Source: Nitzschia sp. pyKryTriq1 (lineage: Eukaryota > Bacillariophyta > Bacillariophyceae > Bacillariales > Bacillariaceae). Taken from it: a stretch of 64,000 bases of DNA. Each line of letters begins with the position of its first letter. Position 1 is the first letter of the stretch. Below the pieces are notes generated by a model, which saw nothing but the letters and a program-made list of their open reading frames with translations, was not told where the DNA came from and searched no databases. The stretch is from the NCBI GenBank assembly GCA_956465555.1, contig OY101121.1, positions 2,256,722-2,320,721 on the forward strand, in the 5' to 3' direction. Shown in pieces: positions 1 through 64,000 of this stretch. Both the position numbers and the translations under genes were made by a program.

Positions 1-1413
1 CTTGAAAAGGACAAGAGCGCCCGGCAACCTGCCAAGACATCGTCCTCACCATTGGTGGTGGTGGTGATACTAGAAGTAGTCACCACATCATGGTGATGAT
101 GGCAATGATCGTGAATAAAATGAGGAGACGGCGTCGTCTGCGTGGTTGTGTATTCTCGTAGTAGGCAGGGCTGCAGCAGCTCGTGATGAGCATTGGCAGG
201 GAGGGTCGTCAAGTCGAGCGAAATTCGGCGACCTTGAGGTTGTTGATCTTCGTCTTCTTCCATACCCAGCAGGACTGGAGAAGATCTTGGAGAGATAATG
301 GTCGGCCGAGACTTTTTGGCCGGTTGTTGTGTCGTTTGATCTTCTTGTTCGTCGTAAAATGGTGTCGGTAATAGTTCCGAGATGGATCGATCGCGCTTGC
401 CAGTACTTGGAGTAGTAGTAGTGGGGGCTGCGGTGGCGGCTCCCACCGGTGTGGATCGACGCTTGAGGCGGAGAATATCGTCCATCACAATCACAGCGTC
501 ATTGCAGTAGGTAGCACCTCGTTGTCTCCCCTTGCCCATGCGGATGAAACAAAAGTAATTCAATTGCCGACGAAGCGAGGCAAAGGAGCTGTGGTTAAAG
601 TATCTTGGTAAAATGCTGGCTTCCACCTTGACACGATCATGCACCACAATGCGGCCCAGAGTGATGGCCGTGCCTTCTTTCACCGAGCCGGGATGGAAAG
701 AAATGACATCTTCATTCTCTTTGAGCATATCCACCAAGCGTCTACGAAGAGGGAATATAGAGAAAAGAGGAGAAGGACGTGAGTGGTGTGGTGATAATAC
801 CGGTATAAGCAAGGCAGGATCGGATCGGCATTGATGAATGATGGGTGTCAAGCGCACAGGCAGGGACGAGCGAGAAGCGCGTGTTGTGTACCGTATGTTG
901 TGATGTCCGCGCCAAAAGCTTTTGTCCGTTTCGGACATTGGAGCTGACACCTGATTGGTGTTCGACTCACAGGAGTCACACAAGACGAATAAAGTGCGGC
1001 GAAAGATACGGTGATTGATCAGGTTATGGGCGCAACGAAGGAGAAAAAACAGTTCCGAACCCTCTTTGATGTTGTGTCCATGCATGCATGCGAGATGCAA
1101 GAAATGATGCCCAAATGATCGGAAGTCGAGCGCCATGGCGGCAAAACAACATATCAATAACATTCTGATAAGCATACGATGATGCTGGTGGAAGGGAGGC
1201 TTTGAAACGGTACTCAAAGAAGTACGTCTCGTCATTTTCTTCCACCAGCAAGGGGACGAAAAAATGAGAATTTCTTCCTTCCGCCAACCAGTACTGCTGC
1301 GCTTACCTCAAGAACGGAATGGTCTTTTCCTCCTCCTTCGAGGATCCTGAATCAGATCCATAAGGATCTTCAGAGACAGAGACGGTGCGACGGATGAGTT
1401 TGGTAGTCATCAT
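1..1413 (-). CDS. Heat shock factor (HSF)-type transcription factor, C-terminus cut by window edge
   Basis: Two exons on the minus strand: 1413..1307 and 741..1, with a 565-bp intron (donor GTAAGC, acceptor TTCGTAG). The junction restores an Arg codon and joins PFL to RRLVDML, giving the start of an HSF DNA-binding domain. The domain runs from about residue 30 to 135. It contains the diagnostic recognition-helix region ILPRYFNHSSFASLRRQLN, then a C-terminal segment ending in DDILRLKRR. Downstream is a Ser/Thr/His-rich tail, still open at base 1. HSF proteins are nuclear sequence-specific DNA-binding activators, and the family is much expanded in diatoms. The start is one of two adjacent Mets at 1413 or 1410; the frame is open further upstream, so the N-terminus could be longer. 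I saw no heptad-repeat trimerisation region in the visible part. Its regulatory target is unknown. Confidence 0.85.
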
Positions 1414-2144
1414 TGGAAAGATTATGGTGTCAACACAAGCTTGGTCGAGAAAGTTTCTAATGAGAATGTTTCTTCGGCAGCACCGACCGACCGGCGACGA
1501 GATCAAGAAGAAAAAATAAAGAAGACGAGCTTCTTGTTTCTCAAATAAAAGATCGAGGCGGAGCGCGAGCCGATTGGAACTTGATGTCATGCGAAATGTT
1601 TAGCCCGTAGAAACCACAGGGAATTTCAGTACAGGCAGCATTGGTAGTTGCCTTAAATAAAATAATAGTACAGCTCACTACTTTCAGAATCCAATGGGCT
1701 GTCGGTTCCCACTTCTTTTGTGCCGCCGGCACGCAATTCTGATGCCCCTGCGAGAAAATTGGCTTATATTGACACAGAAGGACTTGAACAGAAAAGCCAA
1801 GGATCAGTTTGCCGCGTCACTTTTTGAATCTTGACATACAGATTTGAAGAAGTGGAATGTGTGAAGGGCTTGGTTCTTCGGCGCGCTTCTGCCATCTGTC
1901 TTTGTGTCGAAGTCCCAAACTCATACCGGTAGCAACGAGGATCCACGTGTCGATCGCTGCGTCGCGCCCAGAAGAAAAATGAGGCGGCGTCAGTCAGTCA
2001 GTCGCCAACATCGTGTTGGCCTCCACAGAAAAAAATACGACCACTACAGTATGTAAGAACTCTGAACAAGAAGAAAGCGTTGTTGCTGCTGTAGTTAATG
2101 AAAGTAACCGATTGTTTCGGCACCATGCTGCTGATCGATCGATC
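1414..2144. other. Gene-free divergent spacer
   Basis: This lies between the HSF gene (minus) and the TYW2 gene (plus) and presumably holds both promoters. I see no convincing exon. One copy of the palindrome TACCGGTA is at 1924. Confidence 0.6.
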
Positions 2145-4058
2145 ATGATCGATCATCCTCCCGAGGACAGCACTACTGCTGCTGCTAGCAGTACTCCGAG
2201 TACGAGTCAGAGTCGTCCTCGCCATGATAATAGTATGCTGGTCTCGGTCGTTTACGTGCACAAACAAGACGCCAAACGGGTCAAATCGGCTCTCCAAGAT
2301 GCCCAACTTCTCGACAAGAACTTTCGTATGGTTCCGTCGGTATCGTCGCAGTATCCAAATACTATAGCTCTTCCAGTGCTGCTACGGATTGATGAGGATG
2401 AAAAGGATGATGAGCTGTTGTTATTTCCTTGGAAATCTTTGATTTTGGGTCGAGGCGTCCAAGCGTGTCCCTATAGCACCAAAATCATGGGTAGAATTAC
2501 GAACAGCAGCCTCAGCAGCAGCAGCAGCAAAACACCAACCAAAGAACGAAAGGCTTCTTCAGCGGCTCCTTCTACTTGCAGCAATGGAAAAAATGCAAAC
2601 AGCAACAAGCTACCATACTGTTTTTCACCAGATTTGACACTAGTCCAACAAGCCATTCTTCGAACGGTGCTAACGGCATCATCAGCTTCCGCCAATGATG
2701 ACATGGTTCGATCATCCGCTTCGGATACAGCACGGAACGAGGATGACGATCAATATCGATATCAATATTATTGCGACCGGATTGTGGATTGTGTCCAATC
2801 GAAGCAGCTGGATCGGAATAGTTGTCCGCAAAAGCTAGAAGTATTTGGGGACGATCGAACCTTGGTCATTCCACCAGATGCCTTTGACAGGAAGCATTTT
2901 TTTACGGTTTTGCAATCCTTGATCCATTCGGATGTTGTCAGTGGTAGTGGTAGTGGTGATACCGGTGCTACTGTCACTTCTGCTGAGAGTATAAGCGTGA
3001 AAGAACAAGAACAACAAATAATAAGAAGATCATCAACACGACAAAAAGACGATCTACCACCACTAATCATCGTCGAGGAGTTTTGGCGTCAGCTCATGGT
3101 GGTACATGGGAGTCAACGGATTGTGCGGAGAGGTACCATTGATGCCGAGAGTGGTATTCGTCAAAGTGGACACCGCCTTGTCTTTCCGTACGTTCAAGAC
3201 GATGGTGATGGTGGTGATGATGATGATCATGATGGTGGCATCCCAAAAAGCACGGGCCCTGGCAGTCCAGGTTGGATTCGAGTCACCGAACAGGGTATCC
3301 GGCAATCGTTTGATATGACAAGGGTCATGTTCAGTCGTGGAAATATTTCCGAAAAGATCCGATTTGGAAAACGTCTAGTCCAAAAGGATGAAATCATTCT
3401 TGACATGTACGCGGGGATTGGCTACTACACACTCCCAGCATTGATCCATGGCAAAGCCAAGCATGTCGTGGCCTGTGAATGGAATGAGCATGCCATTAGA
3501 GCTCTCCGCTTCAATGTCCAGGACAATCATGTGGAAGATCGTGTTACGATCTTTCAAGGGGATTGCCGCACGACCGCCAAAGAGCAACATTTGGTGAATA
3601 TGTTTGATCGAGTGAGTTTGGGCTTGCTCCCCAGCAGCGAAGGTGGATGGGAAACGGCGGTTCGTGCCTTGAAGAATGAAACCGGGGGCTGGTTACATGT
3701 TCATGGAAATGTGCGGGATGCCGAGAAGGAGATTTGGGCAGTTTGGCTTTGTCAGCAGCTACTGGACTTTTGCGAAAAAGTGGGAAAGTCGTCGGAATGG
3801 ATTGTGCTTTGCGACCATGTCGAGCGAGTCAAATCCTTTGCACCGACTGTTTCCCACTTTGTGGCCGATGTGTTCTTGGGACCTGCTAGTCGTCACCCTC
3901 GTTCCATGGATATCACGACGTCTAATAGTACTGTTGGTGTGAGAGCTTGGCTACTGCTGAAAGAGAAAGGGTGTATTCCTATCCACAAAGAGGAAGTCGT
4001 GGTGCCCTCCTGTGCCCTATCGCCGGATGGAGTGCTGTCGCAATCTTGGATGATGTAA
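2145..4058 (+). CDS. TYW2: tRNA wybutosine-synthesising protein 2 (TYW2/TRM12), SAM-dependent
   Basis: Single exon. TYW2 transfers the 3-amino-3-carboxypropyl group of S-adenosylmethionine to the wybutosine precursor at position 37 of tRNA-Phe. The C-terminal half matches the Met-10+/TRM5-TYW2 fold: FSRGNISEKIRF near residue 395, SAM motif I DMYAGIGYYTLPALI near 420, ACEWNEHAIRALRFN near 447, and the TYW2-like RVSLGLLPSSE near 488. The N-terminal conserved part begins at MLVSVVYVHKQDAKRV (residue 31). The frame is open from 1983 but has no ATG before 2145, so that ATG is the chosen start; 2235 is the alternative. Low-complexity Ser and Asp/Gly/His inserts interrupt the middle. It ends 16 bp before the stop of the convergent DUF6824 gene. 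The family call is strong; activity is inferred. Confidence 0.88.
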   Translation: MIDHPPEDSTTAAASSTPSTSQSRPRHDNSMLVSVVYVHKQDAKRVKSALQDAQLLDKNFRMVPSVSSQYPNTIALPVLLRIDEDEKDDELLLFPWKSLILGRGVQACPYSTKIMGRITNSSLSSSSSKTPTKERKASSAAPSTCSNGKNANSNKLPYCFSPDLTLVQQAILRTVLTASSASANDDMVRSSASDTARNEDDDQYRYQYYCDRIVDCVQSKQLDRNSCPQKLEVFGDDRTLVIPPDAFDRKHFFTVLQSLIHSDVVSGSGSGDTGATVTSAESISVKEQEQQIIRRSSTRQKDDLPPLIIVEEFWRQLMVVHGSQRIVRRGTIDAESGIRQSGHRLVFPYVQDDGDGGDDDDHDGGIPKSTGPGSPGWIRVTEQGIRQSFDMTRVMFSRGNISEKIRFGKRLVQKDEIILDMYAGIGYYTLPALIHGKAKHVVACEWNEHAIRALRFNVQDNHVEDRVTIFQGDCRTTAKEQHLVNMFDRVSLGLLPSSEGGWETAVRALKNETGGWLHVHGNVRDAEKEIWAVWLCQQLLDFCEKVGKSSEWIVLCDHVERVKSFAPTVSHFVADVFLGPASRHPRSMDITTSNSTVGVRAWLLLKEKGCIPIHKEEVVVPSCALSPDGVLSQSWMM

Positions 4059-4074
4059 ATGCTTGCTTTACCTA

Positions 4075-5211
4075 CTATTTACCAGCAAATACCGGTACTA
4101 CAGTTTGGCATCGGAAAGGAGGTGGGCGGGATGGGGATGGCTCACCAACAAGATCCTCCTGAAATGTAAAGAATGTTCGCCATTCTTCCGAAATTCCAGG
4201 CGAGCAGAGTCGACAAAATAGATCCCAACAAGTCCCATCCACCGCAGCCCCACAAGGTGATGCTGCGATTGGCTTCTGAGCTCCTGTTATATAATTGTGA
4301 TGATCGTTGGTGGAAGCTCTTGATGATGATGATGTGTCGTCGTCTGACGAGGTGGTGGTGACATTTTGCCGCTTGGATGCTGAGCCGTTTTTCGTACGAA
4401 ATACGACGTTCTTGCTGTTTCCCTTGGCAGAAAGTTTCTTCTTGGCCATGGGTCTTGTTCCGCGGTGTTCCGAGTACCACTGGTGAGATTCCTCGACCAT
4501 GCCCCCTGGCGTTCTGCGGGTAGCCCTTCGATGATGAGGTGTCGTACTCAACAATATGGCGTTATTGTTATCCTTGGCACAAATAACTTCCTTTTGCTTG
4601 GCCATGGGTCTTTTCGCTTCTCCTTCCTTCAATAATATAGTCGCTGTCTCGCCGTTCCGTTCCGACTGAGAAGAAGCTTCGACCATGCCCCTCGGTTGCG
4701 TCCTGGACTTTCCATGAAGCGCGATAGTACTCGACACAACCTTTCGACCATTCAAGTTTTGGTGCATCATGCGATCTTGACGTTCGAGCGAATGTTTGGC
4801 ACGAGGCTCGCGAAGCGCTTGACCAATCTTGGCCAGTGCGGTATGGATGTCTACCGGCGTATACTGAATCTTGTTTTGGTAGTAGTACACGTCCATATCT
4901 TGCCTCACAAAACGCCCTCCATACTGCAGTACAATAATGTTGTAAATCTTTCTCCAAAATGGTTTCTTGTCGGTATGGTGTTTGACTAGGGCAAGATACA
5001 ACGGTCGATGTTGATCCACAAGCTTGTGAAAGAAAGCATTCCCAGAATGTGTATATATACTGCGTCCTCGACCCAACAATACATCGTAGGGATGTAAAAC
5101 TTCGTTACTCGTAGTAGCAGTTGTTGTTGTTGCTGCTGCCATCGATACTTCTTCGGTCGAAGAGAAAGAAAGGCTTCTAGCCGAATGCTTGTCGTTTGCG
5201 CAGTGGTTCAT
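4075..5211 (-). CDS. DUF6824 domain protein (copy 1)
   Basis: A single-exon, 378-residue protein starting at the ATG at 5211. Residues about 37-140 carry the domain catalogued as DUF6824 and expanded in diatoms. Its signature here is PYDVLLGRGRSIYTHSGN, then FFHKLVDQHRPLY, a KPFWRKIYNIIV helix, GGRFV and a final ALAKIGQALRE. The rest is basic and Ser/Thr-rich with repeated PMAK(K/Q)K motifs, and looks disordered. Conserved basic residues and the LGRG motif suggest a nucleic-acid-binding or regulatory role, but no function is established that I can cite. The tryptophan-containing segment usually seen before the final helix is weak here. It is convergent with TYW2, with only 16 bp between the two stop codons, so their transcripts probably overlap. 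Confidence 0.75.
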   Translation of the reverse strand: MNHCANDKHSARSLSFSSTEEVSMAAATTTTATTSNEVLHPYDVLLGRGRSIYTHSGNAFFHKLVDQHRPLYLALVKHHTDKKPFWRKIYNIIVLQYGGRFVRQDMDVYYYQNKIQYTPVDIHTALAKIGQALREPRAKHSLERQDRMMHQNLNGRKVVSSTIALHGKSRTQPRGMVEASSQSERNGETATILLKEGEAKRPMAKQKEVICAKDNNNAILLSTTPHHRRATRRTPGGMVEESHQWYSEHRGTRPMAKKKLSAKGNSKNVVFRTKNGSASKRQNVTTTSSDDDTSSSSRASTNDHHNYITGAQKPIAASPCGAAVDGTCWDLFCRLCSPGISEEWRTFFTFQEDLVGEPSPSRPPPFRCQTVVPVFAGK

Positions 5212-5728
5212 CGAGTGCTGGCTGGTGGTGGTGCACCGATGATGATGATGATACTAGTTGAGAAAATGTTCTTGTTGTTGATGAACAACACCGAGACGAG
5301 ACGAAGAAAATGGAGTGTATATTACGGTCGGAGTGATAATAAGTGATACTCGTTTTACGTATAGACAATTAGAACCGCATAGTAGTAGCAGCGAAAAGGG
5401 AAAAAGCTTCTCAAAGACAAAAAAGTGAGCGCCAGATTTCAAAAAAAATATTTTAGAGGAAGGAGAGCCACCAAAAAAACAATATTGCCCCCAAATGCAA
5501 AATTCTGTACGTCAGCCGGGGTCATTGTTTTGAATAAGCTTCAGCGCTGTAGATAATTCGGATTCCCAACGCAGATTGGATATTCTGAATATTCAATACA
5601 TAACAGCGATGAATAAATAGATAATGTCGCCGAGAGCCCGCCCGTTCGACCACACCGACGACCGCCGCCGTTGCCTTTCTCGCCCTCGCTAGCTCTCGAC
5701 GTTGAGCGAACGAAGACGCGCCGCGGCG
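5212..5728. other. Gene-free divergent spacer
   Basis: This is the presumed promoter region shared by the DUF6824 gene (minus) and the small membrane-protein gene (plus). It is A/T-rich around 5400-5480. I see no exon or clear element. Confidence 0.55.
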
Positions 5729-6742
5729 ATGGTCCTCGCTCTCGCTCGCTGCGCCCGGAGGATGGATTTGCCTTCGCCCGGTTACACCAACAGCAGTAAT
5801 AACTACAGTGGACTAATATCACCCGTAGCTACTACTACTACTAGCACTATTTCTTTATTCTTTACGCAACAACAACAACAGAATAATAATAAAATACAAT
5901 GTGTAGTGACTTGGGAGAAGGATCACGCTGCTGTGCAGGCTACAGCTTTATCGGAGCACTTTTTACAGTACGTTCGTTCGTTGCAAGATTTGAATTTGAG
6001 TTTTTGTCGCGATGAGAGGAGAGAAGAGAAGAATTCTTCTACCTGTTGGTTGTGGAATGTAGGCGGAGGATTGACGGTGGAGCCACAACGCCGCATGATG
6101 ATGATGATGATGATGACGCAAGAGAGAGAGAACGATAGTTCATTGAAGGGGTTGTTGCCTTGGAATGACTTGCGGCAAGCCGGAACCAACGTGTTGCTTT
6201 CCCAAGTGGCAGGGCGCTTGCTTCTCGTTGGCGCTGCGGCTTTCGCTGCAGCGGATCGCGTGAGCTTTCACATCCTCTTGGTGGACTGTCCGAAAGGGGG
6301 GCGATGTTCGTTGGATTGACTTCTTTGTCGTGTTGCCATGGATACTGGATTGGTGGAATTCTCGCTCTCGTTGCTGCTGCTTCTACTGCTACTGTTTCTG
6401 CTACTTGTTCCGTTGTTCTCTCTTCTCACACACATGTGTTCTTTCTTGCTTTTTTGCTACGATCTTTTATGTTCACTATTATTTCAGTTGTGGGTTGGTA
6501 TTATGATTACAACACAACCTTTTTTCATTGCCGGAATTGATGATGCCGAAGAAGCCAAGGCAAGTGCCTTTGGAGCCTGCGGTATGTTTGCCTTTACCTT
6601 TTGCGCTTCGGTCTTGGGGATCTGGTACGATTCGCAAAACAAGGAAGTGGAAGGCAGCGAGCACGATAATGTTGGAGACGCTGCTGGATACCAATTGGCA
6701 CAAGATAATAACTATCCCAACTATGGAGGAACTTCTTCGTAA
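5729..6742 (+). CDS. Small putative membrane protein, two exons, unknown function
   Basis: The proposed model is 5729..6259 joined to 6488..6742, 261 residues. The 228-bp intron has donor GTGAGC and acceptor TTATTTCAG, both phase 0. Without splicing, the first exon frame stops at 6319. The start ATG at 5729 has a good purine context. The N-terminal half is soluble, with a QQQQQ run and seven consecutive Met. Two hydrophobic stretches lie in the C-terminal half: one around RLLLVGAAAFAAADRLWVGI, which spans the splice junction, and one at FGACGMFAFTFCASVLGIW. The tail is short, acidic and Asn/Tyr-rich. I do not recognise a family. The intron itself would encode poly-Leu in one frame, which could mislead gene callers. 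A different splice choice is possible. Confidence 0.5.
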
Positions 6743-7261
6743 ACCAAAACGAGTACTCGTACTGGAGCAAGTGACAGACACACAGTGTGTACTAACAACG
6801 GTACTACTGTAATGAAATGTAAAGAAACTCAGACACCATTTTATATTGGGCAGTTCTGTATTGTAGGCTTGGTGCGATTCTAGACTATAGTGTACTCATA
6901 CAGTAGTACGAGTAGAGCATACTCTTTGACCCACCATGCGTACTGTACAATCTCCGTTGTGCCGGTCTACTGGCTACAACTCCGGAGTACTATACAGTAG
7001 CTCCTACCAGTACAGTAGGAGTAGGTGTACTACTCATAGTAGACTTGCGAGTATCATTCGAAAGTTACAAGTACTACTCTATCAGAGCATTGATTGACAT
7101 TGATTGACATTTGCTAAAGCACCTGATCCTCAAGCTCAGCCTTCACTAGCTCGGCTGCGCCTTCGCAGTTGGCGCTTCGTGGTCCGTTCAGCTATAGGTG
7201 ATAACTATTAAGATAGTAGATAGAGTACAGTGCTAATGGTAGTGACCGTCCTGTTGTCGGT
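6743..7261. other. Gene-free convergent spacer
   Basis: This separates the 3' ends of the small membrane-protein gene and the ankyrin gene. It is rich in TAC/GTA trinucleotides, with a short ATTGATTGAC direct repeat near 7087. No gene is visible. Confidence 0.55.
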
Positions 7262-10200
7262 CTACTCGTCGTCATTGTCATCCAGCAAATCTACCGCGAG
7301 CCGGGCAGTCTGGTGTAATGGCGATAGGACCAGTTCCTCGACCAAGGATTCTCGTTTCGATCGCCGAGGAGTACGAGGAGATGCGAAAGAGCCCGGTGAC
7401 TTTTGACTATGATTGCTATCACCAGCAACAGAAGAGAGCGGTGCTGCTTGGGTAGTGGAGGTAGTCGAGCGTTTGGATTTGACAGAGGCGGAGGGCGATT
7501 TCTGCACCTTGCGTTTGCTCTTGCTACTCTTCGGCGTCATGGGGGTGAGACTCACGCTGTCGCTGTGGCTGCTGTTCCAACTCTTGTGTAGACGAAGCGA
7601 GGATTTCTTGGAAGAAGGAGAGGCGTGGTCTTTTGCCTTTTTCTTCTTTTTCTTTTTCTTCTTCTTTTTCTCGCTATCGTCACTGCTACTGTCCTCGTCG
7701 CCAGTCTTGAGCTGGATGGAGTGTTCATCGTCACTATGGTTCAGATCAACCATATCCCTGGGAATAGAAGGTAGACGGCTCCTTTTCGATTTTACAGATT
7801 GTGGGCTGTTCTTGAGAATCGAATGCTTCTTTTTGCTCTTGGCACTGTTGGGCGTCTTTTCAACGCCAGTCGATGACTTCAGCAGGCTGTCCCGCTTGAT
7901 GGATTTGGGCTTCTTGCCCCGTTTGGAAGCCACGGAAGCCGTAGGGGGTAGAGACCCTATCGTTCCTTCGTCAATCTCATGTTCGAGTGCCAAGGAAGCC
8001 TTGGACTTTCGAACCAGATGTTTCCCAAGTGATTTCGATGATTTCATTGACTTCACTGACTTTGCTGGAGACATCAAGGCAGGATCTGCCGTGGACTTGC
8101 GCCGTTTCAGTTTTTTCTTCTCTTCCTTCTCCGCGTCGACCAGTAGGCTTTTGCTGCTCTTGCGCCCGAGTCTCGATGGCGATACAGATCTCGCTCGCCG
8201 GGATGACTTGGGTTTCTTGGGACTCTCCTCATCGGGAGCATAACCGATATTTCCTACACTCTTGCCCAAGCTCTTTTTCGATGACTTGGGTTTCTTTGGA
8301 CTCTCCTCTTGAGCATGATCGATTTGATCCGCGCTCTTTTTCACTTTTCGTTTCAAGGTATGATGATCGTCCTCATCTTTTTTCGCGCTTTTGTCCGCAC
8401 TCTTGGATCGTCTACGGAGTTTCTTTTCGTCCGTGGTTTCTCGTGTAGAGGATCGTCCCTCGCGCGAAGCACTGGCTTCCCTTTTCTTGGCCTTCTTGTC
8501 GACACTCTTATCGACGCTCTTGTCTCGCTTTTTGGCTTTCTTTTCGTCGGCCCTGTCGCGACTCTTGGATCGTCCCGTGCGTTCCTTGCTCTTGGATCGA
8601 CCCCGTTCTTTGCTCTTGGATCTTCCCCGCGTGGTGCTGCGGTCTCGACTTTTGGATCGACTACGACGCTCTTTCACCTCCGGACTTTTATCCTTCTTCT
8701 TCTTCTTGGGTTGTTCACTCATGGCCGCTTTAGATAACACTTTGACTCGCGTTCGTCCTCGATCTTCTTCTTGGGCTTTGGCGGGCGGAGATACTGGAGA
8801 GAGTGGTGCGCGTGATTCTTCCTCTTCTACTGATTTGATCTTCTTTTTCTTTTTCTTGGTATTAGCCACTTCGTCCAAGGCTTGACCCATGATATATTCA
8901 AGCCCATTTTCTCTGCATTGGTCCATGGGTGTCTTATTTTTGTCATTTGGAATCATGACACTTGCCGGTGCTGCCTTGACTAGAAATTCGATGACTTCGT
9001 CACTCGAGACTGTAGAGCCCGTAGCATAATGAAGTGGAACATCTTTGTGCTTATTTTGGCGCATACAGGCTTCCGGGAAAGCTTTGACCAAAGCCTTGAT
9101 CGTTGGCAAATCGCATCGATACGCCGTCGCCACATGGAGGGGTAGATTTTGGAATTGATTAGCCATTTTAGCTCCGTCGGGATAGAAAAGAAGCATTCCT
9201 CGAATCAAATGGGCGGGGGCTTTGAATTGACACATTTCATGAATTACGCCATTTTCTCCCTCGAAGACAGCCTTGACAGCCTTGGGATAGGCTTGGAGCA
9301 ATGCTTTGAGAATGTCTTCGGAGGCATGCTTCCGCACAGCAACTTGGAGGGGCAGACGGCTCTTGAGGTTTTCTATCTTGGCCGCTTTTGGATTTACATC
9401 AATGACAGCTTGTATTGCTTCTGGGGTACAGTTCACATTATCGGCTGCCAGGTGCATGGGAGTCCTTCCCTTGGCATCCTTCTTGGTGCTCGCCTCTTCA
9501 GTCCCCAACAGTGAAATCTGTTCCACCAGAAGTCCTATCGTAGACGACGCGCAGATTGTGTGAAAGGGTGTGGCCTTTTGATTATCTACCATTTGGGCAG
9601 CTTTCGAGGCAAAGGGGGATCGCATGAGTATTTGTACCACAGTGGTCGGAGCTGCGTATAACGCACAACAATGTAGTGGAGTCAATCCTTCCTTGTTCTT
9701 CACCAGCAGTGGGCACATTGCTTCCTCGGAACTTCGACCCAACAAGGCTTCCGTCATTTGCTCAATTCCGAAACTGGATCGATCTTCTTCGTTGGGAATG
9801 TTGCTTTGAATACTGCTGACGAAGCAATGGAGGGGTGTGTTTCCGAGGCCACAGGGAGTGGTGAGCGCCTCAGGACACGTGACAAGAAGTCGTTCCGCAA
9901 ATGTCAGTGGAGGACTAGGACCAGCAATGGCTGACGCCATGTCGTGCAGGGGAAGTCGACCCAAACTATCGGATAGATCAGCGGCGAACCCCGCACTCTC
10001 CATGAGTAGCATCAAAACTCGTTCGTGTACTGCATGAGCCGCCCCGATATGGAGCAAAGTTCGTCCATTGTTATTTTGAGTCGAAGAAAGATCGGACCGA
10101 TCCTGAAGTATTGTTCGAACCAAATTTTCTGCTGCCGATTCGACAGCTAATAAATCGTCTTGGGAGGGATCGGTCGCCGCTTTCATGGCGGGCGACGTCA

Positions 10201-12079
10201 AAAGTAATGACAGCGGAACATTCCCGTGGCGGTTGGCAATATCATGAGCCTCGGGGACACCGACAGTCAAGGTTTTGATGATAGTATCGTCGAAAGAATT
10301 TGTTTTCGATTGAACTTTCAAATTTGCACAAGCCAAATGTAGTGGTGTATTCCCTTCCCTGTCCGGTTGGAGTAAAATATCGCGCCGAGATTCAAAAGGA
10401 ACGATCGAAAGGAGAAGTTTGGTCAGCATGATGGGTGCGATTTGGACCACTCGATGCAGCACGGTAGCACGATGGGCCTCGTTGGTTTTGGTCAGCTCGT
10501 AGGCGACAGTAGAAGGGGATTCTTTCCGTAATTGCTCCATAAATTTCAACAGTTTTTGCCATTCTTGCTTTTCCACTAAGTCATGCATGATACTCGCCTC
10601 GGGAGCTCTTGGTTTTGGGACAGGTTTGGGTTTTGGGGACTGAAAGGAGAGGGTGGAAGAGGGTGGTCTAGATGTCGGTGGCGAGGAGTCATAAGAAGAG
10701 CGAGTAGAAGACGGCCGAGAGGAAGGTGGGGGGGACTGCGGTGCAGAAGTGGTGGTAGCGAATGCTTGCTCGCCGTCATCATGTTTTTCCGAATCATCAT
10801 CATCATCATCCGATGAGACTACTGGCTGTGTGCTCCCAGTAACCTCTCCTTTTCCCGCGTCTTCTTCTTCCGCATCCCGAAGGTCCAATTTCTCTTTTGA
10901 TGCATGTAAGTTTTGGACCATGCTATTCCAAATTTCCCCCTGTTCTTTGGGTGGTGATGATGCGACTTTTCCTTTCTTTTGAATCACGACTTTTTCTTGA
11001 ACGACTTGTTGTTGTTTTTGTTTTTGTTGTTCCGCTTCCACAATAATTTCTGCTTCTGCCTCTGCCTCTTCTTCCTCCTCTTCTTCTTGAACTTCGGAAA
11101 GGGGATTCTGTGGTTGTTCCGACGATCCTGATTTCCATCGTGACGGTTCTGGAGTTCCGTGGAATCCAGTCGCATCGCTTTGTGAAGAAACGACCGTTTC
11201 GACTTCGAATTGTTCTTGCTCTTGTTGGCCTTCATCATTGTCATCGTTTTCGTCGCCATCATCAACCTCCTCGTTGTCTTCTTCCTCTTCCGCTTCCACG
11301 ATAATTTCTGCTTCTTCCTCTGCTTCTGCCTCTGCTTCTTCTTCTTCTTCTTCTTGAACTTCGGAAAGGGGATTTTGTGGTTGTTCCGACGAACCGGATT
11401 TCCACCGTGAAGGTTCCGGAGTTCCTTGGAATCCAGTCGCATCGCTCTGCGAGGAATAAACTGTTTCGACTTCCAAGCGTTCGTCGTCGTCGCCGTCTTC
11501 ATCTTCTAAAATAATTGCAATATGACTTCCTGGAGGCTCGACTTTGCGATGATGCTGTTGGTCTTCTTGTTGTTCTTTGAGCCGCTCTTCTTCTTGTCGT
11601 TCTCGCATCAATACTTCTACGGCTGGTTCGTCGTCTACTGATGATGATGATGATGAGGGTGGTGGTGGTGGTGGTGGCAGTGGCGTTGTTGTTGGTGCTT
11701 CTTCTTGTTCTTCTTCCAAAGGTTCCAAAGGTGCAGCAGCAGCAGCAGCAGGAGTAGAGGGCGCCGGATGATCCAACAACGAGGATGAGGAGGAGGACTT
11801 GGTGCGGGAGGACGAAGGTTCGAGGAGTTGAGAAGAGGATACCGAAACATCGGGAGACACGACCAAGAAGTCTTGATCATCGGTCGAAAGGATTTCGTCA
11901 TCCTCTACCGTCTCCTCCTCCTCTTCCTCCTCTTCATCCTCGTATTCTTCTTCTTCCTCCTCCTCCTCGACAACTTCTTCTTCCTCTTCCGAAGATAATA
12001 TATCATCTTCTTCTAGAAATTCAGATTCCGACAAGAACTCTTCCTCTTTGTACGCGTCGTGTTGTTCCGGAGGATCCAT
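7262..12079 (-). CDS. Large ankyrin-repeat protein with acidic head and basic Ser/Lys/Arg tail
   Basis: A single-exon protein of 1605 residues starting at the ATG at 12079 (MDPPEQHDAYK). Three regions are clear. Residues 1-495 are extremely acidic (long Glu/Asp runs) and contain two near-identical units of about 45 residues beginning SSQSDATGF and PEPSRWKSGSSEQ, near 202 and 295. Residues about 497-1065 hold roughly a dozen ankyrin repeats, recognisable by NTPLHLACA, RTLLHIGAA, LTPLHCCAL, RTPMHLAAD, LPLHVATAY and DVPLHYATG. Residues about 1070-1600 are Lys/Arg/Ser-rich, with RSKSRDR, RSKSKER and KKPKSSKK repeats and a 12-residue poly-Lys run. There is no signal peptide or membrane span. Ankyrin repeats mediate protein binding, and the RS-like tail hints at a nuclear or chromatin location; both are inferences. 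No catalytic domain is seen. The poly-Glu strand gives long antisense open frames that are not genes. Confidence 0.85.
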   Translation of the reverse strand: MDPPEQHDAYKEEEFLSESEFLEEDDILSSEEEEEVVEEEEEEEEYEDEEEEEEEETVEDDEILSTDDQDFLVVSPDVSVSSSQLLEPSSSRTKSSSSSSLLDHPAPSTPAAAAAAPLEPLEEEQEEAPTTTPLPPPPPPPSSSSSSVDDEPAVEVLMRERQEEERLKEQQEDQQHHRKVEPPGSHIAIILEDEDGDDDERLEVETVYSSQSDATGFQGTPEPSRWKSGSSEQPQNPLSEVQEEEEEEAEAEAEEEAEIIVEAEEEEDNEEVDDGDENDDNDEGQQEQEQFEVETVVSSQSDATGFHGTPEPSRWKSGSSEQPQNPLSEVQEEEEEEEAEAEAEIIVEAEQQKQKQQQVVQEKVVIQKKGKVASSPPKEQGEIWNSMVQNLHASKEKLDLRDAEEEDAGKGEVTGSTQPVVSSDDDDDDSEKHDDGEQAFATTTSAPQSPPPSSRPSSTRSSYDSSPPTSRPPSSTLSFQSPKPKPVPKPRAPEASIMHDLVEKQEWQKLLKFMEQLRKESPSTVAYELTKTNEAHRATVLHRVVQIAPIMLTKLLLSIVPFESRRDILLQPDREGNTPLHLACANLKVQSKTNSFDDTIIKTLTVGVPEAHDIANRHGNVPLSLLLTSPAMKAATDPSQDDLLAVESAAENLVRTILQDRSDLSSTQNNNGRTLLHIGAAHAVHERVLMLLMESAGFAADLSDSLGRLPLHDMASAIAGPSPPLTFAERLLVTCPEALTTPCGLGNTPLHCFVSSIQSNIPNEEDRSSFGIEQMTEALLGRSSEEAMCPLLVKNKEGLTPLHCCALYAAPTTVVQILMRSPFASKAAQMVDNQKATPFHTICASSTIGLLVEQISLLGTEEASTKKDAKGRTPMHLAADNVNCTPEAIQAVIDVNPKAAKIENLKSRLPLQVAVRKHASEDILKALLQAYPKAVKAVFEGENGVIHEMCQFKAPAHLIRGMLLFYPDGAKMANQFQNLPLHVATAYRCDLPTIKALVKAFPEACMRQNKHKDVPLHYATGSTVSSDEVIEFLVKAAPASVMIPNDKNKTPMDQCRENGLEYIMGQALDEVANTKKKKKKIKSVEEEESRAPLSPVSPPAKAQEEDRGRTRVKVLSKAAMSEQPKKKKKDKSPEVKERRSRSKSRDRSTTRGRSKSKERGRSKSKERTGRSKSRDRADEKKAKKRDKSVDKSVDKKAKKREASASREGRSSTRETTDEKKLRRRSKSADKSAKKDEDDHHTLKRKVKKSADQIDHAQEESPKKPKSSKKSLGKSVGNIGYAPDEESPKKPKSSRRARSVSPSRLGRKSSKSLLVDAEKEEKKKLKRRKSTADPALMSPAKSVKSMKSSKSLGKHLVRKSKASLALEHEIDEGTIGSLPPTASVASKRGKKPKSIKRDSLLKSSTGVEKTPNSAKSKKKHSILKNSPQSVKSKRSRLPSIPRDMVDLNHSDDEHSIQLKTGDEDSSSDDSEKKKKKKKKKKKAKDHASPSSKKSSLRLHKSWNSSHSDSVSLTPMTPKSSKSKRKVQKSPSASVKSKRSTTSTTQAAPLSSVAGDSNHSQKSPGSFASPRTPRRSKRESLVEELVLSPLHQTARLAVDLLDDNDDE
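11040..11480. repeat. Internal duplication in the acidic region of the ankyrin gene
   Basis: Two similar coding blocks (about 11335-11480 and 11050-11205) encode the same motif, with the shared core TPEPSRWKSGSSEQPQNPL, followed by Glu/Ala-rich runs. Near-identity at the DNA level suggests a recent in-frame duplication. Confidence 0.8.
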
Positions 12080-13092
12080 ATTATCGCTCCCTTGCGTATT
12101 ATGCGTGTAGTAGTAGTAGTGTACAGTATGAATTCGTACTCTCTACTACTAGCAAACACGGTGGTGATGATGTTGCTGTTGCAGTTGTTGTTGCTGTTGT
12201 TGTTGGTCCATTCCTATTCTCTTTTTCCGCAACAAGAATGAATGAATGAATGAATGAATCTGGGTGCTCTCTTTCCGTCCTCTTTTTGTAGTAGTTGTTG
12301 CTACCACCCATACGATCAACTACTACGGTACGACTACTCATCGTCGTCGCGCTCGCTCGCGTTCGGTAGCAGTTTAGTTCGGGCTGATGGGGCTTGCTTG
12401 CTTGCTTGCTTGATTTATGGTTTGTTTCCCGCCAAAAAACTACCATAACAAAGGTGGAGAATGTCTCTTTTTTACAGTACTCAGTACTGGTACTGGTACT
12501 GTACCGGTAGCTACAGCACAGGTACTTGAACTACGTACAGCAATCTGTAGAAAAGACAAATCGACAGGCAGACAGACAGACAGACAGACAGACAGTCGGC
12601 TCTTGCGTGATGCTTGATGCGTGACCCGGCTTTTGAGTTTTGAGTCGCGTCGTCGTCTGTTGACTGTCTGAGTTACTAGTCCAGAGTGCTGTAGTCATGC
12701 GAGTCCAGAGGTCTGGCCGTCGTCTTTCAAGAGGATAGGATGATTTTTCGGAGTAAATAATAATTACAGTATTATGCGCTCCCCGAAAGTTTTGGGCTTC
12801 GCCATAATATTTTTTTATCATGTAAAAGCGCATGCATGCTACTACATGATGAGATCGATGCGGGGTTCCGATTTTGGAACGATCATCGCGCCTCCGAATA
12901 AGATCTTCTTCACGAGTATGCATCAACATCACCGATCGATCTGACACTATCATACCGACCCCCGTTCCCATCCTTTATTTTTTGGTTCAAAGAAGGCCAG
13001 CATCCCAATCTTACTACTACTACTACTACTAGTACTACTAGTAGTAGAGACCTCTATTCTCTTCGATAAAGATCGTCTATAATATATCACCC
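12080..13092. other. Gene-free divergent spacer with microsatellites
   Basis: This lies between the ankyrin gene (minus) and the ABC transporter (plus). It contains a GAAT run near 12236-12259, a CAGA run near 12568-12595, a TACCGGTA palindrome at 12502 and a TAC/TAG palindromic tract at 13011-13046. A TATAATATA stretch sits about 10 bp before the transporter ATG. No coding exon is visible. Confidence 0.6.
12568..12595. repeat. CAGA tetranucleotide microsatellite
   Basis: About seven tandem CAGA units in the spacer upstream of the ABC transporter. Confidence 0.85.
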
Positions 13093-16000
13093 ATGATGTC
13101 GTCTTCCAGCAGCAGCAACAAGACGGCCACCGCCGCCGCCCCTGCTGCTGGTGGTGGTGGTGGTGGTGGACCCAACGAGATGAGCACCAGCACCACCGGC
13201 AAAAGCACCCGCAAAAACCACCTCCGAAAGCTCATGATGGAACGACGCGCTTCCCAACGCTATTTTTCGAAACTTATGCATGCCGAGCCAGGTGCGACCG
13301 TGACCGCTTCGGCGGCATTATTGAGTGTGACTTCGTCGTCCACCACAACCACAAAATCATCCACGGCCGAAGCCGTGGAATTGACGGATGCGCAAAAGGA
13401 ACAAATGGAAAAATTGTCTGCCAACATGAAAGACCTGCAAGCGAAGGTGGCCGAGTATCAGCATCTCAAGGATGCCTTTCCAGTGGAAATTCGGATTGAC
13501 AACCTTACTTATTCCGTTCCAGTTTCAGCCAGCTCCAACAAGATTCAGACAGTCTACAACACTGGTTGGATCTACAAGGTTGTCACGTTCTTCAAAAGTA
13601 AAGAGAATGATGCTGCTGCTGCTGCTGCTGCTGCTGCTTCCACCACGTCCCAAAAGAAGATTTTGGATCAAATTTCGCTAACGCTCAAACCAGGACGCAT
13701 GTATTTGCTGCTCGGACCGCCCGCTTCCGGAAAAACTACCTTGTTGAAGGGCATTGCGGGAAGACTGTCGACCAAGTCTGGAAACGAAATGACGGGCCGA
13801 GTGACCTACAACGGAAGATCGTTGGAGGACAAGAATAATAAAGCTAATGCTGCTGCTGAGACTGACGGCTTTCACATTGAAAACGCCATTGCTTATGTGG
13901 ATCAGTTGGATCGGCATGCTCCTAGACTTACAGTCGAAGAGACCTTTGAGTTTGCCTTCCAATGCAAGAGTGGAGGCACTCACATGAATACTGCTATTCT
14001 AGAAGAAGGAGCCGATGTAGAGGCCATAAAAGGGCTAATTAAAAAGGCCGACGACGAACATTTCTACGTCAACACGAATCTCAACGGGCTTGGTCTGATG
14101 AATGTGAAAGACACCTTTGTCGGTAACGACGAAATTCGAGGAGTGAGCGGTGGACAACGAAGACGAGTGACGGCGGGGGAGATGATGCTTGGAATGGCCC
14201 CTGTTTTTTTGGGAGATGAAATATCCAATGGCTTGGATGCATCTTCCACCTTTGACATCATCCAGATATTGACCTACTTGACCAAGATGCTCTCGAGAAC
14301 AAGAGTTATCTCGTTGCTCCAACCGAGCCCGGAAACAGTTGCATTATTTGATGAAATCATTTTGCTTGCGGAGGGACAGATCTTGTTTGCTGGACCCATT
14401 TCCGACGTGGAAGAGTATTTCGACAAATTGGGATATCAAGCACCAAAGTACATGGACGTTGCCGACTTTCTCCAGCTTTTGTCTACACCAGCCGACTGCG
14501 AGAGTTTGTTTCACCCGCCAGCTGACGTTGCTGCATCGCAGCCCAAACCCTACAGCGTGGACCAGCTGGCCAAAATCTTTCGGGAAAGCGCCTACGGTGA
14601 GCAAATCAAAGACAGTTTGGCAGCTCCCCATAGCTATGTATGGGGCAAGTCGAAAAACGGTAATATCGTGGCGGAAGACGGAGCAGAACATCTGGATGAT
14701 CGCAGGTTTCGCCATAAATATGCAAATTCCTTCCCTCGGTCCGCTTTTCTCAATCTGAAGCGCAATTTAACTCTTTGGACCCGCGACCATCGAGTTCTCA
14801 TTGCAAATGCCGTGAAGAATATTATCATGGGTGTTAGTGTTGGTGGCGTGTTCTTTCAGACGGAAGATCTAATCTCGGTTCTTGGTGTACTTTTCCAAGG
14901 CATGCTTTTTATCATGCTTGGGGCCATGGCATCCGCACCCGGTTTTGTGGACGAGCGCTTTATCTTCTACAAGCAAGCTGACGCCAATTTCTACTCTGCG
15001 TATCCTTTTGTCCTCGGAAAAGCCCTTTCAAAACTCCCACAGGTAAGTCGCAGTGGACTCGGAGCTTGTGTGCCACTCGCTGAAATACTGTGCAACGACT
15101 TATGAAAATCCTACCTTCTCCTGTGGCCACTACTACTAGACGATAATGGATTGTTTCGTATTTGGCACCATCTTGTATTTCATGGTCGGATTGGCAAAGA
15201 CAGCCGAGAACTACTTCATTTTCATGGCAGTTATCATCACTTTTAATGTGGTGATGAACGAGCTGCTCTTTGTCTTTTCCACATTTGCCAGAGCAAAAGA
15301 TTTGGTGCAGGTTGCAAGTGCCTGTTTGGTATTCCTATTTATTCTGTTCTCTGGGTTCATCATTCCACCTAATGTCATCGCGAACTATTATGGCTGGCTG
15401 TACTGGTACAATCCGATGGCCTGGGCATACCGAGCATTGATCGTCAACCAGTACAGGAGCTCAGAGTATACCCAGGAGGAAGGCGACCAAATCTTGACTT
15501 TCGGCGGCTTTATCGACGAAAAGGGTGATCCTTTTACGTCTGAATGGGTTGGATACACCTTCGCCTATTTACTACCACATGCGCTCATCACAATGCTGGT
15601 CTCTGCAGTGATTCTCCAGAAAGTGCGCGTAGGCAAGATTGGCGGTGTCAGTGACGAAGAAGTGCAAAAAATCACGTCAACAGAATCATTAGATGCCGCC
15701 GAGTCAAATATCTCTTTCAAACCTGCAACGATGACTATTGAAGATATTTGCTATGATGTCAAGGCATCCACTGGAAACGAAACGTTGCGACTACTCAACA
15801 ATGTCAACGGTGCATTCCGAAGTGGTCGAATGTGTGCATTGATGGGCAGCAGTGGGGCAGGAAAGACAACCTTGATGGATGTGATTGCCCTGCGCAAGAC
15901 CACTGGTACTCTGGGTGGCAATGTCTATATCAATGGGTACCCCCAAGATCCCGTTGCCTTTAGACGCTGGTAAGTTCTTTTAAAGAGATTATTCACTGGG

Positions 16001-17939
16001 ACGAACAATATAGTTCGCTGGGACGCTTCTCACAATCATATTCTTTTCAAGCTCTGGATACGTGGAGCAATTTGATGCGCCTAGTCCTCAGTTGACAGTT
16101 CGCGAGACAGTATTGTTCTCTGCTCGGCTGCGCCTTGATGTTGAGAAGGATGAAGATAAATGTGCCTTTGTGGACGAAGTATTGAAAACTCTTGAGCTCA
16201 CACCGCTAGCAGATGTGCTGGTTGGGAGTCCAGAGGAGGGTGGACTGAGTTTCGAGCAGATCAAACGTCTCTCTATTGCTGTGGAGCTCGCAGCATCCCC
16301 TTCTATCCTGTTTCTAGACGAGGTAAGTCATTGCAGACTTGAGGCGGAAGGTAAAACTCAATGCAGATTTTCTCAAAACATTTCTTATGCTGCAAAAGCC
16401 AACTTCGGGGTTGGACGCTCGAAGTGCGTTATTGGTGGTCAAACTCCTTCGAAAAATTGCTGACATGGGACGCACTGTCTGCGCAACCATCCATCAACCC
16501 TCTTCTGCTGTTTTCGAGATGTTTGTAAGTATCCATCTTCGGTTGTTGCACTTCATGGTTTTCAACATTTTGATTCTCACGTTTCTTTTGGTTTCCAGGA
16601 TGACCTGCTCCTTCTAAAAAAGGGAGGCCAGGTCGTGTATTTCGGCGAGACGGGTGATGACAGTAAAGTGCTTATCAACTATCTCGAAGGGCACGGTGCT
16701 CAGCGGATCGAAATCGGTGACAACCCCGCCAATTGGATGCTGAGAGAAATCCAGTCTACAGCAAACCCGAGGGATTTCGCCGAGGAATACCTCAAATCAC
16801 CAGAGTACAAGGCCCTCAAAACGAAACTGGAGGATGATAGAAAAGATCTGGATGAAAGTCTTCAGATCACGTTTCCGACAAAGTTTGCAGCGTCAGCTAG
16901 TCTGAGACAAAGCCTGATGAACCAAAGATTGCGGACAATCTATTGGAGGTCCCCGACCTATAATCGATCGCGGCTTCTGGTGTGCACCGTCATTGCGTTC
17001 ATTCTGGGATCTGTTTTCCTTGGCGATCGAAATCCCGAGGTCATGACAGAATCAGACATGCGAGCGTCGCTATCTGTCATTTTCTTGTCCTTCATCATTA
17101 TTGGTATTCTATCCATGACGTCTGTGCTCCCTGTTATGCTTTCCATTCGGGACGTTTTTTACAAACATCGCTCGTCCGGTATGCTGGATAATGTTTCCCT
17201 AGGCTGGGCATTGGGAACAGCCGAGAAATGGTTCATTGTATTCTCCTCGTTTCTCTTTTGTTTCGTGTATCTCAGCGTCACTGGAATCGCTGGAACCACC
17301 GCTAATCAATTGGTTGTAAGAGCCATCGTTTTTTGGGTGAGTGTGACAATCGGTGTCATGAGAAAGCTATTGCCTTCTTCTTGGAAACACAGTGCCGATA
17401 ACAACTGACTTTTTTGTTTGTTTTATTCTATATGGGTATACCAGGGCTACTTTACTTTCAATGGAGCAATCTATTCGTACTTTGGGCAGGCTTTCATGTG
17501 TCTGGTCCCTAGTATGACGACCGCTCAAATTCTGGCCAGTGTCTTCATTGGGCTCAACAATTTCTTCTCTGGTCTCATTGTACGACCTCAGTTCATGGTT
17601 GGTTTCTTTGAATTTACCTACTGGATCTGTCCCGGGCACTACGTATACGAAGGCCTGGTGATTTCGCAGTATTGGGGTGACGATCGCATAGTGATTGCTG
17701 ACAACGGCAGTAGCTTCTACGACTCGCTTGGATGCGATGAGCAGCAAACTACTACTACTACTACCGTGTCACAACAACAATGCAACGGCACGGCGGAGCA
17801 ATACGTTGAAGTGTTCTTTGGTGGTCGTTTTAGCAAGGACAATGAGCTTCAAGACATTTTGGTGCTTACTCTTTTCTTGGTGTCGGCAAGAATCCTGACC
17901 TTTTGGGCCTTGCGAAAGTTCAACTTTACCAACGCATAA
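13093..17939 (+). CDS. Full-size ABCG/PDR-type ABC transporter, six exons
   Basis: Exons are 13093..15042, 15140..15969, 16052..16322, 16399..16524, 16599..17336 and 17445..17939, giving 1469 residues. The five introns are 74-108 bp, all GT-AG, and every junction keeps the frame. The order is NBD-TMD-NBD-TMD, as in plant and fungal pleiotropic drug resistance transporters. NBD1 has Walker A GPPASGKTT at 208, signature VSGGQRRR at 351 and Walker B region FLGDEISNGLD. NBD2 has Walker A GSSGAGKTT at 886, signature LSFEQIKR near 992 and LFLDE joined by splicing to PTSGLD. The membrane domains follow each NBD; the last ends ...RKFNFTNA. The N-terminus is Ser/Ala/Gly-rich, with an Ala run before NBD1. 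Such pumps export lipids and amphipathic compounds at membranes; the substrate cannot be told. The third intron ends in an atypical AAAAG acceptor. Confidence 0.92.
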
Positions 17940-18608
17940 TCTACGCTACTATAGCTACTACTAGTAGTAGTAGAGTGTATCATTAGTCTATGGTATGGGT
18001 AGACTACTGGTACTCTTCTTTGGTGGGACTTGCCGTGTCTTGCTTGGTCATTAAAAAAGAACTAAAAAATCTAGCAGCCGAGGCCGGGATCGAGTAAATC
18101 AAAAAGAATGACCCGATGAGACATCATGGAGACCCGACGACACCCGCCGAGACCCGCGAGACCCTGCAAAAGACGATGACCGAGACTGCCTGTCCGCCTG
18201 GCCTGCTTGGAGCTACAGTACAGTGCAGTAATTGGAGTGAGAAAAATAATAATGAGGTTCGCCGACCGGCCATGCGTCTTCTTGCTTCCGCGTGGAAGGA
18301 CACAACTTCACGTAGCGACGCAATGCGCTGCCGTATTGATGATTGAAAAAGGATCCAAAATCCAGCAAAATCCATCTGCAAATAAGCGAGACGACCATCA
18401 TGACGATGACGGAAAGTTGAAATGCTTTCGTATGTAGCCGTACATACATGATGTAGTCTCTACAGTAATATGAAATGCAGCATATTTTGTAGGAGGATAG
18501 CCCCGCCCATCGCCTATAGGATCCTCGCTAAAAATAACAGGCAGATAATAGTCAGTACGAACAAGTAGTACAAGTAGTACGGACTGCAGTGGTGGTATTA
18601 AAAGAACC
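17940..18608. other. Gene-free spacer
   Basis: This lies between the ABC transporter and the FCP1-like gene, both on the plus strand. It begins with a TAC/TAG palindrome (17958-17967). Short open frames on both strands look random. No RNA gene is recognised. Confidence 0.55.
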
Positions 18609-19297
18609 ATGGCATCATCCTTACTACCAGCACTGCATGCTGAGCAGGAAGGCCAGCATTTGCATTCCACATCAGCCACATCAGCCATGGCGGCGGCGAC
18701 CAGCATCGACGCAGCAGCAGCAGCAGCAGCAGCACCACCACCTATATCAACCATATCAACCATGCCTAGTATGGTTTCATCGCCATCCGCAGCAGATCCG
18801 AACAATGACACGGCGCCGCAACAAGTGGTGGAAGAACAACAATGGAACATGATGGAGACACCCACGAAGAAAAGAAAAAAGAAAAAGAAACCACGCTATT
18901 CCAGGCAACAAAAACGCGATCGCAAACAAGAAGTTGCTCAGCAGCAGAGAATACTGGACGATGATAATATTAATAATGATGATGATGATGAGGAGGAGGA
19001 GGAGGATACCGGAATGAATAAAATTGATGATAATGAGCCAGCAGATATCAACATCAACATCAACATCGACAACAGAAAAAATGAAGCAACAACAACAACG
19101 CGAAATAATGATCGGAGCCCTGCTCGTCCTCAGGATCCTCGTCCTCAAGCACAAAAACGAAAATCGGCAAACATCGACACAACAAATACAACTACAACTA
19201 CAACTACAACTTCCACCACAACAAAGTATTATATCCACAAGGATCCTCGTCCTCAAGCACAAAAACGAAAGTCGCCCCACGAAGATTCTCTCAAACA

Positions 19298-19333
<36 letters not shown>

Positions 19334-20912
19334 AACAAGAACTTGGCAAGATCGAGTCGTTCAATGCATCCAGGATGCATCCGCCACCAACTCTGTTTTC
19401 GTCGTCGAACAACAACAACAACAACAACAAGGATATTCTTCCTCTTCACCACCCATCCATCCATCGACGACGACAGCAATACGATTGATCACGTCGTCGT
19501 CGTCGTCGTCGTCATCGTCGTCGTCGTCTTCCATGGGATCAGCAGCTCTTCCTCCCGCTTATAATATCAATCCAGTTGCTGCTGCTGCTGCTGGTGATGG
19601 TGGTGGTGGTGGTGGTGGTGATGATGCTCCTGTTCCAACTTTTATTCATACGGTTCGCGTCCAACCACTTTTGATTTTGGATTTGAATGGAATTCTATGT
19701 CATCGATCTCGTAAACACAAAGAACCACCAGGAGTGCAATTGCGACAACCCTTATTGTCGGCGGGAAGGAAAAATCATCTGGCAGGGGGAACTCTGGTAG
19801 TGAGTCGCACCGATTTGTCGACCTTTCTTCACATGGTCGATCGTTACTTTTGTTTGGCCGTATGGACGTCGGCCAAGATGAAAACCGCCCAGGGACTGTT
19901 ACGACTGCTCTTTCCACCGGAGATTCAGCGACGACTTTTATTTGTGTGGGCGCAAGATCGTTGTAATGCTATTATACCAAAGTCGTCGTCATCGCCATCT
20001 TCAGCATCATCCTCAGCAGCAGCAGGACAACCACGGCAAGAGGAGAGTAAAACAATATTGGGTATTGGAGACACAACGAACCAGAACCAAGAGCAAAACA
20101 AAACCATCGACAATGACGAGGGCAATACTGCTACTAGCACTACTGCTACCGGTACCAAAAATGATTCGCCACGTACAGCTCCACCTCCTCCACCACCATA
20201 TTCTTATAGGGAAGAAGATGTCATTTACGAAAAACGTTTGGATCAAGTTTGGAGAGAGTATCCCTTGTGGAACTCGAACAATACGCTACTGATGGACGAT
20301 TCTCCCATCAAATGTCCCTTTGCCTCTAGCAATGCTATTCATCCACCGCCCCTTCATGGACAATGGCGGCCTCCAGTGCCGCCAGATGAAGATGAAGCAA
20401 GTAATACTGACTCCAAAAGCAGCGACAACACCAACAAAAGTCGTGTTGCTCAATCATCATGGATTCCCGATGAGAGGAACGAAGAACTACAGTATGAATT
20501 CTTTCAAAGATACATTCATCATTGGCATGAACATCCTCATGTTGAGTACTTGACGGAAGAAACCGTGCCGACGCCATCTTCTTGGATGACAGAATCATCC
20601 CAAAAGTGGAGCCGTTTGGGCAAAGAACCACCACCACCACCGCCACAAATGGTCCTGGATAGTGCTACTACTCGTACGACCGGTAACACTGCTAGCAGAG
20701 ACGACGACAATGACTATGAGGAGGAGGACGGCGATCCTTCTTCCTCAAGACCTACTAGTAGTAGACAATCCACCATACCACAAACACCACACCAGCAACG
20801 AGTCGTCGTCGTTCCCGTTCGTGAAGAAATGACCAATGTGGCCTTGTACAACTTTCTACGTCGTTTTGGAACCGGCCACATGGGTTGGAGAGGACGAGGC
20901 AGATCATTCTAG
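18609..20912 (+). CDS. FCP1/NIF-like HAD-family protein with DLNG active-site variant
   Basis: A single-exon, 767-residue protein; the ATG at 18609 follows ACC. Residues 1-345 are low complexity, with Thr, Asn, Gln, Ser and Gly runs and a repeated QDPRPQAQKRKS-like motif. A NIF (FCP1-like small C-terminal-domain phosphatase) domain follows: LLILDLNGILCH with Asp358, then LAVWTSAKMKTA, RRLLFVWAQDRC and NNTLLMDDSPIKC with Asp563-Asp564. Families with this fold dephosphorylate serines, for example on the RNA polymerase II tail. Here the second acidic residue of the DxD nucleophile motif is Asn360, so activity may be altered or lost. A long Ser/Asn/Thr-rich insert splits the domain. The C-terminus ends in a basic GWRGRGRSF. 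The fold assignment is firm; the catalytic state and substrate are not. Confidence 0.8.
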
Positions 20913-22780
20913 TAGTAGTAGTGGCGGGGATGACTGTCCCGTCATCATCATCATCGTGATACTCGTATTCGTACCGCGAACGATACTACTAGTACTGTCA
21001 TATGAACGGTTCAATTAATTGCAGTCTTGCCATTAGCAGACTATTATTATCATAGATACAATTAGACTGCTACTCCTATAAGACTTTGTAGCGAAGGACG
21101 ACGACTCCTCACTAACTCCTCTGTCTCGATATTGGCCTGTTTCTCTTCTTGCTTCTGGCATCCTCGGCCCCCTGCTGCCCTCATGTGACACGGTACGGCT
21201 CTTCCACTAACAAGACGTACATACAAGAATGCTACCGGTATCTGTAAAAGGGGCCTAGTACTGGTGCCATTACTACTAGGTAGTCAAATTGAGTGAACAA
21301 TCCATAGTCCACTATGGCTAGAGTAGAGATCTAATCGAAGGAATCCATTGATTCCTATGAATCATCATCATCATGCTTCGTCGGGTCGCTCTCGGCGCAG
21401 GCAGTAGGCCTTCACCCTTCACTGTCTTCTCCATTTTTTGGTTCGTGTATCGCATTTTGTCGACGTTTTTGACCATGGCGCGGCGGCAATAACCGAACCC
21501 CGGTGGCAGAAGCCATCCACATGGAAACTCAAACACACGATGTCCAAAACAGAGCATCGATAGCGCCGGGCGAGATCCAGTCCCACCGGCAGGATCCGTT
21601 GTTTGGCCACTGTTCCCAACGGGGAGATTACTCTACAACAACACTCACTCTAGCAGCTAGTATTATTTGTGATTACTATTATAGTAGATGCTGTTTTACT
21701 AACTACGTAACTTCGTTGCCAAATTGTTGATTCCCATAGTTGAGACTTCTGATTACGAAAAGGGTGGTTAGTCTAGTCAGTGCTATAGTAGTGCTAGTAG
21801 CTACTGTTGGAGGCGTTGATGCGGTTCGCAAGAATGTATGTCTTCTCTGTGATTTAAAACCTACACACTTCTATCTCTACGAGCAGTTTTGTCAAAGCAT
21901 TATCACCTATCCGGAAGCTACTGGTGATACCGTCAGCATTGGGGGAATGGTAGTACTGTACATGGCTGTACTAGCTCTCTACTAAGCTAAAGCAGCGAAA
22001 AAAGTGCAAGAGCTAGTAGAGTACTTGAGAGAAGCAAGGAAACAACGACCTTATTATTGCGGTATGGTAGTAGACTTCTCTATCTAAATGACTTCTTCTT
22101 CTGTCCTTCGCCTTTGTGTCTTCTTTCGAAGCAATCATCCCAACAGATTATCTCATTCTTCATTCTTGTTGACACCAACCGGCCACCATAACGCTCGTGT
22201 GTCAAGACACACGAGCAACTTGCTTGCTTCGCTTCACTTCACTTCACGCGTGCGTTTGGCGTTGTTGACGTCGCCGCATGCAATGTGGATGGAAGCGAAT
22301 TTCGCGGGACTTTCCCGCCACAAGATTGACGTGTGCCCTTCAACGGAAAGGAAACGAAGGGGATGGATTGTGTCGTGTAGGGATTTTGGCGTGATCGAGC
22401 ATGCGGGTCGGTTTAGGCGTCGGTTGCGTCCGAAGCATCAGGATTGCAACTTAAATAAAATGTCTTCCACATTAAACAAACGATGTCACAATGAATATGT
22501 AGCTTCAGATCTGTATATCTATATAAAAAATTGCCATGCGTTGAGACACTCAGTTTCGCAGCGTATGGGGATATTTTTGGTGATGGACTCGTTCGACCCA
22601 GTCACCACTCCAATTCAAGCAGCAGGATAAATACATTTCAGTTGAGCTAACGTGCTCCTCTCGCGCTGGCAGCAGACAGAAACAGAAGAACGAAACGGAG
22701 CGAGACTGTTTTATATTAATTTTTCGCGAAGCACCTCTTCATCCACAACGCCAACATAACAGAGCTATTGTGAATTGACC
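20913..22780. other. Gene-poor spacer, 1.9 kb
   Basis: No confident gene. There is an open frame of 180 codons at 22088-22630 with unconvincing composition. A perfect 10-bp-stem hairpin is at 22193-22216, a TACCGGTA palindrome at 21233, and a protein-like minus-strand frame at 21318-21557 that I could not support. Confidence 0.5.
22193..22216. repeat. Perfect inverted repeat (10-bp arms, 4-nt loop)
   Basis: Arms GCTCGTGTGT and ACACACGAGC are separated by CAAG. The hairpin could form in DNA or in a transcript. No T-run follows it, so it is not terminator-like. Confidence 0.85.
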
Positions 22781-25700
22781 ATGGCGCCTCGGGAAGCTAG
22801 TGGGACTTTCCCAGATCAATACTTGACGTTTGATTTTGAGCCGAGTATAGGTCTAGGGGCTCCTCCGGTTCATGAGCCTTTTCCAGCGGTAACGAACGAG
22901 CTTAACCTAGACGATCATGCCGGTGATAACGCAGCAAACGAAGCAAGCGATGATGCGGGCAGCGGCGGCAGTGGATCCAATGTCCGACGTCCGACTGTGG
23001 CGTCCCAAGTAGATCCGTTGTCTATCGACCCTACTGCCAACGGTATGTGGGACAGTAGGCCTCGGATGCCGGACCTCTCCATGGGGCACCACTCTATGAA
23101 CACTACGCTGAGGAACGTCAACACGCACACGGCTTCTACGATGCAGCCCCAGTCTGGATCGGTCCCGGTGTCGAGGCCAGCGGTGGTGGTCTCTCCTCAG
23201 TCGAGTGTGGATCGCGGAGTGCCTGCGGTGGCGTCGGACTTGACTGGAGCCAGCAGTTCTTCTTCGCCTGGAGTAGCGTTGGCTCCTTCCGCTTCGCAGT
23301 CTTCGGCAGCGCTCCCTCCGAGACCGGTCTCGGTACGCTCGGTGCTGGACCAATCCACATCCATGGAGAGTGAAGATGACGACGACGACGATGTTCCCGG
23401 CTTGGACGTGACTTACGACAGCAACGCTTCCATGATGAATCAGTCCGATTCCTGGGAAGGGGAGCAATCGCATGTGGTGGAAGATGATCAGTCCGCGGCA
23501 TCGCCCATACCCATCTCCAGCGCGGCGTCCTCGACATCCAGCACTTCTTCCGTCCGGACGATCCAACAAACGACCGCCTTTGACATGTCGAGCGACGAGC
23601 CTGGATCTCCCACCGTGGTGGCACCCATTCCTACCCCCACCTCGCCCAATTCGCTCAGCTTTTCCTTCGGGCCCAACACCACCGTGAGCGACTTGAAATA
23701 GTAAGTTGTATTTTGCAGATCGGAAGATGACACAGACACGGGAGTTCCTAATCCTTCCTCTTTGCGTTTATTACAATAACAGCTTTGCGGAACGAGGATG
23801 TATTGTGGCGTTGCTGCAAGCACTCACTACTCCTCGGTTAGTCACACTGGGAACACGCATGCTGGCAGACTATGCCAAGATGTCTCATCGAAGAGTCGCC
23901 GTGGCGAGCAACCGAAGAATCCTAGAGTTTGTACAGCAAACCATGATGCAAGTCTCGGAACAGTCAGACTGGCTCGGACGGGAGTATGCCGTGGAGACGG
24001 TTCGCAGTCTCACTGCTACAGAAGAAAGCGATCGTTATCTCATGGGATCCCACGGCTTGCTCAACACTCTGGCTCTAGTCGCCCGAGGTGGACCATTTGT
24101 AACCCATGTGCAACAGGATGGTACCCGCACAACGATGCCTCTGGCGTCGGAAAAGGCTCGCCTTCATGCTTGCATTGCGATTATGAATCTCAGCTGTGGC
24201 AAGGCCAACAAACTGGAGATTGCCAAGATCCCCGATGTACTCGAAGCCATGCGAGATGTCATGCTCAGCTCGAACCATGAAGCCCGACTCAAGGCGACAA
24301 CTTGTATCAAGAACCTCTCCAACGCTGACGCAAACGATGCGGCGCTCCTGGGCACCCGCGGACTGGTGGAGGCCTTGGGGAATGTGGCGTCTACGACGTG
24401 TTCTCCCGAAAATGGGGCCACTCCTTGCACCACCAACGCGTGCTTGGCACTTATGAACTTGTCGATTTCCAAATCCAATAAACACCGAGTCTTTCGCACG
24501 GCGGGTGTCATGGAAGCCCTCATGATAGTCCTGGAACGAACGACGGCCCAAGGGTCGTCTACCGAAGCACGCATCAAGGCGTGTTCGGCACTTTCTAACT
24601 TGGCGATTGGATACGACAACAAGATCCCAATGTTTAGCTACCCAGGCTTTGTGGATTCTATCCTAAATGTCATTCAAACAGATACGGGAGAGGCCCGCAC
24701 CAAGGCGTGCTCCATCCTGTGGAGTTTTGCAGCTGAAATGAAGAACCAAGTGCCTGTCGTAGAACGTGGAGATATCCTTCCCGTTCTCGTTCAAGTTGCG
24801 GAAGAAGATGGTACTACCGAAGCCCGATTCAAGTGCGTTGCCGCCTTGACTCTGCTTGCCGAGTCTCTAGAAAACGCCATTCCTTTACTCGAGTCGGGGG
24901 CCTTGGCACCGTTGATGGACATTTTGCATGAAGCGGGCCCCGATCCCACGCAATGGAAGGGTCAAACCGCCTCTTGGTGTGTTGGTTTCTTGATGAACAT
25001 TGCCCAGAGCGATGAAGCCGTCCCCACACTTCGTGAGGCTGGAGTTGTCGAGCTATTGGCTCCTCTTTTGACCTTGGACCACTATCAAAGTCTCAAGGCG
25101 GCCATGGCAGTGACGTTTGTATGTCGATACGATGAGGGCGACGAGTGCTATGACTTGTTGCGAAAGACAGAGAATGTGATTCCCAAGATTATCAGTCTTC
25201 TTCATAACACTCTCTCTGGGCGCGGAGGAAATGGATACAAGTACGGTGTCTTCACTCTTCGCTCCTCGGTCGGTTGCATTGCCGCCCTGGCTTCGGGTCC
25301 TGACTTTATGAAGGAACGAATTGCCACTGGACCCGTCTTTGAGAGTCTTCTACGTGTTCTATCGGACTTTTGTGTCGACGGTGGTACACCTGGTGCCATT
25401 GTAGGTGGCGGACGAGACGATGTCTTGAGTGCAACCTTGGCTGTCCGAGCCACTCAAGCCTTGACGGCACACCTCATCCCCACTACTGGATGCAGTGCGC
25501 TGCCCTTTGGACAATCCATGGAGGACCGATTACTCACGGCCCTCATTTCGTTTGAGGACAGTCCAAACAAGGAACTTGGGGCCCAGCCAAGAAGTCTGGC
25601 CACTGATGCCAAGATTCGTATCGAAGGTGGTCGTCAAGTGAACCGATCATCAGTTGGCCGATTTGTTGGCATGGGAGATGGAACTGGCGATGTAGATATG

Positions 25701-26129
25701 AACGATGTCGCGTCTCTGGCAAGCAATTGCTGTGGCCTCGAGTCGTTGCCCGGCTTTGGGGGGAACTTTTTGGACGTTCTGGCGTTGCCATCAAGCAATA
25801 AACCTGCAGAGATTGTGTCCAATTCGAGTATGGTGGAAGATACCACGGAAGCAGAACCTGTGCGAACTTTCCTGTTGGCCGATGCTCGAACTGGGCGCCG
25901 CTTTGCCGTCCCGTCAGAACCAAGTGGCGGCCGAGCCTTTAATGACAACCGAGTCTGGTGTTATCGAAGAGGACGCTTTTGTCTGCCAGGGGAGCAGCCA
26001 GATCCGAACTTTATTTGGACCGAAGAGCTTCAAGAAGCTTACGAAGCTGCCGCTCTTGTCAGTGGAGAAGAACAATCAATAGGACAGAACGACTCTGCAT
26101 CTCTCACTTCAGGGATGACGAGGGGCTAA
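22781..26129 (+). CDS. Armadillo/HEAT-like repeat protein, two exons
   Basis: Exons are 22781..23700 and 23783..26129, 1088 residues; the 82-bp intron (GTAAGT...AACAG) restores a Tyr codon in KYFAERGC. The ATG at 22781 lies in ACCATGG context. Residues 1-300 are Ser/Pro/Asp-rich and probably disordered. From about residue 307 to 880 the sequence is an alpha-solenoid of armadillo-like repeats, with recurring ARLHACIAIMNLSCG, ARLKATTCIKNLS, NACLALMNLS, ARIKACSALSNLA and ARTKACSILWSFA units. A C-terminal module (RTFLLADARTGRRFAVPSE near residue 1000, then CYRRGRFCLPGE) looks conserved and distinct from the repeats. Such proteins act as binding scaffolds. No partner, membrane span or catalytic motif is visible, and the specific role is unknown. 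Confidence 0.85.
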
Positions 26130-28366
26130 ATCCATGAGTTCCTGCCATGTCGCCCCTATTGGACGATACGGAAGGCGCTAGCAGTAGAGGATTATGGAAT
26201 GCTGAAGTAAAATCCATTGAAAAACTACTATCGATGTACCTTTAGCTACTAGAATAGTAGTTTAGTCGATCGATCAATTTGCTACTGGGTCGGAGCATGA
26301 GAATGAGAATGTGTAGCTTCTCGTAGACTTGACTTTTTCAGTTTACTACTCGTCGTACTCATGAGATTTGCAGCCAAAAAGCTCTACTACTAGAGTAGTA
26401 GAGACTAATTTAGGTTTCATTACTGGTTGTATTGTCATTATTATTTGGAGAGGATTTTGTACTCCTCATGGATGATCCTGTGGATCCACGGATCTTTTTT
26501 TATAAAAATTAACGGCAGTGGCAGGACCCAACGGCTGGTGGCAAGTTTGGTGGATAGAGGTGCGCCAATTTATTGAGTAGAGTAGTTTGGGTCTCTGTTA
26601 TCGAGGTGCTCGAAGCGTCTCATTCAACGGACGATAGTACAGTACTACTCCATCATCATTGCAACGGTTTTAGATTTCAGCGAAAGAGCGGTTCTTTGGC
26701 GAAAGACGAACAAAATCATGTCGTCAAAATAATAATCCGCAAGCAAGCTCTAGATAATAGTTTGCTTTTCAAAACAGCTCTTCACCACCATGTCAACTAC
26801 CGGTACAATAGAGACTACTCGCAGCTACAGTTCTACTCTCTACTCTACTCTCTACTAGTAGTAGGGAGAGAGAGTAGTAGAGGAGTACCGGTAGTGGTCG
26901 GTAGAGTAGTAGTACCGGTACTGTACTATCCGGTATTACAATAAGCGCGGAACATCGCGCAATGACCTGATTACGACTATTTGAGTACTATTCTCAACGT
27001 TGTTTGACTTCGACGACCGAACATTTCTTTTTCATGCGTGCCGCGGTCGCTCGATCGTGACGGCTGCGATGCCATTTCAATCGCGGGTCTTCATAGTCTA
27101 GCTAGTAGTGCAATTGCTGTTCAATTCATTCGTCGAGGCCTGTGGTAACAATACATACGGTAGATGATTCCATCGCTTCAGATCGAGTTCGATCCATATC
27201 CATGCTGTTGGGACAAAATGATTTACGTACTAGCGTATGGTTCCCTCAGGAGAGGGAACGCTTTTGGCATAATAGTGACTGAATGAGAAGAATCATCTTC
27301 GCACGCATGCTGCTGGCCGTGACGCAAAAGGCGCCACCTCCACGGTCCTCGCGACGTTGCGTTCTTCTCCGATCTCATTCGACGATCTCATATGACGATC
27401 TCATGACGATTTCATGACGGATTCTTCAGGTATTAGCCGTTACAAGTTACGAACGCGCCGCCAGCCGCGACGTTTTTTTTTGAATTTGGGTCATTCAGTG
27501 GCAGCCTTTCGCTTATTCCTGATATGCATGCAGCGAATGAATGAATGGATCCGACATATGCACCGCGACAGGCAGTTGAGGATGAAGCTGGCAGCAGCAG
27601 CAGCAGCATCTCCTACGAACTCGTCTTCTTTGGTTTGTGTTGTTGTACGAGTACGACTGGTGGAAAGAAGGACGATGAAGACGACTTCAAACCTCCAACT
27701 CGTCATCATGTTGTAGGTTTCGGTACCGTACCAGCAGTGCCACAGTATACGAACGATTCTGCGTCAAAATGTCGCGACAGCGACGACAATCCACCATTGA
27801 CAATGCGATGGTGGATGGCGGATCATCCAGATTGATACAACATGAGGCTATACCGGTACATCATAACGAGGTACGTTCTATTGTAGAGTCGAGTCGAGTC
27901 GAGTGATAGGGCGGGTCGGTACAAGTAGTGCGATGATGATGATGATATGCATCTCGAGGATGAAATAGCAACTACTTGCACATGGATTTAGAGCTTTCGG
28001 TTCACAACATTTTCTAGCGTTTTTGTTGCGAAAGCAGTGAAACCAAATCTTCTCTCAGAGAGATGCATTTTTCATACACACACAACATCATATCGCATCA
28101 TCATATTATAGTACCACCAAGTATGGACTACAGTACTCGTGGTCGGTGGACGGTATCGAGTAATAACTGTTGTCGTATACATTATAACCAAACAATGCGC
28201 ATTCCTCCAACAGGATATTTGCTTCTACTAACAATGCTTCCCTTTTTCCTTGTTGATTTTGCAGAAGAAGAGTACTGAGTAATATATATATTAGATATAC
28301 CGGTATGGGACACCCGAGACATCTTATATTCTACAAAATAATAATAATATTGGAAAGGCCGCATAT
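26130..28366. other. Gene-poor spacer, 2.2 kb, rich in short palindromes
   Basis: Between two convergent genes. It contains five TACCGGTA palindromes (26798, 26886, 26913, 27851, 28298), a CTACTAGTAG palindrome (26852), GAGTC tandem repeats near 27886-27902 and one weak candidate small gene (27545-27835). Nothing else is supported. Confidence 0.5.
27545..27835 (+). CDS. Possible small protein of 96 residues, unsupported by homology
   Basis: An ATG-started open frame with a Ser run, a Cys triplet (GLCCCTSTTGGKK), an acidic patch and a Pro/Trp-containing end (MRWWMADHPD). The composition is more protein-like than in neighbouring random frames, but I recognise no family and it stands alone in a repeat-rich spacer. 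It may be chance. Confidence 0.25.
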   Translation: MDPTYAPRQAVEDEAGSSSSSISYELVFFGLCCCTSTTGGKKDDEDDFKPPTRHHVVGFGTVPAVPQYTNDSASKCRDSDDNPPLTMRWWMADHPD

Positions 28367-29335
28367 TTACGCCGACTGGTTCACCTCAAAGACGGGTTTG
28401 ATAGGATCCCCATTTTCGTCTCGTGTAATTCGTAAACCACCTTTTTCTCGTTCATCTCCCACATAAATTTCCGGATTGTATCCTACATTCGATACGGAAA
28501 AGTCGGTAAGATGTACCAAATCCGCAATCGATCCTTCCACCTTGGTGAGAGACACTTTATTTTGGACGCATTCCATTTCGGAATCGCCCGGTGCCAGCCA
28601 CAACTCCAAAGTATCCGCGTACTTGGGCAACCCCAAATTTTGTGGCCGCAATTCTCGTTTCGAATATTCCAAAATGATTCGTTTTTGTGCCAAGACGGCT
28701 TGTGTGGGAGTCGTCGTCGTATTATTATCGGGTGCGAAGGCAATCTTTCCCACAAACCACAAGCGATAGGGATCGTCCAAGGGACTTTTGACATATAAAT
28801 CCCAACACGCTTCCGGTCCATGTTCTTTTCGAATAGCATCAAAGGTATTGGCGGCTTGTCGAAGAGGTTTCGTACCACTTCCCGAAAACCCAGAGACGGT
28901 TCGAATCTTGCCTTGGAGAGACTGACTTTTATTACTACTACTACTACTACTAGTGCCGGAAGCAGAAGAGTTACTGGCACTGGCAGTCGGGGCTCCAAAT
29001 CCGCCACCACTGCTACTACTACTTCCCTTCTTGGAATCTTTTCGTTTCATTCCTCCAGCCTTTTTGGCAAATAGCAAAAAGGGAGAAGAAGAAGAAGAAG
29101 AAGAATGCCTTGCTTGTTGAACGCCACCACCACCACCGCCACCGCCACTGCCAGTGGAAGGAATGATCGTCCTATGCTGGAAGAAAATAGTATTGGGCGG
29201 CGGCGGCATCATCAAAAATCCAGTGGCAGATGGAAGAATTCTGCTCCCAGTATTCGCACCACTATGAGTAATAGCGGCGACCATCAAGAAGAACAACGCC
29301 AAAAATGACAGAAACCTCTTCCTCCTCGTGGCCAT
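28367..29335 (-). CDS. Probable plastid-targeted conserved protein, unknown function
   Basis: I chose the ATG at 29335 because it starts MATRRKRFLSFLALFFLMVAA, a typical signal peptide; the frame is open upstream (another ATG at 29467). That gives 322 residues. The signal peptide is followed by a Ser/Thr/Gly-rich stretch, then LFAKKAGGMKRKDSKKG and GGGFG, a pattern common in diatom plastid preproteins. A phenylalanine follows the likely cleavage zone (SATGFL), as the bipartite plastid signal requires. The mature part contains FDAIRKEHGPEACWDLYV, LWFVGKIAF, QKRIILEYSKRELRP and LELWLAPGDSEM, and looks like a compact folded domain, probably conserved in photosynthetic stramenopiles. I do not recognise its function. 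Plastid location is inferred. Confidence 0.7.
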   Translation of the reverse strand: MATRRKRFLSFLALFFLMVAAITHSGANTGSRILPSATGFLMMPPPPNTIFFQHRTIIPSTGSGGGGGGGGVQQARHSSSSSSSPFLLFAKKAGGMKRKDSKKGSSSSSGGGFGAPTASASNSSASGTSSSSSSNKSQSLQGKIRTVSGFSGSGTKPLRQAANTFDAIRKEHGPEACWDLYVKSPLDDPYRLWFVGKIAFAPDNNTTTTPTQAVLAQKRIILEYSKRELRPQNLGLPKYADTLELWLAPGDSEMECVQNKVSLTKVEGSIADLVHLTDFSVSNVGYNPEIYVGDEREKGGLRITRDENGDPIKPVFEVNQSA

Positions 29336-30316
29336 GATTGTTGTTGTTGTTGTTGTTGTTGAAACGAGAAGAACTAGTGAATCATGATGATGACGAGGAT
29401 TTCGTCGTCGACCTTGTTGCTGCTGTGGCTGTTCGGGTGTACAGGTAGGGTGGGAAATAAGAGACATTATTATCGTTGGAGTCGTCCAGAGAGTCCAGTC
29501 TTTTGGTGCTGCTGGTTGTGAATTCTTGGAATGCTGATGGCTGCGCTGATGGAGGTTATAGAGATGCGGCAAACGGCAACAACCCTTGTTATTTTCTTCT
29601 CTTCGAACTGGTGAAACCTAATCTTAGAATTCAGGAGTCGTCGTCGCAAGAAGATAGAGCACTCGTTTTTGGACAAGGATGATGGTGTTCGCTGGATATT
29701 ATACCGGTAATAGAGATGATGGAGAAAGATGCTGCGACCATCATCGTCCTCATCGTCGTGGTCGTTGCTCGATATGCTCGTTTGGCGGTCGTTTTTAATG
29801 GCTTTTGCGAAAAGTGGATATGATGGGTCGCACTGCGACTGACGTTGGAGTTTCGTGCGTCATACGGACGGACGGAGGCGTCCATCCTCCACCAATTTTA
29901 CAGCTTGAAAAACGCGTTAAAATCTATCCAATGAAAATAATAAAGGCGCCTGATGAACGCGTGAAGGAAAGGGAGAACGATTTCATAATTTCTAGACCGT
30001 ATCATACAAACCGTAAATTGACGGTCGCGACGTCACGGTGGAAGGAACTCTCGCATAATCCCAAGCAAGAACTATCGCTCTCAAAGATCTTCTTCATTCA
30101 ACGCGAGAGGGCCACCATACTCGTGTCAAAGACCAAAGATTGGCTGCTCTACTACTAGTATCACGATGTCGATCGAAAATGTGAATGACGACCTTTTTTC
30201 TCCACACTCCAAACATCCGCCTTTGTACAGTACGAGTACTGCAGTCTAGACTACACTTGAATTGTACTTCTTGTCGCTGTTTTATATTACATACCACGAC
30301 AAGAACGACGACGACG
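29336..30316. other. Gene-free divergent spacer
   Basis: This is the presumed promoter region for two divergently transcribed, probably plastid-targeted proteins. It includes the 5' leaders of both genes and TACCGGTA at 29702. A 117-codon open frame (29805-30158) looks random. Confidence 0.55.
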
Positions 30317-31719
30317 ATGACGAACAGCAGATCATCACTAGTCTCACCGATATACCCACTACCAGTAGTATGTTTGCTACTGTCGTTGCTGGTCGTCCTT
30401 ATTATTCCACCACCAACACCACCACCAGCACTCTTCGTCTCGGCGTTCACGGCAGTGCCGGTGGTGATTCGCTCTGTTCCAGCACCAGTTCATCATCGAT
30501 ACTACTGTGAAGAAAAAGAAGAAGAAGAAGAAGAATCATCCTCATCCTCATCCTCGGCTTTCTCTTCTCGTTCCACCATCAGGAGAGGACGAGGACGCTC
30601 TGGGAATGTTCGACGTGAGGCTTCCAAGAAACAATCCACTCCTACTAGTAGTAGCAGCAGCACCGATGAGCAGGACCAAAAGAACAACAAGGCACCATTT
30701 TCAACAACAACAACAACAACTACAAGTGATGATGACATGAACCCCGTCACCAAGGCTTCTTGGTATGCTGTCGAGTGGTTTGGAAAAGCTTTTGGAGGAA
30801 GAAGACAGGCAAATTCCAAAAGGTCGGACAACGACGACGACGACAGTCTTGTTATTTCCTACTCGGGTCCACCTAAATCAATCCAAGAAACGCTAGAGAG
30901 AATCAAAGTCGACATCAACGATCGGTCCTACTTTTTGTCGGGACAAGTGGACGAAGAAATATATGCGGAAGATTGTGTCTTTCGGGATCCGTTTGTCAGC
31001 TTTCAAGGGCGGGATCGATTTGTGACGAATCTAGCCAATTTGGGGAGTTTTATTACAAAATACAATGCCAAAGTCTTGGAGTACAATACTATTATTACCC
31101 AAGAAGAAGAACCCAACAACGAGACGAAGATTCAAACCAAGGTACGTACTTCGTACTATGGTGGTGGTGCTGCTGCTGCTGCTGCTTTGTTTATCGTGTG
31201 TCGTGGCGTGACAGCTTCTTTTTTGGGAGTCCGGATTTATTGATTCCATCCTTCCATCCATCCATCCATCCATCCATTCTCGTCTCATTTCGTCTTGCTG
31301 TTCTCTCCTTTCCTCTCCTTTCCTCTCCTTTCCTCTCCTTTCCTCTCCTTTCCTCTCCTTTCCTCTCCTTTCCTCTCCTTTCCTCTCCTCTCCTCTCCTC
31401 TCCTCTCCTTTCCTCTCCTCTCCTCTCCTTCTATTTCGACACGTCATTTCCATCATATTTATCATCATACTACGTACCCTGTACCATGTACCTGCACCTG
31501 ATTTACTCGTACTACTACTACTACTACTGCTTCTACTACTAGATCATGGTCAAGCTGGAATTGAATCTTCCTTGGAAACCGATTTTGGCATGGCCTTGGG
31601 GAGTAACGTACACGGTCGATCCGCAAACGTATTGTGTGGTCGACCATGAAGAATCATGGGACATTGAGCCATGGGAAGGCGTCAAGCAAATCTTTCGCAA
31701 GCCGACTTTGAAATTGTAG
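30317..31719 (+). CDS. DUF2358-type protein, probably plastid-targeted, two exons
   Basis: Exons are 30317..31141 and 31543..31719, 333 residues; the 401-bp intron (GTACGT...CTACTAG) is phase 0 and joins KIQTK to IMVKLELNLPWKP. The start at 30317 gives a strong signal peptide (VVCLLLSLLVVLII) followed by FVSAFTAVP, which resembles the diatom ASAFAP plastid-import motif. Residues about 60-180 are low complexity. The conserved part (184-333) matches DUF2358, a SnoaL-like fold found in plastid and cyanobacterial proteins: IQETLERIKVDI, IYAEDCVFRDPFVSFQG and the C-terminal LPWKPILAWPWGVTYTVD. The biochemical role of DUF2358 proteins is not established to my knowledge. Reading through the intron would give a false 3' end. 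The intron carries a decamer minisatellite. Confidence 0.82.
31243..31430. repeat. Intronic CCAT run and TCCTCTCCTT minisatellite
   Basis: A CCAT tetranucleotide run (about 31243-31277) is followed by roughly a dozen near-perfect decamers TCCTCTCCTT (about 31302-31430). The tract is pure pyrimidine on the plus strand and lies inside the DUF2358 gene's intron. Confidence 0.9.
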
Positions 31720-32200
31720 TACTGTAGTATAAAATACATTATATTATATTTTTTTATAATAATATGATACCATGTCTACGAGTAGTATGCGGTGTGCGGC
31801 ATGAAAGGAATAATAATCATCGATATTATTACCCCTATAGTATGTAGTCTACAAAAGTACAGTACAGTAGCTTCAAGTGGCGGCTGATGGTATGCTGGTT
31901 TACTACACGGCACTACTCGTACCTGGTACAGTAGAATGAATCTACCGAAAGATACGGTACAGAAACTGACACTATAGTCTAGTCTACACTGGACAAGGAC
32001 AATATCATTGTGATCATTTGACTATAGTCGTCTTCTCGGAGTAAGATCCATCCATCCCCACCCACTAGTAGTAGTTACTGCTAGAATCGAATCGATGAAC
32101 CCTGTCGTTCCGCATCGGCCAGCCACTTGTACATGTCGACTACCTTGTCTTCTCGGAGTAAGATCCATCCATCCCCACCCACTAGTAGTAGTAGCTACTG
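31720..32200. other. Convergent spacer containing the outer copy of a tandem duplication
   Basis: The first part is A/T-rich 3' flank. From 32030 it contains a second copy of the end of the neighbouring minus-strand gene (see the repeat at 32030-32266). No independent gene. Confidence 0.6.
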
Positions 32201-32266
32201 CTAGAATCGAATCGATGAACCCTGTCGTTCCGCATCGGCCAGCCACTTGTACATGTCGACTACCTT
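32030..32266. repeat. Tandem duplication (117 bp + 120 bp) of a gene's 3' end
   Basis: Copy 1 is 32030-32146 and copy 2 is 32147-32266. They appear identical except for a short difference in a TAG run. Copy 2 contains the last 21 codons and stop of the minus-strand membrane-protein gene; copy 1 lies just past that stop. The period is 117 bp. Confidence 0.92.
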
Positions 32267-33337
32267 ATTTTGGTAGAATGGTGCTGCTGGAGACGACGTC
32301 ACACCACCATTCGTCGTCGTGCTGTTGTTGCGGGGCAAACATGCGGCGGCCAAGGTACCGGAAGGAATGGTTCGTGTCTTGCCCGGTTCCAATAGTTGCG
32401 TTTGGTATTGCGATCGAGTGTCATTGATATAGAGGTACACGTCCGTGGGCGGCAGCACGGCATTTGCGGCGAACCCTCGTTGTTGTTGTTGCTGCTGCTG
32501 CTGTTGTTGCTCTTCCGATAAAAAGGTAATCGCCCCGCCTCCGTTGGCAAAGGCGCTCTTGAGAAATTGACAGACTCCGTTACAATAATTGTGACGTCCT
32601 TGGAATCCGACCGTACAATTTCCAATCAATACCGATCGACCTGCATTTTGAGTGTATCGATGACTTGAAATATGACTGGCGGGTTTCCATACTGCCACAA
32701 CAATTCTAGTGGATGAACGGTGATGATGATGATCATGTTTGTCGCCGTCGCCGTCGTCGTCACCACCGCCACCACCACTGCCGCCTGGTTGTTCCAAGTT
32801 GAACGGCTTTTGACTGTAGAATTTGACCAGTTGACCCGAAGACTCGTTGGGTTCATACAGCAGATAGCATGCTGGGCCCGAAACCGTGAATTTGTTTCCA
32901 GCAGTCATTGATCGTTTAGCGTATCGCAAAAGACGAGTCCACCACCAAGGTTTGGATGGTTGCTTTTGTGTTTGTTGTTGTTGCTGTCGCCGATGTTGTG
33001 GGTACTGAGAATCATCTGAAGTCGGTCGAGACATGAGAGATAGGGCATTGTAATACTCTCGGCCTTCCTTGGTGTTGTTCTTGCTGTTGTTGAAAGAGCG
33101 ACGATTTCTTTGGAGCCATGTATACCACAAGATAAAGAAAACGACAATGACAAGACTGCCCAAGATCATTCCCGCGGTAGCACCCAATAAAGGAGTCGGA
33201 TCCCGATCTTTCACGAGTCGCTCCAAAACGACTCGTACTTGTTGCAGTTGCTGCTCCCATGACGACGAAAGTTGTTGCTGCGGCTTCCACAGTTTGTACT
33301 GTTGCGTGTACAAGGCATTGGAAAGGAGTCCTTTCAT
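32201..33337 (-). CDS. Single-span membrane protein, unknown function
   Basis: A 378-residue single-exon protein; the ATG at 33337 begins MKGLLSNALYTQQ. There is no clear signal peptide. One strong membrane segment occupies residues about 53-76 (GMILGSLVIVVFFILWYTWL), followed by basic RNRR, suggesting a signal-anchor or type I/III topology. The C-terminal domain has conserved-looking motifs (FTVSGPACYLLYEP, VGFQGRHNYCNG, VCQFLKSAF, TDVYLYINDTRS) interrupted by Gly/Asp/His and ten-Gln inserts. I do not recognise the family. The final 21 codons, from KVVDMYKW to the stop, lie within a 120-bp unit that is tandemly duplicated just downstream. If the duplication is recent, this C-terminus and 3' UTR may vary between strains. 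Confidence 0.7.
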   Translation of the reverse strand: MKGLLSNALYTQQYKLWKPQQQLSSSWEQQLQQVRVVLERLVKDRDPTPLLGATAGMILGSLVIVVFFILWYTWLQRNRRSFNNSKNNTKEGREYYNALSLMSRPTSDDSQYPQHRRQQQQQTQKQPSKPWWWTRLLRYAKRSMTAGNKFTVSGPACYLLYEPNESSGQLVKFYSQKPFNLEQPGGSGGGGGDDDGDGDKHDHHHHRSSTRIVVAVWKPASHISSHRYTQNAGRSVLIGNCTVGFQGRHNYCNGVCQFLKSAFANGGGAITFLSEEQQQQQQQQQQRGFAANAVLPPTDVYLYINDTRSQYQTQLLEPGKTRTIPSGTLAAACLPRNNSTTTNGGVTSSPAAPFYQNKVVDMYKWLADAERQGSSIRF

Positions 33338-33839
33338 GGCGTTGTGTCAACAAGCAAGAGGTAATAATATGATGATGATATTGTGATGATGATGATGATA
33401 TTGTGACGATGTTGTTGTTGTTGTTCTTGTTGTGAGAAAAACGAATAAAGTGGCCTTTTTTATCGGCAACAAGAATAAGCAGTTTCAAGTACTGTCATTT
33501 CAAGTTCAAAAGCGCGCGGGCAAGCCGAAAAAGAATGAGGGCGATGATGCGAGGAGACGCCAACGGTCACGATCGATCCGCCCGGCGCTCCCTTCTTATT
33601 GCTTGCTTCTCGCTCCTGTTGATCCTACGTCATCGACGGCGGACTGCCAGACGCTGCTGAATGAATAAGCACAGCGCAAACAGCATGCGTTCAACGCCAG
33701 CACAACAAAGCGCGTGTGCGTGCGCAATCGAACCAAACGTTTTCCACCCTACATTACTATTGCCCTTCTTTGAAAAGAAAATTTTGGGCCTTTTTATGTT
33801 TATTGCAAAAGCGACCAAAAGTCAAACTACTATAGCCCG

Positions 33840-33887
33840 CATGCATGCATGCACGATCGATCGATCGATCGATCGATGCATGCATGA
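33840..33887. repeat. Compound palindrome of GCAT and GATC units
   Basis: A GCAT run, a GATC run of about six units, then another GCAT run form a near-perfect inverted repeat that is almost entirely self-complementary. Confidence 0.85.
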
Positions 33888-34230
33888 TAATGGATGATGA
33901 TGATCATGATGATGATCCGGTCATTATTATGACCCTATTTCTGGCGGACGCACGGATGCTAGCAAGCACGTGGTGCGCTCGCTAGCTGCGGGCGGGGGGC
34001 GCCATTTTCCCCCCAACGAACAGAAGATAGAAATAAGAAGCGAGAAAAGCATAACGCAACGAGAAGAACAACTACTGTACCGGCATAGTGAAGGTTCCCG
34101 CACCTACCGGTACGAAAGCAGCACGCAGCATCACCGGCGGCGAGAAGATTCCTGGGTAATTAATCTATTGTTCTATTTGCGGTAGATACTTGTCACGTTT
34201 TGCTTCTGTGTGTCTTGCTTCTCAGAACCA

Positions 34231-34383
34231 TCAAGCAAAGCAAAGCAAAGGCAGCAAAGCAAAGCAAAGCAAGGGCAAGGGCGGACCAGAAGCATCCCAG
34301 GTAGCAGCAGCAAAAGTCGCGTAGGCAACTCAAAACGGAACAAAGCAAACAAGCAGTCAAGTCAAGTCAAGTCAAGTCAAGTA
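34231..34383. repeat. CAAAG and CAAGT pentanucleotide repeats
   Basis: Two separate pentamer arrays (about 34231-34271 and 34352-34383) lie in the presumed 5' leader/promoter of the cyclase-PDE gene. Confidence 0.8.
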
Positions 34384-34446
34384 GAGTGGATAGTATTACG
34401 CTACGATCCCCAGGTAGTAGCTACCATTACCGGTAGATACTAGTAG

Positions 34447-37400
34447 ATGCCTCCCAATAATAAACGAGGAGGCTCGACTATGAAAAAAGAAGACCAAGAG
34501 AGCTCGGATAGTTTCATCGACAATCCCAACCCCGAAGCAGTCGCTCCTACTACTACTACTACTACTACTACTGCTGCACCTGCTGTTGCTCCGTCGGAAC
34601 AATCACTCCGCGCTCGACGGACCAATCCTTCGGTAGCTGCTGTATTCGCTGCTGCTGCCAAGAGTACAGGTCGAAGTAGCAATACTCTCAACAGCAGTAA
34701 CAACAACAACAACAACACCAGCAACAATATGAGAGCAGGAGACGCGTCGTACGATGGACAAAGTCATGATGATCATAATAATCATCATGATGATTTGAGT
34801 CTGGTGGCGAGTGAAGATGACGATTATGATGAGGATGGGACGATGGATGGTCAATCGTCGGCCGGAGGTTCGGCGAATGACTCGAAACGTGCCAAAACGG
34901 CACCCGTCGATCTCGTGAGAAAAGAAACGCGTGCGGTGATGATTTTACGGTACATGATCTTGACCGTATTGCTGGCGACGGCCACACTCGTCTCGATTGG
35001 TACCTTTCGATGGGTCGAAAACGGCGATCATGATCAAGATTCCAATACTAATAATGGCATGGCTAGTTCAACCGCAGCAGCATCATCATCATCATCCTGT
35101 GGGTGGAATAATGGAGAAGATCTACAAGATGCCTATGCACAAGCCTTGGAACAGAATCTCATCCAAGCGCAGGTGGCACGATTCATGGCAGCCTTTACGC
35201 TGAGTGCCAGTTTTACCAGTGTGGCGTTGGTACAAGGAGGCGATACTACTACTGGTACGAGCAGCACCTGGCCCTATGTGACGATTCCTCATTTTGATGC
35301 CCGTGTGACGGGTCTATTGGAATCGTCCGGAGCGACCCAAGTACGATTGGCACCCGTAGTGTCCTCGGCACTCCGAACGACCTTTGAAGAATACGCCACA
35401 GCACAACAATTGCAAGAATGTTCTTCCTGTCCGGCCGTGACTCAAATTATGGATCCCAATACTGGACTACCGCTCGATTCACGAGCAGCACCCGAGATGG
35501 TTCCCATTTGGCAAGTATCGCCCTTTACGACCGAACCGATTCTCTTGCAAAATCAATTGAGCCACGCTCCCGATGCCGAAGCGATTCGTCGAATGCAAGA
35601 TTTGGGAGCGGGAGTCTTGTCGGATATCCAATTCCTCCTCGATAATAGTGCTGCTACTGGTGCGGATGATGATGATGAGATTCCTACCGTCACACTTTTT
35701 TATCCCGTCTTTTCTGATTTTCAACAAATCGACATGGCGGGTGCGATTAGTTTGGTCTTTCCATGGTCCGATATACTCGAACGGGCTCTTCCATTCGATG
35801 TATTCTTGGATATTCCTGCTGCTGGTGACAATGATGACGCATCGTACTTTTCCATCTTGTTGGAATCGTGCAGCACCACTATCATTTCCTTTGCCATTCA
35901 AGAGCAAGTATCAAGTACCAATAATGGTAATGGTGGTGGTGGTGGAGGAGGACCGACCTTGTCGTATACTGGACCCATCAACGAAATACCGACCGTCGTT
36001 CAAGAAGCGTCTGTCGTCTTTGAATTGCCCGGAGCGTATCTCTATGGAGACTTTGCCGAGCCTCTTGCCAATGATGGGGTTTGCAACTACAAAGTTTGGG
36101 TTGCTCCAACCTCGGTAGTCAATAGTGCTGCATCCGGCAATAATACTGACAACAACAGCGGCGACTCGAACAAAAATGTCGTCTATACCGGTATCGTGGT
36201 TGCCCTCTTTGCTGTCTTGTTGGCGCTCTTTTTGATGTACGACTGGATGGTCGAAAAACGTCAATCGGTGGTCGTCAACATTGCGACGAAATCCAGTGCC
36301 ATTGTCGAAAACTTATTCCCAGCCCAAGTGCGGGACCGCATGTTGCAAAATATGCAAAATACCAAAAAAGATAATGCCAATGGTGGAGATGGCACGGGCG
36401 ATGGGGGCGGTGGAAAGAATGGAATCAATGACAGTGGTGGTGTCTCCAAGAATGCGCTCCCGAATGTGGCGGGAGGTGCTCCCGGACCCGTCTCGGTCAA
36501 ACAATTCTTGACCACGGATGGAGGAGATATGAATAATCTATCCAGTCCACCCATTGCCGATCTTTTCCCCAATACGACAGTCCTCTTTGCCGATATTGCC
36601 GGATTCACGGCCTGGTCCAGTCAACGGGATCCTCCTCAAGTCTTTACCTTACTCGAAACACTCTATCGAAGTTTCGATGTCATTGCCAAGAAACTCAAAG
36701 TCTTCAAAGTCGAAACGATTGGTGATTGTTACATGGCCGTCACGGGCTTGCCCAATCCTGACGATGCCCATGCCGTACACATGTCTCGATTCGCTTATCA
36801 ATGTTTGGTCGGAATGAAGGAATTGATTCGAGAACTCGAAGCCATGTTGGGACCGGGAACATCCGATTTGGCCTTGCGAGTGGGATTGCATTCCGGGCCC
36901 GTTACGGCGGGTGTCTTGCGAGGTGAAAAGAGTCGTTTCCAATTGTTCGGAGATACTGTCAATACAGCGAGTCGTATGGAATCGACCGGTATGAGAGGAA
37001 AGATTCAAGTGGTACGTCCTTATATCAGTGCATCATGCTGGTGGAATGGTTGGATTTGGCCTTTTTTGTTTGGTTGGTTGGTTGGTTGTTTGGTTTCAAT
37101 CATCTGATGGTCTCGCTCACCGTGCTCTCCCCCCCCCCCCCCCCCCCTCTATTCGTGCAGTCGCAAGAAACCGGAGACTTGCTCATGGCGGCCGGAAAGT
37201 CGCATTGGCTCAAACCTCGAGACGAAGCCGTAGTGGCCAAAGGCAAGGGCGAACTCAAGACGTATTGGTTGGACCCCACCAAGAAACGACGAACCACCAA
37301 GGGAGGAAAGGATATTCGGGTCGCCCCGGAAATTTCCATCAATGGAAACTCTGTCGAAAAGCCCATGTCGCCTGGAGACATACCCTTTGACGACAAGTAT

Positions 37401-38651
37401 GCTCGGCTCATTGACTGGAACGTCGATGTCTTGTTGCATCACTTGGCCCGAGTCATTTCGAGCCGAAGCCGAAATCCCTCCAGAGGATCTTTGGTCAATC
37501 ATACCAGCGAAGTGGCCTTGTTGCCAGCTTCGATCAATGATGTAGCCGAAGTCGTCGCGCTTCCACCGTTTGATCCGGATGCCTCCCGATTCCGTCGAGC
37601 ACGTCCGGATGTCTCCATGCTGCAACAAACACGTGCGGATCTTCATGAATACGTCAAGAGAATAGCCGTCATGTACCGCGATGTCCCTTTCCACAACTTT
37701 GAACACGCGTCCCACGTGACCTTGTGCGCCAACAAGTTGATGAATCGGTTGATCAATTCAGATGAATACGGGACGGAAGAAGAACTCCACAACGCCACTT
37801 TTGGTATTTCCAGCGATCCTCTGACGCACTTTGCCATTGTCTTTGCTGCCTTGATTCACGATGTCGATCACACGGGTCTTCCCAACGCCCAATTGGTCAA
37901 GGATGGACACGACTTGGCAGTCAAATTCAACAATCGAAGTGTGGCAGAACAAAACTCGGTCCATTTGGGTTGGGAAATGCTCATGGATCCTCGTTTTGAG
38001 AGATTGCGCAAGTGTATTTATCAAACCAACGTCGAACGCAAGCGATTCCGTCAATTGGTCATCAACGCGGTCTTGGCGACCGATATCGCCGATCGCAAGG
38101 TCAACGAAGAACGTCAACAAAAGTGGGAGCGTGCCTTTCAATCCCCCAACACGGCCGAATCGGCTCTTCAGGTTCAAGAAGAGATGAACCGCAAGGGGAC
38201 GGCAGTCATCGAACACATTATTCAAGTGTCCGACGTCGCTCACACTATGCAGCACTGGCATATCTATCGTCGATGGAACGAACGTCTATTCCACGAGATG
38301 CACGATGCCTATTACACCGGCAAAGTCACCGTGGATCCTTCTACGAATTGGTACATTGGCGAATTGGGCTTCTTTGACTATTATCTCATTCCATTGGCCA
38401 TGAAGCTGAAGGAATGTGGTGTCTTTGGGGCGTCGGGATACGAATACATTAGCTATGTATTGAAAAACAAGAAGGAATGGGAAAGAAAGGGGCGGCAGGT
38501 CGTACAAGAAATGGTCCTTCTGTACAAGGATGCCGAAGACGAGAATGCCAGTGGATCTTCCTTAGATTCCGATGACGACTACGACTCGGATGATCTCGAA
38601 TACGATTCACCTGGGGACATGTCTTCTTCGGAAGAGGAAGTAGAGGACTAA
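34447..38651 (+). CDS. Receptor-type nucleotide cyclase fused to cyclic-nucleotide phosphodiesterase
   Basis: Exons are 34447..37011 and 37161..38651, 1351 residues; the 149-bp intron joins RGKIQV to SQETGDLL inside the cyclase domain. A disordered N-terminus precedes TM1 (about 163-188). An extracellular region of about 390 residues follows, then TM2 (about 580-602), a class III cyclase domain (about 702-890), and a class I PDE domain (about 1015-1280) with an acidic tail. Cyclase metal ligands are present: Asp716 in FADIAGF and Asp760 in TIGDCYM, plus the NTASRMEST motif. Glu756 (VETIGD) is the guanine-type residue, but Gln832 sits where guanylyl cyclases usually have Cys. The PDE metal site is intact (HNFEH at 1033, HDVDH at 1088). 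The same polypeptide could make and destroy a cyclic nucleotide, probably cGMP, under control of an extracellular signal. Such fusions are known from diatoms, where one has been linked to sexual signalling. Confidence 0.9.
37129..37147. repeat. 19-base poly-C tract in the cyclase-PDE intron
   Basis: An uninterrupted C run just before the acceptor (ATTCGTGCAG, ending at 37160) serves as the pyrimidine tract. Its length may be unstable or subject to sequencing error. Confidence 0.85.
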
Positions 38652-39075
38652 CAAGCTTTATTACGATTACTATTATTATGTATGAAAATTTGAATACAGT
38701 ACTCTTCCCAGTGAGTAATAGTCTACATAGAGAAGTGATACATAGTGCATCTGTTATTATTTTAGGATAACTGGTGTGCTCTTCTTATTTGTAATGCATG
38801 CCGGGACGGGACGGGACAAGTTGCGATGGTTACTCAGTGTCTCTTCCAACTATACAACTGGAACTCAATACGAACCACCCCTCGATTAGTTCCCAAAACC
38901 CTATGGAGACCACCAAAAAGGGGGTGGTCGGAGCCTTGACTATTACTACCGGAACCAGCAAGAACTAGAGTCACGCAGTCACGGGATGGCAAGCGGCGAA
39001 AAAGTTGTGACAGCACCACGACTCGCCCCTACCATTCATTCGTTCAAGATTCAAGACAAGAAAGCTAGCTCTGAT
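38652..39075. other. Gene-free convergent spacer
   Basis: Holds the 3' flanks of the cyclase-PDE gene and the minus-strand gene that follows. No exon, RNA gene or notable repeat. Confidence 0.55.
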
Positions 39076-39810
39076 CTAACAAGAACAAAGATCATTTTGG
39101 ATCTCCACCATCTTTTTTCGTAAAAGTCGATGGCAGTACTCGATTTCCATGATGAGCTTGGACATGAGGGCCATGCGATCCACGTGGCGACTCAAACTTT
39201 CCGACCAGTTTTCTTCGGGAAGAACAAGAGGAGTCGTCGTCACAGGGGAAGAACCGCTTTCTTCTTCACTCGACGACGATGATGATGATGATGAGGAGGA
39301 CTCCTCAAGTTCCATGCGGCGCTTCTTGTAAGGTCCTTGCTGCTCTCCTCGTTCCGACGAACCACCACCGCCGCCGTTGCCGCCAAGTCGGTAGCGCTTC
39401 GCAACAAAGTCGGCTTGCTTCTTCATGATGGACTGCGTCATTTCACTCGTCAGAGTACCGATCTTGTCCCAGGCGTCGACGATCTTGTCGGATTTCAAGT
39501 CCCTTACTCTTGTTGTTGTTGTTGTTGCTGCTCCTACCCTTGGCTTGTTGGAGACAACAACAATGCCAGATGATGGCGCAAAGCCAGCTCCTCGCTGACG
39601 AGGATGATAATGCAATAAACCACTTTCATTGTTGTCGATGTTGTTCTTGGTTGTGTCGTTGCCCGGAGACAGTTCGTAGAGTGGAACTACCTGCGGCTGC
39701 TGACTTGTCCCGAGGACCGCAGGGGAACTGTGGCCTTCATCATTGGCACCACCACCACCAGCAGCAGCATACTGCTGTTGCTGTTGTTGCGAGAGAGTGT
39801 TTTGGTTCAT
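39076..39810 (-). CDS. Uncharacterised protein with helical C-terminus
   Basis: I start this at the ATG at 39810 (MNQNTLSQQQQQQ), giving 244 residues; an in-frame ATG at 40020 exists, but the extra sequence looks like untranslated leader. The N-terminal half is Gln/Ala/Gly/Asn-rich. A conserved-looking helical segment DLKSDKIVDAWDKIGTLTSE and MKKQADFVAKRYRLG lies near residues 105-145. A Ser/Glu-rich acidic stretch with basic KKRRME follows. The last 40 residues (MALMSKLIMEIEYCHRLLRK) could form a coiled coil. KKRR may be a nuclear localisation signal. I recognise no family; the function is unknown. Confidence 0.6.
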   Translation of the reverse strand: MNQNTLSQQQQQQYAAAGGGGANDEGHSSPAVLGTSQQPQVVPLYELSPGNDTTKNNIDNNESGLLHYHPRQRGAGFAPSSGIVVVSNKPRVGAATTTTTRVRDLKSDKIVDAWDKIGTLTSEMTQSIMKKQADFVAKRYRLGGNGGGGGSSERGEQQGPYKKRRMELEESSSSSSSSSSSEEESGSSPVTTTPLVLPEENWSESLSRHVDRMALMSKLIMEIEYCHRLLRKKMVEIQNDLCSC

Positions 39811-41498
39811 GGTGTGTGTTTTACTTTGAAGTAAAGTGAAGTAAAGTAAAGCAACGTAGCAGTGAGAATAGTCTACTACTGTACTTGTATTGGTCGGAGA
39901 GACAATAAACTTGAATTTGTGAGAGGTATTATGCAAGAATGATGATGATGACTTGGCAGCGTATCGTATTGGGGATCGGCTTCTCCGTGCGTGGCGGCGA
40001 AGGATGAGCGCTATCTGCATGCTTCCATTACGAACCGCAGAAAACAGCTGGCTTGTCGGAATAATAATTCATCATAAAAAACATGACAGCTGGACTACTA
40101 AACGAAATAATTATCATTTTACGTGTGAATTTCATACCAAGGCTTATACTATTTCCAGTACTTATAGAATGGATGCAGACGCTACTGCATGCTGCGCACG
40201 AAAAAGGATAAGATTTTCCTCAATCCGTTTTCCCCCAAGAGCGAGGAGCGAGTTTGGTAACACCATAAAAGCTTCTTGAAATCCGAGCCTTGTTATGTAG
40301 CACTTTACGGTACGGAATGTCTATTTTTTGTCAAGCTCTTTAGACCTCGCAGTACCGATATTTTATTCTTGTTTCAATAATTCGTTATTAACTGTTGTTT
40401 GATAACTTCTTCTGGATCGGCACGACACGTCAGTCAACGCGGACGTGGAAAACTCGAAAATGACGATCTTCATCTTTATATGCCCTTTGGGGAGCCACGT
40501 AAATATTATTGCACTCCTACTGCCAGTACTGTAACTACTACTACTGTACAACATGTAATAAAAAAATCCAACATGGCCACACACCGGTGTTGAAATCTCC
40601 GTAGTCTGTACTTCGTCAGCTGACTAATGACTCGTGGAACCACTTCCTCAGTGTAGTACTACTAGTAGTTCGTCTGATCTTCCGATGCACGAACCTGTCT
40701 CAAGTAAAGTAAACTTTCATCTCAAACTCGAGATTATGACAGTGTTATTCTACTTCTGATAACTACACTTGTTGGATTTGGATTCTTGCTTTCGCAGATC
40801 AATCTTGGAACTGCCAAATCCAATTCATCATATCTTCCGTGATGAAGATAGTAATATTCGCTCCCAACTGTCTATATCTTGATCCCACATACTTGGTAGC
40901 CTTTTGCTCCATTTAGGGAATCACAATGGTTGGATTGTATTGTTCATTCTTCATGTATAGTAAACAATAGTTTCCTCTAGAACGTCGCTTCCAAGACTAC
41001 GTCCGATTGAATCGCAGACTCATCCGATTGGATCTCCATTTGGGACTGTTTCTGTACATCGCGAATCCAATTCACGACACACCGGGACCCGCAAGGATCG
41101 AGCGATGATGACGACGACGATGATGCATCTATTGATGCGATGATGATGATGATTCATTTCGAATTCGTCGGTCGGTCGTTCCATCAAGCAAGATATGTAG
41201 AGCCTGACTCAATGTTGTAATTCAACTTTTTGTCATGTCAGCGCTCATCACCAGATGAGGAAGAGCGAGTCATGATTGTGATTCATCAAAGAGTGTGTGC
41301 GTGGGCGTCGCGTCTACTTGTACCGTTATGCTGAAAACCATGATGCATGGCGATGATATGCAGTAGTATAGTTTCCTGTGCCATATACCTCTTTTGCCAA
41401 CAAACCTCGGCTCTCTTACTATATTATATTATTAATACCGGCATCATACAAATACAAGAAGCGTATCTAACGCTTCTTATTAGGGGAACGCAGAAGCG
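39811..41498. other. Gene-poor divergent spacer, 1.7 kb
   Basis: Between two divergently transcribed genes. It includes a GATGATG-rich stretch near 41100-41155 and a CTACTAGTAG palindrome at 40659. No convincing exon or RNA gene. Confidence 0.5.
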
Positions 41499-42506
41499 AT
41501 GGTGAGACGGGTCTTTGGTGCAAACCAAGAAGCAGCGTTTGTTGTGCAATCTTCCACCAGCATCACTTCCACTCGAAAGAATGCTATGTTGTTACCCCTT
41601 CTTCCGTCTAGTATTCTTAGTAGATCATCATGTGCTTTCCAACACCACCAACACCACCACCACCACCATCATCGTCATCCTCCCATCAATACACTTTTTG
41701 GTTCCACCATCGCGGAAGATGCGTTCTCGGGTTCCTCCATACTACCGGTAAGGGGCATTACGATCCTGGATGATGCTGCTGCTGCTGCTACTACTACTGC
41801 TCCTGCCGGTGTCCATCATGATGCTGCTGCTGCTGCTGCTGTCTATTACTACGAGCCCATCATGCCATCCACCGAAACATTACTTGGCATGGGCTTGATC
41901 GTGGTGCTATGCGCTGTCGTGGCGTGGGTGTGGCAGACTCAAGTCGTTCCGACGTCAAGAACGAAACTCGCTATTTCCAAGAGTCGGGGACAAGTGAAGA
42001 AATACCTGGAGGAACTCAATCAGAATAATAAGGCGGCGGCCGCCTCATCTGCTGATCGTCCTCAAAACGACGACGACTATTACTATCACCAAGACGAATC
42101 GTCAAATACTACTACTACAACTACCACGACTACTAATGAGAGTACTGATAATAACACTCTCGGATCAACCGATGCGACATTGGTCGAGAAGGATATTCCC
42201 GCGCCGAGGATGATTCAAGGGTCCATCAGCCCATCACCGTCACCACAAGACGATCGAGCTTTCGAACGATGGCTGTTTACGGATTGGTTGCAACAACAAC
42301 AACAACAACAACAACGACAAGACGATAACAAATCGGAACGCAAAGCTAAAGCTGGACGACAAAAAGAACCGGCCTTGCCCATTCTCAAGGATGCCAAATG
42401 GAACTCTGGAGACAACCCAGTTCTCGTGGCTACTTTGCTAATCGGTCTTGGAGTGATATTTACGGCGGTCACGGAACGAGTGAGTGGCTTCCTTTTCTCA
42501 CTATGA
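41499..42506 (+). CDS. Two-span membrane protein, possibly plastid, unknown function
   Basis: A 335-residue single-exon protein starting at the ATG at 41499. The N-terminal 60 residues are Ser/Thr/Arg-rich with LLPLLPSSILSRSSCAF, a possible targeting presequence, then a His run. Two membrane segments are clear: about 126-146 (LLGMGLIVVLCAVVAWVW) and about 305-325 (VLVATLLIGLGVIFTAVTE). Between them are a conserved-looking basic patch (RTKLAISKSRGQVKKYLEEL), Thr and Gln runs, and DRAFERWLFTDWL followed by PILKDAKWNSGDNP. The two spans and flanking motifs look constrained, while the runs between them look free to vary. I recognise no characterised family. Confidence 0.68.
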   Translation: MVRRVFGANQEAAFVVQSSTSITSTRKNAMLLPLLPSSILSRSSCAFQHHQHHHHHHHRHPPINTLFGSTIAEDAFSGSSILPVRGITILDDAAAAATTTAPAGVHHDAAAAAAVYYYEPIMPSTETLLGMGLIVVLCAVVAWVWQTQVVPTSRTKLAISKSRGQVKKYLEELNQNNKAAAASSADRPQNDDDYYYHQDESSNTTTTTTTTTNESTDNNTLGSTDATLVEKDIPAPRMIQGSISPSPSPQDDRAFERWLFTDWLQQQQQQQQRQDDNKSERKAKAGRQKEPALPILKDAKWNSGDNPVLVATLLIGLGVIFTAVTERVSGFLFSL

Positions 42507-42827
42507 CGACATGACGACATGAGCCATCATAATAATAAGCAGGACTAATACGGTACAAGTTATATTATATTCGAAACAAAAATAGGGCCTTCTCGCGGAA
42601 GAATAGCAATTGAAAGGAGACGATGATGATCCAACTTTTCTTGCAAAGATAATATTATTGTATTGGCTAATTGGCTAATATTAGTATTACGTACTTGTAT
42701 ATACTAAATTTGAAGTTTGCGTGTAAGAGGGTTTATAATATGCTTGGCGAGACGACCTGGCGATCACGCCTTTTCCACTCCCTTTTTGTACCTTTGTAAA
42801 AACAAAAACTAAAAAAATGGCACACAT
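42507..42827. other. Gene-free convergent spacer
   Basis: A/T-rich 3' flanks of the two neighbouring genes. Nothing else is seen. Confidence 0.55.
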
Positions 42828-44615
42828 TCAACCGTCCTTTTTGATAGTAGGTCCTCCACTACCATCATCATCATTACGCTTTTTGGGGAGTGAACCAGCA
42901 GTGCCACCACCGCCCCGAAGATAATCTGTCAAGGAGCTATCGAGCAGCCGCCCTTGTGCAAGAACTTCTGCTGCTGCTGCTGCTGCTGCTGCTTCTACTG
43001 CTGCTGCTTCTACTGCTGCTCCTTGGCGGGGTAAGGCAGTGATAAGATTGTGTCGTCCCGACAAAAGCTCCTCTGTTTGGTGCATAAACTGTTGCTGTTG
43101 TAGCGAGCGCATGAGAGCCATTTGCTGTTGTTGCTGTTGCTGTTGCTGTTGTTGCTGATGGTTGGATTTTTGCTGCTGCATTAAAAAAGAAGATGATGCC
43201 CCCCCCATCAAGTTGTTGGTTCTTCCAAAAATGCCCAAACCACCACCACTTGCTGCCAGAAGCGAATAAGAACGAAGAGCTTGCTGCTGCTGGTCTTGAT
43301 TAGAGAGTGCAGGCATGGCCGTACGAGGAGTAAGAATGTTGTTTGCGCCGAGCAAGGTGCCCGAAGCACCAAGTCCCTGAAGTGGTGATCCTACCAGCAT
43401 CTGCTGGTGCTGGTGGTGCTGCTGTTGTAGTCCTAGCAAACCACCTCTAAAACCCTGAAGCGGCGACCCTGCCATCTGCATTAGCAAGCTTTGTTGCTGT
43501 TCCAGCATCCTTCGTTTCAACTCAGCACCACCACCCCCACCAAAGGACGAGGATGCTCCCATCAGTCCTCGCCCGCCAGCACCACTAAGCAGCAATTGAT
43601 GTGCCAGAGCGTTTCGACCCCGCTGCTGCTTTTGTTGCTGCTCTACCGCCGCCATCTGTCGAAGAATATCCTGAGCGTTTCTTCTCGTTTGAGATTGCTC
43701 TGAACTGAGGACATCATGCTGGTGCTGGGATGGAAGTTGCTGCGAGCTGGCTAGTAGTATTCTTGCTCTTCGTCCAGGGGAATCAACAATGGTTTTTGAA
43801 TCACCAGCATCAGCACCACCACCAGACTTGTTTTTCTTTCCACGCAAAGCGTGGCTAACTTTCTCTCTTGCCTCTCCATCACCAGCTTCGACCCAGTAAT
43901 CTTCACCATTGTCGGCACGTCGAAGAAAGCGCGCCGATTCGCCCCATCTACCCCCCTGCATCCCTTTCACAATCTCTTCGGCGATAGCAAGCTTATCATA
44001 CCTCCGAGACGCGACGTACTCTGCCTTGAAGCTATTGACAACCTCTCGTAACTTTTGGTTTCCACAGTGGAACTGATAGGGTTTTCCTCTACCAAAAAGC
44101 ACATCCGAAGGTTCAGGATTGATAATATATTTGTTGCTGCTTTGATCCATAGTAGTAGTACTAGCGGGCGGCATTGCCGAGGCTGCCATTGCAGCAGCAG
44201 CAGCAGGACGAGCAGCAGCAGCAGCAGCAGCAGTACTGGGAGAAGAATTATTGTGGAGATGACGAGGATCCTTCTCCTGCTGATTCTCTGTTGGAGATTT
44301 CTTCTCACCACCCAAGAAGGCCGCCCCCGACTCCTCGTCGGTATCCTTCAACTTTATCTCCCGGTCTTCTTGTTGTTTGCTTCCCTCGTCTTTTTGATTC
44401 AGCTTGTTGTTGTTCTTGCTGCTAGTACCTGTAGTAGTAGCTCGAGGGTCGCCACCCGACAACATCGTCAACATCATGCTCTTGACTCCTGCTGATGCTC
44501 CGGCGGTTTGTTTGTGCTGAACACGTTCTTCCTCTTTCTCCCTCAGAGAAGGATCTGGTTGGGCAATATGCGGCTTCGCGGTCGCCGCCTCTTCTTGTTG
44601 CTTCTCGGACATCAT
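42828..44615 (-). CDS. DUF6824 domain protein (copy 2), Gln-rich
   Basis: I chose the ATG at 44615 (MMSEKQQEEA), giving 595 residues; the open frame runs further upstream (ATG at 44738) through sequence that looks like 5' leader. The DUF6824 domain lies at about residues 163-258: EPSDVLFGRGKPYQFHCGN, KLREVVNSFKAEYV, DKLAIAEEIV, GGRWGESARFLRR and REKVSHALRG. It is preceded by Ala runs and Lys/Glu-rich sequence. It is followed by a long Gln/Leu/Gly-rich region with QQQQ runs, repeated AGSPLQG/VGSPLQG motifs and an Ala run, resembling glutamine-rich activation domains. A transcription-related role is plausible but inferred. Copy 2 resembles copy 3 in architecture more than copy 1. Confidence 0.76.
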   Translation of the reverse strand: MMSEKQQEEAATAKPHIAQPDPSLREKEEERVQHKQTAGASAGVKSMMLTMLSGGDPRATTTGTSSKNNNKLNQKDEGSKQQEDREIKLKDTDEESGAAFLGGEKKSPTENQQEKDPRHLHNNSSPSTAAAAAAARPAAAAAMAASAMPPASTTTMDQSSNKYIINPEPSDVLFGRGKPYQFHCGNQKLREVVNSFKAEYVASRRYDKLAIAEEIVKGMQGGRWGESARFLRRADNGEDYWVEAGDGEAREKVSHALRGKKNKSGGGADAGDSKTIVDSPGRRARILLASSQQLPSQHQHDVLSSEQSQTRRNAQDILRQMAAVEQQQKQQRGRNALAHQLLLSGAGGRGLMGASSSFGGGGGAELKRRMLEQQQSLLMQMAGSPLQGFRGGLLGLQQQHHQHQQMLVGSPLQGLGASGTLLGANNILTPRTAMPALSNQDQQQQALRSYSLLAASGGGLGIFGRTNNLMGGASSSFLMQQQKSNHQQQQQQQQQQQQMALMRSLQQQQFMHQTEELLSGRHNLITALPRQGAAVEAAAVEAAAAAAAAEVLAQGRLLDSSLTDYLRGGGGTAGSLPKKRNDDDGSGGPTIKKDG

Positions 44616-45854
44616 TGTTATTAATATTAGTATGATTTTAAAACACTGCACTGTATAGTGCAAATAGTAATATATTCTTCTTCTTTCAAGCTCGGCTATA
44701 CTGGCTTGATGAAGCAGGGGGAAGATGATGATGATCACTTATTATTCCAATTTATCCCACAAATCTTTGCTTTGTGGACAATAACCTTCAGAGTATTACC
44801 AGGTAATAATATAGGGACCCTACTAGTACTAGTAGTAGTCTCTCTCGAGTCTTTGATAGTCTTTGAATGTATTAATACTGTAGTATAATAGGTGAGCGAG
44901 ATGAAAAAGCTTTCAGCGAGCTGTTTGTTGCTCGTCTGCTTTTGGCCTGTCGCCTGTCACCGCCGCTGTTGTATTCGCGCGGTTGTTATTTCCGGACAGG
45001 AAAATAGTGAGGAATAAAAGAAGCAGCAGGTGCGGTACTTTTGCTTTTTTCTCCGCTAATTACCAGTCTACTTTTTCTATAATATTTTGTTTGTGTATGT
45101 TGTGATGAAGGATGGATGAATAGCGTTTCGAACAGGTGTTTGTTCTTTCCTTCTGGTGATAAAGGAACCCAAAGTCAGACTGCGATCACTCATTAAGTCA
45201 TTGCACCATCCTCCTTGAAGAATCTTCGTGAATCTCCAATTAATAACCTTCCCTTCAAATATGCCAATTTCAAGACTAGATCTGTTAACTATTTTAAGAA
45301 CAATCGTTCTGAAAACAAGAGTTTCGATTTTAAATAGCCTGCGCTTTCAACAATATATGCTCAGAGAAAACAAAAGGACAGAACCAAAGATCAATGAGCT
45401 GGTCATCTTTTATGCCCTATAAATTCTTCCCAGGGATTGGAAGATCCTGAGGGTTCCTTATACTTTAACTAGTTAGAAGTTCCTTTTCTACGAGTAGATA
45501 TATATTATTATAGAAGAGTGGTCGCAGATTGAGATTGAGAGCGAGAGAGAGGCAAGTCGCCATCTTAAATATCATTTGGAGTTTACTTAGTGATCGGGTC
45601 ACAGGTCCCGCTCTACAACAACTTTCTAATTTTTAGAAGAGCTATTAATTGTACCGGTCCAACAAGTACCGGTACCGTATGAGTATGTTCAACATAACGG
45701 CACAACATAGTATCCCTCTCTATTCGTACTGCACTGTAGTACCCGTAGAGAGCTATTTTCTCTCTCGACTCACAATGAAATAAGAGAGTACCGGCAGAGA
45801 TAAGAGTACCGAGAGTACAGTACTGTAGCAGGTGCGGTACTGCTGGTAATCTCT

Positions 45855-45857
<3 letters not shown>

Positions 45858-45890
<33 letters not shown>

Positions 45891-45956
45891 ACTCTCTCTC
45901 TACTAGTAGAGAGCAGAGCATAGCTAGTAGAGTTTATTAGAGAGAGAGAGAGAGAG
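45858..45956. repeat. AG dinucleotide tracts flanking TAC/TAG palindromes
   Basis: Two AG runs (about 45858-45888 and 45939-45956) surround CTCTCTACTAGTAGAGAG-type sequence, giving a region with strong self-complementarity. Confidence 0.85.
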
Positions 45957-47125
45957 TATCGTACTCTCTACTAGTAGTCTACTGGTATACCTCCTCGATG
46001 GTCGAGAGCAAGGAAGAATCATCATCATCATTATCATCTCTCTATCTTGCGCCGGCCGGGAGAACGACAATAGCCACGCGGCCAGACAAAGGGCGCGGCA
46101 TACAGTATTACTATCGACTAGTACTACCGGCACCACCAAGAATCATCAAGCAAGAAGGGGGGAGTGATGCTACTATTACTTAGTAGTATATCGTAAAGCA
46201 GCGAAAAAGTAGTAGTATTAGACCGAATTTATGTACTAGTAGAGCATTCGCCGAACCGGCGATGATTCATTCTCGTCCTCGTCGCTGTGGTCGTCCTCGT
46301 ACAGGAGTATATCTAGTAGTAGATCCTCGAGTCGTCGTCGTCAATACATGGGCACGACGACACAGGCTGAATAGTAACTTCCCGCAATCTCTGTGGCAAT
46401 CAGCCCAGAGTGCAGAGGACAGGAGTACGTGATCGAAGAGCCTTGCTTGTTGCTTGAAGAAGTTTCAAATCAGGGGCGGGTCCTCTCGTCCCAACAAGTA
46501 CACGTAGTAAAGTATAGTATATGGCCATATTAGCTTCTGTTTGTCGATGTGCTGGTACATACAGTAGTGCGGCGCCGCTTCCTCCCTTTCTCTGACCGGC
46601 ATTCAAATATTGGTTATTGATCATCATCATCATCATCATCATCATCGTAGTCTTGCTATAAATCCAGTTTGTTCTTGTCACCGCATATTAGTCGTCGTCA
46701 AAGTTCTTCTTGCCATATTATTATTATTCGCTTTGACTTTGATCACCTCCTTGTGTTGCAAGCCCTTCCCCGCATTGGCCAAAAGAAAGAAAGAAAGAAA
46801 GAAAGAAAGACGTGCTGCTGCGCAATGTCGATCGTACAGCATCACGCGAAAGCCACGATGGAACAAATGATCCTTGACACGGCAATCATGCTACTGTAGT
46901 AGGATGAGTACTGAACTGAACTGAACTGAACTGTACTCGTACCGTACTGTAGTGCACTTGACTTGTTCGGCAAAGGGGTTCTAGTAGCAGCCGGCTTTCC
47001 GTTTACAACATTGGTTGCGTTTTGTCTACTAGTCTTGTGACTGTTTATTAGCACAATCATAGTCGACCTCATCAGTGACGGTCCCTTCTTGGCTGCCTGC
47101 TTCGCTGCAGCTCCTGTGGAAACAA

Positions 47126-47157
47126 AAAAGAAAGAAAGAAAGAAAGAAAGAAAGAAC
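47126..47157. repeat. AAAG tetranucleotide tract
   Basis: About seven AAAG units; a similar tract occurs at 46782-46810. On the minus strand this one resembles a pyrimidine tract and is followed by CCACAG, a splice-acceptor look-alike. Confidence 0.8.
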
Positions 47158-47168
47158 ATTATAGTAAG

Positions 47169-47435
47169 ATGGCAGCGGCGTCCGTCTTTATTGTTGAATC
47201 CCTCCGTTTCTTGGCAATAGAAGACACAAAAATCCGTTGTTTCGGCATATCTCCTCATGGACAAAACTACTACTGTAGCGCTGATGCGCGGTTCCTTATA
47301 TTGGCAGTGATTGCATTCCTCGAGAGTATGATCACCATAGAAGTTAGTGCGGCCGCAATCAAGATGCTGATGTATTGTATTGTATTGGACTCCGACACAT
47401 TCCGGGCGTATAATTCATTAGCCCAGACTAACTAA
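47169..47435 (+). CDS. Possible small hydrophobic protein of 88 residues
   Basis: An open frame with an ATG in AGATGGC context, directly after the AAAG tract. The second half is hydrophobic (ARFLILAVIAFLESM, AAAIKMLMYCIVL). There is no recognised family and no neighbouring exons, so it may be a chance frame. Confidence 0.22.
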   Translation: MAAASVFIVESLRFLAIEDTKIRCFGISPHGQNYYCSADARFLILAVIAFLESMITIEVSAAAIKMLMYCIVLDSDTFRAYNSLAQTN

Positions 47436-47830
47436 AGTCTGGGCACGCTTTGGATTGGATTCTCGGAGGTAGTACATCCAAAGAGTAATATGGTACTGAA
47501 GAAGAGCAGATCCCCACAAACCGCGGTCTCGAACCCGCACATACAGCTCTGGATCGTATCGTCATCATGATCCATTTTGGAAAGAAGTGCGCCACTTTTT
47601 GGACACATCATCATCATCATAATAATATAATAATGCCAGAGCCGGATGCGGAGTAGTAAAAACCATCAGTCCGAGGAGCCTCCCCTCCTGCGGTTCCATA
47701 TAATCTGCCAGCGACACCGCCGCGAGATCGATTCCAAATCTTTCAGACGGCACTTCCTATATAACGGAAGATCTTCATGGTCCAATACAATAATACAACC
47801 GCCCGATCTTCGTGCGTACTAAAACTGCTG

Positions 47831-47861
<31 letters not shown>

Positions 47862-49132
47862 GTAATATAGCCGAGGATGGGTCGTCGCCAAACAAGGAAA
47901 CTGCCTGTGTCCCGCCTGCCCCGCCGAGAGGAGGATTCTTCTTTATTATTATTGTATTCTTTCCTTTGCTGCTGGTCTCCTAGAGTTGGATACGCACGTA
48001 CAAGCGTGCTTTGACGATCATGGTGAAAATCAGAACCCAGTGCTTATGTCATTTGGCATTCATTGACGCAGCGGAAAAAAAAAAGAATAAAATATACAGA
48101 AAACCTCCTCCAGCGCTGCAGCATATCATATCATATCATCCCCATGTCGAGACGGAGAAATCCTCAACCATTCTTTGTACATCGTACTCACTCACTCACC
48201 TTGCATTATTTCTTCTTCTTTACACCTCCTCATATACCATGATATAGGCTCGCGGCGTCTCTCCTCCTCAGTCGTCGCCGCCTAATAGTATATTACTTCG
48301 TGCTGCAGCGCACTCCTCCGTTTTCCATCTGTATAGTAAAACGAGACACGACGATATGAAGGAGTATATACGTAATATATCATATCATGCCGGTACCATG
48401 CATCAGGTATAATAGTCCATTATTATCGTATCGAAAGACAACATCATGATCCTTCTTGATGATGATGATGATTCCTTTGATGGGATATATATATATGCAT
48501 GGCGGACGACAGCAAGGAAAATGAAAATCATCCCTCGCTCTCTCGTCGCGTCCGCAAGCAAAAGAGATGAGCAATGAGCACTTCGTATTACGTACTGTAT
48601 TACTCGTAGAATGAATAATAGTCTACCGGTAATAATAATGAGAATAATGGTTGGTGTTCCGAGGGTCATATTATTATGGTCATGCGGTCGCTCGGTATAT
48701 CCCCGTACTATAAAAAAGAATCGTTCGTGCTGTATTCCGTTTGTTGTGTAGCAATGGTACCAAACCCTACATGAAGAGTTGGATATGCCTACACGTAGAG
48801 GCATTATCGGTCGTTCGGGTCAAAATAAAGGAATAAGAAGCTGGAGAAGAAAAACAATTTAGTCCAATACCTGTACTGTAATAATGATAAAAGAAGGCAA
48901 CGCACCAAAAGATCCTTTGGTGGTGACACTACACAAGTTCTACTACCTGGTAGTCGGTAGACTATCTGGAATGGACGGATAGCGTACGATTATAATAGTA
49001 GAGGCAGTAGTGTTAGTCTACTCTACTACTAGTAGAGTAAGTCGGGTTGTATAGTAGCTACGCTACTAGTACTAGTACAGGTAGCATAGTGTGTAGTACT
49101 GTAGTATTATATCATTCTTTCAGCAACTACTA

Positions 49133-51076
49133 CTACTCCGAAGATCCTCCTCCGTTACCCGAGGACGTGCTGGTGGATGCTTCCCGAGAAGACGCGGATA
49201 CAAGAGCTTGCAAGAGAGATTTGAGAAGAACTGGATTGGTATTGTTCATTGCTGCTGCTGCTGCTGCTGCTGCTGCACCTCGTTGGTGAGGATTCGCGGC
49301 CGAAGCCATCATGGTAAGCGTGGGTAGTGTCATTGTGCTGGTGGTGCTTGGTGTCGCCGCCGCCGCCACATCCGAGGATGGTGGTGGTGGTGGTGCTTGA
49401 TGTTGTTGCTGTTGTTGTTGTTGCTGCTGCTGCTGGGAAGTGACCTGTTGGAGTAGTAAGGCAAGCAACGCTTGAATCAACGGGCCCGAGGTGTCATTGT
49501 TGTTGGTAACTTGTTGTTGTTGTTGGCGAACAGGAGCGACAGCAGCAGTATTCGAGGGTTGGTAGTGTTGCTGCTGCTGCTGCTGCTGCTGCTGCGGTTG
49601 GTATTGCTGTCGCGAGTTGTTCGTCTGAGTTTGCTGGTGCGGTGGAACAGTAGGTGCTGCTGCGGTTGCTTGCAGAACCTGTCCCAGCAAAGAGCCAACA
49701 AGTGTTTCTTGGAGTTGTGAGGATGGTCGGTTCTGCTGTTGTTGCTGCTGCTGCTGCAAAGCTAGAACCGATAGAAGAAGAGTTTGTATGGACGGATCCA
49801 GTACCGATGTCGAACTTGGGGTTTGTGGCGCTGGTTGCTGCTGCGGCAGCGGAGGCATTGGTGAATGATAATGGTGAGAAGGAGGAGGACCACGTTGCCC
49901 TCCTCCTGTTTCTGTTGCGGCTGCTGCGGGTATACCCCATCCGCCACCCCCAAGCATTGAACTCATCATTGCTGCGTTCCCCCCTGCTTGTTGTCCAAGA
50001 CTTTGCGCTGCTGCTGGTGGTGCTGGTTGTGGTGGTGGCTGGCCCTGCTGTCCTCCTCCTCCTAGTACCGAGGAAAGAATACCCATTGGATTGAACGCTT
50101 GCTGATGCTGCTGCTGCATCATTTGGCTCGGATGATGATTCGAGGACGAAGGGTTGTTCATCATGAATTGTGATAAAGGATTCACCACTTGTTGCTGTTG
50201 CTGCTGCTGCAGTTGCATCATCATTGGCTGCTGCTGAGAAAAAGGGTTGAAATTCATATTCTGTTGCTGTTGTTGCTGTTGCTGCGGAGCCGACGACGCT
50301 ATGAGAGAACTGAGGAATGGAGTCCAGTCTTGATCCCCCGAGTTTCTTGGTTGCGAGACGGAAACCATCGTTGGAAAGCCCACAGGCAAAGCAGAAGAAG
50401 CAGGAGCATGAGGACGGTTATTGTTGCTTCGCCGTCCAGACGCGGCTGGGTCTTCACTAGTATTACTAGAGCCACTGGCGGGGTTGCGGTCGGAAGAAGT
50501 TTTGGAAAGACTGTTGCTCACTGGAGCCGCTCGCTTCCTTGTTGACGATTTAGTAGGGGTGCTTTTGCTCTTTTGTTTGGGTGCTGCTCCTTGTTGTTGT
50601 TTGGCCAACTGTGATTGTGACTGTGATTGTGACTGTGGTTCTTGCTCGCGCCGACGCAATCCATGACTTATTTTCTCATAGATGAACGCTCCGTCCATTT
50701 CCTCCCACTCTTCTGGCTCCCCATCTTTACCACCCTTGTCCCCCGCGGCTTTTCCCACTCGATTCAGAAACCGCAGACCCTTCTTTCGGACTTCCCGGAC
50801 AATCCTCTTGATGAAGCGCGACTTGTCATGCCTTGGCAATGCGTGGTATTCGTCTCGATGGGAGTTGAGAATGGCATGAAATCGAGCGTTTCCGGGGTAG
50901 TTTTGAATCGGGATCCCGCGGCCACAGCGAACTTCGTTTACGGCGTGCGAGGAAGAGTGCGGCTGTTGCTGTTGTTGCTGCTGCTGCGGCTGCTGCTGTT
51001 GCGGTTTGGCCGCGGGTTGCTTACTACTAGTAGCAGATGCCGACGAGTCACTATCCCCCGAGTCGTCTTTGGACAT
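49133..51076 (-). CDS. DUF6824 domain protein (copy 3), poly-Gln
   Basis: The ATG at 51076 (MSKDDSGDSDSS) gives 647 residues; the frame is open to 51253, but that part looks like untranslated leader. The DUF6824 domain sits at about residues 44-145: NEVRCGRGIPIQNYPGNARF, NSHRDEYHALPRHDKSRF, RIVREVRKKGLRFLNR and YEKISHGLRRREQ. The remaining 500 residues are dominated by Gln runs (up to about 11), Pro, Asn, Ala and Gly, like low-complexity activation or condensation-prone regions. A QSQSQSQSQ repeat and a basic TPTKSSTRKRA stretch follow the domain; the latter could be a nuclear localisation signal. A transcriptional role is inferred. Confidence 0.76.
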   Translation of the reverse strand: MSKDDSGDSDSSASATSSKQPAAKPQQQQPQQQQQQQQPHSSSHAVNEVRCGRGIPIQNYPGNARFHAILNSHRDEYHALPRHDKSRFIKRIVREVRKKGLRFLNRVGKAAGDKGGKDGEPEEWEEMDGAFIYEKISHGLRRREQEPQSQSQSQSQLAKQQQGAAPKQKSKSTPTKSSTRKRAAPVSNSLSKTSSDRNPASGSSNTSEDPAASGRRSNNNRPHAPASSALPVGFPTMVSVSQPRNSGDQDWTPFLSSLIASSAPQQQQQQQQNMNFNPFSQQQPMMMQLQQQQQQQVVNPLSQFMMNNPSSSNHHPSQMMQQQHQQAFNPMGILSSVLGGGGQQGQPPPQPAPPAAAQSLGQQAGGNAAMMSSMLGGGGWGIPAAAATETGGGQRGPPPSHHYHSPMPPLPQQQPAPQTPSSTSVLDPSIQTLLLSVLALQQQQQQQQNRPSSQLQETLVGSLLGQVLQATAAAPTVPPHQQTQTNNSRQQYQPQQQQQQQQQHYQPSNTAAVAPVRQQQQQVTNNNDTSGPLIQALLALLLQQVTSQQQQQQQQQQQHQAPPPPPSSDVAAAATPSTTSTMTLPTLTMMASAANPHQRGAAAAAAAAAMNNTNPVLLKSLLQALVSASSREASTSTSSGNGGGSSE

Positions 51077-52286
51077 GATGGTGACTGCGGATGAGCAAGT
51101 TGTCTCCTTTGTATGGGTTGGATATGTTATTGCAGGTACCGGTAGTGAATAATGATGATATGGTGCTGATGTGAGCAGGTCATTGTACAGTAGGAAGGTG
51201 AAGAGCTGTTTTTTGTTGATGCTTTTGAAAAACATCCCGTACAGTACTTGCACTCATCGAGAACAGCACGATTTTTGCGCGTTGTGGACCCAAAAAGCGC
51301 TGTGAGTTCGCGTATGCGTTGTTGCGTAGAATATTCGCGTGCATGCAGGTTGTTGCTTCGTGTGGATGATGAATTATTATTGATTGCACTGACGTCGCTC
51401 GGGACAGCAGCTGTGCGACAGCTGTCTACCGTACAACTACAGTAGAGTCAGTACTGAACGCCAAGCAAGGACGCAGAATGACGTTCTGTTGGTCAATAAC
51501 GACAGCAGCTGTCAATACTTAGGGAAAAGAATACCAGTACCGGTTCACTGGCGAACAATCGCCAACGATTCAAACTCCCCGCAAAACTGGTACAGTAGTA
51601 ACAGTACCGGTGCCTATCGTGAGACAAGCACTACCAGGTACGGTACATCAGCAGTAACAGTAACAGTAACAGTACCAGGTACCAGGGTACCGTGCGTACT
51701 GTGCTTCGGTACCAGCTACTGTATCGTCGTTCCCGAAGGCAAGAGCAAGGCAAGAGCAGAAATAAAATAATAATGATCATAGACATTGAAGATGATCTAC
51801 CGGTACTAGAGATTGATGATTCTTCTTCGCCGCGCCTTACCAGGTATGGATAATGTGGAAGTTTCTCTTGCTGGAAGATCTCTTGAGCAGAGGAGGCATT
51901 TTACTTCGGCGCACATGATAACGACGACGACTTTCCCACAGGAATTTTAGCCAGCAACGAGCAGAGTATGTTCACTCTCTCTCTCTACTAGTAGAGTAGA
52001 CGAGTAGTAGACTACAAAACGGCAGCAGCAGCAGCAGCAGCACATACACAGACACAGACCCACATACACAGACACATACACATACACATACACATACACC
52101 CATACACATACACAGACACAGACACATATACAATAGACTCATACACAACGCGCATACGAGTACACAACATACAAACATCCCTCGCCCGCCCAACACTATT
52201 AGGTATATTCGTACAGCACACAGCACGACTATTATCCCACATCCTATCTTTTCCTGAATCATCATCTTGTACCGTTATTGATCATC
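51077..52286. other. Gene-free divergent spacer with microsatellites
   Basis: Between the DUF6824 gene (minus) and the xylulokinase gene (plus). It holds TACCGGTA at 51137 and 51798, AGTAAC repeats near 51653-51680, CTACTAGTAG at 51985 and an ACAC/ACAT tract at 52041-52130. No exon is seen. Confidence 0.6.
52041..52130. repeat. ACACAT/ACACAG compound microsatellite
   Basis: Imperfect hexamer repeats of ACACAT and ACACAG lie in the presumed 5' leader or promoter of the xylulokinase gene. Confidence 0.8.
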
Positions 52287-54023
52287 ATGACGCTACAAGT
52301 ACCAGTACTGTCTTCATCCACCAGCAGCCCCAATCATAATAGTAGTACTTGTAGTAGTAAGCCCAAAGCCGTCTTGGGAATTGACAATGGGACGCAAGGG
52401 TTAACCGTACTCTTGGTCTCTATCGAGGATCCCTCCTTGCCGGTGGTTGCCACAGGCGAAGCCACATATGGATTTGTGCCCGATTTGCCGGAAGGATGCT
52501 ACGAACAACGAGCCAGTGATTGGGAAGACGCCCTGCAGTCATCACTGGATCAAATTCGAACAGAGATGCATGGATATGAAATTGTGGCAGTGGGAGTGGC
52601 AGGTCAAATGCACGGACAAGTGCTGGTAGACTCCTCGGGGAAAGCCTTGGGAACTGTCCGTTTGTGGTGTGATGCTCGGAATCAAAAACAAGCCGATGAA
52701 TTGTCCGAATGGTTATGCTTGGGAATTACAACGGGATCCTCGCCCTCCTTGCCGAAACGAATGACTGTTGCCCGATGGTTGTGGACGGTCCAAAATCAAC
52801 CCGAATTGGCGCGACAAACGGACTTTATGACGACCCCAGCAGGATGGTTGAGTTTTCGATTGACTCAAAACAAATCTTTGGGGATCGGTGATGCGTCGGG
52901 AATGTTTCCTATGGATGCCACGACACGGAACTACCGGATGGATTATCTAGAAATAGTCGATTCCAAAATGAAACAAGCCTATCCGGACATGCCAAGTGTA
53001 TCCACAATATTGCCCAAAGTGGTTCCGTGTGGACACGATGCGGGGTTTGTCTCGGCCGAAGCGGCGGAACGATGGGGATTGCCAGTGGGAATCCCCGTGG
53101 CGCCAGCCGAAGGCGATCAACCCGCGGCTCTTGTGGGGAGTTTGATTGGCAATGCGGGGATGGTCTCGTGTAGTTTTGGAACCTCGGTATGTGCCAATTT
53201 AGTGGGAACAGCACAAGATGCCAAGATTCAATCTCCCATGGTCAATCATTTCAGTGCCGTCAATGGCCAGCCGATTTACATGGTCTGGCTACGGAATGGG
53301 ACGACATTTTTCAATAGTATGGTCCAATCGTATGGTGGAAACTTTGAAGAAATCATGCCCCACGTCTTGGCAGCTCCCTACGATTGCGGCGGCTTATTAT
53401 CCCTCCCCTTTATGGACGACGAACCTGGTTTGGAAGTCCATCAAGGAGGAACCGCTTTGACGATTGGGTGGAATCCTGCCAATACTACGAAAAATAGTGG
53501 TGCCGGGAATGCCTGCAAAGCGGCATTACTATCCACCATTTTCAATCTATTGAAAGGAACGAAATTTCTCCAATCGCAAGAAATCCCCATGACGGAAATT
53601 CTCTTGTCGGGAGGACTCACCAAGACTCCCGAGTGTGGTCAAATCATCGCGGATGTATTTGGATTGCCCGTACGTTTGTTGGAAGGTGCCGAAGAAGGAT
53701 GCTCGTGGGGAGCAGCCGTCTTGGCCAAATACCGATACATTCAACAACAACAAGAAGAAGAACAACAACAAGAAGAACATCAGCAGCAGCAGCAGCAGCA
53801 GCAGAGCAGTACTCGTACTACGACACACCATTCTTCCTTCGTATTAATACCGCCGGATCCTTATTATTCTGACTGGCCGCTCTTTCTAGAATCCATTCCG
53901 GCGCGTCCCACTCGCGTCTTTCAACCTCACGCGGACGCTGTTCCTGTCTATGAAAGTGTGTATCGACGCTATCAAAAGTTGCTTGCCTTGCAATCCTCCT
54001 TGCAAGAAGCCGTCGTACTGTAG
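52287..54023 (+). CDS. XYLB: D-xylulokinase (FGGY carbohydrate kinase)
   Basis: A single-exon, 578-residue protein. The first ATG is at 52287 (MTLQVPVLSS). It phosphorylates D-xylulose with ATP to xylulose 5-phosphate, feeding the pentose phosphate pathway. The FGGY N-domain begins VLGIDNGTQGLTVLLV (phosphate-binding loop, near residue 30), then GVAGQMHGQVL and a substrate-region SGMFPMD. The C-domain shows PVAPAEGDQPAALVGSLIGN, SCSFGTSVCANLVG and the adenosine motif LLSGGLTKTPECG followed by GCSWGAAVLAKY. Length is slightly above the usual 480-520 because of an insert of Glu/Gln runs at about residues 485-508. The N-terminus has no obvious targeting signal, so a cytosolic location is likely. 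FGGY members are similar, and ribulokinase or another pentulose kinase is the main alternative. Confidence 0.82.
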   Translation: MTLQVPVLSSSTSSPNHNSSTCSSKPKAVLGIDNGTQGLTVLLVSIEDPSLPVVATGEATYGFVPDLPEGCYEQRASDWEDALQSSLDQIRTEMHGYEIVAVGVAGQMHGQVLVDSSGKALGTVRLWCDARNQKQADELSEWLCLGITTGSSPSLPKRMTVARWLWTVQNQPELARQTDFMTTPAGWLSFRLTQNKSLGIGDASGMFPMDATTRNYRMDYLEIVDSKMKQAYPDMPSVSTILPKVVPCGHDAGFVSAEAAERWGLPVGIPVAPAEGDQPAALVGSLIGNAGMVSCSFGTSVCANLVGTAQDAKIQSPMVNHFSAVNGQPIYMVWLRNGTTFFNSMVQSYGGNFEEIMPHVLAAPYDCGGLLSLPFMDDEPGLEVHQGGTALTIGWNPANTTKNSGAGNACKAALLSTIFNLLKGTKFLQSQEIPMTEILLSGGLTKTPECGQIIADVFGLPVRLLEGAEEGCSWGAAVLAKYRYIQQQQEEEQQQEEHQQQQQQQQSSTRTTTHHSSFVLIPPDPYYSDWPLFLESIPARPTRVFQPHADAVPVYESVYRRYQKLLALQSSLQEAVVL

Positions 54024-54757
54024 TAAGTAGTCAGTAGTCTCCTCGACAATAAATAAACGAAAAATTGTTAATAATAATAAATAAAAAGAGAGTAGAAGAG
54101 TAAGATTGATAGATACGCTCTCGCTCTACTAGAGTATGTAGTTCTACGACGGTCTCTCATTCTCTCTATACTACAGTAGTAGGCTACAGTAGTAGTAGTA
54201 GATGTGATCGTCGACGTTTTATACGCCACAAGAGGAACTACTAATATAATAGCACAGGCCCATACGGCCATACAATAATTCGTCACGAAGAGGAAATCTC
54301 TCGATACTAATAATAATATAGAAATAGGTACATATTTCTTCAAATAGAAGTTATTTCTATCCACAATACTATTATAATTGGCCAAGTACTGTACTGCTAC
54401 CACTGAACTAGTACGTACAGTAATCGAAATGGAACATCAGCGTAGGTATCGTGCGTATGAATGAATGAATAAATGAATCGATCAACGCACCCCGCCCATA
54501 TTCTTCCGTACGCTTCTTTCCACATTCAACTTCCCCTATCATTCTGACCTTTCCAGTATCTCATTCATCCATCCATTCATCCATCCATCCATCCATCCAC
54601 CGAACATTACCCTCGTCTCTTCTCTCCCAGTCTAATAATAAGCAAGGACGATATAGTGAACTGAACGAGTCAGTCAGTCAGTCGCCCCGCAGGTCCATCA
54701 TCATCGTCATAGTCATCGTCATCATCATCATCTCGTCCATCATATCATATCGTTCGA
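54024..54757. other. Gene-free convergent spacer
   Basis: Between the xylulokinase gene and the 53-residue spliced gene. It includes a CATC run (about 54561-54600). No exon is seen. Confidence 0.55.
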
Positions 54758-55154
54758 CTACTTGCTGACGGTGGGAAGATCAGGCAGCTTGGACCTGCTG
54801 TCTTTCATTTCCTAAAATATACATCAAAGAAGTAAAGATAATAGATGAGAAGAGATGAGATGAGATGAGATGGATGAATGAATGCATGAATGATGAACGA
54901 GTGATATCCAGCGCAACTCTTCATCGATCTCACGTATCGTATCGTATCGTATCGTATCGTACTGTTGGTACTGTTTGTATTGTATACTGCTGTTGTTGTT
55001 CGTACGCACATACCGGTACGGTATTATATTATATTATAGTACGTACCTGATCTGTCTTTTGCCGCGACTTGTAGTAATCCGCGGCATTTCGGACCGTTTT
55101 GCACTTTTCCAATTGTGCCATCAGCTGAGCGGGAACGGGAAGCGGATCGGCCAT
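54758..55154 (-). CDS. Small spliced gene, 53-residue protein of unknown function
   Basis: Two short exons on the minus strand: 55154..55047 and 54811..54758, with a 235-bp intron (GTACGT...ATTTTAG, phase 0). Exon 1 encodes 36 residues starting MADPLPVPAQLMAQLEKC and exon 2 encodes 17 residues plus stop, from EMKDSRSKLPDLPTV. Both exons are in frame, the splice sites are canonical, and the composition (charged, Lys/Asp/Glu-rich, no homopolymers) differs sharply from the repeat-rich flanks. The predicted product is helical and soluble, with no signal peptide or membrane span. It is too short for usual ORF thresholds. I do not recognise the family. It could be a subunit of a larger complex, but that is a guess. 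The intron contains GTATC tandem repeats (about 54932-54961). Confidence 0.6.
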
Positions 55155-55698
55155 TATTTCTTTCTTTCGTTGTAGTATTAGTATTAGTATTACTATTACT
55201 ATTATTAGTAGTACGTAGTTCTGATGTTAAATGTCGAATGGAATTGGAATTGGAATGATGCTAATAATAATAATCTTGCGGAGATTATTTTGACAATGGA
55301 TGATGCGATGAAGAGCTATGAAGAGGGAAACCCGCCCCCCCCACACGCTGCGCTATCGCATACCGCATAGGCACGCGGTAAGAAATGCACAGCGACCGCA
55401 GTGACCACCGCGCCATGGTAGTCGACGCGAGACCGACGAAGCACTATCATCATCCTCGACAGAACTCTCTCGAGCCAACAGTTCATCGCGAGGAGAGATC
55501 ATATGTTGTATACACGTGGCAGTTTAGTTCGGGGGCGGGGCAGAGAGCCGGGGGCGTGGCGGGCGGGGCGGGGGGTACCACAGAAATACCGTACATACAG
55601 GTACAGTACTGGTACTGTAGGCGAGCGCATGACATCGAATCGAATAAATATCTAGTTTATGACTGCGCTCTGAATATTCGCGTACTCACCCTGGCGGT
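55155..55698. other. Gene-free spacer, GC-rich in part
   Basis: Upstream of the small spliced gene. There is a G-rich stretch near 55528-55575 and a CCCGCCCCCCCC tract near 55332. No gene is seen. Confidence 0.5.
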
Positions 55699-56200
55699 CT
55701 AGGACACCCCGCGGGCTGAGAGCAGTTGGGCGTGAACCCGGAAAATTGTTTGTATGTAGTGTGTTGAGATCAGGCTGGAAGGTTGTAAAGTGGAGTTGAT
55801 AGTCGAGGAGGGGGAAATAGGGACGCTATGTCCCGGAAGCAGGGTCAGGCCATGGAGGTGGGCGTATTGGCACGTCCAACGCCGGCCAAGGTGGCGTCCC
55901 GACGGAGATGTCGATGTAGATTCGCGCCACACTTTGAGCTTGCCGATAAATTCATCTTTAGTAAGTTCTGCTTCAAGATGATTGAGTTCAGATGTTGCTT
56001 GGCAGGCCTGGAGGAATAGGTGAGTGAGATCGGATGAATGGACGAATTTCTTCGCAGTTTCTTCGCCCATGGTGGTGTCTTGGTCTTCCGATGCTTCCGA
56101 GATGGAAGGAAGAGAGTTGGGATCACCCTCATCGTTGGGAGAAAGTTTGGAAAGGTTGGCCATTGTCGGGAAACGGCTACGGTGTTGGGGCTGGTAAGGT
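55699..56200 (-). pseudogene. Relic of a retroelement polyprotein (region before reverse transcriptase)
   Basis: A minus-strand open frame (ATG at 56163, open slightly upstream, stop near 55699) encodes LTKDEFIGKLKVWRESTST followed by SPSGRHLG. That resembles a motif I recall from reverse-transcriptase polyproteins common in diatom and other eukaryote genomes, where it precedes the RT domain. A later piece, IFRVHAQLLSARG, resembles the segment that normally follows about 50 residues on. The middle fits less well, and the RT catalytic part (YxDD) is absent, so it looks truncated and degenerate. No terminal repeats or target-site duplication could be found. Assignment to a particular retroelement class is uncertain. 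Confidence 0.5.
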
Positions 56201-57081
56201 ACTTGCTATAAATTTAGCTTTCGGTTTCGTGCGTCGGAGAAACTATAGGCGAACGCATGACAGATCGCAACGTACGAGGGTTAGACCTGAGGTCTGAGGT
56301 GGTCTGGCTAGTCTAGCGGACGAGCGAGGAGGATCAAGAACAAGAAGAACCTTTTCTCGTCTACTCACTCGTAGACTACTTAGTAGTACCGGTACCGGCG
56401 GTACAGTGCATCCTAACCCCGCCGGAGTACTACTTTCGAGGCTACAGTACTTCAACGCCACAACAAGAACGAAGAAACTATCTCTACTGTACTACTAGCT
56501 ACTAGTAGTAGAGGGCGAAACTTCTTTCTTCTTTAATTGTTGAATGATGATGATGAGTTTGGTTCGCCTTCTTGGTGGATGTACTACGACGAACGGCGGT
56601 CGTGTAGTAGTACTACTGTAACAAGAAGAACACCACCACCACCGGACTACTAGTCTCCTAGACTTCCTTCTAATTACTCGTATCGTACTACTACTAGTAC
56701 ATCTTTACGAGCTTTGTTGTTGAGTAGTACTAACCGATCGTCGTCGCGAGCGAGGACTGTTCGAGATCATGCCGCCGCGTCAAGTAGTAGCTTCTTCTTT
56801 TAGTATGCTCCTCCTCCTCTTTTGAATGAGCGCAAACAAGTTTGAATCCACAGGGATCTGGTGGTGGTACTCGTAGTACCTCCTGGTGGCATGTGTCCTA
56901 CTAAAGTACTAGTAGTAGTCTACATGCTGCTGGTAGGCTACTACCAGAATGAATGATTCCAGCATTGACCGCCGACCGTAGTAGGACTAAATTTCGACGA
57001 GGCACCACGACGGTTGCTATTGCGAGGGTTTGCTCGAGCAGAAACAAGAAGCGATGGCGACCTTGTTGTTGTTGTTCATGT
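56201..57081. other. Gene-free spacer
   Basis: Past the retroelement relic. It has TACCGGTA at 56387 and CTACTAGTAG at 56499. No supported exon or RNA gene. Confidence 0.5.
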
Positions 57082-59166
57082 TCAGATAATCATTCCATGG
57101 CTGCTTTCTTCTCGTTGGTAGTCAGTTTCGGCAAGAACATCGCAGTCGTCGTCGTCGTCGTCACGACCACTCTTTGAACAAAACGTTATTCTTGTTGTTT
57201 GGTGTTCCTTTGCAAATCTCCACAATTCGTAAATGGGCCATGCCGAAAACACCACTCCCATTCCAATGGCGGCGTATCCTAGGTGGCTCGAGAGGGTCAC
57301 TTTGTCTTGTACGTGGCTCAAAAAGGCTTGCGATTGGGCGACACAAGACCCATCACAAGTACCTACAATCAATTCTGTAGGTCGATTCCAGTAGTGATAC
57401 GATGGTTCCGCCTGGTGGTCGTAGGCAGCATCATCGTCTATTCCATAATCATGATATCGAAATTGGACATACTCTTCCAGCGTCACCACACCAGCATCGC
57501 CATCATTATTAGTCGCGTCGTCGTCGGTCTCGGCTACTTCTTCTTGTTGTTCATCATCGGTTTGTCCATGCCTCGTCACTGATGCCGTAGTACTACGAAA
57601 TCGATTCCAATGAATACACGACACTCGAGTCTCCACTGTGGTCTCACAGTAGACATCCGGATTGGAGGGACATGCCCAGTCACCGCCCCACGAGACTGAT
57701 ACCGATACTGGTATCACCCCGGCCCCTGATTTGGATTGACAAAATTCCTCCTCGCCGCCACCGCCGCTGCCATTGTCGGATGATCCCAGTAAGACTGTTG
57801 CATCCCCCAACGTCCACGCTGCACCCATGTACATGGAGGTCCAATTGTAATATCCTCCTCCTCCTCCTGCACCGTTGTTGTTGTTGTTGTTGTTTGTTGA
57901 TGATGTCAAGATTTGCTCATTCGACCATGTCCGTTCATTTGCAAATTCCTTGCCGACAAGGGCCCAACTCATCCTGGCGAATAAAAAAGCAACCCCTATA
58001 GCCACAAACTTTAACAACAATAATCCAGCAGCAGCAGCAGCAGATGATTTCTTCTTGTTGGCCTGATCCTGATTATCATGAGTATCATTGCTGTTGTTTG
58101 GGAGGATACGGAGGAGAACCCTCGTAAAAAAGTTGGACACGAAACTTGATTTCCCCCACGAAAGTAGACAGGCCGCCAGATAGGAACCAAAACTGATCAA
58201 AAACGCTGCCATTTGAATCCGAATCATTGAATTGTTGTTGCTGCTGTTGCTGCTGTTGCTGTTGTTGTTGTTGCTGTTGTTGTTCCCAAAGTAAAAGTAA
58301 TTGGATTCATCTTCATAATCCAGGCTTGTCGCAAAGCATTTTTGAAGGAATGTAATCCCCGAGACGAACAGTACCATTAAAAAGAAACAAACGTACGGGC
58401 ACACCCCGCCCCAACAAAAGAACGAAGTCTCTATATCGATACTCAATTCGTCGTCGTCGTCGGCGTCGCCGTCATCTCCGTCGTCATCCTCCTCCTCCCC
58501 GCCTTCAATATTATTCTCCTCGCCGTCGTTATCATGCTGGATATTAGCCATGGATTTTTGTCGATCAAGAGATAATAATACTGTCAATCTCGATAGAAAG
58601 CCACCAGCAGCCGCATCGCCAGACGTTGGATCATTGGGTAGCTGATGATGACGGTGGTCGTCATCAAAGTCGTCGTCATAGGAGTCGCCACTTAAAGAAC
58701 TCACTTGAAGGGATGGGACCTGTAGCTGCATCTGCTGATCATCGCGGTCGTCCTTGCTGCTGTTGTTGTTGTTTACGTTCTCGCTCTGTTGGTCAATTAT
58801 TAAATTGTTCCTCGTCGAAGGAGGATGAGAATCATGATTGTCGGCACTAGTATCACCTGTGAGGACGGGCAGTTTTATTTTCGCTTCGACTTCCAACAAC
58901 GGAACGGCTCGATCATCACGTTGTTGTTGCGTTCTTCTTGTTCTTGTGTCGTCCCCCACGGCAACGGTTGTTTTTGTTCTAGCATCGACTGAAATATTCG
59001 AATTCAAATGTGTATATTCCCAAGCTAATAATAGCACCAATGCATTCATATTCAAACAAAAGCCAAAGAGATAGGAATACGACGGATCATCGGACCACAG
59101 ACACAGCAATGTGCCGAAAAGAAGTGCGACTAGCGACGACCCATACCAGTCCGGGAGCTTCCACAT
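57082..59166 (-). CDS. Multi-span membrane protein with Cys-containing lumenal segment, unknown function
   Basis: A single-exon, 694-residue protein starting at the ATG at 59166 (MWKLPDWYGSSLVALLFG). About six hydrophobic spans are visible: residues about 12-30, 33-52, 245-270, 315-340, 375-400 and 637-660. Between spans 2 and 3 lies a long Asp/Glu/Asn/Gln-rich region. Between spans 5 and 6 is a region of about 230 residues containing WACPSNPDVYCETTVETRVSC and a later GTCDGSC, suggesting disulfides on the extracellular or lumenal side. Asn-rich runs interrupt it. The architecture resembles lineage-specific stramenopile membrane families, but I do not recognise it. No transporter, kinase or channel signature is seen. 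Confidence 0.72.
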   Translation of the reverse strand: MWKLPDWYGSSLVALLFGTLLCLWSDDPSYSYLFGFCLNMNALVLLLAWEYTHLNSNISVDARTKTTVAVGDDTRTRRTQQQRDDRAVPLLEVEAKIKLPVLTGDTSADNHDSHPPSTRNNLIIDQQSENVNNNNSSKDDRDDQQMQLQVPSLQVSSLSGDSYDDDFDDDHRHHQLPNDPTSGDAAAGGFLSRLTVLLSLDRQKSMANIQHDNDGEENNIEGGEEEDDDGDDGDADDDDELSIDIETSFFCWGGVCPYVCFFLMVLFVSGITFLQKCFATSLDYEDESNYFYFGNNNSNNNNSNSSNSSNNNSMIRIQMAAFLISFGSYLAACLLSWGKSSFVSNFFTRVLLRILPNNSNDTHDNQDQANKKKSSAAAAAGLLLLKFVAIGVAFLFARMSWALVGKEFANERTWSNEQILTSSTNNNNNNNGAGGGGGYYNWTSMYMGAAWTLGDATVLLGSSDNGSGGGGEEEFCQSKSGAGVIPVSVSVSWGGDWACPSNPDVYCETTVETRVSCIHWNRFRSTTASVTRHGQTDDEQQEEVAETDDDATNNDGDAGVVTLEEYVQFRYHDYGIDDDAAYDHQAEPSYHYWNRPTELIVGTCDGSCVAQSQAFLSHVQDKVTLSSHLGYAAIGMGVVFSAWPIYELWRFAKEHQTTRITFCSKSGRDDDDDDCDVLAETDYQREESSHGMII

Positions 59167-60280
59167 AATAGCTAATGATACTGCTGTCGTACTAATGATG
59201 TAAAGAATATATGATGTAATGAATAGATGATGTAATGGATGTGAGTATAGTGTGCAGCAATGGTGGTGTTCTTGACTTCTATCTCATCGTTTTTAGAGGT
59301 ATAGATGCGATGATGGATGCTGATGGGAGCGAAGCTGAAGATGCGATGATGATGATGATGATTCGATGATTGATTCTTCTCTTAGTTCCTTATTTTGGTT
59401 TTGATCGGCGATCGCCGATACCCCCGCTTGCCCGCCCCGCGCGTCTGTGACGATTGGCGATCGCCACCACGACCACGCACACACGCCGACCGCTTGGTAC
59501 CCGCGCTCGCCGGCCGACCCCTCGCCATGCGCGCCCGTCTGTTCTCGCTTCTTGTGTTTTATTTGGGGGGGGGGGGGGCGGCCCGGCCGGCCGTGTCTCG
59601 CTCCCCCGCCCCCCGCGCCCCCGCCCTCGCTCGAGGGCCGTACGTACGTACATACAACAGCATAATATCTTCTCGTACCCATTGGCAAGCTACTGTAGTA
59701 CGTACGTAAGATGCAAGCGCGCGCGCGCGAGATCTGAGAATGTTCTACTTGTAGTACAGTACTACTCTCTCTCTACTAGTAGTAGCTAAGAGAGAGAGAG
59801 AGAGTCAGTCTCTCTACTTGTAATCAACTACTATAAAGGGAATTTCACTACTAGTAGAGAGAAAAACTATCTAAACGACCGGACCACGCAGAAGGTACAG
59901 TACTACTACTCTCTGGCGCTGACGTCTCGTCCCCCGTAGTCTACCGGTAGTGACCGTACTACTATAGCGACGGACGCGATAACACGCTGTTTCAATAATC
60001 TTGCGACTCCTGTACTACATGCACTGCAGCTCCTTGACGAGGATGGGGGGGGGGGGGAGGAAGAGAAAAAGAAGATGCCATTCCTCCTTCTGTTCTTGAG
60101 AGGGAACACAGAAAGATGTACTATTATGTTCTTGGAACATACTACTTGTACCGAGTCAACTGCCGGCACGATACAACGAATCGGCGAGTCTTTTAAACAA
60201 CGATTCCTTGGCACGACACGAGGACACGGCATGCTCGACGAGGAGTTCAAGTCGATGCCCAATAAATGGCAAGAATGGCA
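59167..60280. other. Gene-free spacer with GC-rich and poly-G tracts
   Basis: Between two minus-strand genes. It holds a very G/C-rich segment (about 59400-59650) with a 14-G run at 59565-59578, a CG dinucleotide run near 59719-59731, CTACTAGTAG at 59773 and 59848, TACCGGTA at 59942 and a 13-G run at 60045-60057. Open frames here look random. Confidence 0.55.
59565..60057. repeat. Two poly-G homopolymers
   Basis: Runs of 14 G (59565-59578) and 13 G (60045-60057). Such tracts are prone to slippage and to sequencing error. Confidence 0.85.
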
Positions 60281-62936
60281 TTATTCAGTATTATTATTTG
60301 TCGTCGATTCTTCAGGTGAGAACGCCCCCGAGACACCAACAACAGCAGACCTGCGTGGCAAATCGTGGCCTTCGTGCTGAACTTGAAACATACGTGGCAC
60401 GACAAAGGCAGCAGCTGACATGACGGATCCCCACAACACACCGATAGCCTGCAGTATCTTCTTTCCAGATCCGTCCATATCCGCAACGCTATGCACAACG
60501 AGCAATATGGTACCCACCAAGGCGATATTGTACATGGCAAGCAACATTTGCTTGGCTTCCCCAAACTGGTCGTCCATGTTGCGTTGCAAGTAGGCCAAGA
60601 CACATCCAACAACCACCATTCCAGCTTCCAACACAATCTGCACAATGAAAAAGGCATCCGTTTCCGACTCACAAACAATGTGCCTCGTGAAGCCTGCTTC
60701 GTCGGCCTCAATGATCTCCGTTGGTTTCGGTGGATCAACAAAGGTAAACGCGAGCAAGATTATAACCTGCGCCACAATGGGTGGCAACGTGTACAAAGCT
60801 GCTTGTGTATTGGTGATCGTTGTTCTGCGAAAGGAAGCTTGGGTTAACCGATACATGCGCCAAAGCTTGACGAATAAAGGTGCCAGCGCCACAACGAAGA
60901 AGAGATGAAAGAACCACATGCGCAGCAGGCACGTAGTTTTTGTATTCTCCCCGAGTAAGGTGAAGGTACCAGAATTCAACAAACCACAGCCAAACACAAA
61001 TGCACATGTGAACCTCCAGTCCGCAAACGCAACGGCGCGGACCTGGCGTTTGCTGTACAAATATGTCCAAAAGAAAGCACAGACCCCCACGCCTGCTAAT
61101 CCAATTATAATCATGATCACGAAGAAAGTGTCGCCCGGAACAATGGTGTCATCGCTCGCTTCAGTGGCAGAAGAGACGGTGAGGATCCGCCATTTTAGGT
61201 TGGCCGTTCCTTGACTTGGTTCAAAAAGCGTTGCTTGGCATACAAAAATACCGGTCGCGCCGACATCATCTGAGTCCTTGACAAACAAGAGCTCCTCGGG
61301 ATATCCCGCCTCCTTTTGCAAGTAAAAGGCTTGTTTTATAGCCTCGTCTTCGCGCGAACTTCCGATATCGACAATAGCTCGTCGTTCTGACACACAGTCT
61401 TTCGAATCGTATTGCACTGTAGTAGGACAGAGTTGAGTTGGATCCGACGCCAAATATTGTGCCGAAGCTTGGGTCCCCGTCGACATGCCAATGAGGTAGT
61501 GCGGCTCGGCATCTTCGTAAATGGCCACAAAAGTATCGGTATCCTGGTAGTTATCAACCAGAAATGTGGTAAAATCCTCAACTAGCACCATATATATGCA
61601 ATGATAAATGGATAGAATATAAAGAACAAAAGTGAGATTGATGAAACACTGAATGCTGCCTGATGTTTGGTTGTTGTGCTCACTTACACTTGTAGTCTAC
61701 CGCCAATACACCATCAAAGACTTGACCTCGTTCTGTTGGCGTGTAGATGGGATGAACGTGGGTCAAACCGATATATCCAGTCTCGTATAGGTAGGGGTCA
61801 CTCCAATGCGGTGTTTGCCGATCCTTTGCATCGCGATACCAGGGACGGTACCGAGCGTCGAATTCCGGCGAATAAAAAGCACCGGTAAAGGTATCATTAC
61901 AAACAGCACCGTTCCCCCCACAATAGGCATATTCCCCCACCAACTCCCTCTGTACTGGTGTCTTACCATCTTCGTAGACACAGGTGTTGCCAGGTTCTCC
62001 GCTTCCATCAGTCGCAAAGGCGTCTCCTGGTGTTTGCGTGACTTCTGCCAATTCATTATAACAAAAATAGGAGCTTGGGATGTATCCCAAACCAGTAGTA
62101 GTAGTAGTAGTATTGTCTGAGACATGTAGAGGCTGTGCGGTCTCGATCGTGTACTTGCGGCACCACTTTTTCCGTTGGAGGCAGCTTTCTTTGCTGATCC
62201 CGCCCGCCGTTTCCAAACCTTCCGGTGTTTCGCAGTCGAGCGTTTGCGAATCCATATCCGGACAGGGTTCATACAGATCACAACCACCCTCGTTATCGTT
62301 ATCGTTATCGTCCTGGCATTCATAAAACCTGATATAGTTGCGACCGGGTTCCAAGATACAATCCACTGGTTCTCCTGAGCGAGGTTCGATACAACTCTTC
62401 AAATGCTTTTCAAAGGCTGGATCGTCCACCGAGTAGCCACTGTTCCCCGGTTCTCGATAGATGGCGAAGTGATAGCCGTTATCATAACCCATTTCATGGC
62501 CGTCTTCCGAAGAAAAAACTATCAGATTGGACGGAAAGCTCGTGATGAGCTTGAGGTAGAGATCGCGATCGCTGGGTCCCAGACGTCCGGATTTGAAACC
62601 CCCCTTTTCTCGCAGCTCTTTTAAAAAGCCGTTAATCTCTTGCGGGGGAGCCAAGAAATCAAGCAATTGATCCTGGATTCGACGTTCGACCTCGTAATTA
62701 AAGTAACTAGCTGGTTCTCGATGATGATTCCGGTGCCGGTACTCGTACTCGTAGTCGCCTGCTGATGCTTGTTCTTGTTGACTGTCGGCAGCAGCATGCT
62801 GTGCACCCACAAAAATGGACCCACACATGATGCCCACTATGAGCAGGAATGCCTCCTTTGCTGCGATTAATTGGCTGGTCCCTATTCTGCTGGTGCTGCT
62901 GCTGCTGTTGCTCCGACTATTGCTGCCGCCACTCAT
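60281..62936 (-). CDS. CACHE-domain 7TM receptor (class C GPCR-like), two exons
   Basis: Exons are 62936..61688 and 61581..60281, 849 residues; the 106-bp intron (GTAAGT...GTGCTAG, phase 1) makes a Phe codon and joins AVDYK to EDFTTFL. The chosen ATG at 62936 lies before the signal sequence FLLIVGIMCGSIFVGA; 62996 is the alternative. The extracellular part (about 100-550) has a dCACHE ligand-sensor pattern: DARYRPWYRDAK, TGYIGLTHVHPIY, GVLAVDY and repeated Cys pairs. Seven membrane spans follow (about 565-805), with class C GABA-B-like features: CLLRMWFFHLFFVVALAPLF, then LWRMYRLTQASF and PIVAQVIILLAFTFVDPPKP. The cytoplasmic tail is short. It probably senses an extracellular small molecule and signals through a G protein; the ligand is unknown. 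Confidence 0.85.
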
Positions 62937-63805
62937 ATTGTATGATATGATCAGACGACTATGGTTGCTATGCAGCAGAAGTACCAGTATCAACATCAAT
63001 TCGTTGAATGAGAGATACTATGTATGAGAGATGATAATATGTTGCGCGATGAACGATGATGAGCCTATTATTGAAGATCTTCTCGTGCAACTACAGTACT
63101 TATTGTACGCAGTATTGCTGGTACTCGTAGCATTATTTCATACAGTTTTAGTTTTGGGAGCGCCCGCACGCGTGCGCGCAAGACCAAGACGACTGACTCG
63201 ACTCGTTCCCTCTCGCCCCAACGCATCGCATATCTCCCTCTCTATACCGGTATATTATATCTAAGATGTATCCTCTAAAACCACAAATTAGCTTCTTGAG
63301 CGAGGAGCAAGGAAGAGAAAACGATGTTCAGAAATCTCTTTTTCGATCCTTCTGTTGTTATCGTGAGAGAACACATACTAATACTACTAGTACTACTAGA
63401 CTGAGTGAGTCTACTACGAGTATATAGTACTACCGGCAACGAAGAGCTTGGACTATAAGTAGACTGGCATTTGTCCTCACGGCTTACAGTACTCCTAGTA
63501 GAAGACTACTACAAAGAAGCCTATTCAAATAGTAGTTTGACAAATAAAAGACATGCATCTAATATCGTTCTTATTTTTAAAACAGGTGATGGTCTATTTT
63601 CGAAACGTTTGGCGTTGCTGGTGTTGGTTGTTAGTACAAACATAATTATATGCAATATGGTACATCGCATGCTAGCTATAGCAAATGGGTGAAAAAAGTT
63701 CGCCAAGAGGTCATCGCATTGTGTGTGTGTGTGTGGTCTATATGGTGGAGAGGAGAATGGCGGCGGCGGCGGCGGTCTATCATCTCTCGTCGTTTGCAGG
63801 ATGAA
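62937..63805. other. Gene-free spacer
   Basis: Upstream of the 7TM receptor gene and past the end of the next minus-strand gene. It holds TACCGGTA at 63245 and a TG run near 63720-63736. Nothing else is seen. Confidence 0.5.
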
Positions 63806-64000
63806 TTATCCAGCAAGGCGAAAGACATCGGGCATGTCCACCTTGTTGTTGCTCAGTTTCTGCCTCTTGGTCGGAGGTTCCTCCAGGACGGGTAATGGTA
63901 GACCGCTGCTGATGGCGTTCTCGTCATGAACGATAGTTCGCATGAACAAGCCGAATGCCACAATTCCAAAGAGAACGACAAAGTTGCCGAGACGTCGCTT
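63806..64000 (-). CDS. C-terminal end of a membrane protein, cut by window edge
   Basis: A minus-strand frame is open from the window edge to a TAA at 63806. It encodes 64 residues with a membrane span (LGNFVVLFGIVAFGLFMRTI), then a polar tail (VHDENAISSGLPLPV, EEPPTKRQKLSNNK) ending MPDVFRLAG. The composition is protein-like and free of repeats. The upstream part lies outside the window, so neither start nor family can be given; the segment could also be the last exon of a spliced gene. Confidence 0.55.
   Translation of the reverse strand, partial: KRRLGNFVVLFGIVAFGLFMRTIVHDENAISSGLPLPVLEEPPTKRQKLSNNKVDMPDVFRLAG

Follow-up and report, generated by a model that had tools for sequence, protein, structure and literature searches.

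A receptor-type cyclase-PDE gene of a diatom family with glutamate in place of the class I PDE glutamine

Gene structure and domain architecture

The gene described in this report lies within a 64,000-nucleotide stretch of DNA (the window) on contig C7; the genome has 20 contigs and spans 40.65 Mb. Two overlapping open frames are present at the locus, 34447..37107 and 37035..38651, and they are joined across a phase 0 intron, 37012..37160, that starts with GTACGT and ends with GCAG; the spliced product is 1351 amino acids long and free of stops. The features of the gene are as follows.

34447..37011, + strand: exon 1, aa 1-855; cytosolic low-complexity N-terminus, TM1, CHASE-like ectodomain, TM2, signaling-helix-like segment and most of the cyclase
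34933..35010, + strand: TM1, aa 163-188 (Kyte-Doolittle scan)
35128..35886, + strand: CHASE-like extracellular sensor domain, aa 228-480
36172..36255, + strand: TM2, aa 576-603 (Kyte-Doolittle scan)
36256..36366, + strand: putative signaling-helix-like segment, aa 604-640, with an AIVxxLFPxxVRDR motif as in paralogs (motif scan)
36565..37274, + strand: class III cyclase domain, aa 707 to about 893, split by the intron (PF00211 at aa 707-855; C-terminal limit by eye)
36712..36714, + strand: codon of Glu756, base-recognition residue 1 of the cyclase (alignments)
36940..36942, + strand: codon of Gln832, base-recognition residue 2, which is Cys in canonical guanylyl cyclases (alignments)
37012..37160, + strand: intron, 149 nt, GT..AG, phase 0; poly-C tract close to the 3' splice end (sequence; paralogs open across the junction)
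37161..38651, + strand: exon 2, aa 856-1351 plus stop; end of the cyclase, linker, PDE and acidic C-terminus
37689..38492, + strand: class I PDE catalytic domain, aa 1032-1299
38241..38243, + strand: codon of His1216, which is Asn in PDE4 and in the animal-type PDE of this genome (alignments)
38265..38267, + strand: codon of Tyr1224, opposite a PDE4 Tyr (alignments)
38361..38363, + strand: codon of Glu1256, replacing the invariant purine-binding Gln (alignments)

The exon join at 37012..37160 is predicted from DNA sequence, not RNA, and the splice is supported by paralogs whose open frame runs over the junction: the paralogs have RIQASQSTVDYLLTAGK, and the window protein has, at the same place, KIQV followed across the junction by SQETGDLLMAAGK. 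Pfam searches gave PF00211 in exon 1 (E = 6.8e-42, 143.6 bits) and PF00233 in exon 2 (E = 2.3e-29, 103.2 bits), and at E ≤ 0.001 the whole protein had no domain match beyond the class III cyclase and the class I PDE. An earlier, sequence-only reading of the locus had described a two-span receptor joined to these two enzymes, and the two hydrophobic spans and two Pfam matches bear it out; its numbering is also exact in the spliced protein, with Glu at 756, Gln at 832, and Glu at 1256. The order of short N-terminus, TM, ectodomain, TM, cyclase and PDE is that of the diatom GC/PDE family. Eight silicon-transporter (PF03842) matches are found in the genome, the best with E = 6.9e-266, which makes the host a diatom; we take this family to be a diatom marker.

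The same layout of short cytosolic N-terminus, two TM helices, extracellular stretch, cyclase and PDE is described for Seminavis robusta Sro991_g228730 and its relatives, and, as here, diatoms have several GC/PDE genes per genome (PMC4726125, PMC8027222, PMC5485032, PMC6688387; these and the other papers below are cited for individual passages, except where main texts are named). One Seminavis two-TM GC/PDE is up-regulated after pheromone, with cGMP as its predicted nucleotide and all but two of the guanine-binding residues conserved (PMC4726125), and eight GC/PDEs of the same two-TM topology are up-regulated by sex pheromone (PMC8027222). A homologue in Pseudo-nitzschia multistriata is mildly regulated (PMC5485032), and receptor cyclases, some with a PDE, have been tied to bacterial exudates in Seminavis (PMC6688387).

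The CHASE-like ectodomain

The ectodomain matches the CHASE profile PF03924 at 21.9 bits (E = 1.7e-4), under the curated cut-off of 25, and we therefore call it CHASE-like. A PF03924 search with a longer, 443-aa query gave no CHASE match. One paralog (C7:2448677) lies above the cut-off with E = 3.3e-8, and three of 11 family ectodomains match PF03924 at E ≤ 1, the best at 2.7e-9. Alignment with hhalign to the CHASE domains of the histidine kinases in this genome gave a probability of 81.5 and E = 1.1e-5, over only 100 columns, and a profile search of solved sequences with the ectodomain gave no CHASE match (best E, 0.1). The structural model of the ectodomain is moderately confident (pLDDT 71.7), and Foldseek comparison of it with CHASE structures gave modest TM-scores of 0.44-0.52, with rmsd of 5.4-9.0. 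In this model, the domain between the two TM helices is a CHASE fold, like the ectodomains of AHK4 and PcrK, both of which, unlike the window protein, are histidine kinases. A CHASE domain joined to a class III cyclase also occurs in Dictyostelium ACG, to our knowledge without a PDE. One passage of PMC5447177 deals with ACG.

The cyclase pocket

A motif scan found both metal Asp residues (D716 and D760) and the Asn/Arg pair (N839/R843), which, with the PF00211 domain, make the enzyme a class III nucleotide cyclase. The Glu of the canonical guanylyl cyclase E/C pair is present at site 1 (E756), and the Cys at site 2 is replaced by Gln (Q832); we therefore classify the domain as a class III cyclase that is predicted to prefer GTP, not as a canonical E/C enzyme. 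The assignment of both residues in the sequence-only reading, Glu756 as guanylyl-type and Gln832 in place of the usual Cys, agrees with the alignments: in alignment A2, Gln832 shares a column with the Cys of paralog L031, a Cys that GC-C and CYG12 also have at the aligned position. The top sequence matches among solved cyclases are adenylyl cyclases 8 and 9, and in their second cyclase half phmmer pairs E756/Q832 with Lys/Asp.

In guanylyl cyclases, the Glu has been proposed to recognize the exocyclic amine of guanine and the Cys its carbonyl, and adenylyl cyclases carry Lys and Asp at these two sites (PMC2576301). A Glu/Gln pair would keep the acceptor and can offer an NH2 donor, and so GTP is the likely substrate predicted from Glu756 and Gln832; the caution voiced earlier, that purine choice is not settled, still holds. 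A literature search on Gln at the cyclase base-recognition site returned no relevant report, and the 2c-Cyclop paper, in the passages concerned, makes no statement on the base-recognition residues.

The genome has at least 102 exon-level matches to PF00211 and at least 58 to PF00233; we read the DNA at 98 of the 102 listed cyclase matches and at all 58 listed PDE matches and scored the sites with profiles built up from the two domains of the window protein. Among the matches listed, site 756 is Glu in 57 of 58 readings; the single exception is an exon end read out of register, and the gene concerned has Glu at its true site as well. Site 832 could be aligned in 62 cyclases, and 3 that had no motif context were dropped; the remaining 59, among the matches listed, have Gln (45), Gly (10), Cys (3), or His (1). 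Where a PDE lies downstream, the residue is Gln in 43 of 44 listed cyclases and His in 1; in the 15 listed cyclases with no PDE it is Gly in 10, Cys in 3, and Gln in 2. The sole PDE-linked cyclase without Gln832 among these matches, the one with His, is on contig C9.

In a tree of 58 cyclases, built with column 832 removed and one short row omitted, the 45 Gln rows and the His row fall on one side of a branch with SH-aLRT 98. Two receptor-type frames, L041 and L046, keep Gln832 and have no PDE match nearby. A weak cyclase match elsewhere in the genome (L116, E = 2e-6) has Lys and Asp, read by eye, at the two sites, so an adenylyl-type pair may exist in this genome.

The PDE pocket

All of the PDE metal-site residues are present (H1033, H1037, H1088, D1089, and D1213), and the metal sites of both enzymes are thus intact, as had been reported from the sequence alone. 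Of the features of a class I PDE, the window protein has the PDEase_I fold and the HxxxH...HD...D metal residues, and the hallmark Gln is absent (E1256). Structure comparison confirms a fold and metal site shared with class I PDEs (PDE2, PDE4, PDE9, PDE10, and Salpingoeca RhoPDE), from which the window PDE differs in having Glu for Gln at 1256 and His for the Asn of PDE4 at 1216, at about 20% identity. The PDE4 enzymes are the top sequence matches of the domain, and Glu1256 aligns with the Gln of the PDE4B segment SQVGF, both as a single sequence and in a 30-sequence profile, which secures the earlier placement of Glu1256 at the invariant purine-clamping position. The PDE4 Tyr that matches Tyr1224 orients the purine Gln; the resemblance of Tyr1224 to cAMP-specific PDE4 is a point against a cGMP-specific PDE.

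Among the matches listed in this genome, Glu occupies site 1256 in 54 of the 56 PDEs of this type, including all 47 PDE sites behind a cyclase. It is not there by chance, since position 1258 holds 11 residue types while 54 sites hold Glu at 1256. The two exceptions are neighboring copies on contig C3 (WFNNQIGF and WYSNQSAF), with no cyclase nearby, whose Gln the family HMM (256 and 209 bits) places in the Glu column. An animal-type PDE, L001, has Gln (DSQIGF) at the 1256 site and Asn at the 1216 site. Among the matches listed, each of the 53 Glu-type genes with a reading at 1216 has His, and so do the two Gln-type C3 copies; His1216 is thus no compensation for Glu1256 and may instead have made the change from Gln to Glu tolerable.

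The metal residues are kept by most of the Glu-type family (H1088 in 49 of 53, D1089 in 49 of 53, and D1213 in 50 of 53, among the matches listed; at 1213 and 1216, C7:199831 was read twice and its exon-edge reading was dropped). Seven or eight listed copies that have lost a metal residue at 1088, 1089, or 1213 still have Glu, which may therefore serve binding or structure. One of the eight (C4:2702850) is near an exon edge and may be misread. Three cyclases each have two PDE sites behind them.

Published enzymes bear on what a PDE can do without the Gln. In PDE9, the Q453E change raises the KM for cGMP from 0.113 to 2.8 µM (25-fold), raises that for cAMP 2.5-fold, to 1.2 mM, and about halves kcat, with both nucleotides still cut and cGMP preferred 29-fold; Glu alone therefore weakens cGMP binding in the PDE9 frame, and in the authors' view the Gln does not act as the nucleotide switch (PMC3069055). 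The CAPE PDEs have Thr or Asn in place of the Gln, and that of Marchantia, with Thr, is active and prefers cAMP (PMC8115329, PMC5159850). Loss of the Gln therefore need not abolish activity, and by analogy with these enzymes the window PDE is likely to be active despite Glu1256; its selectivity cannot be deduced from E1256 alone.

Marchantia CAPE also resembles the window protein in joining a class III cyclase and a class I PDE that has no invariant Gln in one membrane protein. It differs in its order of PDE, TM and cyclase, in making cAMP, and in the preference of its PDE for cAMP (PMC5159850, PMC8115329). We rejected membership of the window protein in the CAPE group, since its cyclase precedes its PDE, whereas CAPE has an N-terminal PDE and a C-terminal cyclase.

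A family signature

The sequence-only reading took the pair of substitutions to be special to this protein, and this did not survive the survey, with Glu in 54 of 56 listed PDEs and Gln832 in 43 of 44 listed PDE-linked cyclases. It had also named, as a result that would count against it, the same substitutions being universal in well-characterized GC-PDE enzymes: the Glu is universal among the cyclase-linked PDEs here, and these are not well characterized, the diatom GC/PDE literature, in the passages concerned, yielding no enzyme biochemistry. Judged by its sequence, the window gene is an ordinary member of a known GC/PDE family, one whose PDE pocket departs clade-wide from the textbook.

In the PDE tree, a branch with SH-aLRT 99 separates the 36 Glu rows of sufficient length from the C3 pair and from L001. 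The separation holds at that value with or without L001, and without the C3 copies the tree does not resolve; the Gln rows are long branches and their exact place is unsure. Since neither Gln PDE of this type has a cyclase near it, the Glu may date from the fusion. Glu is also retained at seven PDE sites that have no upstream cyclase match; one of them, L010, is a 995-aa frame in which the PDE is the only Pfam domain, and its place within the Glu group means that a cyclase may have been lost from it. The simplest reading of these sequences starts from an ancestral PDE with Gln and with His1216 already in place, in which a single change to Glu preceded or accompanied the spread of the cyclase fusions. 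Glu1256 and Gln832 thus both appear as marks of the fusion clade, each also surviving without the partner domain, and the odd residues are best described as an inherited signature of the fusion family, not as a private paired change.

All of these counts come from the one genome, and conservation across species is known from papers alone. Searches of viral contigs with a single PDE (1 stretch) and with a profile (19 stretches) confirmed no relative, nor did a profile search of genome contigs (50 peptide-pattern stretches), and an exact degenerate pattern for RFQLFGDTVN, with CGN arginine codons only, had 0 matches in genome contigs. Similar motifs probably occur in other algae.

Proposed mechanism and alternatives

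We favor, as the probable account, a diatom receptor-type GC/PDE in which cGMP is most likely made and removed by one protein. The CHASE-type ligand-binding domain between the two TM helices would sense an outside ligand, presumably by ligand gating, and pass the signal through the signaling-helix-like segment to the class III cyclase, which would dimerize and most likely yield cGMP. Glu756 would read the N1/N2 edge of guanine, and the amide NH2 of Gln832 would substitute for the Cys SH as donor to O6. The attached class I PDE, with its two-metal site intact, would most likely clear the same cGMP locally, with Glu1256 accepting from guanine N1-H/N2-H; the donor to O6/N7 may be His1216, the older of the two residues. 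The outcome would be a self-limiting cGMP pulse.

A different view, that of the sequence-only reading, is that the cyclase and PDE changes are a matched pair, co-evolved for shared nucleotide specificity. Glu at 47 of 47 PDE sites behind a cyclase and Gln in 43 of 44 such cyclases agree with this, as does the position of the sole two Gln PDEs of the type, which have no nearby cyclase and branch outside the Glu clade; with 13 of the 15 cyclases that have no PDE being Gly or Cys, both changes may therefore date to the fusion. Nevertheless, each change lies on a single branch and therefore counts once, and one event each, without replication, cannot show co-adaptation. Moreover, Gln832 stays where there is no PDE (L041 and L046), Glu stays at seven sites where there is no cyclase, and a Glu/Gln cyclase pocket requires no unusual nucleotide; we consider co-evolution of the pair improbable. 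That the residues are products of a wrong splice or misalignment is scarcely credible: the junction was drawn from DNA and not from RNA, but Q832 and E1256 each lie within an open exon, and dozens of paralogs, some of them open across the junction, have the same residues.

The Glu might otherwise mark not a selective hydrolase but a low-affinity or regulatory PDE that drains only high local cyclic nucleotide, with some copies just binding it. The higher KM for cGMP and halved kcat of PDE9 Q453E (PMC3069055), the seven or eight metal-loss copies that retain Glu, and the two PDE sites behind each of three cyclases are all consistent with this, but the window protein has every metal residue, as does most of the Glu-type family at H1088, D1089, and D1213, and we regard the idea as unlikely. 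Production of cAMP, or of both nucleotides, with a dual or cAMP-directed PDE as in Marchantia CAPE, would suit the top matches to adenylyl cyclases 8 and 9 and to PDE4, and Gln832 could accept from adenine N6-H as well; set against the Glu at 756, where adenylyl cyclases have Lys, and the different domain order of CAPE (PMC8115329), such a specificity seems very improbable.

Significance

The architecture had been described before. What seems to be new in the open-licence literature, supplements aside, is the PDE Glu as a mark of the whole clade, together with the CHASE assignment: neither is named in the main-text passages of the diatom GC/PDE reports, and the words CHASE and cytokinin are absent from the main texts of PMC4726125, PMC8027222, and PMC6688387.

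Tentatively, and with a good deal more doubt than attaches to the cGMP receptor itself, these diatoms may have a class I PDE lineage in which Glu, gained with or just before the fusion, serves as a carboxylate guanine reader beside an older His, tying the enzyme to cGMP with no need of a "glutamine switch"; the cyclase-PDE genes, more than 40 in number and many with a CHASE-like ectodomain, would then form a cytokinin-receptor-like array of self-terminating cGMP sensors.

The Gln is regarded as a hallmark of class I PDEs, and its part in substrate choice is disputed. A Glu-fixed lineage and its Gln-bearing sisters on contig C3, in one genome, offer a natural comparison of whether this residue decides between cAMP and cGMP, and a pocket change that runs through a whole clade merits one set of assays. 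The CHASE assignment gives a concrete ligand-pocket hypothesis for the GC/PDE receptors that have been linked to mating pheromone and bacterial cues in Seminavis.

Relatives and neighbors of the studied gene

Six more PDE sites of the studied type lie in C7:2320501-2451790 (C, genome contig), no more than about 160 kb from the studied gene. The three strongest matches to this gene's ectodomain fall within the same interval. Other genes in the window include the following.

42828-44615, minus strand, DUF6824 gene
49133-51235, minus strand, DUF6824 gene
60281-62996, minus strand, class C GPCR (7tm_3, E 4.5e-39)

DUF6824 is a domain of unknown function. The frame adjoining the GPCR has a weak PDC/Cache sensor match, under the cut-off, and the two frames are perhaps a single receptor gene.

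Cyclases and PDEs elsewhere in the genome

Three cyclases each have two successive PDE sites behind them, with Glu in both.

C4:1716130 and 1717342, two PDE sites
C6:2551091 and 2549656, two PDE sites
C7:2323176 and 2320961, two PDE sites

The sole PDE-linked cyclase lacking Gln at the 832 site is L114 (L, numbered Pfam-match locus; C9:1952499-1953226), which has His in a divergent SKFHIFGK context and may be decaying. Four RYG-type cyclases are present on both C1:4438472-4604758 and C3:3301074-3462537, with aligned cyclase domains identical between the copies; this repeat reads as either a large segmental duplication or an uncollapsed haplotype.

Two adjacent PDEs of the same type as the studied PDE have Gln at the 1256 site, with His at 1216, and the catalytic domains of both are interrupted by long low-complexity inserts; no cyclase match was found near them.

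C3:918121-920700, Gln-type PDE (L084 and L132)
C3:921030-923600, Gln-type PDE (L078, L094, and L133)

A PDE-only cluster has lost metal residues (His replaced by Arg or Ser, Asp by Ala or Gly) and kept the Glu, and its members are possibly nucleotide-binding pseudo-PDEs.

C2:3239750-3259761, PDE-only cluster (L074, L076, L079, L085, L093, L095, and L097)
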